Source: an uncultured Opitutia bacterium (GTDB taxonomy: Bacteria; Verrucomicrobiota; Verrucomicrobiia; Opitutales; Opitutaceae). From it: a stretch of 64,000 bases of DNA. Where the stretch lies: contig CAIUWA010000042.1 in NCBI GenBank assembly GCA_903902745.1, positions 1 to 64,000 of the forward strand. The letters are read 5' to 3'. The stretch's first letter is position 1. Every line of letters starts with the position of its first letter. Below, piece by piece: positions 1 through 64,000 of the stretch. A program made the position numbers and the translations under genes. Below the pieces are notes generated by a model, which was given only the letters and a program-made list of their open reading frames with translations, searched no databases and was not told the origin of the DNA.

Positions 1-77
1 GCTCATCCCGGTCTCCTCTCACCCCTTCACTTTCCCCTTGCGCCGGGCGGGGGTCTTTGCGGCCATCAGCCTTCGCC

Positions 78-1221
78 ATGATCGCACCCGAGACTTTCAA
101 CCACATCGAGAACATCAAGAAACGCGCCGGCCACTTGTGGAGGTTTCTTTGACGTCGACCAAAAGCTGCGGGAAATAGAGGCGATGGACGCCCAGATGGG
201 GGCGCCCGGTTTCTGGGATAACAACGAGCGGGCCCAAAAGCACATCGGCAAACTCAACGCCTTGAAACGCGCGGTCCTGCCGGTCGTCGCTTTCCAGAAA
301 AAGGCCGACGATGTCGGCGTCATGCTCGAGCTGGTGGAGAGCGCGACGGCGGCCGAAAGGGAAACCTACGAGAAGGAACTCATGGCGACCGTGGCGGCGC
401 TCCTCACCGAGCTCGACCAGATCGAAATCGCCTCCTTCCTCACCGGCCAGTTCGACAAGAACAACGCCATCCTCTCACTCCAGGCCGGCGCGGGTGGTAC
501 CGAGTCGAACGACTGGGCCGACCTCATGTTCCGCATGTACAGCCGCTGGGCCGAACGTCGCGGGTTTACGATGGAACTCCAGGATGTGCAGGTGGGCGAC
601 CAGGCTGGCATCAGCAAGGCCACCATTCTCATCAAGGGCGAATTCGCGTATGGCTATGTCAAGGCCGAGCGCGGCGTCCACCGTCTCGTGCGCATCAGCC
701 CGTTCGACGCGAACAAGCGCCGTCATACCTCGTTCTGCGCCGTCGACGTCGTGGCCGAGATCACCGACGAGATCGTCATCGACATCCCTGAGGACGAAAT
801 CCGCGTCGACGTGTATCGTTCCTCCGGCAAGGGCGGCCAGGGCGTCAACACCACCGACTCCGCCGTCCGCCTGACGCACATTCCCACTGGCGTCGTCGTC
901 GTCTGCCAAAACGAGCGCTCGCAGATCAAGAACAAGGCCGCCGCGATGAACGTGCTCAAGGCGCGCCTCTATGAGAAGCGGCAGGATGAACAGCGGGCTG
1001 AGATGGACAAATTCTACGGGGAAAAGGGCGAGATCGGTTTCGGTGCGCAGATCCGGAGCTACGTGCTCCAGCCCTACCAGATGGTGAAGGACCTCCGCAC
1101 CGGGATCAGCACCAGCGACACGCAGGGCGTGCTCGATGGCGACCTCGACCGCTTCATCAACGCCTGGCTCCGCGCGGGCTGTCCCCGCCACCGCAACAAG
1201 GACATCCAGATGGAGGAATAG
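78..1221 (+). CDS. prfB: Peptide chain release factor 2 (programmed +1 frameshift)
   Basis: Class I release factor that reads UGA and UAA and triggers peptide release in the ribosome. The first frame starts at ATG 78 and runs 24 codons to an in-frame TGA at 150-152. Reading resumes one base later at GAC 151, giving about 380 residues, close to the usual 365. The release motif GGQ is at about residues 252-254 and the RF2-type stop-recognition tripeptide SPF at about 207-209, which separates it from RF1. The N-terminal 24 residues would be lost if the downstream ATG 184 were used as start. No partner gene is visible upstream. Expression should be self-regulated: low RF2 slows termination at the UGA and favours the shift. 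Identification is secure. Confidence 0.96.
135..153 (+). promoter_or_regulatory. RF2 programmed frameshift site
   Basis: The sequence carries an internal Shine-Dalgarno-like TGGAGG just upstream of CTT TGA C. This matches the known bacterial RF2 arrangement, in which CUU slips +1 at a UGA followed by C and is stimulated by upstream SD pairing. TTT CTT replaces the common TAT CTT of enterobacteria. The frame change falls after codon 24. Confidence 0.93.
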
Positions 1222-1223
1222 CA

Positions 1224-1314
1224 GAGGACGGAAGACGCAGGACAGAGAACGGAAAACAATCCGTCCACGGGTTTTGACAACTGTCCTCCGCTCTCTGTCT
1301 TCTGTCCTCCGTTC
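1224..1314. repeat. Purine-word inverted repeat between prfB and next gene
   Basis: The left arm (about 1224-1252) is made of variants of GGACGGAAGAC and GGACAGAGAAC. The right arm (about 1281-1314) carries the reverse complement of the same words (for example TCTGTCCTCCG). The pairing is imperfect. It belongs to a class of spacer repeats seen again at 12170, 18395, 20775, 33921 and 38967. It could act as a terminator or RNA stabiliser after prfB. Confidence 0.55.
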
Positions 1315-1319
1315 CCACC

Positions 1320-2738
1320 ATGCCCGATCTCGCCTACGACCAGATCCAGTCCGCGCTCGCGGCCCAGCCGATGTTCGAGGCGAAGACCTGGCAGCTTTCG
1401 CCCGCGGCTTGGCCGCTGTCGGCCGACCAGGTTGCGCAACTTGAGGCCATCGGGGCCGCCTGCCTCGAATTCCATCAGGCACTGGAAACCCTCTACCTGC
1501 GCTCGGTTTCGGGCAAAAACCTCCTCCGGAACAAGCCGCTGCTGGCGCCGTGGGTCGCCGACTACCTCGACCGGGGCAAGCCGGCGGCGCTGGTCGCCCA
1601 CGCACGTGACACCCAAAACCGTGGGGCATTTCCGACGGTGCTCCGGCCCGATCTGCTGCTTACGGACGACGGCTTCGTGATGACCGAGCTCGACTCGGTG
1701 CCCGGCGGCATCGGGCTGACGGCGTTTCTGAACCGGCTGTATGGCGGCGAGCCCGATCCAGCCGTGCTCGGCCACGGGGATGCCATGGTGAAGAATTTCC
1801 ACGCCGCCCTCGCGGCCCTCCGGCCGGGCGTCCGCAATCCGCTCATCGCGCTCGTCGTCAGCGATGAGGCCGCGACCTACCGCCCCGAGATGCAATGGTT
1901 GGCCCTCCAGCTCCAATTGCAGGGCCGGCGTGTCTTCTGTCTCCGCCCGGAGGACATTTTCCCACTGGGCAGCGGGCTGTTCTTTGACGTCGAGGGCAAC
2001 CCGGAGAAAATCGAAGTCCTCTACCGCTTCTTCGAGCTCTTTGACCTCGAGAACATCCGCACAGCCAATTTCATTTTCGAGGCGTGGGCCGCGGGCGAGG
2101 TCGCGATCGCGCCGCCGATGCGGCCCTTCCAGGAGGAAAAGCTGACCTTCGCCCTTTTTCATCACCACTTGCTGCAGGATTTCTGGGCGGAGACGCTCAG
2201 CGGCCGGGCGCTCAAGCTCCTGCGAGCGCTCATTCCGGCCTCCTGGGTGATGGATCCTGCGCCGCTGCCTCCGGGCGCGGTGCTCGAGGGACCGCGCGTC
2301 GGCGGCCGCGCGCTCAACGACTGGCGCGACCTGGCCGGCGCCTCGCAGAAGGAGAGGGATCTCATCATCAAGATCAGCGGCTACCACGAGACCGCGTGGG
2401 GTGCGCGCAGCGTGATCCTCGGCAGTGATTGCTCGCGCGAGGAGTGGCAGCAGGGCGTCAACCATGCCGTCGAACTTGCACCCGCGAACCTGCATGTTTT
2501 GCAGGCCTACCGGAAACCCCGCCGCCTTGAACACCCGATTTATGCCGCGCCGGTCGAGGCGGGCCTGCCGGCCGTAGTCTCGACGAAGGCCGGACGCCTG
2601 CGGCTCTGTCCCTACTATTTTCTGGTGGAAGGGCAGCCGCGGCTTTCCGGGGCGCTCGCGACCTTCTGTCCGCCCGACAAGAAGATCATCCATGGCATGC
2701 AGGACGCGACGTTGCTCCCGTGCCGGATCACGGCCTGA
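1320..2738 (+). CDS. ATP-grasp-like conserved protein of unknown function
   Basis: A 472-residue soluble protein without signal peptide or membrane segments. Several stretches look like the layout of circularly permuted or glutathionylspermidine-synthase-type ATP-grasp enzymes: TELDSVPGGIGLTAF at about residues 122-136, a YRFFELFD segment near 238, a PP...EEKL segment near 265-275, and an acidic and lysine-bearing DLIIKISGYHETAWG block near 345 followed by VLQAYRKP. Such enzymes form amide or peptide bonds with ATP, but the substrate cannot be read here. It stands alone between prfB and the coiled-coil gene, in the same direction as both. No recognised partner enzyme is adjacent. The family assignment is inference from motifs; the gene itself is well supported by length and coding character. 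Confidence 0.7.
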   Translation: MPDLAYDQIQSALAAQPMFEAKTWQLSPAAWPLSADQVAQLEAIGAACLEFHQALETLYLRSVSGKNLLRNKPLLAPWVADYLDRGKPAALVAHARDTQNRGAFPTVLRPDLLLTDDGFVMTELDSVPGGIGLTAFLNRLYGGEPDPAVLGHGDAMVKNFHAALAALRPGVRNPLIALVVSDEAATYRPEMQWLALQLQLQGRRVFCLRPEDIFPLGSGLFFDVEGNPEKIEVLYRFFELFDLENIRTANFIFEAWAAGEVAIAPPMRPFQEEKLTFALFHHHLLQDFWAETLSGRALKLLRALIPASWVMDPAPLPPGAVLEGPRVGGRALNDWRDLAGASQKERDLIIKISGYHETAWGARSVILGSDCSREEWQQGVNHAVELAPANLHVLQAYRKPRRLEHPIYAAPVEAGLPAVVSTKAGRLRLCPYYFLVEGQPRLSGALATFCPPDKKIIHGMQDATLLPCRITA

Positions 2739-2816
2739 CGCCGGCGGCGGGGTACGTATTTTCCGAACCTGGGCCGCAAGATGCCGCCTTGCCCCCCACT
2801 GGGGTTTTAACCTTAA

Positions 2817-4562
2817 TTGCTGCCTGTGCGTAATTCCGCCGCGCCCTTCCGAAAATCCGATTTGCCAAAACACCCTCGACCCATCTTTTGGGCCGCGCTG
2901 GTGGTCCTCGGCGCCATCCTGCCGGTCACGCACGCGCAGCTGGATTTGCCGGCGCTCAACATGCGCGCCGATCTCGGTGATCCCGAGGCGTTGAACACGC
3001 TCGGGAACGCCTACGCCAACGGCCAGGGCGTGGCGCAGGATTATGCCCAGGCTTTGCGCTACTACGGACTGGCCGCCTCGCGCGGGCACGGGCCCGCGGA
3101 ATTCAACCTGGGCATGATGGCCGAGCTTGGCCGCGGCCAGGCGGCCGATCTGGCCGCGGCGTTCAAGCATTACCTCAAGGCTGCCCAGCAGGGCTTTGCC
3201 CCCGCCCAGTTCAATGTCGGCAACATGTACGCGAACGGCATCGGCGTGGTGCGCGATTATTTCGAGGCCGCGCTGTGGTTCCGCCAGGCCGCCGACCGCG
3301 GCGTGCCGGAGTCGCAATACAACCTGGCCCTCGCGTATGAGCTCGGCCGTGGCGTTTCCAAGGACGAGGCCCAGGCCCAGAAGTGGTACCGGCTGGCCGC
3401 CGATCGCGGCTACACCCGCGCCCGCTACAATCTCGCGCTGATGCTGGAGGAGGGCCGGGGCTCGGCGGTGGACGAGGTTGAGGCGGCGAAGCTCTACCGG
3501 GCCGCGGCGGAGCAAAGTTTTGGCCCGGCCCAGAATAATTACGGCATCATGCTCGCCGAGGGGCGCGGCGGCCTCGTGACCAGCATGGTCGAGGCCTACG
3601 CCTGGCTGGCCCTGGCCGTGGAAAACGGCGCCAAACCCGTGGGTCGCGATCTCGTTGCCCAGCGGCTGCAGCCCGCCGATCTCGCCCTGGCCAAGACCCG
3701 CTTTGCCACGCTCCATGCCCAACTGGCCGCGCCCCCGGCCGCCGCCGCGCCGGCTGTGGCGGTCGCGAAGGTTGAACCACCGCCCGCACCCGCGCCCGTG
3801 GCCGCGGCTGGGCCGGCTCCAGTGCGTCCGGCCGCCACCGTTCCACCAGCCGCTCCGGTGGCAATTGCCGCCGCGCCTGTCCCAACCAAGGCCGGCCCCT
3901 TGACTCCGCCCCCTGCAACGGCTGTGCCGGCCACCCCGACGCCGGCGGCCGATGTCGCGGCGCTGAATTCGCGGCTCGCTGCCACGCAGGCCGAACTCGA
4001 AAAACTTCGCGTCACCCAGGGCCAACTGGCCGAGGCCAACCAGCAGCTGCAGCGCGAGAAGGCCGACTTCGAGCAGCGCGCCCGCACCGCGGCGGCGATT
4101 GCCGATTCCGCCGCCAAGGCCTCGGCCACGGCGGCCGCCCTCGCCAAGGCGGAGGCCGAGTCGCGGGCCCGCAGTGAGAAACTAGCCCAGGATCTGGCCT
4201 CGGTGCAGAGCCAGAACCAGGCGGCGACCCGGCAGATCGCTGACTTGCAGGCGTCGCTCAAGCAGGCGCGCGATGCCGCGGCAGCCGCGACGCAGAATTC
4301 CGGAACCGAGGCGGGTGCGCTCAATACCCGGCTCGCCGCGACGCAGGCCGAACTCGACAAGGTTCGGGCCGCGCAGGTCCAATTGGCCGACACGAATCAG
4401 CAGCTCCAGCGCGAGAAGGCCGATCTGGACCAACGCGCCCGCAGCGCCGCGGCGAATGCTGAATCCGCGGCGAAAGCGGCGGCCAACGCGGACGCCCTCG
4501 CCAAGGCGGAGGCCGAGGCGCGGGCCCGTGGTGAGAAACTCGCCCAGGATCTGGCCGCGTAG
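2817..4562 (+). CDS. Sel1-repeat, coiled-coil envelope protein, N-terminal part ending at amber codon
   Basis: This frame holds an N-terminal hydrophobic segment ending THA-Q, which looks like a cleaved signal peptide. It is followed by about six Sel1-type TPR units (LGNAYANGQGV, LGMMAELGRG, VGNMYANGIGV, LALAYELGRGV and others) to about residue 250. Then come a Pro/Ala linker and alanine-rich heptads of coiled coil. It stops at TAG 4560-4562, but the same frame stays open afterwards and continues the same coiled coil to a LysM domain, so this is probably the first part of one 1.78-kb-residue-class gene broken by a nonsense codon. Start choice is uncertain: TTG 2817, GTG 2826 and TTG 2862 all precede the signal peptide. 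Expected location is the periplasm or envelope. Confidence 0.8.
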   Translation: MLPVRNSAAPFRKSDLPKHPRPIFWAALVVLGAILPVTHAQLDLPALNMRADLGDPEALNTLGNAYANGQGVAQDYAQALRYYGLAASRGHGPAEFNLGMMAELGRGQAADLAAAFKHYLKAAQQGFAPAQFNVGNMYANGIGVVRDYFEAALWFRQAADRGVPESQYNLALAYELGRGVSKDEAQAQKWYRLAADRGYTRARYNLALMLEEGRGSAVDEVEAAKLYRAAAEQSFGPAQNNYGIMLAEGRGGLVTSMVEAYAWLALAVENGAKPVGRDLVAQRLQPADLALAKTRFATLHAQLAAPPAAAAPAVAVAKVEPPPAPAPVAAAGPAPVRPAATVPPAAPVAIAAAPVPTKAGPLTPPPATAVPATPTPAADVAALNSRLAATQAELEKLRVTQGQLAEANQQLQREKADFEQRARTAAAIADSAAKASATAAALAKAEAESRARSEKLAQDLASVQSQNQAATRQIADLQASLKQARDAAAAATQNSGTEAGALNTRLAATQAELDKVRAAQVQLADTNQQLQREKADLDQRARSAAANAESAAKAAANADALAKAEAEARARGEKLAQDLAA

Positions 4563-5027
4563 CAAAGTCAGAATCAGGCGGCCGTCCGCCAGATTGCCGA
4601 GCTGCAGGCGTCGCTCAAGCAGGCGCGCGATGCCGTGGCCTCCGCCCCGCAAATTTCGCCCGCTGATGTCTCCGCGCTGAACTCCCGCCTGGCCGCCACC
4701 CAGTCGGAGCTCGAAAAGCTCCGGGCGGCACAGACCCAGCTCGCCGAGGCCAACCAGCAGCTCCAGCGCGACAAAACCGACCTTGAGCAGCGGGCGCGCA
4801 CTGCGGTGGCGAGTGCCGACACGGCCGCCAAGACGGCGGCGACCGCGCAGGCGCTGGCCAGTGCCGAGGCCGCCGCGCGCAGCCGCAGTGAGAAACTCGC
4901 GCTGGATCTGGCCGCTGCCCAAACCCAGAACCAGACGGCGGCCCGCCAGATCACCGACCTGCAGGCCGCACTCCAGCAGGCGCGGGAATTTACAGCGCAA
5001 CTGTCCGACGCCAACGCCCGGCTCAAG
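3957..5027 (+). repeat. Three tandem 357-bp coding repeats
   Basis: Units begin at 3957, 4314 and 4671, exactly 357 bp (119 codons) apart. Each encodes a block starting with ALN(S/T)RLAATQ, then a Q-L-(A/D)-x-x-NQQLQR stretch and SEKLA or GEKLA, ending with QIxDLQAxLxQAR. The third unit decays after about 4995. Repeats in register with the reading frame suggest growth of the coiled coil by unequal recombination. The amber codon falls at offset 246 of the second unit. Confidence 0.9.
4560..4562 (+). other. In-frame amber (TAG) interrupting the coiled-coil gene
   Basis: At the equivalent codon the first repeat has GTG (4203) and the third has GCC (4917), while the second has TAG. Flanking codons on both sides still encode DLA and QSQNQAA, as in the sibling units, and the frame remains open for another 1200 codons. 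The change is not one step from either sibling codon. It may be a true nonsense mutation, a sequencing or assembly error in a repeat, or a readthrough site. Confidence 0.85.
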
Positions 5028-8000
5028 GCCGCCCCGCCTCCCGGGCCGGATCCCGCCGTGGCCAACCTGCAGGCTCAGATCACCCGGGCCCAGTCCGATT
5101 TGGCCGCGCTGCGCGCCGAGCGCGATGCCAGCGCCAAGCAAGTGACCGATCTCAATACGCAGTTGGCGAACGCCAACACGCGACTCAAGGCGGCTCCACC
5201 GCCCGGGCCGGATCCTGCCGTGGCCAATCTGCAGGCTCAAATCACCCGGGCCCAGGCCGAATTGGCCGCGCTGCGCGCGGAGCGCGACGCCAGCGCCAAA
5301 CAGGCGGCGGACCTGAACACCCAGCTCGCGGACGCACGGTCCAGCCTGGCGAAGGCCGAGACCCCCGTGGCCGCGACAGCGGCCGGGGCCAAGCCCGGCA
5401 TGGATCCGGCCGAATTGCAGGGACGCCTCAATTCCGCGCTCGAGGACAATGCCCGGCTTAGCACCGAGGTGAAACGTTCCACCATCCAACTGGCCAACAT
5501 CGACCGCCAGTTGCGCCTGGCGCAGGACAAACTGGCGAATGCCGACAATGGCAAGTCCGGGGCCGCCGTGCCGGCGCCCGATACCGCGAAGCTCGACGAA
5601 CTCAACCGCACCGTGGAGGAATTGCGCGCCGCCAACCAGCGCCTGGCCCAGGAAAACCAACGCCTCGCCGCGGCCGGTTCATCCGCGGTCCCCGCCGGCG
5701 AGCTGGCCCAGCTCCGTTCCCGCCTGCAGGAACAATCCGCGGCAATGGAAAAATCCCAGGCGGCTCTGGCTGCGGCCGAGCAGAAGCTGTCCCAGGCGGC
5801 GGCGGCTCCGAAATCCAATCCGGCGGACGTGGCGCGCCTCAGTCAGCTTGAAAGCGATCTGACGGCCGCGCGTCGCGCGGCGGACACCGCCCAGACCGCG
5901 GCAACGAAGGCCCAGGCTGATATCCGCACGACGGCCGATGCGGGCAAGGCGCTCGCAGCCAAAAATGACGAACTGACCGCGCAGAATCAAAAGCTCGTCG
6001 CCGACCTTGCCGCCAGCCGGCGCGGCGGCAGCCAGACCGCCGAGCTGCAGACGGCGCTGGACGCCTCGCGCCGCGAACAAGCCGCGGCGAAGGACACCAT
6101 CGCCCAGCTTACCGCCCAGTTGGCCGCAGCCAAAGATGCCCAGGCTAAAAATTCCAAGGATACGGCTGACGTCGAAGCCCTGACCCAGCAGCTCGCGGCC
6201 GCGCAGGCCGCGGTGGCCAAGGCGCAGGGCGAAGCCCGGACGGCGGCGTCCTCCCAACAGCAGTTCGCCGACGCGAAGGCCGCGGCGGACCGAGAGCTGG
6301 CGGCATTGCGGAGCCAGCTGGCCGACGCCCAAGGCAAGCTGTCAGCCCAGGCTTCCAGCCGCACGGCTGACGAACAAGCCGTGCGCCGTCAACTGGCCGA
6401 TGCCAACACGCAGCTCGCGGAGGCGCAGGCTTCGGGCGGCAAACTGCAGCAGGCCAACACCGAGCTGACCACGCAGATCAGCCGCCTGGCCGCCGAAAAC
6501 CAGCGCCTGCAGTCCACCGCCCGCGCCAGTTCCGAAACCGCGCCGCAACTCAGTCAGCTTCAGGCTGCGCTCGCCGAGGCCCAGAAGGCCCGGGCCGCAG
6601 ACCACGACGCCGTGGAAAAGCTCAATGCCCAGCTCGCCGCCGCCGGTAAATCGATGACCACCCTCAGCGGCCGGAACCAGGAGCTGGAGAAGGACCTGGA
6701 AGTGGCGAAGCAAAGCGCGGCGGCCGCCTTGGCGGCGCAGGCCGCCACCGCCCGGGCCGCGCCCAATGATGCGATGAAACTTGAGATGCAGACCCTGCAG
6801 GGCCAGGTGCGCGCCCTCGAAACCCAGCAGGATGAGGACCGCAAGAATGCGGCGCAGGAACTTTCCTCCCTTGCCACTCAGCTGCAGAAATCGCGCGAGG
6901 CCAACCGGGCCATGGCCGAGGCCAACCGCGCACTCATGGATGCGCGGGGCTCGGATGACACGACTTCGAAGGCCGAGCTCGATCAGCTCAATGTCCGCGT
7001 TCGCGACCTGACGGCCACCAACGACCGGTTCCGCACGGAGCAGCAGCGGCTCGCCGACCAACTCAAGGCCCAGACTGCCGAGCTGGACGCGGCGCGGAAC
7101 ACGGCGCGGGCCCCCGCCGCCTGGACACAGGAGCGCGACAAGCTCCGGGCGCAGATGGACGACATGTTCACCAAGCTCACGAACGCCGAAAGCAGTCTCG
7201 CCCAGCTCAAAGCCGAGGGGGAGGCCGCCCGGAGCCAGACGCTGGGCGCCCGGGCCGAGATCGCCGACCTGAAGAGCAAGCTGGCGGAATCGGACAAGGC
7301 CGTGGAATCGCACAATGGCGCCGTGGCGGAACTGACCGGACTCAATCAGAAGCTCACGGAGGAAAAGACCGCCTTGCAGGCCCAACTGGGGCAGATGAAG
7401 GCCGCGTCCGATCGGGCCCAGGCCGATATTGCCGACTTGAAGGCGAGGAACGCCGCCAACGACCGCAGCACCGAGCAGCAGAACACCGTGCTCGCGGCCG
7501 CCAATGACAAGTTGCAGGCCCAGCTCAAGACCCTCACCGCCGATCTGGCCGGCATGAAAACGAAGCTGGACGAAAGCCAGAGAGCCTCCGAGCAGAATGG
7601 CTCGAGCGTCGCCGCCCTGACAGGCGCGAACGGCAAGCTCGCCGCCGACAACAAGAATCTGCAGTCGCAGATCGATGCCATGAACGCCCAGCTGGCGGCC
7701 GTGCGCAACGACAGCACGCAGCTCGCGGCCAACCAGCGCGAGCTGGCCGGCCTGCGCGAGGAAAACGTCCGCCTGACCAACACGATGCAGGCCACCGAGC
7801 GCGATCGCACGGCCCGCATCGCGCAACTCCAGGAGGACAACAACGCCATCAGCGCCCGCCTGCGCCAGGCACAGGGCACGCTCGACCAGATCGCTTCCGC
7901 GGCCCGCATCATCAGCGGCGCCTCTGCCTCGCCTTATGGCGGCACGGCCGTCCCTACCTTGGGGCCGTCCACCCCTGCCACGCCTGCATCCGCGCCGGCG

Positions 8001-8171
8001 GCGGCGCCGGTGGTGCGCCTGCACACGGTGACCGAGGGGGATTCGCTCACGCGCATCAGCCTGCGCTATTACGGCACGCCCAACCGCTGGCAGGATATTT
8101 ACGACGCGAACCGTGACGTCCTGAAGGGCGAGAACGCCCTGCGCCCCGGCCAGCGGCTGAAGATCCCGTGA
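4635..8171 (+). CDS. Coiled-coil and LysM protein, C-terminal part of the interrupted gene
   Basis: This frame continues the upstream one after the amber codon; the GTG at 4635 is only the first possible restart. It encodes about 1178 residues that are almost wholly alanine-, glutamine- and glutamate-rich heptads, predicted to form a very long coiled coil. The last roughly 55 residues form a LysM domain (HTVTEGDSLTRISLRYYGTP then NALRPGQRLKIP), a family known to bind peptidoglycan or chitin-like glycans. Without the upstream signal peptide this part would stay in the cytoplasm, so it makes sense only as the continuation of the Sel1 part. The intact product would be a roughly 1784-residue periplasmic filament with a cell-wall anchor. 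Confidence 0.8.
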   Translation: MASAPQISPADVSALNSRLAATQSELEKLRAAQTQLAEANQQLQRDKTDLEQRARTAVASADTAAKTAATAQALASAEAAARSRSEKLALDLAAAQTQNQTAARQITDLQAALQQAREFTAQLSDANARLKAAPPPGPDPAVANLQAQITRAQSDLAALRAERDASAKQVTDLNTQLANANTRLKAAPPPGPDPAVANLQAQITRAQAELAALRAERDASAKQAADLNTQLADARSSLAKAETPVAATAAGAKPGMDPAELQGRLNSALEDNARLSTEVKRSTIQLANIDRQLRLAQDKLANADNGKSGAAVPAPDTAKLDELNRTVEELRAANQRLAQENQRLAAAGSSAVPAGELAQLRSRLQEQSAAMEKSQAALAAAEQKLSQAAAAPKSNPADVARLSQLESDLTAARRAADTAQTAATKAQADIRTTADAGKALAAKNDELTAQNQKLVADLAASRRGGSQTAELQTALDASRREQAAAKDTIAQLTAQLAAAKDAQAKNSKDTADVEALTQQLAAAQAAVAKAQGEARTAASSQQQFADAKAAADRELAALRSQLADAQGKLSAQASSRTADEQAVRRQLADANTQLAEAQASGGKLQQANTELTTQISRLAAENQRLQSTARASSETAPQLSQLQAALAEAQKARAADHDAVEKLNAQLAAAGKSMTTLSGRNQELEKDLEVAKQSAAAALAAQAATARAAPNDAMKLEMQTLQGQVRALETQQDEDRKNAAQELSSLATQLQKSREANRAMAEANRALMDARGSDDTTSKAELDQLNVRVRDLTATNDRFRTEQQRLADQLKAQTAELDAARNTARAPAAWTQERDKLRAQMDDMFTKLTNAESSLAQLKAEGEAARSQTLGARAEIADLKSKLAESDKAVESHNGAVAELTGLNQKLTEEKTALQAQLGQMKAASDRAQADIADLKARNAANDRSTEQQNTVLAAANDKLQAQLKTLTADLAGMKTKLDESQRASEQNGSSVAALTGANGKLAADNKNLQSQIDAMNAQLAAVRNDSTQLAANQRELAGLREENVRLTNTMQATERDRTARIAQLQEDNNAISARLRQAQGTLDQIASAARIISGASASPYGGTAVPTLGPSTPATPASAPAAAPVVRLHTVTEGDSLTRISLRYYGTPNRWQDIYDANRDVLKGENALRPGQRLKIP
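5010..5333 (+). repeat. Two tandem 162-bp coding repeats
   Basis: Units at 5010-5171 and 5172-5333 encode near-identical 54-residue blocks beginning AN(A/T)RLKAAPPPGPDPA and continuing through LAALRAERDASAKQ to LNTQLA. The PPPGPDP stretch would break the helix twice at the same spacing, giving hinges in the coiled coil. Confidence 0.88.
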
Positions 8172-8231
8172 GCTTGGTCTCGCGGACTGCGGCACCGATA
8201 CGTAGCAGCTGAGGTAACGAGGCTGGTATGT

Positions 8232-8291
8232 TGTAGCGGCGGTCTATGACCGTCGATTTTCTCAATCCGGCGGTCATAGACCGCCGCTACA
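8232..8291. repeat. Perfect 21-bp inverted repeat hairpin
   Basis: Arms 8232-8252 and 8271-8291 are exact reverse complements around an 18-nt loop. Each arm reads from TGTAGCGGCGG to GACCG, with TCATAGACC / GGTCTATGA at the inner side. It lies 60 bp after the LysM gene and before the convergent 8334-8663 ORF, so it could end transcription from both sides. A nearby GTAGCAGCTGAGGTA string at about 8204 recurs as GTAGCAGCCGAGGTA at about 23990, pointing to a dispersed family. Confidence 0.8.
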
Positions 8292-8333
8292 ATATTTCGA
8301 CTCGGATGATCTTGGCGTAGGAATACGCCCAAC

Positions 8334-8663
8334 TCACGCGGCGACCTCCTTGTGCGTGCCCCCGAGCCCAGTCGGACCGGACCGCTTTTCACGTATTGCG
8401 TGAAAAACGTCCCGGGTCGCCGCGATCTTGGTCTGGGCGGTGAGGTGGACGAAGAAGGCGTCGCGCCGCGCGCGGGCGAGCGGGAGGTTCTTCGTGCCGA
8501 GGGAGCGGCGCACGCGCTCCTTGGTGAACGGCGTGGGGTGCACCGTGTAGTGCAGGAACCACGTGCCGTGGTTGTTCCAGAGGTGATGGTTCGGGTTCTC
8601 CGGGCTGACCCGGAGGGCGGGGGTGGCGGTGCGTTCGAGTGTGGCTGTGGTGGTCGTGGACAT
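8334..8663 (-). CDS. Orphan integrase-arm-like small protein
   Basis: A 109-residue protein. After a Thr/Ala-rich start, residues about 27-72 (WNNHGTWFLHYTVHP, then TKERVRRSLGTKNLPLARARRD) resemble the N-terminal arm-type DNA-binding domain of tyrosine recombinases, where a GxWxxxxxV...RxSLGTxxxxxARxxR pattern is typical. No core-binding or catalytic domain (R..HxxR..Y) follows; the frame stops soon after. It is either a remnant of an integrase or a free-standing DNA-binding protein. A candidate structured RNA with an intrinsic terminator lies directly upstream on the same strand. No clear Shine-Dalgarno precedes ATG 8663. The domain call is inference from pattern. Confidence 0.6.
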   Translation of the reverse strand: MSTTTTATLERTATPALRVSPENPNHHLWNNHGTWFLHYTVHPTPFTKERVRRSLGTKNLPLARARRDAFFVHLTAQTKIAATRDVFHAIREKRSGPTGLGGTHKEVAA

Positions 8664-8699
8664 GATGCGTGAAGGGTTGAGGTTCGCGCATCGGGAGCT

Positions 8700-8733
8700 G
8701 AAAACAAAAAACCGACCTGGGCATCAGGTCGGT
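8700..8733 (-). terminator. Intrinsic terminator in the leader of the integrase-arm ORF
   Basis: On the minus strand a 9-bp stem (ACCGACCTG / CAGGTCGGT, 8711-8719 and 8725-8733) with a 5-nt loop is followed at once by a run of U (TTTTTTGTTTT). This is a classic rho-independent terminator. It sits about 37 nt before the start codon at 8663, so it would cut off transcription ahead of that gene unless relieved. Confidence 0.75.
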
Positions 8734-8858
8734 ATCGTCTTCGGGAGCGTTGCTTGGTTCGCCCCCCTTGCGGGTGGCGCACATCCGGGGTTTGACCCCC
8801 GATCCACCGTGGCCGCTCCCGGCCCGGTTGGCGGAACCGGCTTGTGGAGGGCCGGTTC
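8700..8858 (-). ncRNA. Candidate structured RNA or attenuator leader
   Basis: Reading the minus strand, an 8-bp hairpin (GAACCGGC / GCCGGTTC, 8851-8858 with 8834-8841) is followed by a 78-nt element closed by a 7-bp helix (GGGAGCG / CGCTCCC, 8814-8820 with 8743-8749). Inside are a GGGG/CCCC hairpin and a CGCCACCC-GCAA-GGGGGCG hairpin with a GNRA tetraloop. An intrinsic terminator at 8711-8733 comes next, then the 8663 start codon. The order (multibranched domain, terminator, short gap, gene) is that of riboswitches, attenuators or terminated small RNAs. The 78-nt size suggests a tRNA, but no T-loop or anticodon arm fits. Folding was done by eye, so the class is unknown. Confidence 0.4.
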
Positions 8859-9039
8859 GTTCCTGATGCGGGGAAGAAGAAAACCACCGCCCGGCCGCCT
8901 GGCCAGTCGAAATTGTGTCATAAAGCCAAGGCCGGGCTCAGACGCATTTCACACCGGATTTCGTCGGGTTCGCCGCAAAAGGGGCAAGGAGCTGGATGCT
9001 TCGGCTCTCGTCTCCCGCACGCCCATAGTAGGTTCCTCG

Positions 9040-9105
9040 CCTCAGGTCTTGATTCTTGACTCAAGCATTCGCGATATCCGGCGAGTCAAGAATCAAGACC
9101 TGAGG
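9040..9105. repeat. Perfect 23-bp inverted repeat
   Basis: Arms 9040-9062 and 9083-9105 are exact reverse complements around a 20-nt loop. Each arm carries the repeated word TCTTGA / TCAAGA twice. The hairpin lies 60 bp beyond the stop of the minus-strand membrane protein and could be its terminator, although no U-run follows. The rest of 8860-9164 holds no convincing gene. Confidence 0.8.
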
Positions 9106-9164
9106 TGGTTAGCCGGGCCCTTGCATCGTCCGGTCATAGCAGATCTCATCACTACCGTTTGAGG

Positions 9165-10787
9165 TCACAGAACCGGAAGGTCTCGGCGCTGATATAGAAT
9201 CATGCGCTGTCCAAATACTGTGAAGTGGTCGACCGGGCGCAGATTCATCTCGCACCAAGCGAGGATTTTCGGCCGCAGTTCGAGGGTTTGGCGGTCGTAG
9301 GGCCAGGGCCCGGTGGGGCCAGCTTCCGTGGCCAGGACGAAATCGCTGTGGCTCAACTGGCCCATCAACGTCTCTTCCGGGATGGCGCTCAGTTCCAGCG
9401 GCAGCGCGATGGCAAACGGCATCCAGACTCGGTGACGCTCGTAGCAGACGACCCGGAGGATCTGTGCTTCGAAGTAGTCGGCAATCCGGTCCACGGCGAT
9501 CCGGGGCTCTTCGAGCCGCCCGGCCCGGGCGGTCGCAAAGATCCGATCCGCGATCGCGTTCACCCGATGGGCGTCGGCCACGAAGTTCGCATCGTTCGGA
9601 GGCGTGATCTGCCGGACGACAAAATACCCTGACCCAATGGCAAAAGCCACCAATGCGGCGATGACCGAATGCGAGGCAACAGTGCGTGCGCGTAGTTTCG
9701 CGGCAAGCGCGAGCAGGAGAAACATTGCTCCCGCAACCGCCACACCAAGCACGACCCCGAAAGGCTGGTTCTGCAGTGGCAGGACGATTGCAGGAGCGGC
9801 GAGAAAGATTGCACCTAGGATTGCCGTGTCGAGGGCCCAGCGGTCGGTGCCGCCCGTATCCTCGGAAGATGCTGCCTGGCCTTGGGGTGAGCGCCGAAGG
9901 CCGCTGGCGAGTATTATCAGCGTCGCTCCGGCGGCGCCCCAGAAGGCGGTGCCCAACTGCTCGGTCCCCAGCTGGGTCCAAAATTGGATGATGGCTTGGC
10001 TCAGCGAAGCGTGCGAAATCCAAAGGGCGCCGTCGGCATCGTAGTAATGGCCGATCCAATAGTGTTCATAGACCAGCTGGCGGTTGACCCAGAGGCAGGG
10101 TGCCAACAGCAACGTGGCAATCAACGCTGCGAGACCGAGGTTGAGTGAACGGCGCAGGCGTCCGTCCGACATCAAGATCCAAACCAAGCAGCCAATAAAA
10201 ATCAGCACGAAATAGGTTCCGGTCAGGAACCTCGTGAGGAGGGTCACGCCCACCGCGCTGCCAAACACAGCCGACCAGACGGTTGATCGGAAGGCATTGG
10301 TCTGGAGCGCGGCGACCAGAGTGATCCCCATCATACACATGGTGACATGATCGAGGCGAAAATCGGTGGCCGAGCCCTGGACTCCAGTCCATGGCCAACG
10401 TAGAGCGAGCGTCAGACCGACCGCCACCCAAGCGAGGGAGTAGGATCCTGTGCCTCGCTTGATCGCGAAGATGAGGGCTGCCTGCCATGCGATGAAGGCG
10501 AGGATGTTGACCGCCAGAGCGGCCGTCCTCGACGGCTTGCCGGCCACTTCGAAGACCAGCATGGCCCAGAATGAATGCAGGGTGCCCTGGGCTGCGGGTT
10601 TCGAGAGGGTGTGCCCGATTCCCGCCAAGAAACCATGGACCTGCCGGTATTCGTAGCCGGTGTAGGATTCGTTCAGGGTTTCTATCTGGTCATCCCATTG
10701 CGGATAAAATCCGGCGTAATGCCGGGAGGTCATTTGGTCGAAGACGAGGAATTCAGCGACAAGAACGAGGAGGAAAATCCACTTCAT
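9165..10787 (-). CDS. Polytopic membrane protein, glycosyltransferase-39-like layout
   Basis: A 540-residue protein with an N-terminal membrane anchor and about ten further hydrophobic segments, then a roughly 150-residue soluble tail from about residue 395. After the first segment comes an acidic luminal loop (PQWDDQIETLNESY), the position where PMT/ArnT-type lipid-dependent glycosyltransferases carry catalytic acidic residues. The overall plan therefore fits a dolichyl- or undecaprenyl-phosphate-sugar mannosyltransferase-like protein, but no decisive motif was seen. The gene follows sucD by 19 bp on the same strand, so it may be co-transcribed without sharing its role. Its base composition looks lower in GC than the suc genes. 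Confidence 0.75.
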   Translation of the reverse strand: MKWIFLLVLVAEFLVFDQMTSRHYAGFYPQWDDQIETLNESYTGYEYRQVHGFLAGIGHTLSKPAAQGTLHSFWAMLVFEVAGKPSRTAALAVNILAFIAWQAALIFAIKRGTGSYSLAWVAVGLTLALRWPWTGVQGSATDFRLDHVTMCMMGITLVAALQTNAFRSTVWSAVFGSAVGVTLLTRFLTGTYFVLIFIGCLVWILMSDGRLRRSLNLGLAALIATLLLAPCLWVNRQLVYEHYWIGHYYDADGALWISHASLSQAIIQFWTQLGTEQLGTAFWGAAGATLIILASGLRRSPQGQAASSEDTGGTDRWALDTAILGAIFLAAPAIVLPLQNQPFGVVLGVAVAGAMFLLLALAAKLRARTVASHSVIAALVAFAIGSGYFVVRQITPPNDANFVADAHRVNAIADRIFATARAGRLEEPRIAVDRIADYFEAQILRVVCYERHRVWMPFAIALPLELSAIPEETLMGQLSHSDFVLATEAGPTGPWPYDRQTLELRPKILAWCEMNLRPVDHFTVFGQRMILYQRRDLPVL

Positions 10788-10806
10788 GCAGCGATTGGCG
10801 TAATGA

Positions 10807-11730
10807 CTACGTCAGCGTCACACCCTTGGCCTTCGCGGCACGGAGGAGGGCGTCGGCCATGTCGCTGGGGGTAACGGCGACCTCGATGCCGCATTCCTTG
10901 AAGACGGCGATCTTGGCGGCGGCGGTGTCCTCGGTGCCGCCGACGATCGCGCCGGCGTGGCCCATGCGGCGGCCGGCGGGAGCAGTGGCGCCCGCGATGA
11001 AACCGGCGACGGGCTTCTTGCAGTTGGCCTTGATCCAGCGCGCGGCCTCGACCTCGGCGGTGCCGCCGATTTCGCCGATCAGGATCATGCCGTGCGTCTC
11101 GGGGTCGGCGTTGAAGAGCTTGATCACGTCGAGGTGCGAGGTGCCGTTGACCGGGTCGCCACCGATGCCGACGCAGGTGGTCTGGCCGATGTTCTTCGAG
11201 GTGAGCTGGAAGACCGCCTCATAGGTGAGGGTGCCGGAGCGCGAGACGACGCCGACGTGGCCCTGCTTGTGAATGTAGCCGGGCGCGATGCCGATGCGGC
11301 AGCCGCCGAAGGAGTCCTTGCCCGTGCCGGGCGTGACGACGCCGGGGCAGTTCGGGCCGAGCAGGCGGGTTTTCTTCCCCTGCATCGCACGCTTAACGCG
11401 GACCATGTCCTTGACCGGGATGCCCTCGGTGATCGCGACGGCGAGATCGAGGCCGGCATCCACGCACTCCAGGATGGCGTCACCCGCGAATGGCGGCGGC
11501 ACAAAGATGGCCGAGACGGTGGCACCGGTGGCCTTGGCGGCGTCGGCGACGGAATTGAAGATCGGCACCTTGTGCGTGCCATGCTCGAAGAACTGGCCGC
11601 CCTTGCCGGGCGTGACGCCGGCGACGACCTTGGTCCCGTAGTCGAGCGAGAGCTTCGCGTGGCGGCCGCCGAAATCGCCGGTAATGCCCTGGATGAGGAT
11701 CTTGGTGTCGGGAGTGATGAGGATGGACAT
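10807..11730 (-). CDS. sucD: Succinate-CoA ligase, alpha subunit
   Basis: Alpha subunit of the TCA-cycle enzyme that interconverts succinyl-CoA and succinate with phosphorylation of a nucleoside diphosphate. At 307 residues it has the family's usual length. The N-terminal CoA-binding Rossmann motif (IQGITGDFGGRH) and the C-terminal phosphohistidine loop (RMGHAGAIVGG, His at about 257) are both present. It lies downstream of sucC on the same strand but is separated from it by a VOC gene, unlike the usual directly adjacent sucCD. Confidence 0.96.
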   Translation of the reverse strand: MSILITPDTKILIQGITGDFGGRHAKLSLDYGTKVVAGVTPGKGGQFFEHGTHKVPIFNSVADAAKATGATVSAIFVPPPFAGDAILECVDAGLDLAVAITEGIPVKDMVRVKRAMQGKKTRLLGPNCPGVVTPGTGKDSFGGCRIGIAPGYIHKQGHVGVVSRSGTLTYEAVFQLTSKNIGQTTCVGIGGDPVNGTSHLDVIKLFNADPETHGMILIGEIGGTAEVEAARWIKANCKKPVAGFIAGATAPAGRRMGHAGAIVGGTEDTAAAKIAVFKECGIEVAVTPSDMADALLRAAKAKGVTLT

Positions 11731-11774
11731 GGTCGGGAGACGGAAGAGCGGAGGAGAGGAGCAGGCGACGGCGA

Positions 11775-12140
11775 TCAGGCCGTCTTGTGTTGATGAAGGC
11801 CGATTTGGTTGCCGTCGGGATCCTTGATCCCGCAGATGCGGCAGCCGGGAAATTCCTTGATCTCGAACGCGATCGGAGCGCCGGCCGCGCGGGCGGCGGA
11901 GACGGCCTCATCCAGGTCGGCCACCTCGAGGGCGAGGCTGGAACTGATGGCGCCCGGCAGGGCGTTGGACAGGGCGATGGCCTGGCCGGCGACATCGTAC
12001 TCGATCCACCATTGGCCGGGGCTGAACTCGACCTGCAGGCCCACCCTCAGGCCGAGCAGTCCCTCGTAGAACTTGCGCGCCCGGGCGACGTCGGTGATCG
12101 GATGAAAAACGAAGGCGAATTCCTTTACTTTGATGCTCAT
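11775..12140 (-). CDS. VOC-family (glyoxalase/bleomycin-resistance fold) protein
   Basis: A 121-residue single-module protein. The start (FVFHPITDVARARKFYEGLLGLRVG) is the characteristic beta-alpha-beta-beta-beta opening of vicinal oxygen chelate proteins, and the end (GIKDPDGNQIGLHQH) is the matching second half. These proteins bind divalent metals and include glyoxalases, dioxygenases and drug-binding proteins, so the substrate stays open. It sits between sucC (94 bp upstream) and sucD (44 bp downstream) on the same strand and is probably co-transcribed. Confidence 0.85.
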   Translation of the reverse strand: MSIKVKEFAFVFHPITDVARARKFYEGLLGLRVGLQVEFSPGQWWIEYDVAGQAIALSNALPGAISSSLALEVADLDEAVSAARAAGAPIAFEIKEFPGCRICGIKDPDGNQIGLHQHKTA

Positions 12141-12169
12141 TTTTTCGGATCTGTTTTAAATGAGGAAAT

Positions 12170-12225
12170 GGAGGTAACGGAAAGGGATGAACGAAGGTAT
12201 TCTCTGTTTTCTCCGTTATCTCCTG
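12170..12225. repeat. Imperfect purine-word inverted repeat in the sucC-VOC spacer
   Basis: GGAGGTAACGGAAA at 12170 pairs imperfectly with TTTTCTCCGTTATCTCC ending near 12224. It is one of the word-type spacer hairpins and might reduce read-through from sucC into the VOC gene. Confidence 0.5.
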
Positions 12226-12234
12226 TAAGAAATC

Positions 12235-13419
12235 TCAGGCAGCCACCAGCTTGACGATCTTCTGGGCGGCATCGGCCATGGTGTCGCCGGAGACGAGGGC
12301 GAGGCCGGAGGCCTTGAGCGTGGCTTTCCCGGCGACAACATTGTTGCCCTCGAGGCGGACTACGAGCGGGAGCTTGAGGCCGACTTCCTTCACGGCCTCG
12401 ACGATGCCGGTGGCGATGACGTTGCAGTCCATGATGCCGCCGAAGATGTTCACGAGGATGCCCTTCACGTTCGGATCACCGAGGATGATCTTGAACGCGG
12501 CGACGACCTGGTCCTTCGAGGCACCGCCGCCGACGTCGAGGAAGTTGGCCGGGGTGCCGCCGAAATGCTGGATGATGTCCATCGTGCTCATGGCGAGGCC
12601 GGCGCCGTTGACGAGGCAGGCGATATTGCCGTCGAGCGCGATGTAGCTGAGTGAATATTTCGAGGCCTCGATCTCCTTCGGGTCCTCCTCGTTGAGGTCG
12701 CGCAGCGCGACGATCTCGGGGTGGCGGTAGAGGGCGTTGGAGTCGAAGGACACCTTGGCGTCGAGCGCGAGCACCTCGCCCGTTGGCGTGGTGATGAGGG
12801 GGTTGACCTCGATCATCGCGGCGTCGGTCTCCCAGTAGCAGGTATAAAGCTGGCGGATGAGTTTCGCGGCGTTCTTTGCCTCGGCGCCGGCAAAGCCGAG
12901 CCGGGTGATGAGATCGCGCACCTGGAAATCGGCAAGGCCGTAGGCGGGATCGACGAGAACCTTGAAAAGCTTCTCGGGCGTGTCGTGGGCGACTTTTTCG
13001 ATTTCGACGCCACCCTCGGTCGAGGCGACGATGACGGGCTTCGACGAGGCTCGGTCGAGGAGGATGGCGAGGTAGTATTCCTTTTTGATGTCGCTCGCGA
13101 CGGTGAAGTAGACCGTCTGCACCTTGCGGCCGGCGGGGCCGGTCTGGACGGTGACGAGGGTGTTGCCGATCATTTTGCCGGCGATCTCCTTCGCGTCGGC
13201 CTTCGTCTTGCAGAACTTGACGCCACCCTTGAAGCCATTGGTGAAGGTGCCCTTGCCGCGGCCGCCGGCGTGGATCTGCGATTTCACCATGGTCGGGCCC
13301 TCGGGGAGCGACGCGAGCGCGGCGTCGAACTCGGCGGCGGACTTGGCGGCGGCGCCCTTGGGGACGGGGACGCCGAATTTCTCAAAGAGCGCCTTGGCCT
13401 GATACTCGTGGATGTTCAT
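12235..13419 (-). CDS. sucC: Succinate-CoA ligase, beta subunit
   Basis: ATP-grasp beta subunit that binds the nucleotide and pairs with SucD in the TCA cycle. The start at 13419 gives the family's conserved opening MNIHEYQAKALFEKFGVPVP; a longer in-frame extension upstream lacks support. At 394 residues it matches the usual 388-400. HAGGRGKGTF at about residues 50-60 is the nucleotide-binding segment and LVNIFGGIMDCNVIA near 315-330 is the conserved C-terminal CoA-ligase signature. It is the first gene of sucC-VOC-sucD, with a divergent HTH gene upstream. Confidence 0.96.
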   Translation of the reverse strand: MNIHEYQAKALFEKFGVPVPKGAAAKSAAEFDAALASLPEGPTMVKSQIHAGGRGKGTFTNGFKGGVKFCKTKADAKEIAGKMIGNTLVTVQTGPAGRKVQTVYFTVASDIKKEYYLAILLDRASSKPVIVASTEGGVEIEKVAHDTPEKLFKVLVDPAYGLADFQVRDLITRLGFAGAEAKNAAKLIRQLYTCYWETDAAMIEVNPLITTPTGEVLALDAKVSFDSNALYRHPEIVALRDLNEEDPKEIEASKYSLSYIALDGNIACLVNGAGLAMSTMDIIQHFGGTPANFLDVGGGASKDQVVAAFKIILGDPNVKGILVNIFGGIMDCNVIATGIVEAVKEVGLKLPLVVRLEGNNVVAGKATLKASGLALVSGDTMADAAQKIVKLVAA

Positions 13420-13556
13420 GCGGGGCGTTACGTTTGCCAGAAAGCCGTCCGCGGTGGCACGCAAAAAAGGGCGTCCGGGGCGGATTTATCACGGTTAGTT
13501 GGCCAGAGCACGCGAGGGATTGCGTTTCCCTTATGCGCCGGCAGCATGCCGGCCCA

Positions 13557-14027
13557 ATGGACTCGCACGAGGTGATGAAGGAGGTCTTGAAGCGGAAGAG
13601 CGCGAAGCAGATTGCCGCGGAGATGGCATTGTCGCTTTCCTTGATCTATAAATGGGCCGAGCCGCCGGTCGATGACAGCGGCAGCGGGGCAAGCAGCCCG
13701 CTCGACCGGGTGGGGCAGCTCATCCGCATCACGGGCGACGCGCGCGTCGCGCAGTGGGTGTGCGAGCAGGCGGGCGGCTTTTATATCCGCAATCCGCAAT
13801 ACCTGCCGCCCGGGCAGGCGCTGATCCCGAGCACCAACGACATTGTGCAGGAGTTCGCCGACATGCTGGCGACCATCGCGACCTCCTCGGCCGACAATGT
13901 GATCACCCGGGACGAGGCGAAGAAAATCCGGGCGCGCTGGGAAGAGCTGAAGAGCGTGACCGAAGGATTTGTAAAGGCCGCGGAAAGCGGAAACTTCGGC
14001 CCGCCGAAGGAGCCGGACAAGAAGTAG
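13557..14027 (+). CDS. HTH regulatory protein, phage CII/CP76-like
   Basis: A 156-residue protein when started at ATG 13557 (MDSHEVMKEVLK). The longer upstream frame overlaps the sucC promoter region and is unlikely. KSAKQIAAEMALSLSLIYKW at about residues 15-34 is a helix-turn-helix. RLIRITGD-type text (GQLIRITGDARVAQWVCEQAGGF) near 55-75 resembles the second part of phage CII/CP76-type regulators. The rest is helical and may form oligomers. The gene is divergent from sucC, with 137 bp between starts, so it could regulate that operon, but nothing shows this directly. Confidence 0.75.
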   Translation: MDSHEVMKEVLKRKSAKQIAAEMALSLSLIYKWAEPPVDDSGSGASSPLDRVGQLIRITGDARVAQWVCEQAGGFYIRNPQYLPPGQALIPSTNDIVQEFADMLATIATSSADNVITRDEAKKIRARWEELKSVTEGFVKAAESGNFGPPKEPDKK

Positions 14028-14108
14028 GACGGGGCTTCGATCCGCCCGCTTAAACCCGGTGGAATTTCACCCCGGATTCATCAGTCTTATCTGTGGCCAA
14101 AGCTGTAG

Positions 14109-14183
14109 GCCAGGTCGTTGACCTGGCGCCACCTCGGCGAGGTGGCCTGCAAGGGTGACTAACCGTGCGGGTCGGAGACCCGC
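14109..14183. repeat. Three consecutive short hairpins
   Basis: Three perfect small hairpins follow one another: GCCAGGTC-gtt-GACCTGGC (14109-14127), GCCACCTC-ggc-GAGGTGGC (14128-14146) and GCGGGTC-gga-GACCCGC (14167-14183). All have 7-8 bp stems and 3-nt loops. A GTAGG precedes the first, linking the array to the GTAGGGC-type spacers elsewhere. It separates the convergent HTH gene and cyclase gene. Confidence 0.75.
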
Positions 14184-14195
14184 CGGGCGTCGTTT

Positions 14196-16133
14196 TCAAA
14201 ACGGCTGCGAAGAAAGGCCGAGCTTCAGGCGGATGCGCCACACGTTGAACGTCTCGTCACCGAAGCCCTTGATCAGGGTTTGCTCCTCGTTGGCGGCGAG
14301 GGCGTGGGCGGGGTCGGCCAGCCAGGCCGCGACTTCCGGATCGCGGTGCACCGCGTTGGAAAGGACGAGGTCGGAGCCCGTGCACAGGCTGCACAGCCGG
14401 GCGCCGAGGTTCACGGTGGTGCCAAAGTAATCGAGGCGCTCGTTCTGGTTGATGGCGAGGCACGGGCCGCAGTGCAGGCCGGCCTTCAGCGCGAGGGGCC
14501 GGAGCGAGGAGGCGGGCACGGACACGCCGGGCGGCAGAGCGTAGTCCTGCGGGCGGGCGAGCCACCGCTGGGCGTGCACCACCGCGCGCAAGGCGGCGAG
14601 CGGCTGCGGAAAAACGGCCATGATGGCGTCGCCCATCGTCTTCACGATGGCGCCGCCCTCGGCGCCGACGGCGGCCTTGAGGATTTCGAAATGGGTCAGG
14701 ACGCGGCCGAAGGCGGGGGCGTCGCCGATCTCCTTGTAGAGCTGGGTCGAGTTCTTCAGGTCGGTGAACACGATCGTCATCGCCCCGACCGAGATCTGCT
14801 CGCCGGGCCGCAGCACCTCGGTGGAGAATAGGTCGCGGAAAAGCTGGAGCGATGTCACTTCGGCCGCCGTGGTCGCCTGGTCGCTCCAGGCGACATGCTC
14901 GACGATGGCGAGGAGCGGCGTGCCGCTGCTGTTGGCAATGGTCAGTTCACCATCCGGGGCCACGGCAGGCTCGGCGAGCGGGGAGGTCCCGAGATCGATG
15001 AGGATCGCGTCGGGCGCGTCGGCCTCGACGCGGAACGCCTGCTGCCGGTCGAGGCCCGGGGCGCGAATGCGATAACGGCCGGGGCTAAGGGCGAGGGGCA
15101 GGGCCCGCTGTCCGCCGGCGGGCACGACCTGTTGCGCCACGATGTGGGGCGTCACCTGCGGGCCGCCCACGCAATAGTCGGCGCGCACGACTTGGCGGAC
15201 GGCGGCGTTGGGCGTGAACGTGAGCTCGACCGACTGGTCGAAGTTGGCGGTGAAATCGACGTTGCAGGAGTCGCAGTGCGCCTGCGGCGACACGCCGGCG
15301 AGCGAAGCGTGAGTGGCCTTCGCGCCGCGGCAGTGCGGGCAGACGAGATCCCAGCTGAAGTCGAGCAGGCCGGCGCGGGTCGCGTGCAGGAAAAGCTTCA
15401 GCGTCTCGCGACGATCTGAACGCCATGCGTCGGCGAAGGCATAGGGCCGCATGCGTGCGGCCGCGAGGTCGTCGGACGAGGAGATGAAGCCGGCAAGCCG
15501 GGTGACCAGTGGTTCCGGCTGGCGCGATTCCCCGACCAGCGAACGCTGGATGGCGGTCAGGCGCGCCTCGCCCCCGGTGGCGAGCGAGGTCTTTTGGGCG
15601 AATTGCGAGGTGCGCAGGCCCTGGCGGGCAAATTCATCATAACGGCGGAAGACGCGCTCGGTGGTCGCACGCGCCTTCCGGCCGATCAAGAGGGGCAGGG
15701 CGAGCCGTCCGAACAGACCGGCGGGAGTGAGCCGCATATCATAGACGAGAGTGGTGCCGCCGCCGGCGCGCGGCGTGAGCTCGCAGGTCATGACCATTTT
15801 GGCGACCGGACCGCGATAATAGGTGCGCTCGACGGCATAGCGCTGCGGCGCGAGCCATTCGAAGGCGAGCTCGTCCCATTCGATGACCACGCCGCCGGCC
15901 TTGGCACGGAGACGACGCGCGTTGGTGACGCGTGATGAGGGCTGGGGTTTGCTGTCCACCTTCGCTGGCGCTGCGGCGCGACTCGCAGCCAGGCTGCTCG
16001 GCGGGACAACTGTGACGGGAGGGTAGCCGCAGTCGCGGTTGAAGCGGTCGGTATTGGACACGAGCGGCCACAGCGCTTCGGGCGGGGAGTCCAGATCCCA
16101 GGTCCAGTGAAAGTGTTGCTCAAGCTGTGGCAT
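14196..16133 (-). CDS. Class III adenylate/guanylate cyclase with START-like N-terminal domain
   Basis: A 645-residue protein. The N-terminus (to about 150) looks like a polyketide-cyclase/START (SRPBCC) fold. Residues about 265-293 carry two CxxC pairs (CPHC and CDSC) that would bind zinc. From about 448 comes a class III cyclase domain with metal-binding Asp in VFTDLKNST (about 456) and KTMGDAIMAVF (about 497), and a C-terminal DYFGTTVNLGARL block. It should make cAMP or cGMP; the purine choice cannot be fixed by eye. No membrane segment is evident, so it is probably cytosolic. It stands alone and is convergent with the HTH gene. Confidence 0.88.
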   Translation of the reverse strand: MPQLEQHFHWTWDLDSPPEALWPLVSNTDRFNRDCGYPPVTVVPPSSLAASRAAAPAKVDSKPQPSSRVTNARRLRAKAGGVVIEWDELAFEWLAPQRYAVERTYYRGPVAKMVMTCELTPRAGGGTTLVYDMRLTPAGLFGRLALPLLIGRKARATTERVFRRYDEFARQGLRTSQFAQKTSLATGGEARLTAIQRSLVGESRQPEPLVTRLAGFISSSDDLAAARMRPYAFADAWRSDRRETLKLFLHATRAGLLDFSWDLVCPHCRGAKATHASLAGVSPQAHCDSCNVDFTANFDQSVELTFTPNAAVRQVVRADYCVGGPQVTPHIVAQQVVPAGGQRALPLALSPGRYRIRAPGLDRQQAFRVEADAPDAILIDLGTSPLAEPAVAPDGELTIANSSGTPLLAIVEHVAWSDQATTAAEVTSLQLFRDLFSTEVLRPGEQISVGAMTIVFTDLKNSTQLYKEIGDAPAFGRVLTHFEILKAAVGAEGGAIVKTMGDAIMAVFPQPLAALRAVVHAQRWLARPQDYALPPGVSVPASSLRPLALKAGLHCGPCLAINQNERLDYFGTTVNLGARLCSLCTGSDLVLSNAVHRDPEVAAWLADPAHALAANEEQTLIKGFGDETFNVWRIRLKLGLSSQPF

Positions 16134-16213
16134 GAAAGGACAGAGCAGCTCCGCCGGAACTTATTCCGGCAATTGATGGAGCTTGCTGGCAGGCGATAGT
16201 TTTGTCGGTGGCA

Positions 16214-16229
16214 GGGGTGATCTCACCCC
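16214..16229. repeat. Short GGGGTGA/TCACCCC hairpin
   Basis: A perfect 7-bp inverted repeat with a 2-nt centre in the spacer between the cyclase start and the end of rph. It may be a terminator remnant of rph. The remaining 240-bp spacer holds no gene. Confidence 0.45.
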
Positions 16230-16371
16230 GGCATCCGGTTGTAAGCGAGCGGGCTGGCCTACCGGGAAACTTGTGAGGTGAAGGTGCCCAGCCCATACGT
16301 AGCGATCCATCTCCTGCGAGCAGGCACCGACGAAGAGGGACAAAGACGCACCCATGCATTCTACTACGCGC

Positions 16372-17124
16372 CTATAGCTTTAACAGATGCTTCATCAGGA
16401 AGGCCGTCTGCAGCGCGGCGACTTCCTTCAGGCCCGTCTGCGCCAACACGAGCAGGCTCTGCAGCTGGTCGTTCGTAAAGGTCGCCTCCTCGCCGGAGCC
16501 CTGGACCTCGACGAACTGGCCGCGGCCGGTCATCACGATGTTGAAATCCACCTCGGCGTCCTTGTCCTCCACGTAGGCGAGGTCGAGCAACTCGCGGCCG
16601 CCAAACACGCCCACGCTGACGGCGGCGACGGAATCGCCGATCGGGTTCTCGGGGATTTTTTTCGAGTCGACCAGTTTTTGCACGGCGAGGCGGGCGGCAA
16701 GGTAGGCGCCGGTAATCGCGGCAGTGCGCGTGCCGCCATCGGCCTGGAGGACATCGCAGTCGACCCAGAGTGTGTTCTCACCCAGCTTACGAAGATCGAT
16801 GACGGCGCGCAGCGAGCGGCCGATGAGGCGCTGGATCTCGACCGTACGGCCGTCGAGCTTGCCCTTGGAAATGTCGCGCTGCTTCCGTTCCAGCGTGGAA
16901 TAGGGCAGCATGGAATATTCGGCGGTGAGCCAGCCGCCCTTCACGCCCTGCTGGCGCATCCAGGCCGGCACCTTGGGCTCGATGGTCGCGGCGCAGATGA
17001 CCCGCGTGAGCCCGAACGACACGAGCACGGAGCCCGTGGCGTAGGGCGCGATGTTGGCCTCGAAGGTGATGGGGCGGAGCTGGCCGGCCTGGCGGCCGTC
17101 GGCGCGGGGAGCGGAAGATGACAT
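16372..17124 (-). CDS. rph: Ribonuclease PH
   Basis: Phosphorolytic 3'-to-5' exoribonuclease that trims tRNA 3' ends. The start at 17124 gives MSSSAPRADGRQ, placing the family's conserved DGR motif near residue 10 and a length of 250 residues, close to the usual 238-245. The frame is open further upstream but that part is not conserved in type. The phosphate-binding loop GGTRTAAITGA is at about residues 124-134, and the RNase PH fold text (ISVGVFGG-like, LDLAYVEDKDAEVDFNIVMTG) follows. It is separated from hprK by a 250-bp spacer with a palindromic element. Confidence 0.95.
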   Translation of the reverse strand: MSSSAPRADGRQAGQLRPITFEANIAPYATGSVLVSFGLTRVICAATIEPKVPAWMRQQGVKGGWLTAEYSMLPYSTLERKQRDISKGKLDGRTVEIQRLIGRSLRAVIDLRKLGENTLWVDCDVLQADGGTRTAAITGAYLAARLAVQKLVDSKKIPENPIGDSVAAVSVGVFGGRELLDLAYVEDKDAEVDFNIVMTGRGQFVEVQGSGEEATFTNDQLQSLLVLAQTGLKEVAALQTAFLMKHLLKL

Positions 17125-17240
17125 GGGACCGACGGTAGGGGGCGGCAACACTACCGCCACTCTGAAAATCAGTGGGACGCCTGGCTCTCGTTCTCTCGTC
17201 AGCGGGGATGCAACGAGAAGCAACTTAGGATCCTGCCAGG

Positions 17241-17315
17241 TGTAGGGCCCGACCTTGGTCGGGGCCTCCGTGATTGCGCTTAGTTCAAACAGCCCGAGCA
17301 AGCTCGGGCCCTACA
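17241..17315. repeat. 75-bp palindromic element with GTAGGGC arms
   Basis: Outer arms TGTAGGGCCCGA (17241-17252) and TCGGGCCCTACA (17304-17315) are perfect 12-bp reverse complements. Inside, CCCGACC-tt-GGTCGGG and GCCCGAG-caa-CTCGGGC form one hairpin next to each arm. It is a member of the GTAGGGC-bounded class that recurs at 24845, 55574 and 62914. It lies upstream of rph and downstream of hprK. Confidence 0.8.
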
Positions 17316-17376
17316 GAAATCTCCGCGCGCGTGGCCGGGGAAAGAACGAGAACGATGAGGGACGCGGAAGTCCGCC

Positions 17377-18381
17377 TTATGACCCCGGGGCGCGTTCCTC
17401 GCGTTCGACCGGCTTGATGGCCGCGGGCCGTTCCTCGGATTGCTGGTGCATGAAGGAAATCAGGCGTTCGTTGAAATCCCGCGCCGGGTCATGACCCATT
17501 TTCTTCAGGGCCTGGGTGAGCGCGGCGACCTCGACGAGCCGGGCGATGTCGCGGCCGGGACGGACGTAGAGCTCGATGTGCGGCACCTTCATGCCGAGGA
17601 TCTCGTAGAAATTCTCCTCGAGCCCGGTGCGCTCCTCCACGGCCTCGGGGGTCCATTCGCGCAGGGAGACCACCATGTCGATGCGCTTCTCCAGGCGGAT
17701 GGACTTGATGCCGAACATCTCGGCGATGTTGATGATGCCGATGCCGCGGCATTCCATGTAGCCGCGGTTAAGCGGGCGGCTTGACGCCATGAGTTCTCGC
17801 TCGTCGATGAGCTTGACCAGCGTGAGGTCGTCCGCGACGAGCGAGTGGCCGCGCTCGATGAGGGCGAGGGCGCATTCGCTCTTGCCGACGCCGGAATCGC
17901 CGCGCAGCAGCACGCCGACGCCCTTGATATCGAGCGTGGTGGCGTGCTCGGTGGAGCGGGGGGCGAACTCGTTGTCGATGCACAGCGTGGCGAGGTTCAC
18001 GAAATTCATCGTGATCATCGGCGTGCGGAAGACCGGCAGGTTCATCTCCTGGGCAACCGCCAGCATCGGATGGGTGGCGTTGAAATTGCGCGTGAGGATG
18101 AGACAGGGGATCCCCTTCTTCACCATCTGCTCAAAGATCTTGATCTGGGACTTCTGGGAAAGCGTCTTCAGGTAGGTCATCTCGGCGGCGCCGAGCACCT
18201 GGATGCGCTTGTTCGCGAAATATTTGAAGAAGCCGGTGAGCGCGAGCGCGGGGCGGTTGATGGTCCCCTCGCGGATCAGGCGGTGCAGGCCGGCCTCGCC
18301 GGTGACCAGCTCCATCATGAGCTTCGCGCGGTAGGTCTCGAAAAAGTGCGCGACGGTGATGCCGTGGATGGCTTTTTGCAT
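17377..18381 (-). CDS. hprK: HPr kinase/phosphorylase
   Basis: Bifunctional enzyme that phosphorylates and dephosphorylates a serine on HPr, linking carbon status to the phosphotransferase system. At 334 residues it has the N-terminal DRTGG-like domain and the C-terminal kinase with Walker A GDSGVGKSE near residues 158-166. The family signature ECRGIGIINIAEMFG is near 222-236. It follows lptB by about 110 bp on the same strand. In proteobacteria the equivalent place after lptAB is taken by rpoN-hpf-ptsN-rapZ, so a PTS-related gene here fits a known theme. No HPr or EI gene is in the window. Confidence 0.94.
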   Translation of the reverse strand: MQKAIHGITVAHFFETYRAKLMMELVTGEAGLHRLIREGTINRPALALTGFFKYFANKRIQVLGAAEMTYLKTLSQKSQIKIFEQMVKKGIPCLILTRNFNATHPMLAVAQEMNLPVFRTPMITMNFVNLATLCIDNEFAPRSTEHATTLDIKGVGVLLRGDSGVGKSECALALIERGHSLVADDLTLVKLIDERELMASSRPLNRGYMECRGIGIINIAEMFGIKSIRLEKRIDMVVSLREWTPEAVEERTGLEENFYEILGMKVPHIELYVRPGRDIARLVEVAALTQALKKMGHDPARDFNERLISFMHQQSEERPAAIKPVEREERAPGS

Positions 18382-18394
18382 ATTCGGAAGGAGT

Positions 18395-18493
18395 CAGGAG
18401 ACAGGAGGGAAGGAGTCAGGAGTCGGGAGAGAATGCGAGCCTGTGCTGTGGCGGTCCTTATCCTGAATCCTGGCTCCTCCCCTCCTGTCTCCT
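18395..18493. repeat. Purine-word inverted repeat between lptB and hprK
   Basis: The left arm (about 18395-18423) is built from AGGAGTCAGG and GGAGACAGGAGGG words. The right arm (about 18461-18493) has CTCCCCTCCTGTCTCCT and overlaps the lptB stop codon. The repeat could attenuate transcription from the LPS operon into hprK. Confidence 0.65.
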
Positions 18494-19253
18494 ACATGTT
18501 GAAATTCTCGCCGAGGTAGAATTTCCGGGCCGAATCATCGTGGATGAGGAAATCGCCCGTGCCCTCCGTGAGCACCTTGCCCTGGTGGATGAGGTAGGCG
18601 CGGTCGACGATGCGGAGGGTTTCGCGGACATTGTGGTCGGTGACGACGACGCCGATGCCGCGGGCCTTGAGCTGGAGGATGATCTTCTGCACCTCGGCGA
18701 CGGAGATGGGGTCGATGGCGGCGAAGGGTTCGTCCATCAGCAGGAACTTCGGCTGCGTGACCAGGGCGCGGGCGATCTCCAGCCGCCGCCGCTCGCCGCC
18801 GGACAGGGTGTAGGCCTTCTGTTTGGCGACATGGCCGAGGCTGAGCTCATCGAGATGGCGCTGGACGCGCGCGGGTCGCTCGCGCCGGGGCACGCCGATG
18901 GCCTCCACGATGGCGAGGATGTTCTCCGCCACGGTGAGCTTGCGGAAAACCGAGGCCTCCTGCGGCAGGTAGCCAATGCCGTGGCGGGCGCGCTCGTGCA
19001 TGCGCAGGCGCGTGAGGTCATGGCCGTCGAGGCTCACGCGCCCGGAAGTGGGGGGGACCAGGCCGACGATCATGTAGAAGGTCGTGGTCTTGCCGGCGCC
19101 ATTGGGGCCGAGCAGGCCGACGACCTCGCCGGCGGCGAAGCGGACATCGACGCCGTTGACGACCGAACGGGCCCCGTAGGTCTTGACGAGGCCCTCGGTG
19201 CGGATCTCGGACAGGTCGGAGGTGAGGGGCGGAGCGACGGGGGCGGTCTCCAT
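18492..19253 (-). CDS. lptB: LPS export ABC transporter ATPase LptB
   Basis: Cytoplasmic ATPase of the LptB2FG machine that extracts lipopolysaccharide from the inner membrane. At 253 residues it has Walker A GPNGAGKT (49-56), ABC signature LSGGERRR (about 147-154) and Walker B FLLMDEPFAAIDP (about 170). The PFAAIDPISV text after Walker B is characteristic of LptB. It follows the LptA-like gene by 6 bp, in an operon with kdsC and the LptC-like gene. LptF and LptG are not in this window. Confidence 0.95.
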   Translation of the reverse strand: METAPVAPPLTSDLSEIRTEGLVKTYGARSVVNGVDVRFAAGEVVGLLGPNGAGKTTTFYMIVGLVPPTSGRVSLDGHDLTRLRMHERARHGIGYLPQEASVFRKLTVAENILAIVEAIGVPRRERPARVQRHLDELSLGHVAKQKAYTLSGGERRRLEIARALVTQPKFLLMDEPFAAIDPISVAEVQKIILQLKARGIGVVVTDHNVRETLRIVDRAYLIHQGKVLTEGTGDFLIHDDSARKFYLGENFNM

Positions 19254-19259
19254 GGGGGA

Positions 19260-19823
19260 TTATTTCTGCGCCTCGGGGGCGGGCGCGGCTTTATCCGGGA
19301 CGGGCTTGTTCTTGTCGAAGCCCAGATCCTTGATTCCAGGTCCATTGAACCGTGGCTTCTCGGTGATCACCCTGCGCTCCCCGCGCAACATGGTGATTTT
19401 TTCCCCGGCCGTCACGAAAGGCGGCTCCGAGCCATGATCAATGACCACGGGGTCTTCCGTGAGGATCACCGTGTCGTCGCGGGGCAAAACCTCGGCGCGG
19501 CCGCAGGTGGCCTCGCGGTCGCCCTGCACGATGCGCACGTGGCCGGTCGCCAGCAGGTATTTGAATTTTTCCAGGGTGGGCATGGTGGCCGTCTTGTCGC
19601 CAATGCCCTCGGCGATGATTTCCAGGCGGTCGCAGAGGATCCGGAGGTTGGTGCCGGTCAGCGTGACCGAGCCCGTGCAGATTGCACGGGTTTCCGTCCC
19701 CACGCTCCACATTTCCAGATGATCACCGCGCAACTCGGTGGACTGCGGCGCGACGTCGCCCGCGAAGACGGTCAGGGCCAGCGGTAGGATCGCGCAGAGC
19801 ACGAGAGGGCGGAATATTTTCAT
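19260..19823 (-). CDS. lptA: LptA/OstA-like periplasmic LPS transport protein
   Basis: A 187-residue protein from the start at 19823 (MKIFRPLVLCAILPLALTVFA, a signal peptide ending at about residue 21). The body has the beta-jellyroll OstA pattern of alternating strands (TELRGDHLEMW, AICTGSVTLTGTNLRILCDRLEI, GHVRIVQGDREATCGRAEVL). LptA bridges the periplasm carrying lipopolysaccharide. The start overlaps the stop of the upstream LptC-like gene in an ATGA junction, so translation is coupled. Gene order and fold support the name; sequence similarity to enterobacterial LptA could not be measured. Confidence 0.83.
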   Translation of the reverse strand: MKIFRPLVLCAILPLALTVFAGDVAPQSTELRGDHLEMWSVGTETRAICTGSVTLTGTNLRILCDRLEIIAEGIGDKTATMPTLEKFKYLLATGHVRIVQGDREATCGRAEVLPRDDTVILTEDPVVIDHGSEPPFVTAGEKITMLRGERRVITEKPRFNGPGIKDLGFDKNKPVPDKAAPAPEAQK

Positions 19824-20251
19824 TTCAAGATGTCCTTCAGTTCGGCGTGGAAGACTACCCGGACGTTTCCATCGAGGGAAATTCTTTTTTCCTTGTGGTC
19901 GTAGGTCCACCGCGTGCCTGAGGCCTCCAGGTCGTCGCGGATGAAGCGCACGGATTTTTCGCCACTGGCGACATTGGTGTCGGGCAGGAAGGTCGCCGCC
20001 GGGCTGAGCAGAATCGTCTCGATACGCTCGGTTGCGTCGCCCGTGAAAATGCTGAGGTTCATGTCGGTCGCTTCGACGCGCTCGCGGGTGCCATTCATCG
20101 CGGAGGCGCGCAGCAACATCGAGCGAAAGCCATCCGGGGAGAAGGTCTGCAGGGTCGACTGGTTGACGGCCGTGGGATTGCCCGTCGGGGGCGGGGTGGC
20201 CGGGGCGGCGGCAAAGAGCAACAGGGGAGCCAGGCTGAGCGCGAATTTCAC
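19820..20251 (-). CDS. lptC: LptC-like periplasmic/membrane-anchored LPS transport protein
   Basis: A 143-residue protein with an N-terminal hydrophobic stretch (FALSLAPLLLFAAAPA) and a beta-rich body (VEATDMNLSIFTGDATERIETILLSPAATFL). Length and position between kdsC and lptA match LptC, which links LptFG to the LptA bridge. It overlaps kdsC upstream and the LptA-like gene downstream by 4 bp each. It could also be a second OstA-domain protein, since LptA and LptC share a fold. Confidence 0.7.
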   Translation of the reverse strand: MKFALSLAPLLLFAAAPATPPPTGNPTAVNQSTLQTFSPDGFRSMLLRASAMNGTRERVEATDMNLSIFTGDATERIETILLSPAATFLPDTNVASGEKSVRFIRDDLEASGTRWTYDHKEKRISLDGNVRVVFHAELKDILK

Positions 20252-20766
20252 GGGGACGAGGGAGGGACTCCGGCCGCGAGGATAAGTTCGCAGATTTCGC
20301 GCACGGCTCCGTGACCCGCGGCCCGGCCAGTCACATAGTCGGCAGCAGCCAGGGCAGACGGCATGGCGCCGGGCACGGTGGCCCCGACGCCCGCCCAGTT
20401 GATGGCGGGCACGTCGATGTCGTCGTCACCGGCGTAGGCGCATTGTGCGGGGGAGAGTTTGAGCAGGGCGGCGAGTTCCTGCAGGGCGGCGAGCTTGTCG
20501 GTGCGGCCCTGGATCAGGTGGGGGATTTTCAGCTCGGTGGCGCGGGCGGTCGTGGCGCCCGAGGCCCGGCCGCTGATCCAGGCGACGGCGATGCCTGCCT
20601 TCAGCACGCGCACCAGGCCCATGCCATCGAGGATCGAGAAGGCCTTGGTCTCCGTGCCGTCCGACGAAATTTGCACGGTGCCATCGGTGAGAATGCCGTC
20701 GACATCCAGGGCGAGCAGCCGGATGGCGGCCCAGCGGGCGGGAGCGATGGAGGGTTTGGCGGTCAT
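20248..20766 (-). CDS. kdsC: 3-deoxy-D-manno-octulosonate 8-phosphate phosphatase (HAD)
   Basis: C0-type HAD phosphatase that makes Kdo for lipopolysaccharide core from Kdo-8-phosphate. At 172 residues it has motif I LDVDGILTDG (about 15-24), motif II SGR (about 65), and motif IV GDDDIDVPAI (about 117). The absence of a cap domain and the TDG in motif I are typical of KdsC. It is the first gene of the LPS operon, overlapping the LptC-like gene by 4 bp. It shows this organism makes Kdo-containing lipopolysaccharide. Confidence 0.93.
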   Translation of the reverse strand: MTAKPSIAPARWAAIRLLALDVDGILTDGTVQISSDGTETKAFSILDGMGLVRVLKAGIAVAWISGRASGATTARATELKIPHLIQGRTDKLAALQELAALLKLSPAQCAYAGDDDIDVPAINWAGVGATVPGAMPSALAAADYVTGRAAGHGAVREICELILAAGVPPSSP

Positions 20767-20774
20767 GATTTTTT

Positions 20775-20845
20775 AACTCAGAGGGCGCGGAGAGCGCGGA
20801 GAGGAGGATTTAAGTCTCAGGGTTCTCTGCGTCCTTTGGGTTTAA
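20775..20845. repeat. Purine-word inverted repeat before kdsC
   Basis: CAGAGGGCGCGGAGAGCGCGGAGAG at about 20778-20802 faces a weaker pyrimidine arm TTCTCTGCGTCCTTTGGG near 20822-20840. It is a spacer hairpin of the word-repeat class, between the end of the E1 gene and kdsC. Confidence 0.45.
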
Positions 20846-20850
20846 AATTC

Positions 20851-22890
20851 TTAACCGATCCAGGTCGTGAGCTGGTCGATGAGTTTTTCCTTGGTCGGGC
20901 GGAAGACCTGTTCCAGCTCGGGCGCGAAGGGGACGGGCAGGTCGAGCGCGCCGAGGCGGAGAGGGGCGCACTTGAGGGAGGAAAAATGTTCCTCGGTAAG
21001 GCGCGCGACCAGCTCGGCGCCGAAGCCATGGGTGCGCCGGCCCTCGTGCAGCACGACCAGGCGGCCGGTGCGCACGAGCGAGGCCTTGATGGCGTCGAGC
21101 TTGAGCGGGGCGAGCGCACGCAGGTCGAAGAGATCGAACGCGGTCTCGTACTCGGCGGCGAAGTAGTCGCAGACCTCGGTGGCGAGATGGACCATTTCCC
21201 CGTAGGTGACGAACGTGGCAAAGTCTCCGGTGCGCACAGCCTTCGGCGACCACACGTCGCGGTAGTTGGGATCCCAGGCGACAGGCTGTTTGCCGCGGCG
21301 GTAGAGACCCTTGTGCTCGAAGAGGAGCACCGGGTTGTTGTCCTCGTAGGCCGCGAGCAGGGCGTTGAAGGCGTCCTGCGGTGTGCTGGGGTAGAGCGCC
21401 TTGAGCCCCGGCATCGCGAGGAAGAAAGACTCCAGCTCCTGGGAGTGGAAGGAGCCGAAGGTCAGGCCGCCGCCGCCTGGCAGCCGCAGGACAAGCGGAC
21501 AGGCCGCGCCGGAGCGGAAGTGCATGGTCGCGGCGTTGAGCACGATCTGCGTGGTCGCCTCGGTGGCAAAATCGGCGAACTGGAATTCCTCGATGGGCCG
21601 GTGGCCGTTGAGGGCGAGGCCGATGGCGTAACCCGTGCAGGCGCTTTCGGCGAGGGGAGTGTTCATCACCCGGGGCCGACCAAAATCCTTCAGCAGTCCC
21701 TCCGTGACTTTGAACGCGCCGCCGTAGGTGCCGATGTCCTGCCCGAGCAGCAGGGACTCGGGCCGTTCGGCCAGGATTTTGCGCAGGCCGAGGGTGAGGG
21801 CCTGCGCGGAGTTGAGGCTTTCGGGTGCAGCCGGCTCCGGCTTCCACGGCAGCGGCGGCGCGGGGGGCGCGAAGACATCGGCGGCCATTCCGGCCGGATC
21901 GGGCCGCGGGGTCGCGATGCAAATTTTCACGCACGCCTCCATGAAGGCATCGAGCTCGGCCTCGACGGCCGCGACCCGCGAGGCGCCGGCGGCGGCCACG
22001 ACCCGGGCGCGGAATTTCGGCAGCGGGTCGCGGGCAAAAAAGCCGTCGCTCTCGCCGGGACGGAGGTAATCGCAGGTGTCGTAGGCGGCGTGGCCGCGCA
22101 GGCGCAGCGTGTGCGCCTCGATCAGCACTGGTCGGGAGGTTTTCCGGACGCGGTCGATGGCGGAGGCGAGCGTGCGGGCGCAGCCCTCGACATCGGTGGC
22201 GTCGACCGCGAAGCCCTCCATCTGGTAGCCGGCGGCGCGGCGCCAGAGCTCGGTGCCGGCGGCGAACTGCTCGCTGACCGGCGTGGAGTAGGCGTAGCCG
22301 TTGTTCTCGATGAGGAAGACGACGGGCAGCGAGAGGAGGGACGCGAGGTTGAGCGACTCATGGATGTCGCCCGTGCTCGAGCCACCGTCGCCGAAGATCG
22401 CGAAGCCCACGGCCGGGCGGCCGAGGCGGCGCTGGGAATCCGTCATGCCGGCGACATTGGAGAGCATGATGCCGAGATGGCTGATCATCGGCAGCGAGCG
22501 GTTGGCCGGATCACCGTGGTGGATGTTGCCCTCGCGGGCCTTGGTCGGGCTGCCCGCGTTGGCGAAATACTGGTTCAGGTGCTCACAGAGATGGCCGCTC
22601 CAGATGAGATGGCCGCCGAGGTCGCGGTGGGTGAACGAGACCACGTCGATGGCCTTGTCGGCGAGCAGCGCGAGCGGGATAATGAGGCCCTCGTTGCCCT
22701 GGCCGCCGGTGACGGTGCCGCGCAGGAGCCCCTGGCGGAAGAGATCGAGGATGCGGTTGTCCGTGGCGCGCGTGAAATGCATCCACGCGTAGATGCGAAG
22801 GAGGGCTGCCGGGGAATTGGTCTCAAGCTCGGCGCCGCGCAGGTTGCGCTCTGCCAGGATGCCGGGAGGTTTGGGAAAGGCCATGTCCAA
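20851..22890 (-). CDS. Fused two-oxoacid dehydrogenase E1 (alpha plus beta)
   Basis: A thiamine-diphosphate enzyme of 679 residues that joins E1-alpha (to about 335) and E1-beta (about 355 onward) in one chain; related complexes often use two genes. The ThDP motif starts GDGGSSTGD (about 167) and ends ENNGYAYST (about 195). The beta half has ALNGHRPIEEFQFADFA and PLVLRLPGGGG blocks. It decarboxylates pyruvate or a branched-chain 2-oxoacid and passes the acyl group to a lipoyl E2. No E2 or E3 lies beside it; lpd at 32529 could be shared. The substrate cannot be decided by eye. Confidence 0.88.
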   Translation of the reverse strand: MDMAFPKPPGILAERNLRGAELETNSPAALLRIYAWMHFTRATDNRILDLFRQGLLRGTVTGGQGNEGLIIPLALLADKAIDVVSFTHRDLGGHLIWSGHLCEHLNQYFANAGSPTKAREGNIHHGDPANRSLPMISHLGIMLSNVAGMTDSQRRLGRPAVGFAIFGDGGSSTGDIHESLNLASLLSLPVVFLIENNGYAYSTPVSEQFAAGTELWRRAAGYQMEGFAVDATDVEGCARTLASAIDRVRKTSRPVLIEAHTLRLRGHAAYDTCDYLRPGESDGFFARDPLPKFRARVVAAAGASRVAAVEAELDAFMEACVKICIATPRPDPAGMAADVFAPPAPPLPWKPEPAAPESLNSAQALTLGLRKILAERPESLLLGQDIGTYGGAFKVTEGLLKDFGRPRVMNTPLAESACTGYAIGLALNGHRPIEEFQFADFATEATTQIVLNAATMHFRSGAACPLVLRLPGGGGLTFGSFHSQELESFFLAMPGLKALYPSTPQDAFNALLAAYEDNNPVLLFEHKGLYRRGKQPVAWDPNYRDVWSPKAVRTGDFATFVTYGEMVHLATEVCDYFAAEYETAFDLFDLRALAPLKLDAIKASLVRTGRLVVLHEGRRTHGFGAELVARLTEEHFSSLKCAPLRLGALDLPVPFAPELEQVFRPTKEKLIDQLTTWIG

Positions 22891-23026
22891 TGCCCGACGC
22901 TGAGCAGCCGGCCCGGCGTGGGCAAGCGAGAGATTTTAGACGGCGATTCCGCTCCAGGCGCCTCGTGCGCTCGAGAGATCGGAATCCGGTTTGTTTCAGA
23001 TCCAGGATTGACGCGACCTGATATAA

Positions 23027-23039
23027 ACTACTTAGTAGT
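23027..23039. promoter_or_regulatory. Candidate PadR operator
   Basis: ACTAC-TTA-GTAGT is an inverted repeat ending 4 bp before the PadR start codon at 23044, followed by a further GTACTA. TATAAA lies just before it at 23022. Placement over the start region fits autorepression, the common mode for PadR proteins. Confidence 0.5.
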
Positions 23040-23043
23040 ACTA

Positions 23044-23376
23044 ATGACTGATACCCCTCTGGGTGAATTCGAGCAAGTCGTGCTCCTGGCCGTTCTCCGC
23101 CTGGGCGAGAACGCGTACGGCGTCACGATTCGCGAAGAAATTGCGGCGAAGACCGACCGCGATCCGTCGCCTGGGGCGCTGTATACGACCCTCGCCCGCA
23201 TGGAGGAGAAGGGCCTGGTCAAATCGAGGCTGGGGGACCCGACACCGGATCGTGGGGGTCGGGCCAAGCGCTTTGTGAAACTCACGGCCAGCGGAATCGA
23301 CGCCGTCGCCCGTGCGCAGCGCTCCTATCAAAATCTACTCCGCGGGATTTCGCTCCCCGGTCTCGCCCATGGATAA
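23044..23376 (+). CDS. PadR-family transcriptional regulator
   Basis: A 110-residue winged-helix repressor. ATG 23044 gives MTDTPLGEFEQVVLLAVLRLGENAYGVTI, the typical PadR opening, followed by SPGALYTTLARMEEKGLVKSR (recognition helix and wing) and RAKRFVKLTASG. It is divergent from the E1 gene and overlaps the following membrane-protein gene by 8 bp, a pairing common for PadR regulators and the membrane proteins they control. An inverted repeat just upstream of the start is a likely self-binding site. Confidence 0.93.
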   Translation: MTDTPLGEFEQVVLLAVLRLGENAYGVTIREEIAAKTDRDPSPGALYTTLARMEEKGLVKSRLGDPTPDRGGRAKRFVKLTASGIDAVARAQRSYQNLLRGISLPGLAHG

Positions 23377-23980
23377 AGGCAAAATCGCCGAAGGGTTCAT
23401 CTCGCTGGTAATGGAGCGGGAGCAGGCCGCGACCGTGGTTGGCGATCTGCTGGAGGCTGGAGCCTCACGCAGTATAGGTTGGTTTTGGTCGAATGTTTTT
23501 CGCACCTGTACGGCAAGTGTCTGGCGCGACGCAAAATCCGATCCGGGCTTTGTCCTGAGCCGCGCAGTGCTGGGGGTTCTCGTCAATGCTTCCGGCTGTG
23601 CTGCCGTCTCGTTGGCAATGGCGGTCCTCAAGCGGGTTGTCATCAGTGGGTTTTCAATCCACGAAACGTATTCGTGGGGGTTTGCCGAGGAGGTGATAAT
23701 TGTGTCGGCAGGCGCATTTAGAGCCGGAGGCTGGATTGTCAGATTTTCCTTGGGCAAAGAGGTCGCGGTGTGTGTGGCGATGGTGTTCTTGGCTCCGATT
23801 ATCTTTAGTGGGGTCGCCATGCTGCTCTGGGGATTTTTGACCTTGATACAAAGTCCGATTGCGGCGCCACCGTTTACTTTAATTTGGTGGAATAACGGGT
23901 GGATGCTCTTTTCTTTCGTTCCTTGTTTGCTGGGCGCAGCTCTGGCACGGAGGCGTAGGCATAACGCAGGCGCAATCTGA
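23369..23980 (+). CDS. PadR-linked integral membrane protein
   Basis: A 203-residue protein starting at ATG 23369 inside the end of padR. The N-terminal 30 residues (MDKGKIAEGFISLVMEREQAATVVGDLLEA) are soluble, with a short conserved-looking EREQA...VGDLLE stretch. Three to four hydrophobic segments follow (about 65-90, 120-150 and 180-195), ending in a basic tail LARRRRHNAG. Function is unknown. Base composition is visibly lower in GC than the flanking genes, so the padR pair may have been acquired. Confidence 0.8.
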   Translation: MDKGKIAEGFISLVMEREQAATVVGDLLEAGASRSIGWFWSNVFRTCTASVWRDAKSDPGFVLSRAVLGVLVNASGCAAVSLAMAVLKRVVISGFSIHETYSWGFAEEVIIVSAGAFRAGGWIVRFSLGKEVAVCVAMVFLAPIIFSGVAMLLWGFLTLIQSPIAAPPFTLIWWNNGWMLFSFVPCLLGAALARRRRHNAGAI

Positions 23981-24067
23981 TATCAATGTAGCAGCCGAGG
24001 TAGTAGGCCGGTGTTCACCTGTCACATGAGACGATTTCGCCTCGCATTGGGAAGGGTCCGTAAGGAA

Positions 24068-24751
24068 TCAAATGACGATCGTTTCGCCGGTGGCCAGCAC
24101 TCGCACGGTGTGGCCCGTGCGGGAGGAGGCGGTGGCGAAGGCGTGGGGGTCGGCCTTGATGCGGTCGCTGGTATTGTAGTGCATGGGTACGGCCAGCCGG
24201 GGGCGCAGCAGGTTGAGCGCCTCGACGGCGTCGTCGGCACCCATCGTATAAAAGTCGCCGATGGGCAGGAGCGCGAGGTCGAGCCCGCCGCGGCCGATCA
24301 GCGTCATGTCACTGAACAGTGCGGTGTCGCCGGCGTGGTAGACTGCACGGTTTTCGGCGCGGATCACATAACCGGCGGCAACGCCCATCGACTTGGTTTC
24401 TCCGCCGGGCAGCTCGAGGGCCGAGCTGTGCAAGGCGGGGGTCATCTGGATGCGGCCCCAGGGAAAGTTCACGCTGCCGCCGGGCATGGGGTCGAGGGTT
24501 TTGGCTCCTTGGGTGGCGAAATGCATCGCGAGCTCGTAGGGCGCCACGATCGTCGCGCCGTGCAGTCGGGCGAGATTGAGCGCGTCCGCGATGTGATCGT
24601 CGTGGGCGTGGGAACAGAGGACGAAGTCGCAGGGCACGCCGGCCGGATCCACGGCGCCGTGGGGATTTTCCTTGAGGTAGGGATCAAGTACCAGACGCGT
24701 GCCAGCGGTCTCGAGGAGAAAGCAGGAGTGGCCGAAGTAGGTTAGCTGCAT
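24068..24751 (-). CDS. UPF0173 metal-dependent hydrolase (metallo-beta-lactamase fold)
   Basis: A 227-residue protein with the opening MQLTYFGHSCFLLE typical of UPF0173 proteins, and the metal motif SHAHDDHI (HxHxDH, about 47-54). Further metal ligands are in ALHSSALE (about 107) and YHAGDTALFSD (about 139-149), with MHYNT near the end. The fold is known to hydrolyse esters, lactones or phosphodiesters; the substrate is unknown. It is a single gene with a spacer of 185 bp to the next gene on the same strand. Confidence 0.92.
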   Translation of the reverse strand: MQLTYFGHSCFLLETAGTRLVLDPYLKENPHGAVDPAGVPCDFVLCSHAHDDHIADALNLARLHGATIVAPYELAMHFATQGAKTLDPMPGGSVNFPWGRIQMTPALHSSALELPGGETKSMGVAAGYVIRAENRAVYHAGDTALFSDMTLIGRGGLDLALLPIGDFYTMGADDAVEALNLLRPRLAVPMHYNTSDRIKADPHAFATASSRTGHTVRVLATGETIVI

Positions 24752-24844
24752 GGTGGAATGCTCAAATCACAAATGTCCAAACGCCAAAAAAATCCAGCGA
24801 TCAAATACCCAATTCATACCGGTACCCATTTGGCTTTGGATCTT

Positions 24845-24901
24845 GGGTAGGGCGAACCCTCAGGGTGAGCCGCGGCTCGGCAGGGACGCCTCGCCCTACC
24901 C
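24845..24901. repeat. 57-bp palindromic element with GTAGGGC arms
   Basis: Arms GGGTAGGGCGA (24845-24855) and TCGCCCTACCC (24891-24901) are perfect 11-bp reverse complements. Inside are ACCCTCAGGGT and CCGCGG palindromes. It lies in the spacer after the aldo/keto reductase gene and before the UPF0173 gene. Confidence 0.78.
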
Positions 24902-24936
24902 GCGGACAGTCGGCCGCAAATACAGATTTGCGATTT

Positions 24937-25926
24937 TCAATCCGCGACCGGCCCCGAGATGGCGTCGAGCCGCTTCATCACGGCGGGGGTGATTTTTTCA
25001 ACGAGGTCGAGCGCGCCGAGGTTTTCCTGGAGCTGCTCCACGCGGGAGGCCCCGAGGATGACGGTGCTGACGTGCGGGTTCTTCAGGCACCAGGCGATGG
25101 CGAGGCGCGGGAGCGACGTGCCGAGTTCGGCGGCGAGGGCGGCGAGCTTGGGCACCGCGGCGAGTTTCTGCTCGATGCCGGGCTGCTGGAGAATCATGTC
25201 ACGCAGCCACTCCATGCCGGGGGCATTGAGGCGCGAGCCCTTGGGCACGCCGGCATTGTATTTGCCGGTGAGCAGGCCGGAGGCGAGGGGCGACCAGATG
25301 GTGGTACCGAGGCCGGGCGACTTGTAGAGCGGGGCATATTCCTTTTCGACCCGCGAACGGTGAAAGAGATTATACTGCGGCTGCTCGACCACGGGAGTGT
25401 GCAGGCCGAGGCGCTCACACGCGGCGTGGGCGGCCTTGATCTGCTCGGGGCTCCACTCGCTCGTGCCCCAGTACAGCACCTTGCCCTGCACGATGAGGTC
25501 GTGCATCGCGCGCGCCGTTTCCTCGACTGGCACAGCCGGGTCGGGGCGGTGGCAGTAGTAAAGGTCGAGATAATCAACTTGGAGGCGCTGCAACGCGGCA
25601 TGACAGGCCTCGACGACGTGTTTGCGGGAGAGGCCGGACTGGTTGGGTTTGTCGTCCTCGCAGCCGAAGAACACCTTGCTCGAAACGAGGAAGCTGCTGC
25701 GGCGCCAGCCGGATTTTTTCAGAATGGCTCCCATCACCAGCTCGGCCTGGCCGTCGGCGTAAGCCTCGGCGTTATCGAAGAAATTAATCCCGGCGTCGTA
25801 GGCGGCATGCATCAGCGCACGGGCGGCGGGATCGCCGATCTGTTTGCCGAAGGTGACCCAGGCGCCGAAGGAGAGAGCGCTGACTTGGAGGCCGGATTTG
25901 CCGAGCGGGCGGTAGAGCATAGTCAT
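24937..25926 (-). CDS. Aldo/keto reductase (potassium-channel beta-subunit-like)
   Basis: NADPH-dependent carbonyl reductase of 329 residues. The catalytic tetrad is visible: Asp and Tyr in FDNAEAYADGQAE (about 50-62), Lys in FLVSSKVFFG (about 84) and His in DLYYCHRPDP (about 121). The start MLYRPLGKSGLQVSALSFGAW and the VILGASRVEQLQENL segment near 290 match the AKR6/YghZ group. The substrate is unknown. It is likely monocistronic, with hairpin-bearing spacers on both sides. Confidence 0.92.
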   Translation of the reverse strand: MTMLYRPLGKSGLQVSALSFGAWVTFGKQIGDPAARALMHAAYDAGINFFDNAEAYADGQAELVMGAILKKSGWRRSSFLVSSKVFFGCEDDKPNQSGLSRKHVVEACHAALQRLQVDYLDLYYCHRPDPAVPVEETARAMHDLIVQGKVLYWGTSEWSPEQIKAAHAACERLGLHTPVVEQPQYNLFHRSRVEKEYAPLYKSPGLGTTIWSPLASGLLTGKYNAGVPKGSRLNAPGMEWLRDMILQQPGIEQKLAAVPKLAALAAELGTSLPRLAIAWCLKNPHVSTVILGASRVEQLQENLGALDLVEKITPAVMKRLDAISGPVAD

Positions 25927-26175
25927 GGGAGGATCAGGAGGTGAGTGAAATTATTTGACGCCGGGACAGCAGATGAAAAATGTAGGAAAACTCAAATGGG
26001 AGTTGGAAGTTGGCCAGTCTCTGACCGGCCCTGATTGATCCTCTTTCTTAAAACCCAGCCGATTTTGCCCGAGATGGCGCAAATGCCACGGATGTTTGCA
26101 GACGTAATTCCGTGACTATCGGTGCAATCACTGGAGAAAAATCGACCGGACCAAGAGGCGGGTCAGAGACACGCC

Positions 26176-26793
26176 CTACTTTTTGAACCATGCCTGCGCG
26201 GCGGCGAGGTCGGCCTGGGTCAGGCCGTGGCCGGCGGGCAGCAGCTTGGCGGTGACGTCGGCCCCGCCGGCGCGGAGGAGGGCGGCAAGGTGCGGTTGCT
26301 GGTCCGGCGGCACGATGGGGTCGCTGGCGCCGTTGACGAGCAGCACGCGCTTGCCGGTCAGTGAGCCGGCAGCCGTAGACTGATCGAGGACAACCATGGC
26401 GCGCAGCAGCACGCCGCCACCCAGCGATTCCGGACGCAACAGGAGCAGGGTGGCCGCAACATTGGATCCGTTGGAGAAACCGACGGCGATCAGGCGGGCG
26501 GGATCAAAGGCATATGGCTTCGACGCGGCGGCGATGAAATCCGCCAGCTCATGGGTGCGGCGGGTGATCTCAGCGGGGTCGAACACACCCTCGGCGAGCC
26601 GGGCGAAGAAACGCGCCGCGCCGCCCTCGCTTACATTGCCCCGCGGACTGAGGACAGCCGAGCCGGGTGAGAGAGTGCGGGCGAGCGGGAGCAAATCCCG
26701 CTCCGTGCCGCCGGTGCCATGGAGCAAGAGCAAGGGCGGGGCGGCGGGGTCGGTGCCCGGCTGGAAAAGATGCTGGTAGGAGAGGGCGGCCAC
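26176..26793 (-). CDS. Alpha/beta hydrolase, carboxylesterase/phospholipase type
   Basis: A 205-residue cytosolic hydrolase. The oxyanion segment LLLLHGTGGTERDLLPLA (about 20-37), nucleophile elbow GFSNGS (Ser at about 110), Asp in NGASDPIVPP (about 158) and His in PAGHGLT (about 188) form the expected triad. It resembles the small carboxylesterase/predicted esterase group. It is followed upstream by a DUF2127 gene only 5 bp away on the same strand, suggesting co-transcription. Confidence 0.9.
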   Translation of the reverse strand: MAALSYQHLFQPGTDPAAPPLLLLHGTGGTERDLLPLARTLSPGSAVLSPRGNVSEGGAARFFARLAEGVFDPAEITRRTHELADFIAAASKPYAFDPARLIAVGFSNGSNVAATLLLLRPESLGGGVLLRAMVVLDQSTAAGSLTGKRVLLVNGASDPIVPPDQQPHLAALLRAGGADVTAKLLPAGHGLTQADLAAAQAWFKK

Positions 26794-26798
26794 GGCAT

Positions 26799-27293
26799 TC
26801 AGACCGCGTCCGGCCCGGTTTTTGGTCCGGGTGGAGCCGGCACCTTTTTAGGGGAGCGCGCCAACGCGCGGGCCACATAGAGGACCACCAAAATATTGAC
26901 CAGGAGGATGACGAATTTGAGCAAAGTTGCCCTGCGGTACAGCGCGTAGATTTCGAATGGAATATACATGGAGCCGCTGACCACGGCCACCCACTCGGCC
27001 CAGGTGCGCTCCCGCCAGAGCCCGTAGGCTTCACCGAGGCGGAACAGGCTGTAGGCGAAGGCCCCGGCCGCCACCCAGCCCAGATCGCGGACGGTGACCA
27101 GGCTGGCTTCATGGATGAACTGGCTGGTGTAGTGCGCCGCCGGATCCATCCGGAGGGCGTCCACCGCATCCTCGGCAAATTGCTGGAGATCATGCTGGCT
27201 GAGGATCACAGCGCCGACGGCGATCAGCAGGCCGAACACGCCCTTGATCGCCTCGAAGACGGCAATGAGGCGTAATCCTTTGTTGGCAGACAT
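26799..27293 (-). CDS. DUF2127 membrane protein
   Basis: A 164-residue protein with four predicted membrane segments. The opening LRLIAVFEAIKGVFGLLIAVGA and the central GWVAAGAFAYSLFRLGEAYGLWRERTWAEW are typical of the DUF2127 family, whose function is not known. It lies directly before the esterase gene and may form a two-gene operon with it. Confidence 0.88.
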   Translation of the reverse strand: MSANKGLRLIAVFEAIKGVFGLLIAVGAVILSQHDLQQFAEDAVDALRMDPAAHYTSQFIHEASLVTVRDLGWVAAGAFAYSLFRLGEAYGLWRERTWAEWVAVVSGSMYIPFEIYALYRRATLLKFVILLVNILVVLYVARALARSPKKVPAPPGPKTGPDAV

Positions 27294-27369
27294 GTCAGGT
27301 AAAGTGGTGGAGGGAGGTTTTCAGCCCGGGACGTGGTCTCCCCGGAAACGGAAAAACATACGGGGAGAA

Positions 27370-27813
27370 TCAGGCCCCGTCAATTTTCCTGATGCGGGCC
27401 AGATGGCGGCCGCCTTCAAACTCGGTGGCCAGCCAGACCTGGACGATTTTCAGGGCCTCGGCCTCACTGATGGTGCGCTGGCCGATCGAAAGCACATTGC
27501 CGTCGTTGTGGGAGCGGTTCCAGACGGCGACCTGCTCGTTCCAGCAGAGGCCGCAGCGCACCCCGCGCACGCGGTTGGCGACGATGGCCTCGCCGTTGCC
27601 CGACCCACCGAGGACAATGCCGCGCTCAAACTCGCCGCGCGCCACGGCCTCGGCCACCGGGCGGATGAAATCGGGGTAATCGCAGCTCGCATCCGAATAG
27701 GTGCCGAAATCGCGGACGGTGTGCCCCTCCGCGAGGAGCATGGCCTTGATGGCCTCCTTGTAGGCGAAGCCGGCGTGGTCGGAGCCGATGGCGATGGTGA
27801 AGTGACGGGACAT
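27370..27813 (-). CDS. rpiB: RpiB/LacA/LacB-family sugar-phosphate isomerase
   Basis: A 147-residue protein from ATG 27813 (MSRHFTIAIGSDHAGFAYKE). The longer frame upstream overlaps the divergent lipoprotein gene's start region and is not credible. SDHAGF, DFGTYSDASCDYPDF (active-site region), GIVLGGSGNGEAI and NDGNVLSIGQRTI are family hallmarks. It probably interconverts ribose-5-phosphate and ribulose-5-phosphate, but LacAB-type or allose-phosphate activity is possible. It is divergent from the 27893 lipoprotein gene. Confidence 0.92.
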   Translation of the reverse strand: MSRHFTIAIGSDHAGFAYKEAIKAMLLAEGHTVRDFGTYSDASCDYPDFIRPVAEAVARGEFERGIVLGGSGNGEAIVANRVRGVRCGLCWNEQVAVWNRSHNDGNVLSIGQRTISEAEALKIVQVWLATEFEGGRHLARIRKIDGA

Positions 27814-27892
27814 GGTGGGGTGGAAGTGAACCTGAAGGGATTGCGACTGTCCATACCGGTGCCGGCTTTGCCGCGGCAAACCTAAATACCGC

Positions 27893-28330
27893 ATGAAAAC
27901 CAAAATCCGCCCCTTTCACATTTTTTGCGCGACCAGTGCGTTGGCGCTGGCCTTGGCCGTCGGTTGCTCATCCGTGAGTTCGCGCATCGGAAAGAATCGC
28001 ACCGACTATGAAAGCTGGCCGCTGGCGGTCCGCGAAAAGGTGGCTGCCGGGCAGGTGGACATCGGCTTTACGCCGGAGCAGGTGCGGGTGGCCCTGGGCG
28101 AGCCTGATCGCATTGCGACGCGCACCACGGCGGAGAGCGAATCGGAGTCGTGGATCTATCGGAATCCGGGACCGCGTATCGGCTTTGGCTTCGGGCTCGG
28201 GTCGTTTGGCGGCAACACAGCGGTCGGCGTCGGCGTTCATACCGGCGAGTGGGCGCTCCGGCCGGATGAATCGAAGCGCGTAGTGTTTGCAGGTGGCGTC
28301 GTGTCGGCGATCGAGCAGGCGGGGCGGTGA
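27893..28330 (+). CDS. Small lipoprotein, paralogue A
   Basis: A 145-residue protein with a signal peptide ending in a lipobox (LAVGC, Cys25), so it should be lipidated and membrane-anchored. The body has VDIGFTPEQVRVALGEPDRI followed by a strand-rich stretch and VVFAGGVVSAIEQ, a layout like SmpA/BamE-type domains. The same motif pattern occurs in the lipoprotein at 29105, so the two are paralogues. Function is unknown; a role in envelope assembly is inference. Confidence 0.85.
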   Translation: MKTKIRPFHIFCATSALALALAVGCSSVSSRIGKNRTDYESWPLAVREKVAAGQVDIGFTPEQVRVALGEPDRIATRTTAESESESWIYRNPGPRIGFGFGLGSFGGNTAVGVGVHTGEWALRPDESKRVVFAGGVVSAIEQAGR

Positions 28331-28363
28331 AATAGGACTGATGGAATCCCGCGGTCGATTGGG

Positions 28364-29044
28364 CTATTCTCCGATGACCCGCCAGAAGGCGGTGGCGTCG
28401 GCGAGGTCGGCGAGCACGGCATGGGGCTGGTGGGCAGCCAGCGCGGCGGCGGAATGGGAGCCGGTGGCGAGGGCGAGCGTACGGGCGCCGATGGCGCGGC
28501 CGCATTCGATGTCGAACGGCGTGTCGCCAATCACCCAGGTGCGTCCGGCCGGGAAATCCATGCCGGCATGCTCCCGGGCGCGGCGCACGGCATGGGGGCC
28601 GAGGTCATTGCGCAGCTCGCCGTCATCGGCAAAGGCGCCGAACGGGAAGTGCCGCCAGAGCCCATGGAAGCCGAGCTTGATCTCGGCGCCCCGCCGGATG
28701 TTGCCGGTGAGGAGGCCCTGGACGACGTCGCCCCGCGCCGCGGCGGCGGTAAGCAGGGCGCCGACGCCGGGCAGCACGCGGGCGCCCGGGTTCGCCAGTT
28801 CGGCGGGCAGCGCCGTAAGGTAGCCGTCGAAAAAGCGGGAGAAATTTTCCTCCGTGGCGGGCAGGTTGAACTTGGCGAAGATTCGCCGCATGATCCAGCG
28901 GTCGGTCCGGCCCGCGAAATCAATGTCCTCCAGCGAGCCGTCGATACCGAACGCGTTCTTCAGCCCGGTGCGCAACGCGCGCATGCCAGCCCCGCCGGAA
29001 TTGATGAGGGTGCCGTCGATATCCCAGAGCAAAAGCAATTTCAT
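28364..29044 (-). CDS. HAD-family phosphatase, phosphoglycolate phosphatase-like
   Basis: A 226-residue hydrolase. Start ATG 29044 gives MKLLLLWDIDGTLINSGG, motif I with nucleophile Asp9. The alpha-helical cap follows (AGMRALRTGLKNAFG), then LLTGN (motif II, about 122) and WVIGDTPFDIECGRA (motif IV, about 175-189). This is the C1-cap subclass that includes Gph and beta-phosphoglucomutase, so the substrate is a small phosphate ester. It is convergent with one lipoprotein gene and divergent from the other, which are paralogues of each other. Confidence 0.92.
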   Translation of the reverse strand: MKLLLLWDIDGTLINSGGAGMRALRTGLKNAFGIDGSLEDIDFAGRTDRWIMRRIFAKFNLPATEENFSRFFDGYLTALPAELANPGARVLPGVGALLTAAAARGDVVQGLLTGNIRRGAEIKLGFHGLWRHFPFGAFADDGELRNDLGPHAVRRAREHAGMDFPAGRTWVIGDTPFDIECGRAIGARTLALATGSHSAAALAAHQPHAVLADLADATAFWRVIGE

Positions 29045-29104
29045 GGTGAACCACGGTATCCAATGCGGGTCAATTGGGACAGGAAAGCCATTTGTTTTTC
29101 CGCA

Positions 29105-29557
29105 ATGAAAATCCCCAAACTTCATCTCCTCGCCGTCCTCCTGGCCTGCCTCGCAGGCCTCGGCGGTTGCGCGACACCCGAGACGCGCATCCGGAAGCAT
29201 CCCGAGATCGTCGCGAGCCTGGCGCCGGAACAGCTGGAACTGATCAAGGCGGGACGGGTGGAGATCGGCTTCAACATGGACATGGTCCGACTGGCCGTGG
29301 GTGAACCCGACCAGGTGCAGATCCGGGCGAAGACCGATGGCAGCAATGAAGTCTGGAGTTACGCCACCTTTGAAACCCGGGCGGGCCGTCCGCTCTACCG
29401 CGGATTGTATCACCGCTATTATCTCGCGGGCGATGCCGCGCACCCGTTCTACCTGAATTATCCCCTGCGCCGTGATCACGGACATTTCCGGGTCGTGTTC
29501 AAGGATGACAAGGTGATCGCGGTAGAGCAGGACGAGCCGATTGCGTGGCTCAAGTGA
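29105..29557 (+). CDS. Small lipoprotein, paralogue B
   Basis: A 150-residue protein starting at ATG 29105 with a signal peptide and lipobox (LGGC, Cys22). VEIGFNMDMVRLAVGEPDQV matches the VDIGFTPEQVRVALGEPDRI block of the lipoprotein at 27893, and both end with a VVF...V.AVEQ or VVF...V.AIEQ strand. The shared core resembles the SmpA/BamE-like fold. A Tyr-rich loop (YRGLYHRYYLAGD) is specific to this copy. Function is unknown. Confidence 0.85.
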   Translation: MKIPKLHLLAVLLACLAGLGGCATPETRIRKHPEIVASLAPEQLELIKAGRVEIGFNMDMVRLAVGEPDQVQIRAKTDGSNEVWSYATFETRAGRPLYRGLYHRYYLAGDAAHPFYLNYPLRRDHGHFRVVFKDDKVIAVEQDEPIAWLK

Positions 29558-29694
29558 TGGAACGTCCTTGGAACTGAGACCAAATTTGGGACAGAGATTT
29601 CAGGCATGGCGAACCGTCCCGGCTTGGGGACGCTTCGCCTGACAGCAATTTCGCCTCGCGCGGAACGGGGGGCCTGTGCTTTTCTGCGCCTCCC

Positions 29695-31548
29695 ATGTCC
29701 GCCATCAACGCCTTCCTCCTCCAGCACAATCTCCGGATCGCCACCAATCCGTGTGTCAGCCCGGACTTCTGTCTCGACTGGCCCGCACTCAGCGCGAAGC
29801 TCCGCGCTGGTGCGGCCGGGATCAAGGTCTACGAAAAAAGCCGCTTTGCGACGGCGGCCGGGGAGTGGGTTCTGCTGGAGGACACCGCCACGGGTGATTG
29901 CGCCTGGCGGCTGGCCGCCCGCACGGCTGGGGCACTGGCGGACGGTCTGACGTTGGGGGATGGCACGAGTGTGTTCCCCGCAAGCTGGGCGAACCTGCTG
30001 GCGTTGAAAAACCTGGTGCAGGCGCAAAATCCGGCCGCGACCATCTTCCCGACCGCGGCGCAGAAGCTCGGGCAGAGCACGCTCGGCATCGGCGCGCGCT
30101 TCACGACGCTGCACTGGCCGGCGGTGGAATGGGCGATGAGCGCGCTCGAGATCGGCCTGACGGCGAACCAGAACTCCATCCCGCGCGAACTCGTCTATGA
30201 CGTGAACGCGATGCTCGCGGGCCAGCTCGACACCGTGCCCTTTCCGTTCATCGGCACCAACGTGCCCGAGGGACACCAGGGCCAGAGCGTCGAGGGCATG
30301 AGCCACGGGTGCGTGCTTTCAAAGCTGAAGACCGGCTTCCACCGCCGCGGCCTTGCATGGAGCTTTAACGCCGACCACCAGCCGATCGGGGGCAAGTTCG
30401 ACAGCCGCGAGGACCAGCTCGTCACCGGCTGCGTGCTGGCGAGCTACATCACCTTCGACCTCTCGCCCGAGCTGGCGCAGACGAAAGTCGCGGATGATGC
30501 TGCCGCGTGGGTGAAGGCCAATGTCGATCCGGTGGTCGTGAGCCAGGTGAAGACGCGGGTGTCCGCGGCTGGCCTGACGCTCAACGAGTCGGAGTTTGCC
30601 AAGCTGCTCGCCTACGTCTGGCCGTCCCTGAAGAAGATGAAGCAGCGCGACGAGAAATACCGCGCCGCCCGCGCCCAGCTTTTCACCACGCCGGTCGGCC
30701 GGGAATATTTGCGCGAGCTGTCCATCGACGAGCTGCCGGGCCTCACCACACCGGAGACGACGGCCATCATGCTGGCGCTCTGCGAGGCACTCGGGATGAA
30801 GATCCATTTCGTCGCGCCCGCCTTCGGCTTTCAGAAGAACATGCCGTATCCGGACAACACCGCGCTGCGCACGCTGATCGAAAAGCAGTGGGCGGTGTGC
30901 CGGCAGTTCGGCGCGAGCATCGGCTTCCACTCGGGCTCGGGCAAGTCGGCCGAGAACTACCAGGTTATGGGCGCCGTCACCGGCAGCCGCCTCGAGATCA
31001 AGACCAGCGGCCGCTACACCTATGAGATGGGCCGTGCGCTGTTCGCGTCGAAAAACGCGGCGGACCAGGCGCTGTGGCAGGACTGGTACAAGTTCACCGT
31101 CGAGCTGGCGGTCAAGGGCGCCTTCAGCACGGATGCGACCGAGCAGAAGATGGCGCGCAGCTTCATCACCGATGCGCTGGGCAAGTCGGGCCGGCCGGTG
31201 GAGGTGTTCGCGGACGCGGTGTCCGTCCGCAAGGCCATCGAGGCCCTGCCGCCGAGCCCGGAGCACATGTTCTGGTTCGAGTACAATTTCCTCTACGTGC
31301 TGGCGGGCGGCGGCCGGGCGGAAAAGACCGCGCTCGGCGACCACTCGCCGGCGGGCTACGTGCAGCGCGCGCGGTTTTACGCCGTGAGCGCCGAGGGCCG
31401 GCTCAATTACTCGAAGAACGTGGCCAGCTACATTGTCTTCCTCGCGGAGAACACCGGTCTGGCCACCAAGGAGCGCTGTGCCGCCGCAGGCAAATTGCTG
31501 GCGGGCTATGGCTCGCTCGACGCGATGCTGAACGACGTCAGCCGGTAG
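29695..31548 (+). CDS. Tagaturonate-epimerase (UxaE)-like protein
   Basis: A 617-residue cytosolic protein. SFNADHQPIGGKFD (about 222-235) and IGFHSGSGKSAENYQ (about 408-422) resemble metal- and substrate-binding segments of the UxaE family, whose studied member converts D-tagaturonate to D-fructuronate in galacturonate breakdown. The protein is longer than that family's usual roughly 480 residues, mainly through its N-terminal 120. It is not in a uronate cluster: the next gene is a convergent EamA exporter overlapping its 3' end by 11 bp. Treat the epimerase function as a hypothesis. Confidence 0.65.
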   Translation: MSAINAFLLQHNLRIATNPCVSPDFCLDWPALSAKLRAGAAGIKVYEKSRFATAAGEWVLLEDTATGDCAWRLAARTAGALADGLTLGDGTSVFPASWANLLALKNLVQAQNPAATIFPTAAQKLGQSTLGIGARFTTLHWPAVEWAMSALEIGLTANQNSIPRELVYDVNAMLAGQLDTVPFPFIGTNVPEGHQGQSVEGMSHGCVLSKLKTGFHRRGLAWSFNADHQPIGGKFDSREDQLVTGCVLASYITFDLSPELAQTKVADDAAAWVKANVDPVVVSQVKTRVSAAGLTLNESEFAKLLAYVWPSLKKMKQRDEKYRAARAQLFTTPVGREYLRELSIDELPGLTTPETTAIMLALCEALGMKIHFVAPAFGFQKNMPYPDNTALRTLIEKQWAVCRQFGASIGFHSGSGKSAENYQVMGAVTGSRLEIKTSGRYTYEMGRALFASKNAADQALWQDWYKFTVELAVKGAFSTDATEQKMARSFITDALGKSGRPVEVFADAVSVRKAIEALPPSPEHMFWFEYNFLYVLAGGGRAEKTALGDHSPAGYVQRARFYAVSAEGRLNYSKNVASYIVFLAENTGLATKERCAAAGKLLAGYGSLDAMLNDVSR

Positions 31549-32425
31549 GCGGCGTGCGCCGGAGGGCCGGCAGCGCCGTGCCGGCGAGGATCAGCGCGGC
31601 CCCGGCCAGTTCGCGGGGTGAAAAATGTTCGCTGAAGAACAGCAGGCCGCCGCCGGCGATGCCGAGCGGGACGAGCATCTGCAGCAGCGAGCCCTCGGCC
31701 ACCGGCAGGTCGCGGAACGCGAACGTCATGGTGATCTGGCCGACGGCGGAACAAATGCCGGCCAGCAGGATCACGGCCCAGGCCACGGCCGACACCGGCC
31801 CGGGATGGAAGGCGGCGGGGACGGCGCAGAGGACCAGGCCATAGGCGCACTGCGAGGCAAAGATCGTCGAGGTGTGCTCGGTGGCATGGAGTTGGCGGAT
31901 CGTGACGACCATGTAGCCCGAGCCGAGCGCGACCGCGACGGCCAGCAGATCGTAGAGGCTGGCATGGGCGCCGTGGCCAAAGGCATTCGTGAGCAGGGCG
32001 AGCCCGGCGAGTGCGGCGACCCCGCCGACGGCGAGGGCGGGACGGAAGCGCTCGCCGATCAGGACTACGGCCAGGAGGGCGCCGAAGATGACATAGGTGT
32101 TGTTGATGAAGCTGGCCCGGCCCGCGCCGAGGTGAACAATGGTCACGTAGTAGCCGCAAACGGTCAGGCCCCCGATGATGCCGCGGAGTGCGAGCCGGCG
32201 ATGGCGCACGAGATTCGCCGGCTGGAATCCATGCCGGTAGACCGTGGCCACCAGGACGAGTCCGACGACGAAACGCGCGCAGCTCACCAGCCAGACATTG
32301 ACTGACTGCACCTGGCCAAGGGCGCGGATAAGCAGGACGTTGGCGATGAACCCGGCCGTCGAGATCAGCATGAACACCACGCCACGGGCGTGATGGGAGG
32401 CGGGCGGCATGGGTCGGCTGGTCAT
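31538..32425 (-). CDS. EamA/DMT-family transporter
   Basis: An inner-membrane protein of about 295 residues with ten hydrophobic segments in two EamA repeats (first MLISTAGFIANVLLIRALG..., second starting near LLAVAVALGSGYMVVTIRQ). Start ATG 32425 is preferred; ATG 32410 is also possible. EamA proteins export or import metabolites such as amino acids, purines or nucleotide sugars, and the substrate cannot be inferred. It is convergent with and overlaps the UxaE-like gene by 11 bp. Confidence 0.88.
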   Translation of the reverse strand: MTSRPMPPASHHARGVVFMLISTAGFIANVLLIRALGQVQSVNVWLVSCARFVVGLVLVATVYRHGFQPANLVRHRRLALRGIIGGLTVCGYYVTIVHLGAGRASFINNTYVIFGALLAVVLIGERFRPALAVGGVAALAGLALLTNAFGHGAHASLYDLLAVAVALGSGYMVVTIRQLHATEHTSTIFASQCAYGLVLCAVPAAFHPGPVSAVAWAVILLAGICSAVGQITMTFAFRDLPVAEGSLLQMLVPLGIAGGGLLFFSEHFSPRELAGAALILAGTALPALRRTPPTG

Positions 32426-32528
32426 CGCGGAAGGCCGCGATTCTGCAGGCAGGAGGAGCCGGATAACAAAGCGGGAATCCGCACGCCCAAGCACAGAGCC
32501 CTGCAAACAATGCAGGCCGCTGGCGGAA

Positions 32529-33914
32529 TCACAGCGAGTGGATCGCGCTCTTGCTGACGGCGAGGCCGGCTTCCTTCACGGCTTCGCTCATGGTCGGGTG
32601 GGCGTGGATTGTGCGGCCGAGGTCCTCGGCGCTGCCGCCGTATTCCATGTGCGTCACGATCTCGCTGATGAGCTCGCCGGCACCGTGGCCGAGGATCTGC
32701 GCGCCGAGGATCTTGTCGGTCTTCGCATCGGCGATGATCTTCACGAAGCCGTCGACGGCATCGGCGGCGATGGCGCGGCCGTTGGCGGCGAAGTTGAACT
32801 TGCCCACGGCGATGGCCAGGCCCTTCGCCTTGGCGGCGTCCTCGCCGAGGCCGACGCTGGCGACCTCCGGCTCGGTGTAAACGATGGCGGGCACGAGGTC
32901 CCAGTTCACATGGCCGGCCTTGCCGGCGATCCACTCGGCGACGGCCACGCCGTCCTCCTCGGCCTTGTGCGCGAGCATCGGGCCGGCGACCGCGTCACCG
33001 ATGGCCCAGACGCCGGGGGCGGTGGTCTTGAGATGGGCGTCGACCTTGACGCGCTTTTTATCGTCGAGCTGCACGCCGGCCTTTTCCAGCGCGAGACCGT
33101 CGGTGTAGGGCCGGCGGCCGACGGCCACGAGCACCTTGTCGGCGGGAAACTCGAGCTTCTGTCCCTCGCGCTCGGCGGTGAGCACGCCGTTGGCGAAACC
33201 GGTGACCTTGGCGCCAACCTCGATCTTCAGGCCCTGCTTGACGAGCAGGCGGGTGAAATTGCGGACGATGTCATCATCATACATCGCGATGATTTTGGGC
33301 AGGAATTCGACCACGGTGACATCGCTGCCGAGACGCGCCCAGACGGAGCCGAGCTCGAGCCCGATGGCGCCGCCGCCGACCACGACGAGTTTCTTCGGGA
33401 CGGAGTCGAAGGCGATGGCATGGTCGCTGGAGACGACGGCCTTGCCGTCGAACTTCATGAACGGAAGCTCGACCGGGGCCGAGCCGGTGGCGATGACGAT
33501 GTTCTTCGCGGTGATCTGGGATGCACCCTGCGCGCCTTTTACGTCGATGGTGTTGGCGGACGCGAACGAGGCGGTGCCGGTGAGGACCGTGATCTTGCGC
33601 GCCTTGGCGAGCTGGGCGACGCCGCCGACGAGCTTCGTGACGACAGCGTCCTTTTTCTTCATCAGCGTGGCGAGGTCGACCTCGATGGAGCCGAGCTTGA
33701 TGCCGTGGTCGGCCGCGTGATTTTTCGCGAAGACGACGTGCTCGCTGGAGTGGAGGAGGGCCTTGCTCGGGATGCAGCCGACGTTGAGGCAGGTGCCGCC
33801 GAGGGTGGCGCCTTTCTCGACGAGCGCGACCTTGAGGCCGAGTTGGGCGGCGCGAAACGCGCACACATAGCCGCCGGGGCCGGCGCCGATGACGATGAGG
33901 TCGTAGGAGTCCAT
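32529..33914 (-). CDS. lpd: Dihydrolipoamide dehydrogenase (E3)
   Basis: FAD-dependent E3 that reoxidises the lipoyl arm of E2 and makes NADH. At 461 residues it has the N-terminal FAD motif [12 protein letters not shown] (9-20), redox disulfide GGTCLNVGC (Cys42 and Cys47), NAD motif [12 protein letters not shown] (about 179-190), and the C-terminal HAHPTMSE with the catalytic His-Glu pair (about 440-447). It is the last gene of sucA-sucB-lpd, 117 bp after sucB. It probably also serves the unlinked E1 at 20851. Confidence 0.96.
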
Positions 33915-33920
33915 ACTAGT

Positions 33921-34010
33921 TGAGAGTTGAAAGTTGAATGTTGAAAGCCGGAGGGCAGGGGCGGAAGCGATTGGGCTTCAGTCTTTCAACTTTCACCTTG
34001 CCGCTTTCAA
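33921..34010. repeat. Word-type inverted repeat between sucB and lpd
   Basis: TGAGAGTTGAAAGTTGAATG at 33921 (words GAAAGTTGA and GAATGTTGA) pairs with TCTTTCAACTTTCA at 33982-33995 and CTTTCAA near 34004. It lies inside the operon spacer and might tune lpd expression relative to sucAB. Confidence 0.6.
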
Positions 34011-34031
34011 CCCGCGCCCCGGCGGGCGCGC

Positions 34032-35279
34032 TCAGACGCCCAGCATGAGGCGGGCGGGATCCTCGATGGCCTGCTTCACCTTGACGAGGAAGGTGACGGC
34101 TTCCTTGCCGTCGACCAGACGGTGGTCGTAGCTCAGGGCGAGATACATCATCGGGCGGATGACGACCTGGCCGTTGAGGGCCACGGGGCGCTCGGTGATC
34201 GTGTGCATGCCGAGGATGGCGCTTTGCGGCGGATTGATGATGGGCGTGGAAAGCATCGAGCCGAAGATGCCGCCGTTGGTGATGGTGAAGACGCCACCCT
34301 CGAGGTCGGCGAGGGTGATCTTGCCCTCGCGCGCCTTCTTGGCGGCGTCGGCGATGGCGCGCTCGATGTCGGCCATGCTGAGCGTGTCGCAGTCCCGGAT
34401 GACGGGTACCATGAGGCCCTTTTCCGTGGAGACGGCCACGCCGATGTCGTGAAAGTGGTTCTCGACGATGTAATCGCCGTCGAGCTGGGCGTTGACGGCG
34501 GGCACGGCCTTGAGCGCGTGGATGACAGCCCGCACGAAGAACGACATGAAACCGAGCTTGAGGCCGTTCTTCTTCACGAAGTCGTCCTGGTATTTGGCAC
34601 GCAGCCCCATGACGGCGGACATATCGACCTCGTTGAAGGTGGTGAGCATCGCGGCCTCGTGCTGGGCGGCGACCAGGCGCTGGGCGATCCGCGCGCGGAG
34701 CGGGGAAAGCTTGCGGCGGGTCTGCCGCTCGCTGCTGGGAGCGGAGAGGCCCGCCGCCGCCGAGGCTATGGCGGGCAAGCGAGGGGTGGGGGCGAGGGGC
34801 GCGGGGGCGGCGGGCTTGGCGGCGGGCGCGGCCGAGGCGGCGAGCATGTCGCCCTTGGTGACGCGGTTGTCCTTGCCGGAGCCCGCGACGGTCGCGGGGT
34901 TGATGCCGGTCTCGGTGGCGAGACGGCGTACGGCGGGGGAGATTTCGGCAGAGGAAGCCGGAGGCCGGAGGCCGGAAGCCGGAGCGGGCGCAGCAGCAGC
35001 AGGGGTAGCGGAGGCCGGGCTGGCCACTGGCGTCTGGCTTCCGGCGGCGGGATCGATCGACGCGACGACCTGGCCGATTTTCACCTCGGAGCCGGCGGCG
35101 ACCTTGAGGGAGATCTTCCCGGCGGCCTCGGCGGTGCCCTCCGAGGTGATCTTGTCGGTTTCCAGCTCGAAGAGCGGCTGGTCCTTTTTGACCGTGTCGC
35201 CGTCTTGGACGTGCCATTTGGCCAGCACGCCGGAGCTGATGGATTCGCCCATCGGGGGGATTTTGACTTCCAGTGCCAT
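34032..35279 (-). CDS. sucB: Dihydrolipoyl succinyltransferase (2-oxoglutarate dehydrogenase E2)
   Basis: Core of the 2-oxoglutarate dehydrogenase complex, 415 residues. Domains in order: one lipoyl domain with lipoyl Lys43 in [11 protein letters not shown], a Pro/Ala linker, the peripheral subunit-binding domain ([31 protein letters not shown] split near 112-142), a second linker, and the catalytic acyltransferase domain from about 180 with [14 protein letters not shown] (HxxxDG, about 386-398). A single lipoyl domain and the [10 protein letters not shown]-type motif favour SucB over pyruvate E2. It lies 39 bp after sucA. Confidence 0.95.
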
Positions 35280-35318
35280 GAAGAAGGAGGTGAGGGTTGG
35301 GAAAAATCCGGAGGCGGC

Positions 35319-38093
35319 TTAGCCACCGAACGCGCTCTGGAGGAAGGCGGCGAGTTGGATCTTATGCAAGGCCAGGGCGCCGACGGCGGGGGAGGAGGCG
35401 GCATCGCGGCCGGCATAGATCGCCTTGCGGCCGAAGATTTCCTCGAGCTGCGGGGCGATCCAGGTCCAGGCGCCCATGTTCTTCGGCTCTTCCTGGCACC
35501 AGACGAGACGGGTGTCGTGGCCGTAGGAATCGAAGAGTTCGGCCAGACGGTTGCGGTGCAGCGGATAGAGCTGCTCGATCCGCACGATGGCGGTGTCGGT
35601 GATGTTCTGCCGGGCGCGATAGTCGACGAGGTCGTAGTAAACCTTGCCGGAGCAGAGGATGATGCGCGCGGCCTTGGCGGGCGGGACGGGATCGTCGATG
35701 ATCTCGGAGAAATTCCCGCTGGTAAAATCGGCGAGGCGCGACACAGCCGCCGGGTGGCGGAGGAGCGACTTCGGCGACATGATGATGAGCGGCTTGCGGA
35801 AATCGCGCTTCATCTGGCGGCGCAGTGCATGGAACAGGTTGGCCGGGGTGGTGAGGTTCGCCACCTGGATGTTGTCCTCGGCGCAGAGCTGGAGGAAGCG
35901 CTCGAGGCGCGCGGACGAGTGCTCGGGGCCCTGGCCCTCGTAGCCGTGCGGCAGGAGCAGCACGATGCCGCTGTTGCGCTGCCACTTCGACTCGCCGCTG
36001 CTGATGAACTGGTCGATCACGACCTGGGCGCCGTTGGCGAAGTCGCCGAACTGCGCCTCCCAGATGCAGAGCATCTGGGGATAGTCGAGGGTGTAACCGT
36101 AGTCGAAGCCGAGCACGGCGGCCTCGGACAGGAGGGAATTATAGACACAGAAAGTCGCCTGTTTCTCACCGAGATTGAGCAGCGGCGTGTAGCGCTCGCG
36201 CGTCTCGGAATCATACAGCACGGAATGGCGGTGGCTGAAGGTGCCGCGCTTGCAGTCCTGGCCGCTCAGCCGGACGGGCGTGCCCTCGAGCAGCAGGGTG
36301 CCGAACGCCAGCGCCTCGCCGAAGCCCCAGTCAATGGCGCCGTTTTCGCGGTGGGCCTGGGCGCGGTTTTCGAGGAAGCGCTTGATCTTCGGGTTGAGCC
36401 GGAAGTTGGCGGGCACGCGCGTGAGGCCCTCGACGCACTGGGTGATCAGGGCCGCATCGACCGCGGTGGCCACGGGCGTGTGCGTGTAGCGGGGCTGGAA
36501 GACCGCCGTGGAGCCCTTGAACATGTCCGCGGGGCTGGTGGCGGCGCGCTTGGCGGTTTTTTTCGCCTCATTCTCCTTCGCCTTGGCGAGGTTGGCCTCG
36601 AGGGCGGCGGTGTACTCGGCCTTGATCGCGTCGGCCTCCTCGGCGGTGATACTGCCCTCGGCGATCAGCCGCTCGGTGTAGGTCGCGGACACCTGCGGGT
36701 GCACGGCGATCTTCTTGTAGAGCGTGGGCTGGGTGAAGGCGGGTTCGTCGCTCTCGTTGTGGCCATGCTTGCGGTAGCAATACATGTCGATGAAGACGTC
36801 GCGCTGGAACTGCTCGCGGAAATCGAGGGCAAGCTGCGCGACCATGCACACGGCGGCGGGATCATCGCCATTCACGTGGAAGATCGGCGCCTCGATCATC
36901 TTGGCGACATCGGTGCAATAACGCGTGGAGCGGGCATCGGCGGGCAGCGTCGTGAACCCGATCTGGTTGTTGATGACGAAGTGCAGCGTGCCACCCGTGC
37001 GGTAGCCGGCGAGTTGAGAGAAGTTGAGCGTCTCGGCGACCACGCCCTGGCCCGCGACCGCGGCGTCGCCGTGGGTGAGGAAGGGCAGGACCCGGCGGCG
37101 CTCGACGTCGCCGCGGATGCGCTGGCGCGCCCGGACGCGGCCCTCGACGACGGGATTGACGATCTCGAGATGGGAGGGATTGGAGGCGAGGCGCACCTCG
37201 ACCTTTTTGCCGCTGGTGGTGTCGAGCACGGCATCGTAGCCGAGGTGGTACTTCACGTCACCGTCGCCGCCGACAGCGTCAGGCAGGTAGTTCTCGGAAA
37301 ACTGCTCGAACAGGAGTTCGAACGGCTTGCGCATGATGCTGGTGAGGACGTTGAGGCGCCCGCGATGGGCCATGCCCATGACGATTTCGTCGACCCCCGC
37401 GTTGGGGCAGTGCTCGACGACGGCATCAAGCGCCGCAATGAAGGTTTCACCGCCCTCGAGCGAAAACCGCTTTTGGCCGACGTACTTCGTGTGGAGGAAT
37501 TTCTCGAACAGCTCGGCCTTGTGCAGGCGGCGGAGGATGCGGACCTTCTGCGCCTTGGTGAACTGCGGCTGGTTGTCATGCGCCTCCATGCGGTTCCGCA
37601 GCCAGCCGCGCACCTCGCGGTCCTGGATGTGCAGGTATTCGACGCCGACGTGGCCGCAGTAGGTGGTGCGCAGCGTCTCGATCAGCGTGGATAGCTTCAT
37701 CTGCCCGCCCTGCTTGTAGTGGCCGACCTCGAATGACTCGTTCAGGTCGCTTTCGCTGAGGCCGAAGGCCGAAATTCCCAGGCTGGGTTCGGCGGGAGGC
37801 GGTTCGCCGATAGGGTCGAGATGCGCCTGCAGGTGGCCATGGGCGCGGTAGGCGTTGATGAGGCGGTGGACCTGCAGCTGCTTGAACGAATCGAGGATCG
37901 CGACGCCGGCGTTGGCGGCGGATTCGCCGACGCCGCCCGCGGTGAGGGGAGTCGTGCCGTTGCTGCCCAAGGTGAAGCCCTGGAAGAAGGCGCGCCACGT
38001 CGGATCAACCGAATCGGGGTTGTCGAGCCACGAGCGATAGGCGGCTTCAATGACGTCGGCGTTGGCGCCGGTCGGGAAAGTCATGGAATGCAT
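35319..38093 (-). CDS. sucA: 2-oxoglutarate dehydrogenase E1
   Basis: Thiamine-diphosphate E1 of the TCA cycle; it decarboxylates 2-oxoglutarate and succinylates the E2 lipoyl group. Start 38093 (MHSMTFPTGANADVIEAAYRSW) gives 924 residues, the family's usual size; ATG 38084 is an alternative. The N-terminal AAYRSWLDNPDSVDPTWRAFF, the active-site GMAHRGRLNVL, the NNQIGFTT segment and the C-terminal EEPKNMGAWTWI are all family hallmarks. It begins the sucA-sucB-lpd operon. Confidence 0.97.
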   Translation of the reverse strand: MHSMTFPTGANADVIEAAYRSWLDNPDSVDPTWRAFFQGFTLGSNGTTPLTAGGVGESAANAGVAILDSFKQLQVHRLINAYRAHGHLQAHLDPIGEPPPAEPSLGISAFGLSESDLNESFEVGHYKQGGQMKLSTLIETLRTTYCGHVGVEYLHIQDREVRGWLRNRMEAHDNQPQFTKAQKVRILRRLHKAELFEKFLHTKYVGQKRFSLEGGETFIAALDAVVEHCPNAGVDEIVMGMAHRGRLNVLTSIMRKPFELLFEQFSENYLPDAVGGDGDVKYHLGYDAVLDTTSGKKVEVRLASNPSHLEIVNPVVEGRVRARQRIRGDVERRRVLPFLTHGDAAVAGQGVVAETLNFSQLAGYRTGGTLHFVINNQIGFTTLPADARSTRYCTDVAKMIEAPIFHVNGDDPAAVCMVAQLALDFREQFQRDVFIDMYCYRKHGHNESDEPAFTQPTLYKKIAVHPQVSATYTERLIAEGSITAEEADAIKAEYTAALEANLAKAKENEAKKTAKRAATSPADMFKGSTAVFQPRYTHTPVATAVDAALITQCVEGLTRVPANFRLNPKIKRFLENRAQAHRENGAIDWGFGEALAFGTLLLEGTPVRLSGQDCKRGTFSHRHSVLYDSETRERYTPLLNLGEKQATFCVYNSLLSEAAVLGFDYGYTLDYPQMLCIWEAQFGDFANGAQVVIDQFISSGESKWQRNSGIVLLLPHGYEGQGPEHSSARLERFLQLCAEDNIQVANLTTPANLFHALRRQMKRDFRKPLIIMSPKSLLRHPAAVSRLADFTSGNFSEIIDDPVPPAKAARIILCSGKVYYDLVDYRARQNITDTAIVRIEQLYPLHRNRLAELFDSYGHDTRLVWCQEEPKNMGAWTWIAPQLEEIFGRKAIYAGRDAASSPAVGALALHKIQLAAFLQSAFGG

Positions 38094-38282
38094 GGAAGAA
38101 ATATAAAGAGAGTGCCCAAGGCGGCGGACTGGTGGAACCGCGGCGCACCGGGCACTAGCAAGGGTTTGAGGTACCAACACAGCATGGGAATTTCGGCGAG
38201 GCAAGTTTCCGGTGTCACGGGACGGAGATTGCAATCGCGCTTAAGCTGGGTAACAGCGGGATTAGTTTCTTCTGAAACCGAC

Positions 38283-38525
38283 ATGGAATCCCAGATTAAA
38301 GAGGCCCTGATTGCCCTCCTTGCCGGCATCAAACGCTCGGATGGCACGGTGATCGCCGCCGAGATGGCTCGGCTGGACGACTACCTGGAGCGCGGACGGC
38401 TGGGATTGCACCCGCAACTGACGCATTTCCTTGAACGACGGAGCTATGCCAAAGCGCTGATGTTCCTCGGCGGGGACACGGACATCCCGGTGGGGGCCTG
38501 CGGCGGCCGGCCAGCCAAAGGGTGA
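38283..38525 (+). CDS. Small conserved-looking hypothetical protein
   Basis: An 80-residue soluble protein, MESQIKEALIALLAGIKRSD, mostly helical, with SYAKALMFLGGDTDIPVG near the end. Start ATG 38283 is 190 bp from the divergent sucA start. It is immediately followed by the SUI1 gene (start 3 bp after its stop), so the pair is likely co-transcribed and may act together. Family is not recognised. The end GACGGRPAKG is flexible. Confidence 0.7.
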   Translation: MESQIKEALIALLAGIKRSDGTVIAAEMARLDDYLERGRLGLHPQLTHFLERRSYAKALMFLGGDTDIPVGACGGRPAKG

Positions 38526-38527
38526 AC

Positions 38528-38953
38528 ATGGCGGGCGGAGGCAAGATTTCCACGGAGGGAGGGGATGGGCTGGGCCAGAATCCTTTTGCGGCGCTGGACA
38601 AGGTGGTCGGACCGGGATTGGCAAAGGCTCCAAGCCAAGCTGGAATTCCGCCCGATAAGCCTGGGATTCTGCCGGCCGGAGCGAAGACGACGTCCCTGCC
38701 GGCGAAAAACCGCGGCCGGGTGGATATTATCCGGGAAACGGGCAACCGCGGAGGCAAAACCGTGACGGTCGTGACCAATTTCACGGGCATCGGCCTGCCG
38801 GAAAAGGAGCAGCTCGCGAAAAAAATGCGCGCGGCCTGCGGCTGCGGAGGAACGGTGAAGGACGGCCGGATAGAAATCCAAGGCGACCAGCGGGACACCG
38901 TGGCGAGGATTTTGACGGAGGCCGGATTCCGGCCGGTATTGGCGGGAGGCTGA
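38528..38953 (+). CDS. SUI1/eIF1-family translation factor (YciH-like)
   Basis: A 141-residue protein with a disordered N-terminus and a C-terminal SUI1 domain from about residue 60: GRVDIIRETGNRGGKTVTVV, then KKMRAACGCGGTVKDG and IEIQGDQRDTVARIL. The CGCGG loop and EIQGDQ are diagnostic of eIF1/SUI1 relatives. Bacterial YciH is thought to affect initiation fidelity. ATG 38528 is chosen; GTG 38522, overlapping the preceding stop, would add two residues. It ends before a strong hairpin. Confidence 0.92.
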   Translation: MAGGGKISTEGGDGLGQNPFAALDKVVGPGLAKAPSQAGIPPDKPGILPAGAKTTSLPAKNRGRVDIIRETGNRGGKTVTVVTNFTGIGLPEKEQLAKKMRAACGCGGTVKDGRIEIQGDQRDTVARILTEAGFRPVLAGG

Positions 38954-38966
38954 TGGCACGGAAGTC

Positions 38967-39051
38967 TCACGCGAAGCCGCGAAGAGCGCGAAGTCGGGAA
39001 GATTGGGGCTCGATCCCCAAAACCCTTCGCGCTCTTCGCGGCTTCGCGTGA
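38967..39051. terminator. Perfect 27-bp hairpin between convergent genes
   Basis: Arms 38967-38993 and 39025-39051 are exact reverse complements built from the repeated word GCGAAG / CTTCGC. The 31-nt loop contains a GGGG-ctcgat-CCCC hairpin, and GGAAG / CTTCC extends the structure outward. It lies between the convergent SUI1 gene and metF and can serve as a bidirectional terminator, although there is no U-run. It is the cleanest member of the word-type class. Confidence 0.8.
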
Positions 39052-39086
39052 AATACTTCCGGCTTCTCAGATCGCCGCTACAACAA

Positions 39087-39965
39087 TCACGCCGCCAGGC
39101 CTGCGGCCAGCGCCAGCGCGCTTTTGGCGCGGTTCATGATGTAGAGATGATAGCCGGGTGCGCCGTGGGCGAGAAGGTCGCGGATTTGCATGAGCGCCCA
39201 GTCGATGCCGACGGTTTCCATTACCTCGGCTTGGTCGCCGGCGGCTTCAAGGCGTTTCACGAGTTGGGTGGGGAGCGAAGCGCCGCACATGGTGGTGAAG
39301 CGCTGGATCTGCTTCAAGGAGAGCACCGGCATGATCCCCGGCACGATCGGCACGGTGATACCGGCGGCGCGGCATTTTTCCACAAAGCGGAAATAGACGG
39401 CGTTGTCGAAAAAGAGCTGGGTGGTGATGAATGCCGCGCCGGCGTCGACCTTGCGCTTGAGGTTGGCGAGATCGACTTCCGCGCTCGGCGCCTCGGGGTG
39501 CTTCTCGGGATAGCCGCCGACGCCGAGGCAGAAGTCGGAATGGCGCGCCTTCAGGAGGGTGACGAGGTCGTTGGCGTAGCGCAGGCCGTCCTTGTAGGGC
39601 GTGAAGGTCGTCTCGCCCTTCGGCGGGTCGCCGCGGAGGGTCATGATGTTGCGGAAACCCCCGGCATGGATGCGGTCGGCGACCTCGGACAACTCGGCGC
39701 GCGTATGACCCACGCAGGTGAGATGGGGCATCACGGTGAGGCCGAAGTCGCGCTTCAGGAAATCGCAGATCTGCGCGGTGCGCTCACGCGTGCTGCCGCC
39801 GGCGCCGTAGGTCACGGACACAAAATCGGGCGTGATGCGCCGGAGCACGGTGGCCGTCTGGCGGAGCGCCTCGGTGCCCGCGTCGTCCTTGGGCGGAAAG
39901 AATTCCAGCGAGCGCAGGGGACGCCCTTGGGCGAAGAGATCGGAGATCGGCCGGTCGGGCGTCAT
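39087..39965 (-). CDS. metF: Methylenetetrahydrofolate reductase
   Basis: FAD enzyme that reduces 5,10-methylene-THF to 5-methyl-THF for methionine synthesis. ATG 39965 gives 292 residues (MTPDRPISDLFAQGRPLRSLEFFPPK); in-frame codons upstream extend into poorly conserved sequence. LEFFPPK (catalytic Glu near 20), VSVTYGAGGSTRERT (about 50-64), NIMTLRGDPP (about 105) and TTQLFFDN (about 183) are family motifs. It follows the allophanate hydrolase gene by 117 bp on the same strand but is not part of that route. Confidence 0.95.
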   Translation of the reverse strand: MTPDRPISDLFAQGRPLRSLEFFPPKDDAGTEALRQTATVLRRITPDFVSVTYGAGGSTRERTAQICDFLKRDFGLTVMPHLTCVGHTRAELSEVADRIHAGGFRNIMTLRGDPPKGETTFTPYKDGLRYANDLVTLLKARHSDFCLGVGGYPEKHPEAPSAEVDLANLKRKVDAGAAFITTQLFFDNAVYFRFVEKCRAAGITVPIVPGIMPVLSLKQIQRFTTMCGASLPTQLVKRLEAAGDQAEVMETVGIDWALMQIRDLLAHGAPGYHLYIMNRAKSALALAAGLAA

Positions 39966-40082
39966 GGAGTCATGACGCAAGGGAAAACCCGGCGGGGCGT
40001 AAAGCGGCGAATGCGTCATAGCGAGCGAGCGCCCTCCCGGACTCACCATGACATCCCGCCGATGGCCTACGGAGAGAAGCGG

Positions 40083-41867
40083 TCAGGTGGCTTGGGCGCG
40101 ATAGGCGCGCCAGCCGCCGAAGCGGGTGATGTCCTCGGCGCCGACGAGGGCCGCGGGCTCGCAGAGAAAACCCTTCACGGACTCGCCGGTGGAGAGTGTC
40201 AGCGTGCCGATGCAGAGCGGCGGTGGCACGGCGGCGACAAAACTGCCGAAGGCCGCGGTGGACAATTCCCAAACCTCCAGGGCGATGGCGGCGCCATCGC
40301 CGGCCACGCGCACGAGTCCGGGTTTCGGCGGCGTGGTGTTGGGCAGGGCGTAGAAGCGGTAGACGGGAGCGGTCGTGCCCGTCCAGACGAGGCGGGCGTG
40401 GCGCTCGGTGAGCTGGTGGTTGAGCGGGAGGCCCGTGAGGTGGGCGCCAACGACGGCGAGGCGGATGCAACCGTCGCCGGAGGCGACAACGGGCACGCTG
40501 CCCGGGCCGCTAGGCAGGGAAGTGGAGGTCGCGCCTAGATTTCCGCCGAGGTTCGCGTGCCAGCGGGCGCCGAGGGCGAGGAGATCGAAGTCGCGCCACG
40601 CGGGGGCGATGAAGGTAACGCCCCAGGGCACGCCGTCGCGGCGCAGGCCGGCGGGGACGGCGAGGGCGGAGAGATCGAGGAGGTTGACGAAGTTGGTGTA
40701 GGTGCCGAGGCGGGAGTTGAGAAGGAGCGGCTCCGCGGCGACCTCGGCGACGGTGTAGGGGCGCGGGGCGGTGGGGAGGAGCAGCACGTCCATTTTCTCC
40801 CACTCGGCGGCGGCACGGCGCGCGAGCGCGGCGAGCCGGTAGAAACCCTCGAAGGTGTCGGCGGCGCCGAGCGACCGGGCGGCCTCGACAATCTGGCGGG
40901 TGACGGGAAGGAAGGCGTCGGCGTGTCCTTGGTGAAAGGCGCGGAGCGCGGCCCAGCGCTCGGCGATCCATGGGCCCTGGTAGAGGAGTGCGGCGGTTTC
41001 GCGGAAGGGGGCGAAATCGATTTCGACCGGCTGCACCCCGAGGGCGGTGAGACGGGTGAGGGAGTCGGAGAAAAGTTTTGCGGCCTCGGGATCGCCGAAG
41101 AATTCGAGATCGCGGGCCGCCGGCACGCCGACGCGGAGGCCGGGCGGAAAAGCCGGGAGGGCGGAGCGGGCGCGCGAGAAGGCGTCGAGGGGATCAAAGG
41201 CCTCGGCGATGCGCTGCACCGCGGCGGCGTCGGCGCAGGTGAGGGCGAAGATCGAGACGCAGTCGAGCGAGCGGCAGGCGGGGACGACGCCGCGGGTGCT
41301 GAGGGCGCCCTTGGTGGGCTTGAGGCCGACGAGGTTGTTGAGGCCGGCGGGCACGCGGCCGGAGCCGGCGGTGTCGGTGCCGAGGGAAAACGAAACGAGC
41401 CCGGCCGCGACGGCGACAGCGGAGCCGCTGCTGGAGCCGCCTGGGATGACGGCGGAATTGAAGGGATTGCGCGGGACGCCGACGAGGCCGGTGGCGAACT
41501 GGTCGAGGTTGGTCTTGCCGACGGGGATGGCGCCGGCGGCGATGAGACGCTGCACGATGGCCGCGGAAACGGTGGGCGTGTAGGCAAACGCGGGGCACGC
41601 AGCGGTGGTGGGTGCGCCGGCGAGATCGAGGTTGTCCTTGATCGCGAAGGGAACGCCGTAGAGCGGAAGCGCGGTGCGGTCGAGGGACTCGAGGCGGCGG
41701 GCGTGGGCGAGGAGTTCGGCGCGCGGGAGCAGGTGAATCCACACGGCGGGGTTCGCGTGTGCCTCGATCCGGCCGAGGATTTCCCCGACGAGGGCGGTGG
41801 GCGTGAGCGTGCCGGCGGCGTAGGCGGCGCGGAGAGCGGCGAAGTCGAGGGAGAGAGCGGACGGCAT
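40083..41867 (-). CDS. atzF: Allophanate hydrolase, AtzF type
   Basis: Amidase-signature enzyme that converts allophanate to ammonia and carbon dioxide, the last step of biuret, cyanurate and carboxyurea breakdown. At 594 residues it matches full-length AtzF (about 605): an amidase domain to about 430 with Lys77 (AIKDNL), cis-Ser in GGSSSGS (about 145) and nucleophile Ser169 in GTDTAGSG. The C-terminal domain (about 440-594, including GWRAYR at the end) is specific to allophanate hydrolases. It is the last gene of the operon, 5 bp after the permease. Confidence 0.93.
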   Translation of the reverse strand: MPSALSLDFAALRAAYAAGTLTPTALVGEILGRIEAHANPAVWIHLLPRAELLAHARRLESLDRTALPLYGVPFAIKDNLDLAGAPTTAACPAFAYTPTVSAAIVQRLIAAGAIPVGKTNLDQFATGLVGVPRNPFNSAVIPGGSSSGSAVAVAAGLVSFSLGTDTAGSGRVPAGLNNLVGLKPTKGALSTRGVVPACRSLDCVSIFALTCADAAAVQRIAEAFDPLDAFSRARSALPAFPPGLRVGVPAARDLEFFGDPEAAKLFSDSLTRLTALGVQPVEIDFAPFRETAALLYQGPWIAERWAALRAFHQGHADAFLPVTRQIVEAARSLGAADTFEGFYRLAALARRAAAEWEKMDVLLLPTAPRPYTVAEVAAEPLLLNSRLGTYTNFVNLLDLSALAVPAGLRRDGVPWGVTFIAPAWRDFDLLALGARWHANLGGNLGATSTSLPSGPGSVPVVASGDGCIRLAVVGAHLTGLPLNHQLTERHARLVWTGTTAPVYRFYALPNTTPPKPGLVRVAGDGAAIALEVWELSTAAFGSFVAAVPPPLCIGTLTLSTGESVKGFLCEPAALVGAEDITRFGGWRAYRAQAT

Positions 41868-41872
41868 CAGGC

Positions 41873-43447
41873 TCAGGCGTGGTGGTGGGCCGTCTCGGGC
41901 GGGCGCGGCGGCGGTGGAGCCCACTTTGCGAGGGCGGCGAGCGTCAGCGCAACCAAAAGGTAGCTGCCTGCGACGGCGGGGGATTCCGCGAAGCCGATGC
42001 GCTCGCCGTGCATGAAGCCGAGAAACGTGAGGCCCGCGCCCACCGCGGCGAAGGCCGCGGCCCGCCAGAGCTGGCGCTCGATAATGAAGACGGTGATCGC
42101 AGCGAGCACGAGGCCGGCGAGCACCGCGCCGCTGCCGAGCACCTCGAGCCCGTGAAGCAGCACCCCTTCGTCGCCGAGCTTGGCGAGGAGGGCGTCGTTC
42201 ACCGTCGCACCGGAGGCGTTGAGCGTGCCCTTCACCATGCCGAGGGCCCAAGCGGCGAGATTGGGCACGAGCGCGAGGATTACGGCCGGGGCATGGCGCG
42301 AGGGTGTTTCCTGAAAGGCCTGCGAGCCGATGAGCATCCCGATGTAGAGGAGAATCGGGAGGATCGCGACAACCGGGACGAGGGCGAGGATCACGGGCAC
42401 GATGCCCAGCCAGCAGAGCACGATTACCATGACGCCGGTCGCCATCGAGTAGCCGATGCGCCCACCCATCGCCTTCCAGCCGGGATGGCCGATGTAGACG
42501 GCGAGGATGAACGGATTGCCCACCAGGCAGCCGAGGAAGCTGATCACGCCGTCGGCGCAGAGCACGCGCGTGGTCGGGTAGCTGTCGCCGGCGGCGGCGG
42601 CGCTCTCGACGTTGTCGATGGCCTCGACGAGGTCGTAGATGCCGAACGGAATTGCGGTCACGAGGAGGACGCCGAGAAATTCGAAGCCGGAGAACACGTG
42701 GCCGACCACGGGCAGCGGCACGCGGAAGCCGAAATGGGTGAACGACTCCGTGAGCCCGGCGAGCGAGAGGCCGCCATAGCCGGGGCCGAAGAGGGTCGAG
42801 CCCCACGCGATGAGGGTGCCGGCGATGATCGCGACGAGGCCGGCGGGCAGGCCGCGGTAGAAGCGCACGCCGCCCAGCCAGTTGGCCATGAGCAGCACGA
42901 AGCACACGAGGCCGATGCCCGGCGTGAGATACATCATCAGGGCGGGGCGCATCGAGATGAACGTGATCGACACGCCGGCGAGCGCGCCGAGGAGCGCGGC
43001 GCGGGGCGTGACCTTGCGCACCCAGCGGCCAATGAAGCCGCCGATCATCAGCACGACGCTCTGGATGCAGACCCAGGTGAGGCCGGCCTCCCAGGCCTTG
43101 ATCGGGTCGCCGGTCTTCAGCTTGATCGGCAGCATGATCACAAAGACGACGATGAACATGTGGCCGACGCCCGGTCCGGACGGCATGGCGCACACATCGT
43201 CCCGGCCGGTGCGCTTGGCGAGGTCGCGCGCGAGCCAGGCATAGTAGATCGCGGAGAGTCCGAGCGTCAGGCCGGTCGCGGGCAGGATACGGCCGAAGAC
43301 GAGCTCGTCGGGAAACCCGAGCACGAAGCGCAGGAGCCCGGTGAGCGTGAGCAGATTGACAAGGATGTTGGTGCCGAAGCCGAAGAAGGCGTTCCAGTCG
43401 CCGGGAACCCAGAGCTTGGGCCGGAACAAGGCGGGCGCGGTGGTCAT
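41873..43447 (-). CDS. NCS2-family nucleobase/ureide permease
   Basis: An inner-membrane permease of 524 residues with about 13 hydrophobic segments. Family text includes GFGTNILVNLLTLTGLLRFVLGFP near the N-terminus, TAIPFGIYDLVEAIDNVESA (about 265-284; the ENxES-like site binds substrate in NCS2 proteins) and GCLVGNPFILAVYIGHP (about 304-320). NCS2 carriers take uracil, xanthine, urate and similar rings. Position between the cysteine hydrolase (41 bp) and AtzF (5 bp) indicates that it imports the substrate of this operon. Confidence 0.88.
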   Translation of the reverse strand: MTTAPALFRPKLWVPGDWNAFFGFGTNILVNLLTLTGLLRFVLGFPDELVFGRILPATGLTLGLSAIYYAWLARDLAKRTGRDDVCAMPSGPGVGHMFIVVFVIMLPIKLKTGDPIKAWEAGLTWVCIQSVVLMIGGFIGRWVRKVTPRAALLGALAGVSITFISMRPALMMYLTPGIGLVCFVLLMANWLGGVRFYRGLPAGLVAIIAGTLIAWGSTLFGPGYGGLSLAGLTESFTHFGFRVPLPVVGHVFSGFEFLGVLLVTAIPFGIYDLVEAIDNVESAAAAGDSYPTTRVLCADGVISFLGCLVGNPFILAVYIGHPGWKAMGGRIGYSMATGVMVIVLCWLGIVPVILALVPVVAILPILLYIGMLIGSQAFQETPSRHAPAVILALVPNLAAWALGMVKGTLNASGATVNDALLAKLGDEGVLLHGLEVLGSGAVLAGLVLAAITVFIIERQLWRAAAFAAVGAGLTFLGFMHGERIGFAESPAVAGSYLLVALTLAALAKWAPPPPRPPETAHHHA

Positions 43448-43488
43448 GAATTTTTGATTTTAGAAATCCCGATTTTCGATTTCGGAAA

Positions 43489-44217
43489 TTACCCGGCCGC
43501 GAGGGCGGCGAGGATTTTATCGGAGCGGGAAACCCAGCCGAAGATCCCGTCCTGGGCGGAAATCATCCGGATGGCGGCGGTGTGGAGGTCGGGGAAATAG
43601 GAGCCGACGCAGTCGGCGGGCACGAGGCAGTCGTAGCCGCGGTCGTTGGCCTCGCGCACGGTGGTGTGGACGCAGACCTCGGTGGTGACGCCGATGACGA
43701 CGAGCTGGCGAATCTGCCGGGCCCGCAGCAGGGCGTGGAGATCGGTGGCCCAGAAGGCGCCCTTGCCCGGCTTGTCGATGACCGTCTCATCGGGCAGCGG
43801 CGCCAGCTCGGGGATGATGGCGTGGCCGGGTTCACCGCGGACGAGGAGGCGGCCCATCGGGCCAGGGTCACCAATGCGCACGGTCGGATGGCCGCGATTT
43901 CTTTTGGCGGGCGGAAGATCGGCAAGATCGGCGCGGTGGCCTTCCCGCGTATGGAAGACGGCGAGACCAGCGGAGCGCCAGGCCGCGAGGAGCGTCCGGG
44001 CCGGGGTGATGACCCGGCGCAGGAGGGCGACGTCGTTGCCGAGGGATTCGCCGAAGCCGCCGGGTTCAAGGAAATCGCGCTGCATGTCGATGACGAGCAG
44101 CGCGCAGGTGGCGGGCGTGAGCTCGAAGGCGTAGGGTTCGGCGGAGATCGGAAGCGGCCCGGGGGGCGGGCTAGAGGCGGCGGGAGGCAAGGCGGCACTG
44201 CCGGAGGAGGCGTTCAT
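43489..44217 (-). CDS. Isochorismatase-family cysteine hydrolase, biuret hydrolase (BiuH)-like
   Basis: A 242-residue amidohydrolase. The triad is visible: Asp44 (LVIDMQRDFLEPGG), Lys149 (VIDKPGKGAFW) and Cys182 (VTTEVCVHTT). The middle segment REGHRADLADLPPAKRNRG and IGDPGPMGR agree with biuret amidohydrolases, which turn biuret into allophanate and ammonia; ureidoacrylate hydrolase RutB is a close alternative. Residues 1-28 are a Pro/Ala-rich extension. It overlaps the atzE stop by 4 bp (ATGA), so translation is coupled. Its product would be the substrate of AtzF in the same operon. Confidence 0.85.
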   Translation of the reverse strand: MNASSGSAALPPAASSPPPGPLPISAEPYAFELTPATCALLVIDMQRDFLEPGGFGESLGNDVALLRRVITPARTLLAAWRSAGLAVFHTREGHRADLADLPPAKRNRGHPTVRIGDPGPMGRLLVRGEPGHAIIPELAPLPDETVIDKPGKGAFWATDLHALLRARQIRQLVVIGVTTEVCVHTTVREANDRGYDCLVPADCVGSYFPDLHTAAIRMISAQDGIFGWVSRSDKILAALAAG

Positions 44218-45620
44218 GCGGCGAGGGCGGCGAGTCGGGCCACGGGGGCGGTGCAGACGCCGGATTGTTCAAGCACCCGCGCGACCCGCAGCAGCCCGGC
44301 CTCGCCCCACGGGGCGGCGATGAGCTGCACGCCGATCGGCAGCGGGCCGACGTGGTGCACGGGGGCGGCGACGACGGGAAGGCCGATAAAGGAGATGGGT
44401 TGTGTGAAAAGGCCGAGGTTGGGGCGGACGGGCATTTCGACCCCCTCCAGCGACATCGTTTCCTGCCCGATCAGGGTAGCGGACACGGGCGTAGCCGGGG
44501 CGAGGAGGATGTCGGTGTGGCGGAAAAGTTCACTGACCTGCGCGCGATACCAGGCCCGGAATTTTTGCGCATGGAGATACCAGGCGGCGGGGAGCAGGGC
44601 GCCCGCGAGGAAGCGGTCGCGCGCGGCGGGGTCGAAATCTGCGGCGCGCCGCCGGAGGCGATCGAGGTGGAACTGGCCGCCCTCACTGGCCGTGATGAGG
44701 TAGGCGGCGGCGCGGGCGCTGGCGGCCTGGGGCAGTTCGACGCGGCGGGCGCCGCCGAGGACCGAGGCGACGGCGGCGACGGCGGAGCGGGCCTGGACCG
44801 GGCAGTTTTTCTCGAAGTAGCCGCCGAGCACCGCCACGCGCAGGCCACCGAGTCCGGCCTCGAGCGAGGGAAAGGCGGGTTCGGCGGCGCGCTGGGCGCA
44901 GGCATGATCGCGGGGATCCGGGCCCTGCATGGCGTCGTAGCTGGCGGCGAGATCGGCGACGCTGCGGGCAAACGGACCGATGTGATCCAGGCTGTCGACA
45001 AAAGGAAAACTGCCGGCGCGGGAAAGGCGGCCATAGGTGGGCTTGAGGCCCCAGATGCCGCAGAATGAGGAGGGGACGCGGATGGAGCCGTTGGTGTCGG
45101 TGCCGAGCGAAAGCGGCACGAGGCCGCCGGCGATAGCGGCACCGCAGCCGCCGGAGGAGCCGCCGGCGGAGCGGGCGAGATCGTGGGGATTGCGGGTGGG
45201 GCCGTCGTGGGCGTTGTCGGTGACAAAGTCGTAGGCGTATTCGCCCATGTTGAGCGCGCCGATACAGATGGCGCCGGCGCGCCGGAGACGCTCAACGGCG
45301 GTGGCGTCCTCGATGGCGGGCGGGAGGTCGCGGTTGATTTTTGAGCCGGCCACGGTGACGGTGCCGGCGAGGTCGAAAAGATTTTTCACGGCATAAGGGA
45401 CCCCGGCGAGCGGGCCCGGATCGCGACCGGCGGCGACAGCGGCATCGACCTCGACAGCCTCGGCGCGGGCGCGATCGGTCGTGACGGTGGTGAAGGCGTT
45501 GAGCTGCGCGTGCGTGGCGGCGATGCGATCGAGGGCCAGCTCGGTGATGGCCCGGGCGGTGACCTGGCGCGCCCGGACGGCGGCGGCGAGTTCCAGCGCG
45601 GTGGCCGAGGCGAGGTTCAT
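44214..45620 (-). CDS. atzE: 1-carboxybiuret hydrolase subunit AtzE-like amidase
   Basis: Amidase-signature enzyme of 468 residues with Lys79 (AVKNLFD), cis-Ser near 155 (GGSSGG) and nucleophile Ser179 (GTDTNGSI). The GALNMGEYAYDFVTDNAHDGPTRNPHD region is split here at about 121-147 and is typical of the AtzE/HpxY group. AtzE removes ammonia from 1-carboxybiuret and needs the small AtzG subunit; its gene neighbour here encodes an AtzH-AtzG fusion, overlapping by 4 bp. In Klebsiella the related HpxXY act on oxalurate, which is the main alternative. Confidence 0.88.
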   Translation of the reverse strand: MNLASATALELAAAVRARQVTARAITELALDRIAATHAQLNAFTTVTTDRARAEAVEVDAAVAAGRDPGPLAGVPYAVKNLFDLAGTVTVAGSKINRDLPPAIEDATAVERLRRAGAICIGALNMGEYAYDFVTDNAHDGPTRNPHDLARSAGGSSGGCGAAIAGGLVPLSLGTDTNGSIRVPSSFCGIWGLKPTYGRLSRAGSFPFVDSLDHIGPFARSVADLAASYDAMQGPDPRDHACAQRAAEPAFPSLEAGLGGLRVAVLGGYFEKNCPVQARSAVAAVASVLGGARRVELPQAASARAAAYLITASEGGQFHLDRLRRRAADFDPAARDRFLAGALLPAAWYLHAQKFRAWYRAQVSELFRHTDILLAPATPVSATLIGQETMSLEGVEMPVRPNLGLFTQPISFIGLPVVAAPVHHVGPLPIGVQLIAAPWGEAGLLRVARVLEQSGVCTAPVARLAALAA

Positions 45621-46192
45621 GGCGTGAAGATGGGGGCGGGCTCGATGTCGTCGGGGAGAGCGAAGGCGAGCAACGGCGCGGCGATGGCGGCGGAGCGCTG
45701 GAGATTTTGCACGACGCCGGGCCGGTGCGCGGGCGCGAGGGGGAGTCCCAGGGCGGCCGCGGCTTGGTCGGCGTAGGCGTCCCACGAACCGGCGGCAGGC
45801 AGGGCGACCAGGGCGTTGGAGACGTGGGCGGCGACGATCCGCCAGCCGAGGCCGGGGAAGCGGGTCCAGACCTGGGACTGGCGGCTGTGCCGCGGCTGTC
45901 CGGCGACCTTTTGCGAAAACTCGCACATCACGGAGACGAAGTTTTCGCCGAGCGCGAGAATGGTGCGGCGGAGCAGGACGCGGTCGGTGTAAACAGGGAC
46001 GTTTTTTTGGCGGTAGGCGGCGAGGTCCTCGGCGCCATAAAGATGCTCGTTGACTCCGAAGCGGACGATGTGGGGGGAGTCCCAGAAAAACCCCGTGAGC
46101 GCCGGGACATCATTGGCGGCGAGGGCGCGCTCGTAGGCGTCGTGCAGCGCGGCAATCTCGGCGATGACAGCGGGGTCGTTGACGATAGGCAT
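45617..46192 (-). CDS. AtzH-AtzG fusion (DUF3225 plus DUF4089)
   Basis: A 191-residue protein that joins two proteins usually made separately. Residues 1-130 have the NTF2/SnoaL-like DUF3225 pattern of AtzH/HpxZ (FFWDSPHIVRFGVNEHLYG at about 35-53, GWRIVAAHVS at about 116-125). A LPAAGS linker follows, then residues 137-191 match the AtzG/HpxX small subunit (DUF4089): WDAYADQAAAALGLPL, HRPGVVQNLQR and LPDDIEPAPIF. AtzG scaffolds AtzE, and AtzH is reported to process 1,3-dicarboxyurea to allophanate. The stop overlaps the atzE start (ATGA). The fusion would tether the two successive activities. Confidence 0.85.
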   Translation of the reverse strand: MPIVNDPAVIAEIAALHDAYERALAANDVPALTGFFWDSPHIVRFGVNEHLYGAEDLAAYRQKNVPVYTDRVLLRRTILALGENFVSVMCEFSQKVAGQPRHSRQSQVWTRFPGLGWRIVAAHVSNALVALPAAGSWDAYADQAAAALGLPLAPAHRPGVVQNLQRSAAIAAPLLAFALPDDIEPAPIFTP

Positions 46193-46275
46193 CGGGGAAC
46201 CGTTAGCAGAAGGCGGGCCGGGGTAGGGGCCCCCGCACCGGCCGGGCCCGGTGCAGGGCGGAAAGAGAGATCAAC

Positions 46276-48705
46276 TCACCATTTGAAGGCGACGCTGAGA
46301 TCGACGGTGGGGCCCTCGCTGGGGCTGATGAACGTGTCCCAGAAGAGGAACTGGGGCGTATAGTATTTGGCGTCGAGAATGTTGGTGCCGTTGAGGCGGT
46401 AGGACCAGTGGCCCTTTTTGTAGAAGAGTGCAGCGCGCGTGACGAAATAGGAGGGCAGGCGGATCTGCTGGAGATAGCCGGCATACATCGACGAGACGTA
46501 GCTGCCGCCGAGCGAGCCGCCCCAGCCGTTGGCGCCGGTGTAGGTGGCGCCGCCAGAGAAGACCTCGCGGGGCGTCGGGGTTTCGAGGTTGGACGGGACC
46601 CCGATGAGGGCGCCCACGGCCTCGAAGCGCCCGCCGTAAAAGTTGGCGGGATTGAGACCGAGATAGGAAGGCGGCACGCCGAGGAAGAAGGGCGAGTTGA
46701 GCAGGATCGTCTTCTGCCACGTGGCGGCGCCCGTGAAGCTCAGCGCCTTCGAGGGGGCATAGCGGACCTCGACATCGACGCCGTTCGACTTGTAGCGGTC
46801 AAAGGAGCCGGCTTGCGGGTTGAACGCGGTCTTTTCCTGCTGATAGTAAGCGAAGGTGGCGTAGAGCTTCTTCTGCAAGAGGCTGCCCTTGACGCCGGCC
46901 TCGGTAATTTTCGACTTCTGCAGCCAGGTGTCGCCGCCGAGGTTAAGGACGTCGATCATGCCGCCCTGGCCGAGTTCAACATAGCTGGAGCGGGCATAGG
47001 TGAGGTAAGGGGTGAAGCCGCTCGGGGAGGTATAGCTCAGGCTGGCGTTGTAGGTGAACGCGCCCTTGCTGGCGGAGACCTTCGAGAAGACGGCGTTGAG
47101 GTCGGTGCCGTTGGTGGTGGCGTGGTAGTTGTCCCACCGGCCGCTGAGGATGAGGCTGAATTTTTCCGCGAAGGTGGAATCGACGAGGCCGAAGACGCCG
47201 AAGTCAGAGGAGGTGCCGATCTGCCGCCAGTTGTAGGGGACATTGCCGGTGCCCGTTTGGGCGCCCTCGAAGCGGTCGTTGCCAGTCGGTCCGACGGAGA
47301 GATCGCGGCGGTCGAGGATCTGGTAGCCGCGGCCGCGGGATTCGCGCTCGTCGCCGCTGGTGAACCGGTAGGAGGCGCCGAAAATATTGTCCAGGACAGT
47401 GCCCTTCGAGGGCTCGACCTTGTAGTGAAGCGTGGTCTTGTTTTCGGCGACGACATCGACGTAGTCGGCGGTGAACCCATAGCTGGAGTATTTCGTGTGG
47501 TTCATCGAGTCGTAGAACGACTGGTTCTTCAGGGTGAGGTTGTCGCTGAACGTCTTGGTGATGTCGAAAAACCCGGTGAGGGCGTCGGTGCGCGAGAAGT
47601 CCAGCGTTTCCGCCTGAATGGTGTGATGGCTGAGCTTGACCGTGCGGACCGTCGCGGGGTCGAGCGCCATGGCGGCCAGCTGGTTCGCCGAGAACGCGCC
47701 GACCGGGAAGGGATTGGCGAACGCGAACTGGTCGAGGGCGTAGGCGCTGACCTCGGAGGGGGAGAGGAAGCCGTCCTTGTTGGTGTCGAGGTTGAGCTTC
47801 GGCACGCCGGCGAGGTACGTGCCGTCGCCGTCGATCATGGCCTGGGTGACGCGGTTCCAGCCGAGACTCTGGTTGAGCTTGGCCCACTGGACCATGCCGC
47901 CGTATTCGAGCAGCACGCTGTCGGAGAGCTCGGTGTCGATGGCGAGCTGGCCGAGGATGTCCTTGTTGTAGATCTTGTCGTAGTAGCTTTTCGAGTCCTC
48001 GTCCTGCAGGAAGAAGTAGGCGCCGGAGCGCTTGCCCGCGAGGGTGAAGGGCGTGCCGTACTCGAGGCTCGCCATTTTCTTGCCGTAGGTGCCGACTGTC
48101 GAGCTGATGACGCCGGTGGGCTTGTCGATGAACTTGGCGGTTTTGCTCTTCGCGGTCTTCGGGATGAAGTTGAGGATGCCGCCGATCTTGCCGCCGCCGT
48201 AGACCGGGGGGGGCGGGCCCTTGATGATTTCCACGAAATCGGTGCCGGCGATCGGGGTGGGGAAGTTGCCGCGATTCTCGACGCGGCGGAAACCGCGGAA
48301 GAAATTGTCGGCGCGCTCGCCGCGGACGTCGAGGGCGCCGGGGACGCCGAAATAATTGCCGGTGAACGAGCCCGCCGTGATGGCGACAAAATCGTTGACC
48401 GTGCGGATGCTGTAGAGATCGGTGAGCGAGCTCTCGATCAGCGTAATCGACCGCGGGGTGTCCAGCAGGGACCGGGACGTGCCGAAGACGCTCCCGGTTT
48501 CGCGGGTTGGGAGGACGTCGTAGATGTCGGCCTCCTTGGCGGAAGTGACGAATTTTTCGAGCTCCACGACTGAATCGGAGGCGGGCGGCGTTTGGGCGCG
48601 GGCCGGGAGCAGAGCGGCCAGGCTGCCGAGGAGGAGAAGGGTGGCGGAGAGGTGGGGCCGGGCGGGAGCGCGGCGCGAAGGGCGGGAGGAAGGCGAAACA
48701 TTCAT
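46276..48705 (-). CDS. TonB-dependent outer-membrane receptor
   Basis: An 809-residue outer-membrane transporter. Start ATG 48705 gives a signal peptide ending ALLPARAQ (about residue 29). The plug domain has VVELEKFVTSAKE (TonB-box region), DTPRSITLIESSLTDL, a DFVEIIKGPPPPVYGGG stretch, and GGILNFIPKT. The barrel follows, ending in SVAFKW with a terminal aromatic residue as required for BamA assembly. An EF-hand-like loop DTNKDGFLSPSE is inserted near residue 307. It is the first gene of the ureide operon, 83 bp before the AtzH-AtzG fusion, so its cargo is probably that substrate or a complexed form. Confidence 0.9.
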   Translation of the reverse strand: MNVSPSSRPSRRAPARPHLSATLLLLGSLAALLPARAQTPPASDSVVELEKFVTSAKEADIYDVLPTRETGSVFGTSRSLLDTPRSITLIESSLTDLYSIRTVNDFVAITAGSFTGNYFGVPGALDVRGERADNFFRGFRRVENRGNFPTPIAGTDFVEIIKGPPPPVYGGGKIGGILNFIPKTAKSKTAKFIDKPTGVISSTVGTYGKKMASLEYGTPFTLAGKRSGAYFFLQDEDSKSYYDKIYNKDILGQLAIDTELSDSVLLEYGGMVQWAKLNQSLGWNRVTQAMIDGDGTYLAGVPKLNLDTNKDGFLSPSEVSAYALDQFAFANPFPVGAFSANQLAAMALDPATVRTVKLSHHTIQAETLDFSRTDALTGFFDITKTFSDNLTLKNQSFYDSMNHTKYSSYGFTADYVDVVAENKTTLHYKVEPSKGTVLDNIFGASYRFTSGDERESRGRGYQILDRRDLSVGPTGNDRFEGAQTGTGNVPYNWRQIGTSSDFGVFGLVDSTFAEKFSLILSGRWDNYHATTNGTDLNAVFSKVSASKGAFTYNASLSYTSPSGFTPYLTYARSSYVELGQGGMIDVLNLGGDTWLQKSKITEAGVKGSLLQKKLYATFAYYQQEKTAFNPQAGSFDRYKSNGVDVEVRYAPSKALSFTGAATWQKTILLNSPFFLGVPPSYLGLNPANFYGGRFEAVGALIGVPSNLETPTPREVFSGGATYTGANGWGGSLGGSYVSSMYAGYLQQIRLPSYFVTRAALFYKKGHWSYRLNGTNILDAKYYTPQFLFWDTFISPSEGPTVDLSVAFKW

Positions 48706-48793
48706 CGTGGTGTGGAGCTGGCGGACTTGGAGGGAGGCGCGCGGGTTCACCGCAGGCCAATTCCGCATGAGCAGCCGATGTGCCAGATCGTAT

Positions 48794-48815
48794 GCAATAT
48801 TGTATACAATATTGC
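48794..48815. promoter_or_regulatory. Perfect 22-bp palindrome, likely GntR operator
   Basis: The half-site GCAATATTGTA is followed by its exact reverse complement. The core TTGTATACAA fits the operator form of FCD-type GntR regulators (T-G-T/A-C-A symmetric). It lies 88 bp before the receptor start and 53 bp before the gntR start, so one site could control both directions. It is far richer in A and T than its surroundings. Confidence 0.8.
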
Positions 48816-48868
48816 AGACATGTTCATCGTTGCGTGTTGTGCCCGGTATCCCTTTCGTGCGGCTCACC

Positions 48869-49606
48869 ATGGCCCGCAGCCGTCGTTCCGTTCTCCCCGC
48901 GATCCGGCACCCGAAGACGGGAGTGCGCCTGGGCCGGCAGATTGCGCCGCAGATCCTGCGGACACTGCGCGAGCGGATCCTGAGCTGGCACTATCCGCCC
49001 GGCCGTCATCTCGGCGAGCAGACGTTGTGCGAGGAATTTGCCACGAGCCGGATCCCGGTGCGCGAGGCGCTGCGGGCGCTGGCCGAGCAGGGCCTAGTCG
49101 AGCAGGTGCCGAACCAAGGCTGCTACGTGAAGCAGCCGGATGTCGCGGGCATCCACCATCTCTACGATCACCGGCTCGCGCTCGAATTATATGTCATCGA
49201 GCACCTCGCGGCGATCGGGCCGCCGACGGACCTCGTCGCCCGCATCCGCGCATATTGGGAGCCCTTGCTGAGCATCCGCGCCAATGCGCCGGTGGACGGG
49301 CGTGAACTGGTACGGGCAGACGAGGCTTTTCACCTTGGGTTCGCGCAGGCGCTGGGGAATCCGTCCATCGTCGAGGCGCTGGCGGACATCAACGAGCGGC
49401 TCCGCTTCGTGCGGCTCGTGGTGATCACCACGCCGCATCGCGTGCAGACGACCGCGGGCGAGCACCTGGCGGTGCTGGACGCGGTGGTGAAGCAGGACGC
49501 CGAGGCGGCGCGCCGCGCGCTGCGGCAGAACATCAATCACGCGCGCAACAAGGTGGAGATCGCCCTCGCGAATGCCCTGACGCACGCGCACCAGCGCGTG
49601 CGGTGA
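48869..49606 (+). CDS. GntR-family regulator, FCD subfamily
   Basis: A 245-residue repressor. Residues about 38-90 form the winged helix: LRERILSWHYPPGRHLGEQTL, then TSRIPVREALRALAEQGLVE and NQGCYV. The C-terminal FCD ligand domain has the usual metal ligands as Asp in ADEAFHLGF and His in TAGEHLAVL. ATG 48869 is chosen; GTG 48857 in frame is possible. It is divergent from the receptor and faces the 22-bp palindrome, so it is the probable local regulator of the receptor-AtzHG-AtzE-BiuH-permease-AtzF operon, responding to an organic acid or ureide. Confidence 0.92.
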   Translation: MARSRRSVLPAIRHPKTGVRLGRQIAPQILRTLRERILSWHYPPGRHLGEQTLCEEFATSRIPVREALRALAEQGLVEQVPNQGCYVKQPDVAGIHHLYDHRLALELYVIEHLAAIGPPTDLVARIRAYWEPLLSIRANAPVDGRELVRADEAFHLGFAQALGNPSIVEALADINERLRFVRLVVITTPHRVQTTAGEHLAVLDAVVKQDAEAARRALRQNINHARNKVEIALANALTHAHQRVR

Positions 49607-49630
49607 ACCGGGCGGCGGGAGGATTCAGTC

Positions 49631-49653
49631 AGGGCGGGTTTTCAACCCGCCCT
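49631..49653. terminator. AGGGCGGGTT hairpin between convergent genes
   Basis: A perfect 10-bp stem (AGGGCGGGTT / AACCCGCCCT) with a 3-nt loop, followed on the plus strand by ACTTTGCTT. It separates the convergent gntR and DUF4340 genes and probably ends both. It is a short relative of the GTAGGGC class. Confidence 0.65.
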
Positions 49654-50830
49654 ACTTTGCTTCGGCCGGCTTGGTGGGAGCGGGCGCCGGCGGCGCCGGC
49701 TCGAACAGGTCATCGGGTTTTTGCGGCAGGCTGGTGAAGATGAATTCGCCGGTCTGGAACGCGCGCTTTTGCATCAGGGCATTGATCGGCGCGCCGGTAT
49801 CGGACGAGGAGAGGTAAACGAAGACCGGTCCGGCCGGAATGGTCTCGCTGGTGGACTCAAGGGTCTTCGCGGGCCCATCGCCGGGCTTGGCGGCATCCGG
49901 GCCAGCCGCCGGATCCTTCTTTTCGCCCTGGAGCATATTCAGCATGGCGGCGGGGCCGCTCTTCGAAGCGTCGGCGGGAGCGGGCGTCTTCATGACTTTC
50001 TCCTCGGGCTTGCGGCCGAGCGCGAGGGTGAAGGTTTTGCCATCGAACGAAGTGAGCTTGACCGTGCGGGCGTGGACCTTGGCGGCGACGGCACTGGGAT
50101 CGGCCGGATCGGACGTGTCGGTGAAACGGAGATTGGTGACCGAACCGAGGAGGTTCGTGACGGCCTCGGCCTTCAGCCTTTGGCCATCGGGCGCGGTGGT
50201 GGTGGCAAAAGGATCTTCCTTCTTGGCGCGGGTGGCCGCGACGGTCCGGTCGCCATCATCGGGGAAGGAAACCTCCACCTTGGCGATGTCGTCTGGCTTG
50301 AGATTGAGCAGCTGGGAGTCGGCCCAGTTCTTGGCCTCGACATCGAGGTCGCTGTTCAGATTTGCGAGGTAGGCCTTGGCCTCGGTGCCGAAGCGCACGA
50401 AGCGGCCGCCGTTCTCGGCGGTCCGGCCCAGCGTGACGGCCCAGAGTTCCTTGTCGGCCGAATCGAGGAAGGCGATCTGCGTGTCCTTGAACTCGAGGCG
50501 GGCGATGCGCTCCGGGTTGCTCGTGACGAGCCGCTGCAGCTTGGCCTCGGTCAGGTCGCCCACGAGGCGGGACAGCTTGGCGAAGTCCGCTGGCAGGTCA
50601 TAATTACCCGGCACGCGCCAGATGCCGTCCGCAGATTTTGCGAGCAGAACCGTCTTGCCCTGGTCGGCGACCCGCACCTTCGATGCCTTTTCGAGCGTCG
50701 CTGCGGGGGCGAGTGGCTGGCCGACGCGCGCATCGGCCGAAGGCGGCGGAGCGGGACGCTGCACAAAAAAAGTGACGGCGGAGAGCACCGCCAGGAAGGC
50801 GACAGCGATGACAAGATTTTTCAGTTTCAT
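49652..50830 (-). CDS. DUF4340 protein of a Gld-like ABC operon
   Basis: A 392-residue protein with an N-terminal membrane anchor (NLVIAVAFLAVLSAVTFFV). The opening and the DQGKTVLLAKSADGIWRVPG, NLPADFAKLSRLVGDLTEAKLQRLV pattern are typical of DUF4340, a periplasmic repeat domain that accompanies GldFG-type ABC systems. The end is Pro/Ala-rich. It is the fourth gene after the ABC ATPase, permease and GldG-like proteins, 18 bp behind the last, so it works with them in an envelope export or assembly role that is not known. Confidence 0.85.
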   Translation of the reverse strand: MKLKNLVIAVAFLAVLSAVTFFVQRPAPPPSADARVGQPLAPAATLEKASKVRVADQGKTVLLAKSADGIWRVPGNYDLPADFAKLSRLVGDLTEAKLQRLVTSNPERIARLEFKDTQIAFLDSADKELWAVTLGRTAENGGRFVRFGTEAKAYLANLNSDLDVEAKNWADSQLLNLKPDDIAKVEVSFPDDGDRTVAATRAKKEDPFATTTAPDGQRLKAEAVTNLLGSVTNLRFTDTSDPADPSAVAAKVHARTVKLTSFDGKTFTLALGRKPEEKVMKTPAPADASKSGPAAMLNMLQGEKKDPAAGPDAAKPGDGPAKTLESTSETIPAGPVFVYLSSSDTGAPINALMQKRAFQTGEFIFTSLPQKPDDLFEPAPPAPAPTKPAEAK

Positions 50831-50848
50831 CGGGAGAAGGGCTGGCCG

Positions 50849-52744
50849 TTACTGCTGGCGGCGGGAGCGGTAGAACCAGAGGCCGAAGCCGCAGACGAGC
50901 AGCGGGGTGGCGAGAAGGTTGATGACGAGCAGGCGGTTGCCGAGCGCATCGATACCCTCGCGCAAGGCGCGGCTGATTTCGCGGCGCTCGCCGCGCATGG
51001 CGGCCTGCTGCTTTTGGAAATCCTCGATGGCCTTGGCGATCTCGGGCGTGGCCACGAGCCGGTTGCCCTCGCCCTTTTTGCCCTGCAATTCGCCCAGCCT
51101 GGCCTGCACCTGGCTGAGGCGGGCATCGAGGGCGGTGAGCTTTTCCTGGTATTTCTTGTTCGCCTCGACCTCCATGGCCTGCACCACCTTGAAAGGACGG
51201 AGCGAGCTGCCCTTGCCGCGGATCGAGATGAGATCCTGCGAGCCGGAAAGGAACTCCAGGGCGTTGGAGGCAAAGGCGAGGTTGTCGTTGATCGGCTCGG
51301 CGGCGACCTGGCCGAAGAAGTTCATCTTGCGGATGCTGTAGTTGTCGAAGAGCCAGTCGGTGTCGGCAATCACGATGAGCGTCGAGGCCGTCGAAGATTC
51401 CTTCAGGCCGGAAGCGGCCTTGGGTTCTTCCGGTTTTGCCGGGGCGCCCTCCTTTGCCGCGGGATCGGCGGGCGGATCGGCGGGCAGTCCGTTCGGGAAG
51501 GCGCTCTTGAACTTGCCGGTCACGAGGGCCGCGATCGTCTTTTTGCCCGAGGGTGTGATCTGGCGGGCGATGGCATCCGGATCGGGGAACTGGAGGGCCT
51601 GGGAGGGGACGTCGCCGGACTGGGCCGATGATTCCACCAAGGGCGTGAACGTGAGCCCGCTGCCGGGTTTCGCGACGAGGCTGCCGGCTTCGACGAGGAG
51701 CGCGGAGTTGAGCTGGGCCGTCGGGAGGGATTTGGCGTTGAAGCTCTCGTGCGCGAGGTTGAGCCAGATGGGATACCGCACCACGCGGCCCGACCCGGAT
51801 TGCACCTGGGCGGCGTTCTCGAGATCGCCGACGACCTTCTGGGAATCATAGCCGATGCCATACGCGGCGAGCAGCACCGGGAGGTCGCTGGAGACATTGG
51901 GCGGCGGTCCGCCCATCATGGCCTGCTGGCCGCCCTGGCGCTTGAAATATTCCGACGAGGGGTCGACGGCGAGGAACACCGGCTTGCCGCCGAGGAGAAA
52001 CTGGTCGATGGCGAACTGCAGTTTCGGCGAAAGATTCTGCGGGTGGATCACGGCCAGCGCATCGAGCCCGGAAGGCAGCTCGGCGGCGCCGGAGTCGACA
52101 GGGACGATCTGGAACGTGCGCTCCCACTCCGTGGTCACGAACTGGCCCGGCGGCGGCCGCTGTCCCGACATCATCATCTGCATGTCGGGCTGCCCGGCCT
52201 GGAGTGGCAGGCTGGTGATCAGCCCGAGCTTCTTCTTGTCGAACTGCTCGACGCTGTAGATGAGCTGCGAGAGATCATACTCGAGGAACTGTTCGCGCTG
52301 CGGATTGAGCGCGGCGATGACCTTCTGCTGGTCGGCCTGGGTGGCGACGAGGCCGAACTGGATCTGGTCGCCGGTGGGCAGCTGTTGCGGGGTCAGGCCG
52401 GCGGCGGCGGCGCGCGCCTCCTCGGGCGTATCGGGCTGCGGGTCGATGACATTGAGCGTCAGCCTGCCGTGGGCGGACCGCACATACTGGCGGAGCATCT
52501 CCCGCACGCGCTCGGCGTAGTTCTTGTAGCTGATGGGCAGACCGGCGGCGCTCTTCGTGAAATAGAAATCGAGCGTGACGGGCTCCTCGATCTTGCCGAG
52601 CAATGCCTTGGTGCCGGGTGAAAGCGTGTAGATTTGCTCGGCGGTGGCGTCGAAGCGCACGGGGAGCGAGGACGCCAGATAGTTGACGAGGACCAGACCG
52701 ATGAAGAGGAGTCCGAGGGCGAGGGCTTTGCTGCCAGGTTTCAT
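50849..52744 (-). CDS. GldG-like ABC auxiliary protein
   Basis: A 631-residue protein with one N-terminal and one C-terminal membrane segment (LALGLLFIGLVLVNYLAS and LLVINLLATPLLVCGFGLWFY) and a large periplasmic part. Segments such as RFDATAEQIYTLSPGTKALL and EPVTLDFYFTKS are hallmarks of the GldG/ABC_transp_aux family. A coiled-coil near 530-590 precedes the last membrane segment. It follows the permease by 18 bp in the ATPase-permease-GldG-DUF4340 operon. Confidence 0.88.
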   Translation of the reverse strand: MKPGSKALALGLLFIGLVLVNYLASSLPVRFDATAEQIYTLSPGTKALLGKIEEPVTLDFYFTKSAAGLPISYKNYAERVREMLRQYVRSAHGRLTLNVIDPQPDTPEEARAAAAGLTPQQLPTGDQIQFGLVATQADQQKVIAALNPQREQFLEYDLSQLIYSVEQFDKKKLGLITSLPLQAGQPDMQMMMSGQRPPPGQFVTTEWERTFQIVPVDSGAAELPSGLDALAVIHPQNLSPKLQFAIDQFLLGGKPVFLAVDPSSEYFKRQGGQQAMMGGPPPNVSSDLPVLLAAYGIGYDSQKVVGDLENAAQVQSGSGRVVRYPIWLNLAHESFNAKSLPTAQLNSALLVEAGSLVAKPGSGLTFTPLVESSAQSGDVPSQALQFPDPDAIARQITPSGKKTIAALVTGKFKSAFPNGLPADPPADPAAKEGAPAKPEEPKAASGLKESSTASTLIVIADTDWLFDNYSIRKMNFFGQVAAEPINDNLAFASNALEFLSGSQDLISIRGKGSSLRPFKVVQAMEVEANKKYQEKLTALDARLSQVQARLGELQGKKGEGNRLVATPEIAKAIEDFQKQQAAMRGERREISRALREGIDALGNRLLVINLLATPLLVCGFGLWFYRSRRQQ

Positions 52745-52762
52745 GGAAGGCGGGGTCTCGGG

Positions 52763-53491
52763 TTAGCGTTCGAGCACGACGACGTTGAGAAACAGGGAGA
52801 AGCCCATCAGCGAGAGGAAGAACATCACGTCCTTGGGATCGATGATGCCCTTGCTGAAGGCGTCGAAATGCGTGGTGAAACCGAAATTGGAAATCACGTC
52901 GACCAGGAACACCGGCAGGTGCAGGTATCCCGAAAGAAAATCGGTGAACACGCTGAAACCGAGGAGGCTCAGGACGAAGCACACGAGCACACTGAGGACA
53001 AAGCTCACGACCTGGTTTTTGGTCAGGGCCGACATGAACGAGCAGACCGCCAGGTAGGCGCCCGCCATCAGGATGCTGCCCAGGTAGCTGTTCGCGATCA
53101 CGCCCCAGTCCGGATCACCGAGATAGGCGAGGGTGAGCGGGAGCGGGAAGCTGAGCAGGATGGCGAGGGTGAGGAAGGCCCAGGCGGCGAGAAACTTTCC
53201 CATCACGCCCTCAAGCGTCGTGACGGGCAGGGTGAACAGGAGCTCGATCGTGCCGGAGCGCCTTTCCTCCGACCACAGGCGCATGCCGGCGGCGGGCACG
53301 AGAAAGAGGAAAAGCCAGGGATGCCAGAAGAAGTAGCTTTCCATGCTGGCGACATTGGCCTTGTAGAAGCCGCTGAGGAAAAACGCGAGGCCGACACTGG
53401 CCACGAGAAAAACGACGAGGAAGACGTAGGCCACGGGCGAGCGGAAATAGCCGAGGAACTCGCGTTTGAAGATGGGGAAGGTCTGGCTCAT
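52763..53491 (-). CDS. GldF-like ABC-2 permease
   Basis: A 242-residue inner-membrane protein with six hydrophobic segments. The start TFPIFKREFLGYFRSPVAY and the loop RLWSEERRSGTIELLFTLPV (about 73-92) are the hallmark of GldF/NosY-type ABC-2 permeases. It overlaps the upstream ATPase gene by 4 bp. Cargo is unknown; in Bacteroidetes GldFG supports gliding, but no other gliding genes are seen here. Confidence 0.9.
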   Translation of the reverse strand: MSQTFPIFKREFLGYFRSPVAYVFLVVFLVASVGLAFFLSGFYKANVASMESYFFWHPWLFLFLVPAAGMRLWSEERRSGTIELLFTLPVTTLEGVMGKFLAAWAFLTLAILLSFPLPLTLAYLGDPDWGVIANSYLGSILMAGAYLAVCSFMSALTKNQVVSFVLSVLVCFVLSLLGFSVFTDFLSGYLHLPVFLVDVISNFGFTTHFDAFSKGIIDPKDVMFFLSLMGFSLFLNVVVLER

Positions 53492-54210
53492 AAATCGGAC
53501 TGGGTCAGGCTGCGGAAGATGGCGTCGAGGCGCGCGCCGGGCTGGCGGGCCTGCAGTTGGGCGGGCGTCTCATCGGCGACGACACGGCCGCGCGAGATGA
53601 TGATGACGCGGGTGCAGATCGCCTCCACCTCCTCGAGGATGTGGGTCGAGAGGATCACGGCCTTTTGGGCCGCCATGCCCTTGATGAGGGTGCGGACCTC
53701 GTTCTTCTGGTTGGGATCAAGGCCGTCGGTCGGCTCATCGAGCACCAGCGCCGGCGGATCGTGGAGCAAGGCCTGGGCAAAGCCCACGCGCTGCCTGTAG
53801 CCTTTCGAAAGCGTCTCGATCGTCTGTCGGCGCACCGGCGCCAGATGAGTCAGCGCAATGGCGCGGTCGACCTGCGCGCGCCGGGCATCCGTCGCCCGGA
53901 AGCCGCGCACCTCGGCGATGAAACCGAGGAATTCCTCGACGGTCATCTCGGGGTAGGACGGCGCGCTCTCCGGCAGGTAGCCGAGCTTGCGCTTCACGGC
54001 GACGGGATCGGCGACGACATCGATGCCATCGACGAGTGCCTGGCCGGCGTCGGGCCGCAGGAAGCCCGTGATCATCTTCATCGTGGTCGACTTGCCGGCG
54101 CCGTTGGGGCCGAGGAAGCCGAGGATGTCGCCGCGGCGAACCTCGAACGAAATGCCATCCACGGCCCGCTTGGCGCCGTAGGTTTTAACCAGGCCTTTGA
54201 CTTCGATCAT
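53488..54210 (-). CDS. ABC transporter ATPase, GldA/CcmA type
   Basis: A 240-residue cytosolic ATPase: Walker A GPNGAGKSTT (about 35-44), signature near LSKGYRQRVGFAQAL (about 134-148; a LSKGYRQR form common in this subgroup), Walker B LVLDEPTDGLDP (about 153-164) and H-loop STHILEE. It starts the operon and drives the GldF-like permease. Confidence 0.93.
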   Translation of the reverse strand: MIEVKGLVKTYGAKRAVDGISFEVRRGDILGFLGPNGAGKSTTMKMITGFLRPDAGQALVDGIDVVADPVAVKRKLGYLPESAPSYPEMTVEEFLGFIAEVRGFRATDARRAQVDRAIALTHLAPVRRQTIETLSKGYRQRVGFAQALLHDPPALVLDEPTDGLDPNQKNEVRTLIKGMAAQKAVILSTHILEEVEAICTRVIIISRGRVVADETPAQLQARQPGARLDAIFRSLTQSDL

Positions 54211-54391
54211 GACAGTTGAAGGGGGAGGGAGGACGGATGAGAAAACCGGCGGGGAATAAATGTTCCGTGCAGGTCACTCATGGCGGCACTCCGGGGTGAA
54301 AAAAATCGGGGCGGGGCTTTCAAGCGAAAAATGCCGGGGCGCACTGGGCCCCGGCCAGCGGAATGACGGTGCGGCGAGCGGAATGTTACCC

Positions 54392-55507
<1,116 letters not shown>

Positions 55508-55573
55508 GCGTCGGCGGAGCGTAGGCGCGGGGGCGCGGTGCGCAAGCGGGCAGCGTTGGTACGGGATTTCCAA

Positions 55574-55694
55574 CCGGTAGGGCGGCGACTCCGCTCGCCG
55601 CCGGGCAGAAGGACCGTGCCAGCTCGAAAACCAGGGGCTGTTTTATGGGCTCGAAAGAAGTTCCCGGCGCGGAGCGGAGTCCGCGCCCTACCGG
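55574..55694. repeat. 121-bp compound palindrome with GTAGGGC arms
   Basis: Outer arms CCGGTAGGGCG (55574-55584) and CGCCCTACCGG (55684-55694) are perfect 11-bp reverse complements. Each arm runs into its own hairpin: GGCGGCGA-ctccgc-TCGCCGCC on the left and GGCGCGGA-gcggag-TCCGCGCC on the right. The symmetric nesting looks like a MITE or REP-type mobile unit. It lies upstream of rlmN and past the end of the MFS gene. Confidence 0.82.
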
Positions 55695-55733
55695 GTTCTG
55701 ACTGCGGCCGAGTGAAAACGTCCGGTGCGCAAC

Positions 55734-57080
55734 TCAGCTGCGCTTTTCCCGATTTCCGATGCCGAGCAGGAAAATGATCGTCGCGGACACGAACATCGAG
55801 CCGCTGAGATAGTAGATCGCGCCACTGAAGGAGCCGGTCATTTTCTGGACGGTGCCCATCACATTCGGGCCGAGGAAGCCGCCGAGATTGCCGATGGAGT
55901 TGATCAGGCCGATGCTGCTGGCCGCCGCGACCTCGGTGAGGAAGAGTCCGGGCAGCGCCCAGAAGGCCACCTGGTAGGCCTTGATCCCGCCCATCGCCAC
56001 CATGAAGCAGACCAGGGTCAGGGTGAGGCTATGCTGAGTCAGCGGAGCGAAGCCCAGGGCCGTCGCGCCCAGCACGATGGGGATGATCGAGTGCAGCCGG
56101 CGTTCCTTGGTGCGGTCGGAATTCCAGCCGATGAACAGCTGGCCCAGGACCGCCACGCAGGGCGGAAGAATGATCAGCCAGGTGATGTCGTTGAGTTTGA
56201 GCGAATACCACTGCTGCAGGATGCTCGGCAGGAAAAACTCGATGCCATAGTTGGCGGTCACCGTGCCGAAGAAAGCGACGGCGAGCAGCAGCACCTTCGG
56301 ATGGCTCAGGGCCTCGAGGACGGTCATGCGGGGGCGGCCGGCGGAGCGCAGCGCCTTTTCGCGGGCCAACTCCTGCTCCAGGGCATCCTTCTCGTCCGGC
56401 GTAAGCCATATGGCGTCGCGCGGATGATCGGGCAGCATGAAGAAAACATACGCGCCGAGCAGCACCGCGGGCAGGCCCCAGGCGATGTAGACCCATTGCC
56501 AGCCGACCAGGCCGAGCACGGCCGGATGGTGGATCGTGGAGCCGTTGACGACTTCGTCGGTCCCGATCTTGAGCAGGGCGTTGGAAATTTTCGGGCTGAC
56601 GATTTGGGCCACGGGCGTGGCGATCATGAAATAGGACAGGGCCTTGGTGCGGTCGCGGCTGGGAAACCAGTGCGTGAGATACACCACCACGCCCGGGAAG
56701 AATCCCGCCTCGGCCAGACCGAGAAAGAAACGCACACCGTAAAACTGGTTCGGTGTCTTCACCATGGACGTCAGCGCCGCCATGATGCCCCAGACCACCA
56801 TGATCCGCGTGAGCAGCCGCCGGGCGCTCCATTTTTCGATCAGTACTGCGCTGGGAATCTCGAGCAGGAAATAGCCGAGAAAGAACAGTCCCGCGCCGAA
56901 GCCGATCACCCCGTTGTCAAAGGCCGGCATGTCCTTCGACATGGTCAGCTTGGCGATGGAAACGTTGGCCCGGTCGACGTACGCGATGACGTAGCAGAGG
57001 AAAAGCAGCGGCAGCAGGTGCCAGTAGGCTTTGCGCCGGGCGGAATCGAGCACGTACGTTTGGTGAGGCTGGAGGGTCAA
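55734..57080 (-). CDS. MFS transporter, anion:cation symporter type
   Basis: An inner-membrane carrier of about 448 residues with twelve hydrophobic segments. YVDRANVSIAKL after the first helix, the cytosolic loop GFFPGVVVYLTHWFPSRDRTKAL near 120-142, and the MSFFG-like AFFGTVTANYGIEFFLP in the second half are typical of the ACS group that takes up hexuronates, glucarate, phthalate or similar organic anions. No ATG is available: TTG 57080 (MTLQPHQTYVLDSARRKAYW) or GTG 57053 are candidates, and the frame is open to 57173. It lies next to a secreted esterase. Confidence 0.88.
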   Translation of the reverse strand: MTLQPHQTYVLDSARRKAYWHLLPLLFLCYVIAYVDRANVSIAKLTMSKDMPAFDNGVIGFGAGLFFLGYFLLEIPSAVLIEKWSARRLLTRIMVVWGIMAALTSMVKTPNQFYGVRFFLGLAEAGFFPGVVVYLTHWFPSRDRTKALSYFMIATPVAQIVSPKISNALLKIGTDEVVNGSTIHHPAVLGLVGWQWVYIAWGLPAVLLGAYVFFMLPDHPRDAIWLTPDEKDALEQELAREKALRSAGRPRMTVLEALSHPKVLLLAVAFFGTVTANYGIEFFLPSILQQWYSLKLNDITWLIILPPCVAVLGQLFIGWNSDRTKERRLHSIIPIVLGATALGFAPLTQHSLTLTLVCFMVAMGGIKAYQVAFWALPGLFLTEVAAASSIGLINSIGNLGGFLGPNVMGTVQKMTGSFSGAIYYLSGSMFVSATIIFLLGIGNREKRS

Positions 57081-57216
57081 AATGGGGTGGGTTCGGGGGG
57101 AGCTGTAGTTGGCAGTTGGTAGTTTGTAGTTGGGGGAAACCTGAAAAATAAAGCGGTCTGGATCCGATCCCAATTCCCAATTCCAAACTACCTGCTACCC
57201 GCCGCAGGCGCGGCGC

Positions 57217-58263
57217 TCAAGGCTTCAGCCACTGCACGAACCAATCGTGCGCCGCTGCGAATCCCTCGGGGGTGACCTTGTGTCCGGTGTTGGGCTGGAG
57301 CTTCAGGACGAACTTCTCCGGGGCCCCGGCCGCGGCATAGGCCGCGCGGCCCGCCACAACACACAGGTTCAGGCCGGCAGTCGGCGTGCGTGGATCGATG
57401 TCGCCATTGATCGAGAGCAGGGGGCGGGGAGCGATCAGCGGCACCATGGCCGGTCCATCGAACTCACGGTCGATCCCCGGCGCGGCCTTGGCGTAGAACT
57501 TGTGGAGGAATTCCCCGCCGGCATTGGCCACGCCCTCATCCTTGGCCGCGGTGTCGAAGGCGGCCTGGAACGTGCCCACGCGCGATTGCCAGGAATTGTT
57601 CTCGGCGGCCCAGCGGAAGCTCTCCACGCCGATGCACGGCACGGCGACGGCGACGCGCGGTTCGACGGCGGTGGCGAGGTAGGTTTCGATACCGCCCTTG
57701 GAAGTGCCGAACAGGCCGATGCGCTTCGGGTCGATGTCATCGCGGGTCTCGAGATAATCGATCAGCCGCCGCACATCCCACACGGTGTCGAAGAAGAACG
57801 GATGCTCCTTGCCGGTGCGGTAGGATTCCAGGATGGCGTTCACGTATTCCTCCGTGCCCTTGCCGGATTTCATGCGGCCGCCATGGTAGCGGGCGTCGAT
57901 GGCCACGGCGGTGATGCCGGACTTCGCCAGGCTGTTCATGAAAGCCATGTTGCTTTCCTTGGTTCCGCCGGTGCCGTGCAGCGAGATGACCACGGGGCGG
58001 CGGCCGGTGGCCGAGGCTGGCTTGATGATGACGCCGGGGACGCGCTGCCCGGCTTCGGCCATGTAGCTGAAATCAATGCGGACGAGTTCGCCGTTCTGGA
58101 CCGGAGCCTTCACTTCTGGCGCCAGGGCCACGACGGGCCGGTCGATGAGCTTGAGGAAGGCCGCGCGCGTGCCGGCGGCGTCCAGGGCGGGTGCATCGAC
58201 AGCCAGGCAGGCGCCAGCCGTCACTAGTGCGAAAGCAAAGAGGGGTAGAATACGATGATGCAT
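57217..58263 (-). CDS. Secreted alpha/beta hydrolase, acetyl-esterase/peptidase type
   Basis: A 348-residue protein with a signal peptide (MHHRILPLFAFALVTAGACLA, cleaved near VDAPA). The oxyanion text VVISLHGTGGTKESN (about 91-105), nucleophile elbow GLFGTSKGGIE (Ser near 188), and NGDIDPRTP (Asp near 285) and NTGHKVTP (His near 327) fit a prolyl-oligopeptidase-like or acetyl-xylan-esterase-like fold. The product should be periplasmic or exported. Its place between a sugar-acid MFS gene and a PQQ dehydrogenase suggests breakdown of a plant-type ester, which is inference. Confidence 0.88.
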   Translation of the reverse strand: MHHRILPLFAFALVTAGACLAVDAPALDAAGTRAAFLKLIDRPVVALAPEVKAPVQNGELVRIDFSYMAEAGQRVPGVIIKPASATGRRPVVISLHGTGGTKESNMAFMNSLAKSGITAVAIDARYHGGRMKSGKGTEEYVNAILESYRTGKEHPFFFDTVWDVRRLIDYLETRDDIDPKRIGLFGTSKGGIETYLATAVEPRVAVAVPCIGVESFRWAAENNSWQSRVGTFQAAFDTAAKDEGVANAGGEFLHKFYAKAAPGIDREFDGPAMVPLIAPRPLLSINGDIDPRTPTAGLNLCVVAGRAAYAAAGAPEKFVLKLQPNTGHKVTPEGFAAAHDWFVQWLKP

Positions 58264-58371
58264 GTTTTGAGGGGAGGAGTGACCGGTCGAATCTCAACGG
58301 TGGTCCGCAGCCGGAGCGGCGGAAATCACCGATGGGAGGAATGACGTTTCAGGGCTTGCTACGTGACCCGG

Positions 58372-60405
58372 TTATGGGACCGCCAGCGCGATGAGTTCGG
58401 CCGGTATGCCGCGGGCGCCGGTGGCGACCACGATGTACTGCTTGTCATTGACCATATAGGTCATGGGGATGCCGGTGGCATTGGCCGGCAGTGCCATCTC
58501 GTGGATGAGGGCGCCGGTTTTCTTGTCGTAGGCGCGGAAATTTTTTCCGCCGCCGCCGGGGCCCGCGTTGAACAGGCCGGCGCCGTCGGCACCAAAGAGC
58601 AGCGTCTTCGTTACCATCAACGGAGAACGCTCGGGCTTGCCCGCGTGGCTGAGATCAATGCCCTTCATCGCCGGATGATTTTTAACCGCGTCGGGGGCTT
58701 CGCCATTGTCGACCATCCAGACATGATCACCGGTATTGAGGTTGATGGCCGTGATCCGGCCCCACGGTGGCTTGATAAGGGGCAAGCCGCGCGGCCCGAT
58801 GTTCGGCCGGATCGCGCCTTCGCCGCCGCCACCGAGAGCAGGTTGTCCAGTTGGCGTGGCCCCGGCCTTCGCCGCCCCTGCCGCTCCTCCCGCGCGGGCA
58901 CCCCCGCCGACGTAAGCCATGTCGGAACGCTTGGGGTCGGCCACGGTAAGGGCGAGGACGTCGGGATTAGTCAGGGAGGCAACGTAGAACATGCCCGTCT
59001 CGGGATCGAAGGCGCCGCCGGGCCAGTTGGCGCCGCCGGTGTGATGGGGCAGGATCAAGGAGCCGATTTTGCCGTCGGCGTCGCGCACACGCGGGGGCAG
59101 GAAGAGCGGGCCGTAGCGATATTGACCGAGGATTTTCACGGCCTCGGCCTTCAGCTCGGGGGTGAAGTCGATGAGATCATCCTCCGTGATGCCCTGCCGA
59201 TCGAAGGCCGCCGGCCGCGTGGGAATGGGCTGGGTCGGGGAGGTTCTCTCGCCGGGGACGTCGGACTGGGGAACCGGTACTTCCGGGATGGGCCAGACCG
59301 GTTTGCCCGTGACGCGGTCGAGGACAAACAGGGAGGCGAACTTGGTGACCAGTGAGATGGTCTTGATTTTTTTGCCCTCGACCGTCACGTCGGCGAGCAT
59401 GGGTGGAGACGAGGGCTCGTAATCCCAGATGTCATGGTGAATGATCTGGTAATACCAGATGCGTTTGCCGGTCTTCGCATCAAGGGCGACGAGGCAGTCC
59501 GCGAACAAATTATTGCCGAGGCGGTGCCCGCCGTAGAAATCGCCCGTGGGCGCCTCGACCGGAATATAAACGTAGCCGAGCTCCTCATCGCCGGCGAGGG
59601 GCGCCCAGGCGCCGGTGTTGCCGGTATATTTCCACGAATCCTTTTCCCAGGTTTCGACGCCCTCCTCGCCTGCATGGGGGACGGTTCGGAAAGTCCAGAT
59701 GCGCTTGCCGGTGCGGACATCGAAGCCGCGGATGTAGCCGGGTACATTTTCCATCGAGGCCGGAGCCGTGCCGGCGAGCAGGGCCGCTCCGGTCACGACC
59801 ACGTCGCGGATGACAATGGCGGGGGAACTTGATCCGATCTGGCCGGGCTTGACCACATCGCGGTCCAGGCCCTCGGTCAGGTCGACGATGCCATCTTTGC
59901 CAAAGCCGGGAATGGCCCGGCCGGTCTTGGCGTCAATGGCGACCAGTTGGAATCCGGGCGTGATGAGGAGGATGCGGCTGTCGTTCTTGCCGTCGGTCCA
60001 GTAGGCGAGCCCGCGGTTTTGCGTCCGCACCGCGCGGTCGCCTCGTTCGCCCTCATCCAGCCGGAACATCCAGAGGGTTTCGCCGGTGGCGGCATCGACG
60101 GCGACGACATCGCGCCGGGATCCGGCCGTGAAATAAAGGACGCCCTTGACCATCAGCGGCGTCACTTCCCAGAGGTAATCGGCCCGGGGGCCGAAATTCT
60201 CGGCCTTCCACCGCCAGGCGATTTCCAGCTGCTTCACGTTGGAGGCGTTGATCTGGTCGAGCGGCGAATACTTGGTGTTGCCGGCGTCGCCGCCGTAGTA
60301 GAGCCACTCCCCGTTCTTGGCGCCCTGCTGCGCGGGCAGGCGGCCGGAGACCGCGAGCAGAAGGATCAAGCGTACCATCAATGACCGGAATTGGGGTGAG
60401 TTCAT
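58372..60405 (-). CDS. PQQ-dependent dehydrogenase
   Basis: A periplasmic quinoprotein of 677 residues with a signal peptide (LMVRLILLLAVSGRLPAQQ). It forms a beta-propeller with repeated W-motif text: YYGGDAGNTKYSPLDQIN, AVDAATGETLWMF, GFDVRTGKRIWTF, ALDAKTGKRIWYY and WMVDNGEAPD. The layout fits the glucose/quinate/alcohol dehydrogenase group without the membrane domain. A Gly/Ala-rich insertion sits near residues 505-540 (AGGAAGAAKAG and GQPALGGGG). It overlaps the upstream cytochrome c gene by 4 bp, its likely electron acceptor. The substrate is unknown, and PQQ synthesis genes are not in the window. Confidence 0.92.
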   Translation of the reverse strand: MNSPQFRSLMVRLILLLAVSGRLPAQQGAKNGEWLYYGGDAGNTKYSPLDQINASNVKQLEIAWRWKAENFGPRADYLWEVTPLMVKGVLYFTAGSRRDVVAVDAATGETLWMFRLDEGERGDRAVRTQNRGLAYWTDGKNDSRILLITPGFQLVAIDAKTGRAIPGFGKDGIVDLTEGLDRDVVKPGQIGSSSPAIVIRDVVVTGAALLAGTAPASMENVPGYIRGFDVRTGKRIWTFRTVPHAGEEGVETWEKDSWKYTGNTGAWAPLAGDEELGYVYIPVEAPTGDFYGGHRLGNNLFADCLVALDAKTGKRIWYYQIIHHDIWDYEPSSPPMLADVTVEGKKIKTISLVTKFASLFVLDRVTGKPVWPIPEVPVPQSDVPGERTSPTQPIPTRPAAFDRQGITEDDLIDFTPELKAEAVKILGQYRYGPLFLPPRVRDADGKIGSLILPHHTGGANWPGGAFDPETGMFYVASLTNPDVLALTVADPKRSDMAYVGGGARAGGAAGAAKAGATPTGQPALGGGGEGAIRPNIGPRGLPLIKPPWGRITAINLNTGDHVWMVDNGEAPDAVKNHPAMKGIDLSHAGKPERSPLMVTKTLLFGADGAGLFNAGPGGGGKNFRAYDKKTGALIHEMALPANATGIPMTYMVNDKQYIVVATGARGIPAELIALAVP

Positions 60406-60872
60406 TTTTTCGGTTCGATTTGAATTTGATTCAGGAAGTCGACGTTGGGTTCGAGCACGGCCGACCCCGCGGGAAAGCGATTGGAGCTGAGCAGGTACGC
60501 GACAATATCAGTGCAGAGCTGACGGCTCAACTTACCGGGGCCGTCGGACGGCATCTTCTTCCGGGTGTATTCGACGAGGTCGCCCACGGACTTGCCGTTC
60601 CAGTTTTCGAGGAAGTCCTTGTCGACGAGCGTGGGGGAGTCCTCACCTCCGCCCAAGGCCTCGCCATGGCAGCGGGCGCATTGGGAATTGTAGCCTTTCT
60701 GACCCTTGGCGGCCTGTTCAGTGGAATAGACGCCATCCCAAACCGAGCGGGTGGCGGCCGCAGGCGCGCCGGACTCCGGAGCATCCGCGCCCTCCACGAT
60801 GGAAAGGGCCAGACCGCTTACCAGTGTCAGAGTGACAACAATGGCTGCGAGAAGCTTTGAGCCGGGTGGCAT
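60402..60872 (-). CDS. Cytochrome c, partner of the PQQ dehydrogenase
   Basis: A 156-residue protein from ATG 60872 (MPPGSKLLAAIVVTLTLVSG) with a signal peptide or anchor. The heme-binding CARCH is at residues 65-69, and the distal Met is probably in the KKMPSDGPGKLS segment near 117. It is the upstream partner of the PQQ dehydrogenase gene, overlapping it by 4 bp, so it should take electrons from the quinoprotein in the periplasm. A longer frame reaching 61136 exists but lacks support. Confidence 0.9.
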   Translation of the reverse strand: MPPGSKLLAAIVVTLTLVSGLALSIVEGADAPESGAPAAATRSVWDGVYSTEQAAKGQKGYNSQCARCHGEALGGGEDSPTLVDKDFLENWNGKSVGDLVEYTRKKMPSDGPGKLSRQLCTDIVAYLLSSNRFPAGSAVLEPNVDFLNQIQIEPKK

Positions 60873-60895
60873 GGGGAAAAATCCGAAGGTCCGGC

Positions 60896-60964
60896 TCACT
60901 TGGACAGCCGCACCCACTTCAGCCCGAGGATCAGGGGAACGAGCAAACAAAGGGGGTTTTTCAT
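60896..60964 (-). CDS. Possible 22-residue hydrophobic peptide upstream of the cytochrome gene
   Basis: A short frame MKNPLCLLVPLILGLKWVRL (plus two residues) ends 23 bp before the cytochrome start on the same strand. The basic start, hydrophobic centre and basic end resemble a tiny membrane protein or leader peptide. No Shine-Dalgarno was seen, and chance is a real alternative. Confidence 0.25.
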   Translation of the reverse strand: MKNPLCLLVPLILGLKWVRLSK

Positions 60965-61275
60965 GACGCGGGGCGCGGGATTTCGCCGGAAACAGGGGGT
61001 GAGGGAAGGCGGGTGGCACAGAGCTGACTCTGTTGGGGAACCACGACGCGATTCGGCCAAATGTGCGTTTGAGGAGGCCCGACGCGAGAATAAATCGGCA
61101 GCCGCTCCTTCTGACAATCGATGCATTACCGCCCAACGCTTCGCTCAGTTTCTAGTTGGCGTGAGAGAGTGAACTCATATTAGCGTGTGGCCTTACCTCC
61201 GCTTCATCGGTTCGCCTGCGAAGATACCCCTTTTCCCCGCCGGCGGTCCGATGTCACGTCCATACCCCAAACAAC
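60965..61275. other. Gene-free spacer between cytochrome and permease genes
   Basis: This 311-bp stretch between divergent genes holds no convincing coding frame. The only candidate found is a promoter for the lactate-permease-type gene (TTGGCG at 61156, TATTAG at 61178). No repeat of the classes seen elsewhere is present. Confidence 0.6.
61156..61183 (+). promoter_or_regulatory. Candidate sigma-70 promoter of the lactate-permease-type gene
   Basis: TTGGCG (61156-61161) and TATTAG (61178-61183) are separated by 16 bp, close to the ideal 17. The start codon at 61276 would leave a leader of about 85 nt. Only the spacing and partial consensus support it. Confidence 0.35.
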
Positions 61276-62901
61276 ATGTTTCAACAACTCCTGACGCCCA
61301 TCGGCAACAGCCTCGGACTCTCGTTTTTCGTCGCGGCGCTGCCGGTCATAACGATCCTGATCATGCTGGGTGTGTTCCAGCGGCCGGCCTGGCAGGCGGC
61401 GCTGGCCGGCCTCGTGGTTGGTTTCGTCATCGCCATCTTTCCCTGGCAGGTGCCAGCCGGCCTCGCCGTTCGCTCGGCCCTGAACGGCGCGGTCTTTGCC
61501 CTCTGGCCCGTGATGTGGATCGTGGTCACCGGTCTGCTTCTCTACAATATTGCGGTGCGGTCGGGCCGTTTCGATGCCTTCCGCCTCTGGGTGATCACCC
61601 ATTTACCGAATGACCGCCGCGTGGTCCTCGTCGTGGTCGGCTTTTGTTTTGGCGCCCTGCTGGAAGGCGTCGCCGGATTTGGCACGCCCGTCGCAATTAC
61701 CAGTTCGCTGCTGATCCTCGTGGGTTTTCCTCCGCTGGAAGCGCTGGTGTTCGTGCTGATCTTCAACACCGCACCGGTGGCGTTCGGCGCGCTTGGCACC
61801 CCGGTGACCGTGCTCGGGGCCGTCACGGGCCTGCCCGCTGTCACGCTGGGCAAGATGATCGGCCGGCAACTGCCCTTTTTGGCGACGCTCCTGCCCTTCT
61901 ACGTCATGGCACTCTACGGCGGGTGGCGCTCGGTGCGCGCGCTCTGGCCCGTGCTGCTGGTCGCTGGCGGCAGCTTCGGCATTTCGCAGTTCATCACGTC
62001 CAACTACCTCGACTACACGCTCACCGACGTGCTGTCCTCGCTCGGTTCGCTGATCTTCACGCTGTTGTTCCTGCAGTGGTGGCGCCCGGCGCCCGATGCG
62101 GCCTTCGCGATCAACAAGGCGCCGCTGGCCGGCGCGCGCCCGGCGGTGGCAGCGGTGCCTGCATGGCAGGGGTGGTTGCCCTGGGTGTTTGTGACTGTGA
62201 CGGTGATTCTCTGGACCGAATTCAAAGTGGCGGCTATCGGCCAGCAGAACATTCAGTGGCCGGGCTTGCACAACCTGATTTCGATCACGCTCTACCACGA
62301 CAAACCTTACGCCGCGGTCTGGGCCTTTCAGCCCCTGGGGAACGGGACCGCGATCCTCGTCGCGTGCGTGATCACGGCGATTATCGTCCGGCTGTCCCCG
62401 GCCGCGTTCATTAGCTGCATCGGTGATACCTTGCGCCAGGTCTGGCTGGCGGTGATCACGGTGATGCTCATCGTCGGCCTGGCCTACCTGATGAATTATT
62501 CCGGACTGGCCTACACGATGGGCCAGGGCGTGGCTTCGACGGGACACTGGTTTGTCCTCTTCTCGCCGTTCCTCGGCTGGGTGGCCGTGATGCTGTCGGG
62601 CAGCGACACCTCGGGCAACGCGTTGTTCGGCAACCTCCAGGTGGTGGCAGCGAAGCAGCTCAATCTCGACCCCGTGCTGTTTGCCGCGACGAATTCCTCG
62701 GGCGGCGTCATGGGCAAGATGATTTCACCGCAGAACATCGCGACGGGCGTCTCCGTGACCAACCTGAAGGGCCAGGAAGGCGCGGTGTTCGCCCGCACCT
62801 TCATCCACAGCATCGTGCTCACCCTGATCCTCGTCGTGCTGGTGGTGCTGCAGCAGTACGTCTTCAAGGGGATGATCCCCCCGACACCGGCCACGCCCTG
62901 A
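61276..62901 (+). CDS. lldP: L-lactate permease (LctP family)
   Basis: An inner-membrane carrier of 541 residues with about 13-14 hydrophobic segments. The glycine-rich GALLEGVAGFGTPVAITSSLL (about 127-146, split as GALLEGVAGFG and TPVAITSS) and the C-terminal GSDTSGNALFGNLQV with SSGGVMGKMISPQNI are hallmarks of the LctP family, which takes up lactate or glycolate with protons. No lactate dehydrogenase lies in the window, so glycolate or another short hydroxy acid is possible. It is divergent from the cytochrome c/PQQ operon. Confidence 0.93.
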   Translation: MFQQLLTPIGNSLGLSFFVAALPVITILIMLGVFQRPAWQAALAGLVVGFVIAIFPWQVPAGLAVRSALNGAVFALWPVMWIVVTGLLLYNIAVRSGRFDAFRLWVITHLPNDRRVVLVVVGFCFGALLEGVAGFGTPVAITSSLLILVGFPPLEALVFVLIFNTAPVAFGALGTPVTVLGAVTGLPAVTLGKMIGRQLPFLATLLPFYVMALYGGWRSVRALWPVLLVAGGSFGISQFITSNYLDYTLTDVLSSLGSLIFTLLFLQWWRPAPDAAFAINKAPLAGARPAVAAVPAWQGWLPWVFVTVTVILWTEFKVAAIGQQNIQWPGLHNLISITLYHDKPYAAVWAFQPLGNGTAILVACVITAIIVRLSPAAFISCIGDTLRQVWLAVITVMLIVGLAYLMNYSGLAYTMGQGVASTGHWFVLFSPFLGWVAVMLSGSDTSGNALFGNLQVVAAKQLNLDPVLFAATNSSGGVMGKMISPQNIATGVSVTNLKGQEGAVFARTFIHSIVLTLILVVLVVLQQYVFKGMIPPTPATP

Positions 62902-62913
62902 GCGGGCTTTGAG

Positions 62914-62976
62914 GTAGGGCGGGTCTTTGACCCGCCTTCGGGGGTCCGTCGGAGGGCGGGTCAAAGATCCACCCTG
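62914..62976. repeat. GTAGGGC-type palindromic element
   Basis: GTAGGGCGGGTC-ttt-GACCCGCC (62914-62936) is a tight hairpin, and a second related arm AGGGCGGGTCAAAGATCCACCCTGC is spread over 62953-62976. The outer pairing is imperfect. It sits 13 bp after the lactate-permease-type stop and may serve as its terminator. The rest of 62977-63238 holds no supported gene. Confidence 0.68.
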
Positions 62977-63238
62977 CTTTGTGATGCCACCCTATTGAGC
63001 CTGAGCCACGCTGAAACATTCCCCATGGCCGCTCCTTTCCAACATCTCGATCACATCGCCATCCTCGGTGACCCAGTTTGTGCATCGCTGGCGTCATTAC
63101 CCTCAAACTAAACCCCGCTTGAAATGCTTTTGTTGAAAGTCAACCTGACGTCTTTGGATCGCTTCAAGGTCATGACCACGTCAGCCTGCCTGCCGAGCCC
63201 TCCGCAATCATGGCAGTAAAATCGAACCGTTGCCCGCC

Positions 63239-64000
63239 GTGAAGTATCAGCACCGCGTCCTGGGGATGCTCTCGCTGCTCGCGATCATCACTTATCTGGA
63301 TCGGGTGTGTATTTCGGTTGCGGGTCCGCGCATGCAGGCCGACCTGCACATCAGCTCGGAAGCGTGGGGCTGGGTGACGGGCATGTTCGCGCTTTCCTAC
63401 GGCCTTTTCGAGATCCCGAGCGGCGCGCTGGGCGACCGCATCGGGCCGCGCCGCGTCCTCACCCGCATCGTGATCTGGTGGTCCACCTTCACGGCCTTGA
63501 CCGGTGCCGTCTCCAACTACGTTCTCCTGCTAGTCACAAGGTTCTGCTTCGGCATGGGTGAGGCGGGGGCGTACCCGAATGCTGCGACGGTCATCGCGCG
63601 GTGGTTCCCCATGAAACGCCGGGCACGGGTCTGGGGCATCGTCTGGATGACCAGCCAGATGGGCGGCGCCATCTCACCGCTGCTGGTGGTGCCGATCCAG
63701 GCGAGCTTCGGGTGGCGGACCTCGTTTTATGTCTTCAGCGTGCTGGGTCTGATCTGGGCCGTCGCCTGGTATGCGTGGTTTCGCGATTCACCGGCGGAGA
63801 TGCCCGGGGTCAGTGAAGCCGAGCGGGCGGAGCTGGCTGATCCCGCCCCACGCGCCAGTCATGTGGTGCCGTGGAAACTTGTCCTGCGCAGCGGCAATCT
63901 CTGGCTGCTCATGGGCATCTGCGCCTGCTATGTGTACTCTCTCTATTTTTTCTCGTCCTGGTTTCACACCTACCTGGTGAAAGGACGCGGCTATGGTGAA
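63239..64000 (+). CDS. MFS transporter, 5' part (cut by window end)
   Basis: A frame of 254 codons that remains open at the window end. GTG 63239 gives MKYQHRVLGMLSLLAIITYL; TTG 63230 would add three residues. TYLDRVCISVAGPRMQAD, the loop GDRIGPRRVLTRIVIWWS and GEAGAYPNAATVIARWFPMKRRARVWG are typical of the hexuronate/glucarate (ACS) MFS group. Six helices are covered and a seventh and eighth begin after the central loop. It follows the lactate-permease-type gene by 337 bp. The substrate is probably a sugar acid or other organic anion. Confidence 0.88.
   Translation, partial: MKYQHRVLGMLSLLAIITYLDRVCISVAGPRMQADLHISSEAWGWVTGMFALSYGLFEIPSGALGDRIGPRRVLTRIVIWWSTFTALTGAVSNYVLLLVTRFCFGMGEAGAYPNAATVIARWFPMKRRARVWGIVWMTSQMGGAISPLLVVPIQASFGWRTSFYVFSVLGLIWAVAWYAWFRDSPAEMPGVSEAERAELADPAPRASHVVPWKLVLRSGNLWLLMGICACYVYSLYFFSSWFHTYLVKGRGYGE

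Follow-up and report, generated by a model that had tools for sequence, protein, structure and literature searches.

Seven genes were found, all within positions 40083-49606 of the window (the whole stretch of 64,000 nucleotides that was analysed), and their order is a divergent GntR-family regulator followed, on the other strand, by a TonB-dependent receptor (TBDR), an AtzH-AtzG fusion, AtzE, an isochorismatase-like hydrolase, a permease and AtzF. Recognisable domains (Pfam/NCBIfam) are present in six of these seven genes, namely GntR/FCD, the TBDR barrel, AtzH with AtzG, Amidase (AtzE), Isochorismatase, and Amidase with the allophanate hydrolase C-terminal domain. The features are as follows.

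48869..49606, + strand: GntR-family regulator (GntR and FCD), divergent; Pfam GntR 59.6 bits and FCD 67.9 bits, both above cut-off
48793..48816, no strand: perfect palindrome of 24 bp with a GTATAC centre, likely GntR operator (putative), from its recurrence in relatives
46276..48705, - strand: TBDR, start inferred; Pfam barrel and plug, orthologues
45617..46192, - strand: AtzH-AtzG fusion, putative dicarboxyurea decarboxylase and AtzE partner subunit; Pfam AtzH-like and AtzG-like
44214..45620, - strand: AtzE-type amidase, putative 1-carboxybiuret hydrolase; NCBIfam AtzE, PDB match 6c62
43489..44217, - strand: TrtA-type triuret hydrolase (putative); PDB match 6xix, residues
41873..43447, - strand: permease with a UraA/SLC26-like predicted fold, candidate triuret permease; predicted model, Foldseek, adjacency to TrtA
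40083..41867, - strand: AtzF allophanate hydrolase, full length; TIGR02713, AH_C domain at 469-591

The AtzHG and AtzE genes overlap by 4 bp, as do the AtzE and hydrolase genes, and the gaps between the TBDR and AtzHG, between the hydrolase and the permease and between the permease and AtzF are 83 bp, 41 bp and 5 bp, respectively. The gap between GntR and the TBDR is 163 bp when the TBDR start is placed at 48705, which was picked from its signal-peptide-like N-terminus. The arrangement described by the sequence-only reading, a one-direction operon with overlaps or short gaps and a divergent GntR, is thereby recovered as seven genes with agreeing coordinates, and its labels of an AtzHG fusion, AtzE and full-length AtzF are supported by the model scores. 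The fusion scores 132.2 bits with Pfam AtzH-like and 69.8 bits with AtzG-like (cut-off 24), AtzE scores 723.2 bits with NCBIfam AtzE (cut-off 461) and has 6c62 as its best PDB match (536.5 bits), and AtzF scores 778.9 bits with TIGR02713 (cut-off 511) and 172.7 bits with AH_C.

The counterparts of AtzH Tyr22, Arg46, Arg63, Arg73, Phe94, Gln106 and Gln108 are present in the fusion (the catalytic Tyr22 and Arg46 being Y20 and R44), and the pocket residues Arg66 and Arg96 are replaced by N64 and Q94. The fusion also matches HpxZ (113.1 bits) and HpxX (28.9 bits), as would be expected if AtzHG/AtzE were an Hpx-type oxalurate module in a locus for purine breakdown. Nevertheless, both matches are below their cut-offs (135 and 70, respectively), the flanking TrtA and AtzF suit carboxybiuret, and no ggt/HpxW-like gene is found among the operon genes, which makes such a module very improbable.

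The hydrolase is assigned as TrtA-type and not BiuH-like, because its best solved relative is TrtA (PDB entry 6xix, 272.9 bits) and because all six residues that discriminate between TrtA and BiuH are those of TrtA (F55, N61, A154, E180, Y207 and I225, equivalent to TrtA F35, N41, A134, E160, Y187 and I205); triuret turnover is thus predicted. The Asp-Lys-Cys triad and the Phe, Lys and Gln substrate residues of TrtA (D24, F29, K129, K132, C162 and Q202) are likewise preserved, as D44, F49, K149, K152, C182 and Q222. In loci from elsewhere, with rows called TrtA or BiuH by best BLAST hit, at least five of the six discriminating residues are kept in 84/84 TrtA-assigned rows (all six in 73) and in 0/32 BiuH-assigned rows. 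The curated BiuH model gives 273 bits, below its cut-off of 370. A BiuH identity, as in the "BiuH-like" label of the sequence-only reading, was therefore dropped on residues, model cut-off and context. No second strong hydrolase of the TrtA/BiuH type was found in the window genome, where the one further match has 17 bits.

These assignments make it very probable that the enzymes form a route from triuret through carboxybiuret, dicarboxyurea and allophanate to ammonia. TrtA would remove a terminal amide, converting triuret into 1-carboxybiuret and NH3, in line with carboxybiuret being the known TrtA product (PMC7948467). AtzE, paired with the AtzG portion of the fusion, would convert carboxybiuret into 1,3-dicarboxyurea and NH3, the AtzH half would decarboxylate 1,3-dicarboxyurea to allophanate, and AtzF would convert allophanate into ammonia and CO2; AtzE with AtzG is known to act on carboxybiuret, and AtzH to speed the step before AtzF (PMC6219798). 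The analysis supports the view that this route can release all nitrogen. A second, BiuH-free triuret route is thereby indicated. The substrate had been proposed to be biuret or a larger ureide with all nitrogen released as ammonia; full release and a larger ureide, triuret, are retained; the TrtA type of the hydrolase, and the fact that AtzE/G can take the TrtA product directly, favour triuret over biuret.

A biuret or cyanurate pathway would account for the homology of the hydrolase to BiuH and for AtzE/G/H/F, which are the lower half of the cyanurate operon (PMC6219798), but it is highly unlikely, given that none of the BiuH-type residues is present, that the BiuH cut-off is missed and that the activity of TrtA on biuret is about 10^4-fold less (PMC7948467). 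The cyanurate version is rejected because AtzD is not found with a working control: a first search with PF09663 gave no match in the window genome, its controls being silent as well, and in the repeat search the control genome G187 was matched twice and none of 25 other genomes (the window genome and 24 genomes with TrtA/TBDR) was matched. This extends the lack of a ring-opening AtzD, noticed earlier for the locus, to the whole genome. AtzF is present in 23 of the 25 genomes searched.

It is also conceivable, but improbable, that the substrate of the hydrolase is not triuret but another, related linear ureide. Triuret is an impurity of urea fertiliser and a product of uric acid oxidation; its natural sources are poorly known (PMC7948467), and a bulkier substrate would be a better match for a TBDR. 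The Herbaspirillum TrtA shows high specificity, however: tetrauret, pentauret and methylene diurea were not detected among its substrates (PMC7948467, Table 2), and the active-site positions checked in the hydrolase are identical.

The permease (P0002) has no Pfam match at E 0.1 and no NCBIfam model match, a PDB sequence search with its profile gave no match, and PF00860 (Xan_ur_permease) is matched by 0/54 members of its family at E up to 1. Its predicted model (pLDDT 87.1) retrieves SVCT1, UraA and UapA with Foldseek and, equally, SLC26 proteins and BicA, with TM about 0.5. The earlier label of an NCS2 permease has a counterpart only in the predicted fold, which is of that kind but equally SLC26-like, and membership of NCS2 is not supported by sequence. 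The permease lies 3' of TrtA within 600 bp in 63/80 loci, and it is a candidate for a family of triuret permeases outside Pfam coverage.

The operon is genuine and its gene order is conserved. A match to the hydrolase occurs in 24 of the 252 genomes of the family, with the TBDR/AtzHG/AtzE form in 19. Three genomes that carry the operon, G002, G041 and G159, consist of a single contig each. The order GntR<>TBDR-AtzHG-AtzE-hydrolase is found in 18 further family genomes, some loci being ended by contig edges, and in part in a 19th (G246), where the contig ends after AtzE; a 6.4-kb acidobacterial contig (L080) has the same order, with no GntR detected. AtzF is next on the same strand in 5/18 loci (L032, L034, L038, L041 and L045), on the opposite strand in L047 and missing at that place in seven loci with room for it (L036, L037, L040, L042, L044, L046 and L048), while five of the 18 end there (L031, L033, L039, L052 and L055). 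In the neighbourhood of receptor, AtzE and AtzF suggested by the sequence-only reading, it is the receptor with AtzE that recurs, and AtzF is seen to join them on the same strand in these five. Hydrolases of both the TrtA and the BiuH type occur in four family genomes, none of which has this TBDR; such a pattern would be expected if the step after TrtA is taken either by BiuH or by AtzEGH. The hydrolase is missing from two other genomes of the genus of the window organism, and in some relatives (L039 and L045) genes are interrupted by stops or breaks of the frame.

GntR is in the equivalent position in all 18 further operon loci, and GTATAC is present between GntR and the TBDR in 18/21 loci (raw count; the misses are L031, L045 and L080). 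The palindrome overlaps a promoter-like match at 48826-48799 (- strand). In the window alone the evidence is weak, as TTGTATACAA with at most one mismatch is found once versus 0.13 expected and 11/100 shuffles reach one; the weight lies in the recurrence across loci. The palindrome is likely to be the (putative) GntR operator, and GntR would probably bind it and keep the operon repressed as long as no inducer is present.

The TBDR barrel scores 68.8 bits with Pfam (cut-off 27), and the plug scores 22.6 bits in one search (cut-off 23.9) and 27.3 bits, above cut-off, in another. Orthologues, 59-82% identical, are present in 19 other genomes, and the close orthologues lie within the operon in 20/20 cases, the next TBDR being 40% identical; the best paralogue in the window genome, among 17 plug matches, is 34% identical over part of its length. 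Together with the conserved operator-like palindrome, this supports the TBDR as a regular member of the operon. The earlier remark that a TonB receptor is absent from known Atz operons agrees with the literature searched (open-licence papers only). This TBDR was searched for in viral contigs, and no match was confirmed.

Taken as a whole, the locus is read, with a probability of roughly 0.6, as an operon by which triuret is scavenged to supply nitrogen, with triuret as the TBDR cargo, in which triuret would cross the outer membrane via the TBDR in an energy-driven manner and the inner membrane via the UraA/SLC26-fold permease. Several points speak against this reading. Triuret is a small molecule, and a TBDR seems to be dispensable for most bacteria that have TrtA: outside the family survey, a TBDR was detected in only 7 of 84 loci (six of the seven being Opitutaceae-type), by a method that recovered 9/12 left-out test TBDRs. 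The replaced AtzH arginines, the frequent location of AtzF outside the operon, the lack of the hydrolase in two congeners, the split genes in L039 and L045, and the only moderate TBDR distance correlation (r 0.39-0.51 versus the other genes, from a comparison of six genes of the operon across 13 loci in which 0-48 of 2000 permutations gave values as high, and of little weight because shared genome ancestry confounds it) also count against it, as does a likeness to siderophore receptors. The closest solved TBDRs are such receptors, for example the enantio-pyochelin receptor, by distant profile similarity only. It is therefore possible, if rather unlikely, that the enzymes degrade triuret while the TBDR imports a metallophore, a metal-ureide chelate or a larger precursor that yields triuret, such as an oxidised purine. 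The constant place of the receptor in this catabolic operon and the palindrome on its GntR side argue otherwise. No curated siderophore-receptor model is over its cut-off (best 48.2 bits versus 904), and a low-power scan of the window for a strict Fur-box consensus with up to three mismatches gave no match, so that a siderophore-receptor identity is unsupported by both, the distant profile similarity remaining.

The substrate class that this reading proposes for TBDRs is that of small ureides, with purines as a further possibility. Related TBDRs adjoin purine, amide and AtzD-type genes, as judged from our own GC3-based gene calls, read partly by eye, with Pfam for 20 hand-picked proteins and a BLAST contrast against references drawn from the positive loci. 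The chances are about even that the TBDR is one branch of a clade importing small nitrogen-rich molecules, with the window branch taking triuret, and with relatives beside xanthine/uracil permeases, deaminase-type amidohydrolases, formamidases, creatininase-like enzymes and an AtzD-type ring opener taking purines, pyrimidines, amides and perhaps cyanurate or barbiturate. Opitutaceae would then draw on scarce organic nitrogen through active transport across the outer membrane, and many of their unassigned receptors would gain a substrate class. DdvT, described as a TBDR for a lignin-derived aromatic (PMC6874591), likewise handles an organic nutrient other than a siderophore, B12 or a sugar; its substrate class differs from the one proposed here.

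The operon shares its first enzyme, TrtA, and its last, AtzF, with the triuret pathway of Herbaspirillum sp. BH-1 (TrtA, TrtB, BiuH and AtzF; PMC7948467, PMC12625717), but carboxybiuret would be sent via AtzE/G and AtzH instead of via biuret and BiuH, and a TBDR heads the operon. The AtzG, AtzE, AtzH and AtzF steps are common to the cyanuric acid operon atzDGEHF of Pseudomonas sp. ADP (PMC6219798), from which the window operon differs in having TrtA in place of AtzD, a fused AtzH-AtzG and the added TBDR, permease and GntR. In an alphaproteobacterial plasmid cluster of Terrarubrum flagellatum (L061), GntR, TrtA, the permease, AtzF, AtzG, AtzE and HpxZ/AtzH occur together as in the window, but the cluster has ABC transporter genes and no TBDR, and its AtzG and AtzH are separate. 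In the public record of this cluster, the permease is annotated as "regulator".

The sequence-only reading had proposed a seven-gene ureide operon, and all seven genes are confirmed at their coordinates, six of them by recognizable domains:

46276-48705, minus strand: TonB-dependent receptor (TBDR), first gene of the minus-strand series
45617-46192, minus strand: AtzH-AtzG fusion (AtzHG), with Pfam AtzH-like and AtzG-like domains
44214-45620, minus strand: AtzE, 723 bits with the curated model (cut-off 461)
43489-44217, minus strand: isochorismatase-like hydrolase, TrtA-type
41873-43447, minus strand: permease, no Pfam or NCBIfam match
40083-41867, minus strand: AtzF, 779 bits with the curated model (cut-off 511)
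48869-49606, divergent from the minus-strand genes: GntR protein, Pfam GntR/FCD

On the minus strand, the intergenic gaps of the operon contain no terminator-like site; all three sites detected are intragenic.

The label BiuH-like (biuret hydrolase) given earlier to the hydrolase does not hold, as by its residues this protein is of the TrtA (triuret hydrolase) type. The closest solved structure is 6xix (272.9 bits), followed by 6xjm, 'Biuret hydrolase' (243.8), and 6azo (232.4), where 6XIX is Herbaspirillum TrtA and 6AZO is Rhizobium BiuH, and the TrtA letter is present at all six positions (F55, N61, A154, E180, Y207, and I225) by which the two enzymes are told apart in the accessible part of PMC7948467. 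In alignment A1, TrtA-type residues are found in 16 rows and BiuH-type residues in four. When considering 84 loci from elsewhere (the best 80 among the matches listed in a wider contig scan, plus four plasmid stretches), at least five TrtA residues are kept in 84/84 TrtA-assigned rows (all six in 73) and in 0/32 BiuH-assigned rows; as assignment was by best BLAST hit, this split reveals two distinct types but is no proof of activity.

With a TrtA-type enzyme, the pathway predicted from these genes, from TrtA through AtzE/G and AtzH to AtzF, closes. Triuret would be converted into carboxybiuret by the TrtA-type hydrolase and carboxybiuret into dicarboxyurea by AtzE and the AtzG half of the fusion; dicarboxyurea would be decarboxylated by the AtzH half, with ammonia then released by AtzF. 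Carboxybiuret is the product of TrtA according to the available text of PMC7948467, whose authors already remarked that AtzEG is able to use it. It is hydrolyzed by AtzE with AtzG, and addition of AtzH gives faster ammonia release by AtzF, read by the authors as decarboxylation of dicarboxyurea (PMC6219798, in part). In the AtzH half, the counterparts of Tyr22 and Arg46 are kept, and those of Arg66 and Arg96 are missing. According to the accessible part of PMC12625717, trtA, biuH, trtB, and atzF are generally required for triuret degradation. The window genome (3.29 Mb, 52 contigs) gives one second hydrolase match, of 17 bits, so that no BiuH was found in it. The absence of the ring-opening hydrolase AtzD, claimed earlier, is borne out: none is found in the window genome, and in a repeat search the positive control genome G187 matched and 25 other genomes did not. 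AtzF is present in 23/25 genomes, the two others being 89% and 78% complete. The operon is a variant of a known pathway, its predicted enzymology consisting of known parts in a combination (TrtA and AtzEG within one operon) of which no description was found in the papers searched.

Within the family, the hydrolase is matched (E <= 1e-30) in 24/252 genomes; the two remaining genomes from the window's genus have no match. The order GntR (divergent), TBDR, AtzHG, AtzE, and hydrolase is found in 19 of these 24, window included; two of the 19 loci (L052, L055) stop within the hydrolase, and in two others (L039, L045) genes are split. Both TrtA-type and BiuH-type proteins occur in G214, G209, G211, and G219, which have neither AtzHG nor AtzE in the stretches examined (short contigs for G209) and no TBDR at E <= 1e-80 genome-wide. 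The hydrolases of G124 are neither clearly TrtA nor clearly BiuH type. Close receptor orthologues (59-82% identity, plus the window) are present in 20/252 genomes, namely those with the 19 ordered loci and G246, whose contig stops after GntR-TBDR-AtzHG-AtzE; the next-closest receptor in the 252 genomes has 40% identity. The best paralogue in the window genome, among 17 plug-domain matches, has 34% identity over partial length, and in the phylum sample the receptor is matched in 4/387 genomes, all within the same family. In 5/18 further loci, AtzF comes straight after the permease and on its strand; in the other 13 it is on the opposite strand (one), absent there despite room (seven), or the locus is too short (five).

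A perfect 24-bp palindrome at 48793-48816 overlaps a promoter-like match (the region has two such matches against 0.7 expected). Of 21 equivalent regions, 18 contain GTATAC (not L031, L045, and L080) and 12 contain TGTATACA, the latter being found nowhere else in the available DNA of those 12 loci. This recurrence between GntR and TBDR of a putative operator speaks for joint control of the receptor and the enzymes by the GntR protein. Linkage of the receptor to the operon is strong, and its cargo we infer. DdvT sets a precedent for uptake of a small organic nutrient by a TBDR (PMC6874591, in part). Among the papers searched, none joins 'TonB' with 'triuret', and among the matches listed no such receptor appears in titles or abstract openings on TonB with purine/xanthine, Opitutaceae, ureide, or triazine/biuret; the available text of PMC6989483, on cyanide assimilation, contains 'TonB-dependent', 'cyanuric acid', and 'allophanate'.

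The 18 operon receptors group as one clade (0.995) in a tree of 47 TBDRs, joined by L080 (1.0), and all similar receptors are set apart from a further 12 TBDRs in the window genome (1.0), partly by construction, as the similar set was selected by similarity. Nitrogen-compound genes lie beside related receptors in 3/4 cases in the window genome (two in one region; the remaining receptor lies close to the end of its contig) and in 11/13 loci elsewhere (not L176 and L181), several of which are near-duplicates of one another, with L187 resting on weak amidase matches. Around the 12 other TBDRs, 0/110 proteins match a reference set of such genes, which is a contrast and not a test, as that set was taken from the positive loci. 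It is as likely as not that the receptor is part of a wider group dedicated to small, nitrogen-rich molecules. In the window genome, the related receptor of L060 (contig C48) adjoins xanthine/uracil-type permeases and amidohydrolases, and those of L058 and L059 (C12) adjoin formamidase, creatininase, amidohydrolase, BMP, and NMT1 genes. In the tree, the closest neighbours of the triuret group are L185 and L176. In L185 (G187, contig C12), an AtzD-family ring-opening hydrolase gene (12401-13492) adjoins the related TBDR, a xanthine/uracil permease, and an amidase, possibly a TonB-linked cyanurate or barbiturate locus.

Close permease orthologues (at least 66% identity) are found in 22/252 family genomes, 20 of them hydrolase-positive; the two others are G246 (permease pieces on two contigs) and G174, with a 66% identical permease (contig C264, 20694-22229). 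Hydrolase-positive genomes lacking a permease match are G055 (contig end cuts the locus), G124, G211, and G219. At E <= 1e-30, 59/252 genomes match, mostly with 30-41% identity, so the permease family is wider than triuret. The earlier 'NCS2 permease' label finds no support at the level of sequence family, as PF00860 matches 0/54 members in alignment A4 (the families listed are scattered weak matches). The structure predicted from the 54 sequences (pLDDT 87.1) resembles UraA as well as SVCT1, prestin, BicA, and SLC26 proteins (best Foldseek matches, E 3e-8 to 1e-6, TM ~0.5). The family, with no Pfam match as a family, is found beside TrtA in many phyla, and one plasmid record annotates a member as 'regulator'.

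In 63 of the best 80 loci outside the family survey, the permease is encoded on the TrtA strand, no more than 600 bp downstream. Near TrtA in these 80 loci, AtzE is found in 15, BiuH in 31, both in one, AllFGH-type genes in 11, and none of the three in 26 (AtzE versus BiuH, Fisher p 0.0065, with non-independent loci and unequal flanks). A TBDR was detected in 7/84 loci, by a method that recovered 9/12 left-out test TBDRs, and all seven match AtzE and AtzHG; six appear identical to family-locus contigs, and the seventh, L080 (uncultured Acidobacteriia), has the TBDR (41%), AtzHG, AtzE, TrtA, and the permease start. In 12 of the best 80 loci (L068, L071, L074, L097, L098, L109, L110, L117, L122, L131, L135, and L138), an AtzH-like gene accompanies TrtA and BiuH without AtzE, and there the AtzH-like protein may itself decarboxylate carboxybiuret, the TrtB role. 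In L063 (Escherichia coli plasmid), L062 (Photobacterium), and L127 (Edwardsiella), the TrtA-type hydrolase adjoins FdrA/DUF1116 (AllFGH-type) genes, carbamate kinase, and a cytosine permease. Escherichia plasmid records with a hydrolase match number 78, and many of the ones listed come from poultry, the waste of which is rich in uric acid.
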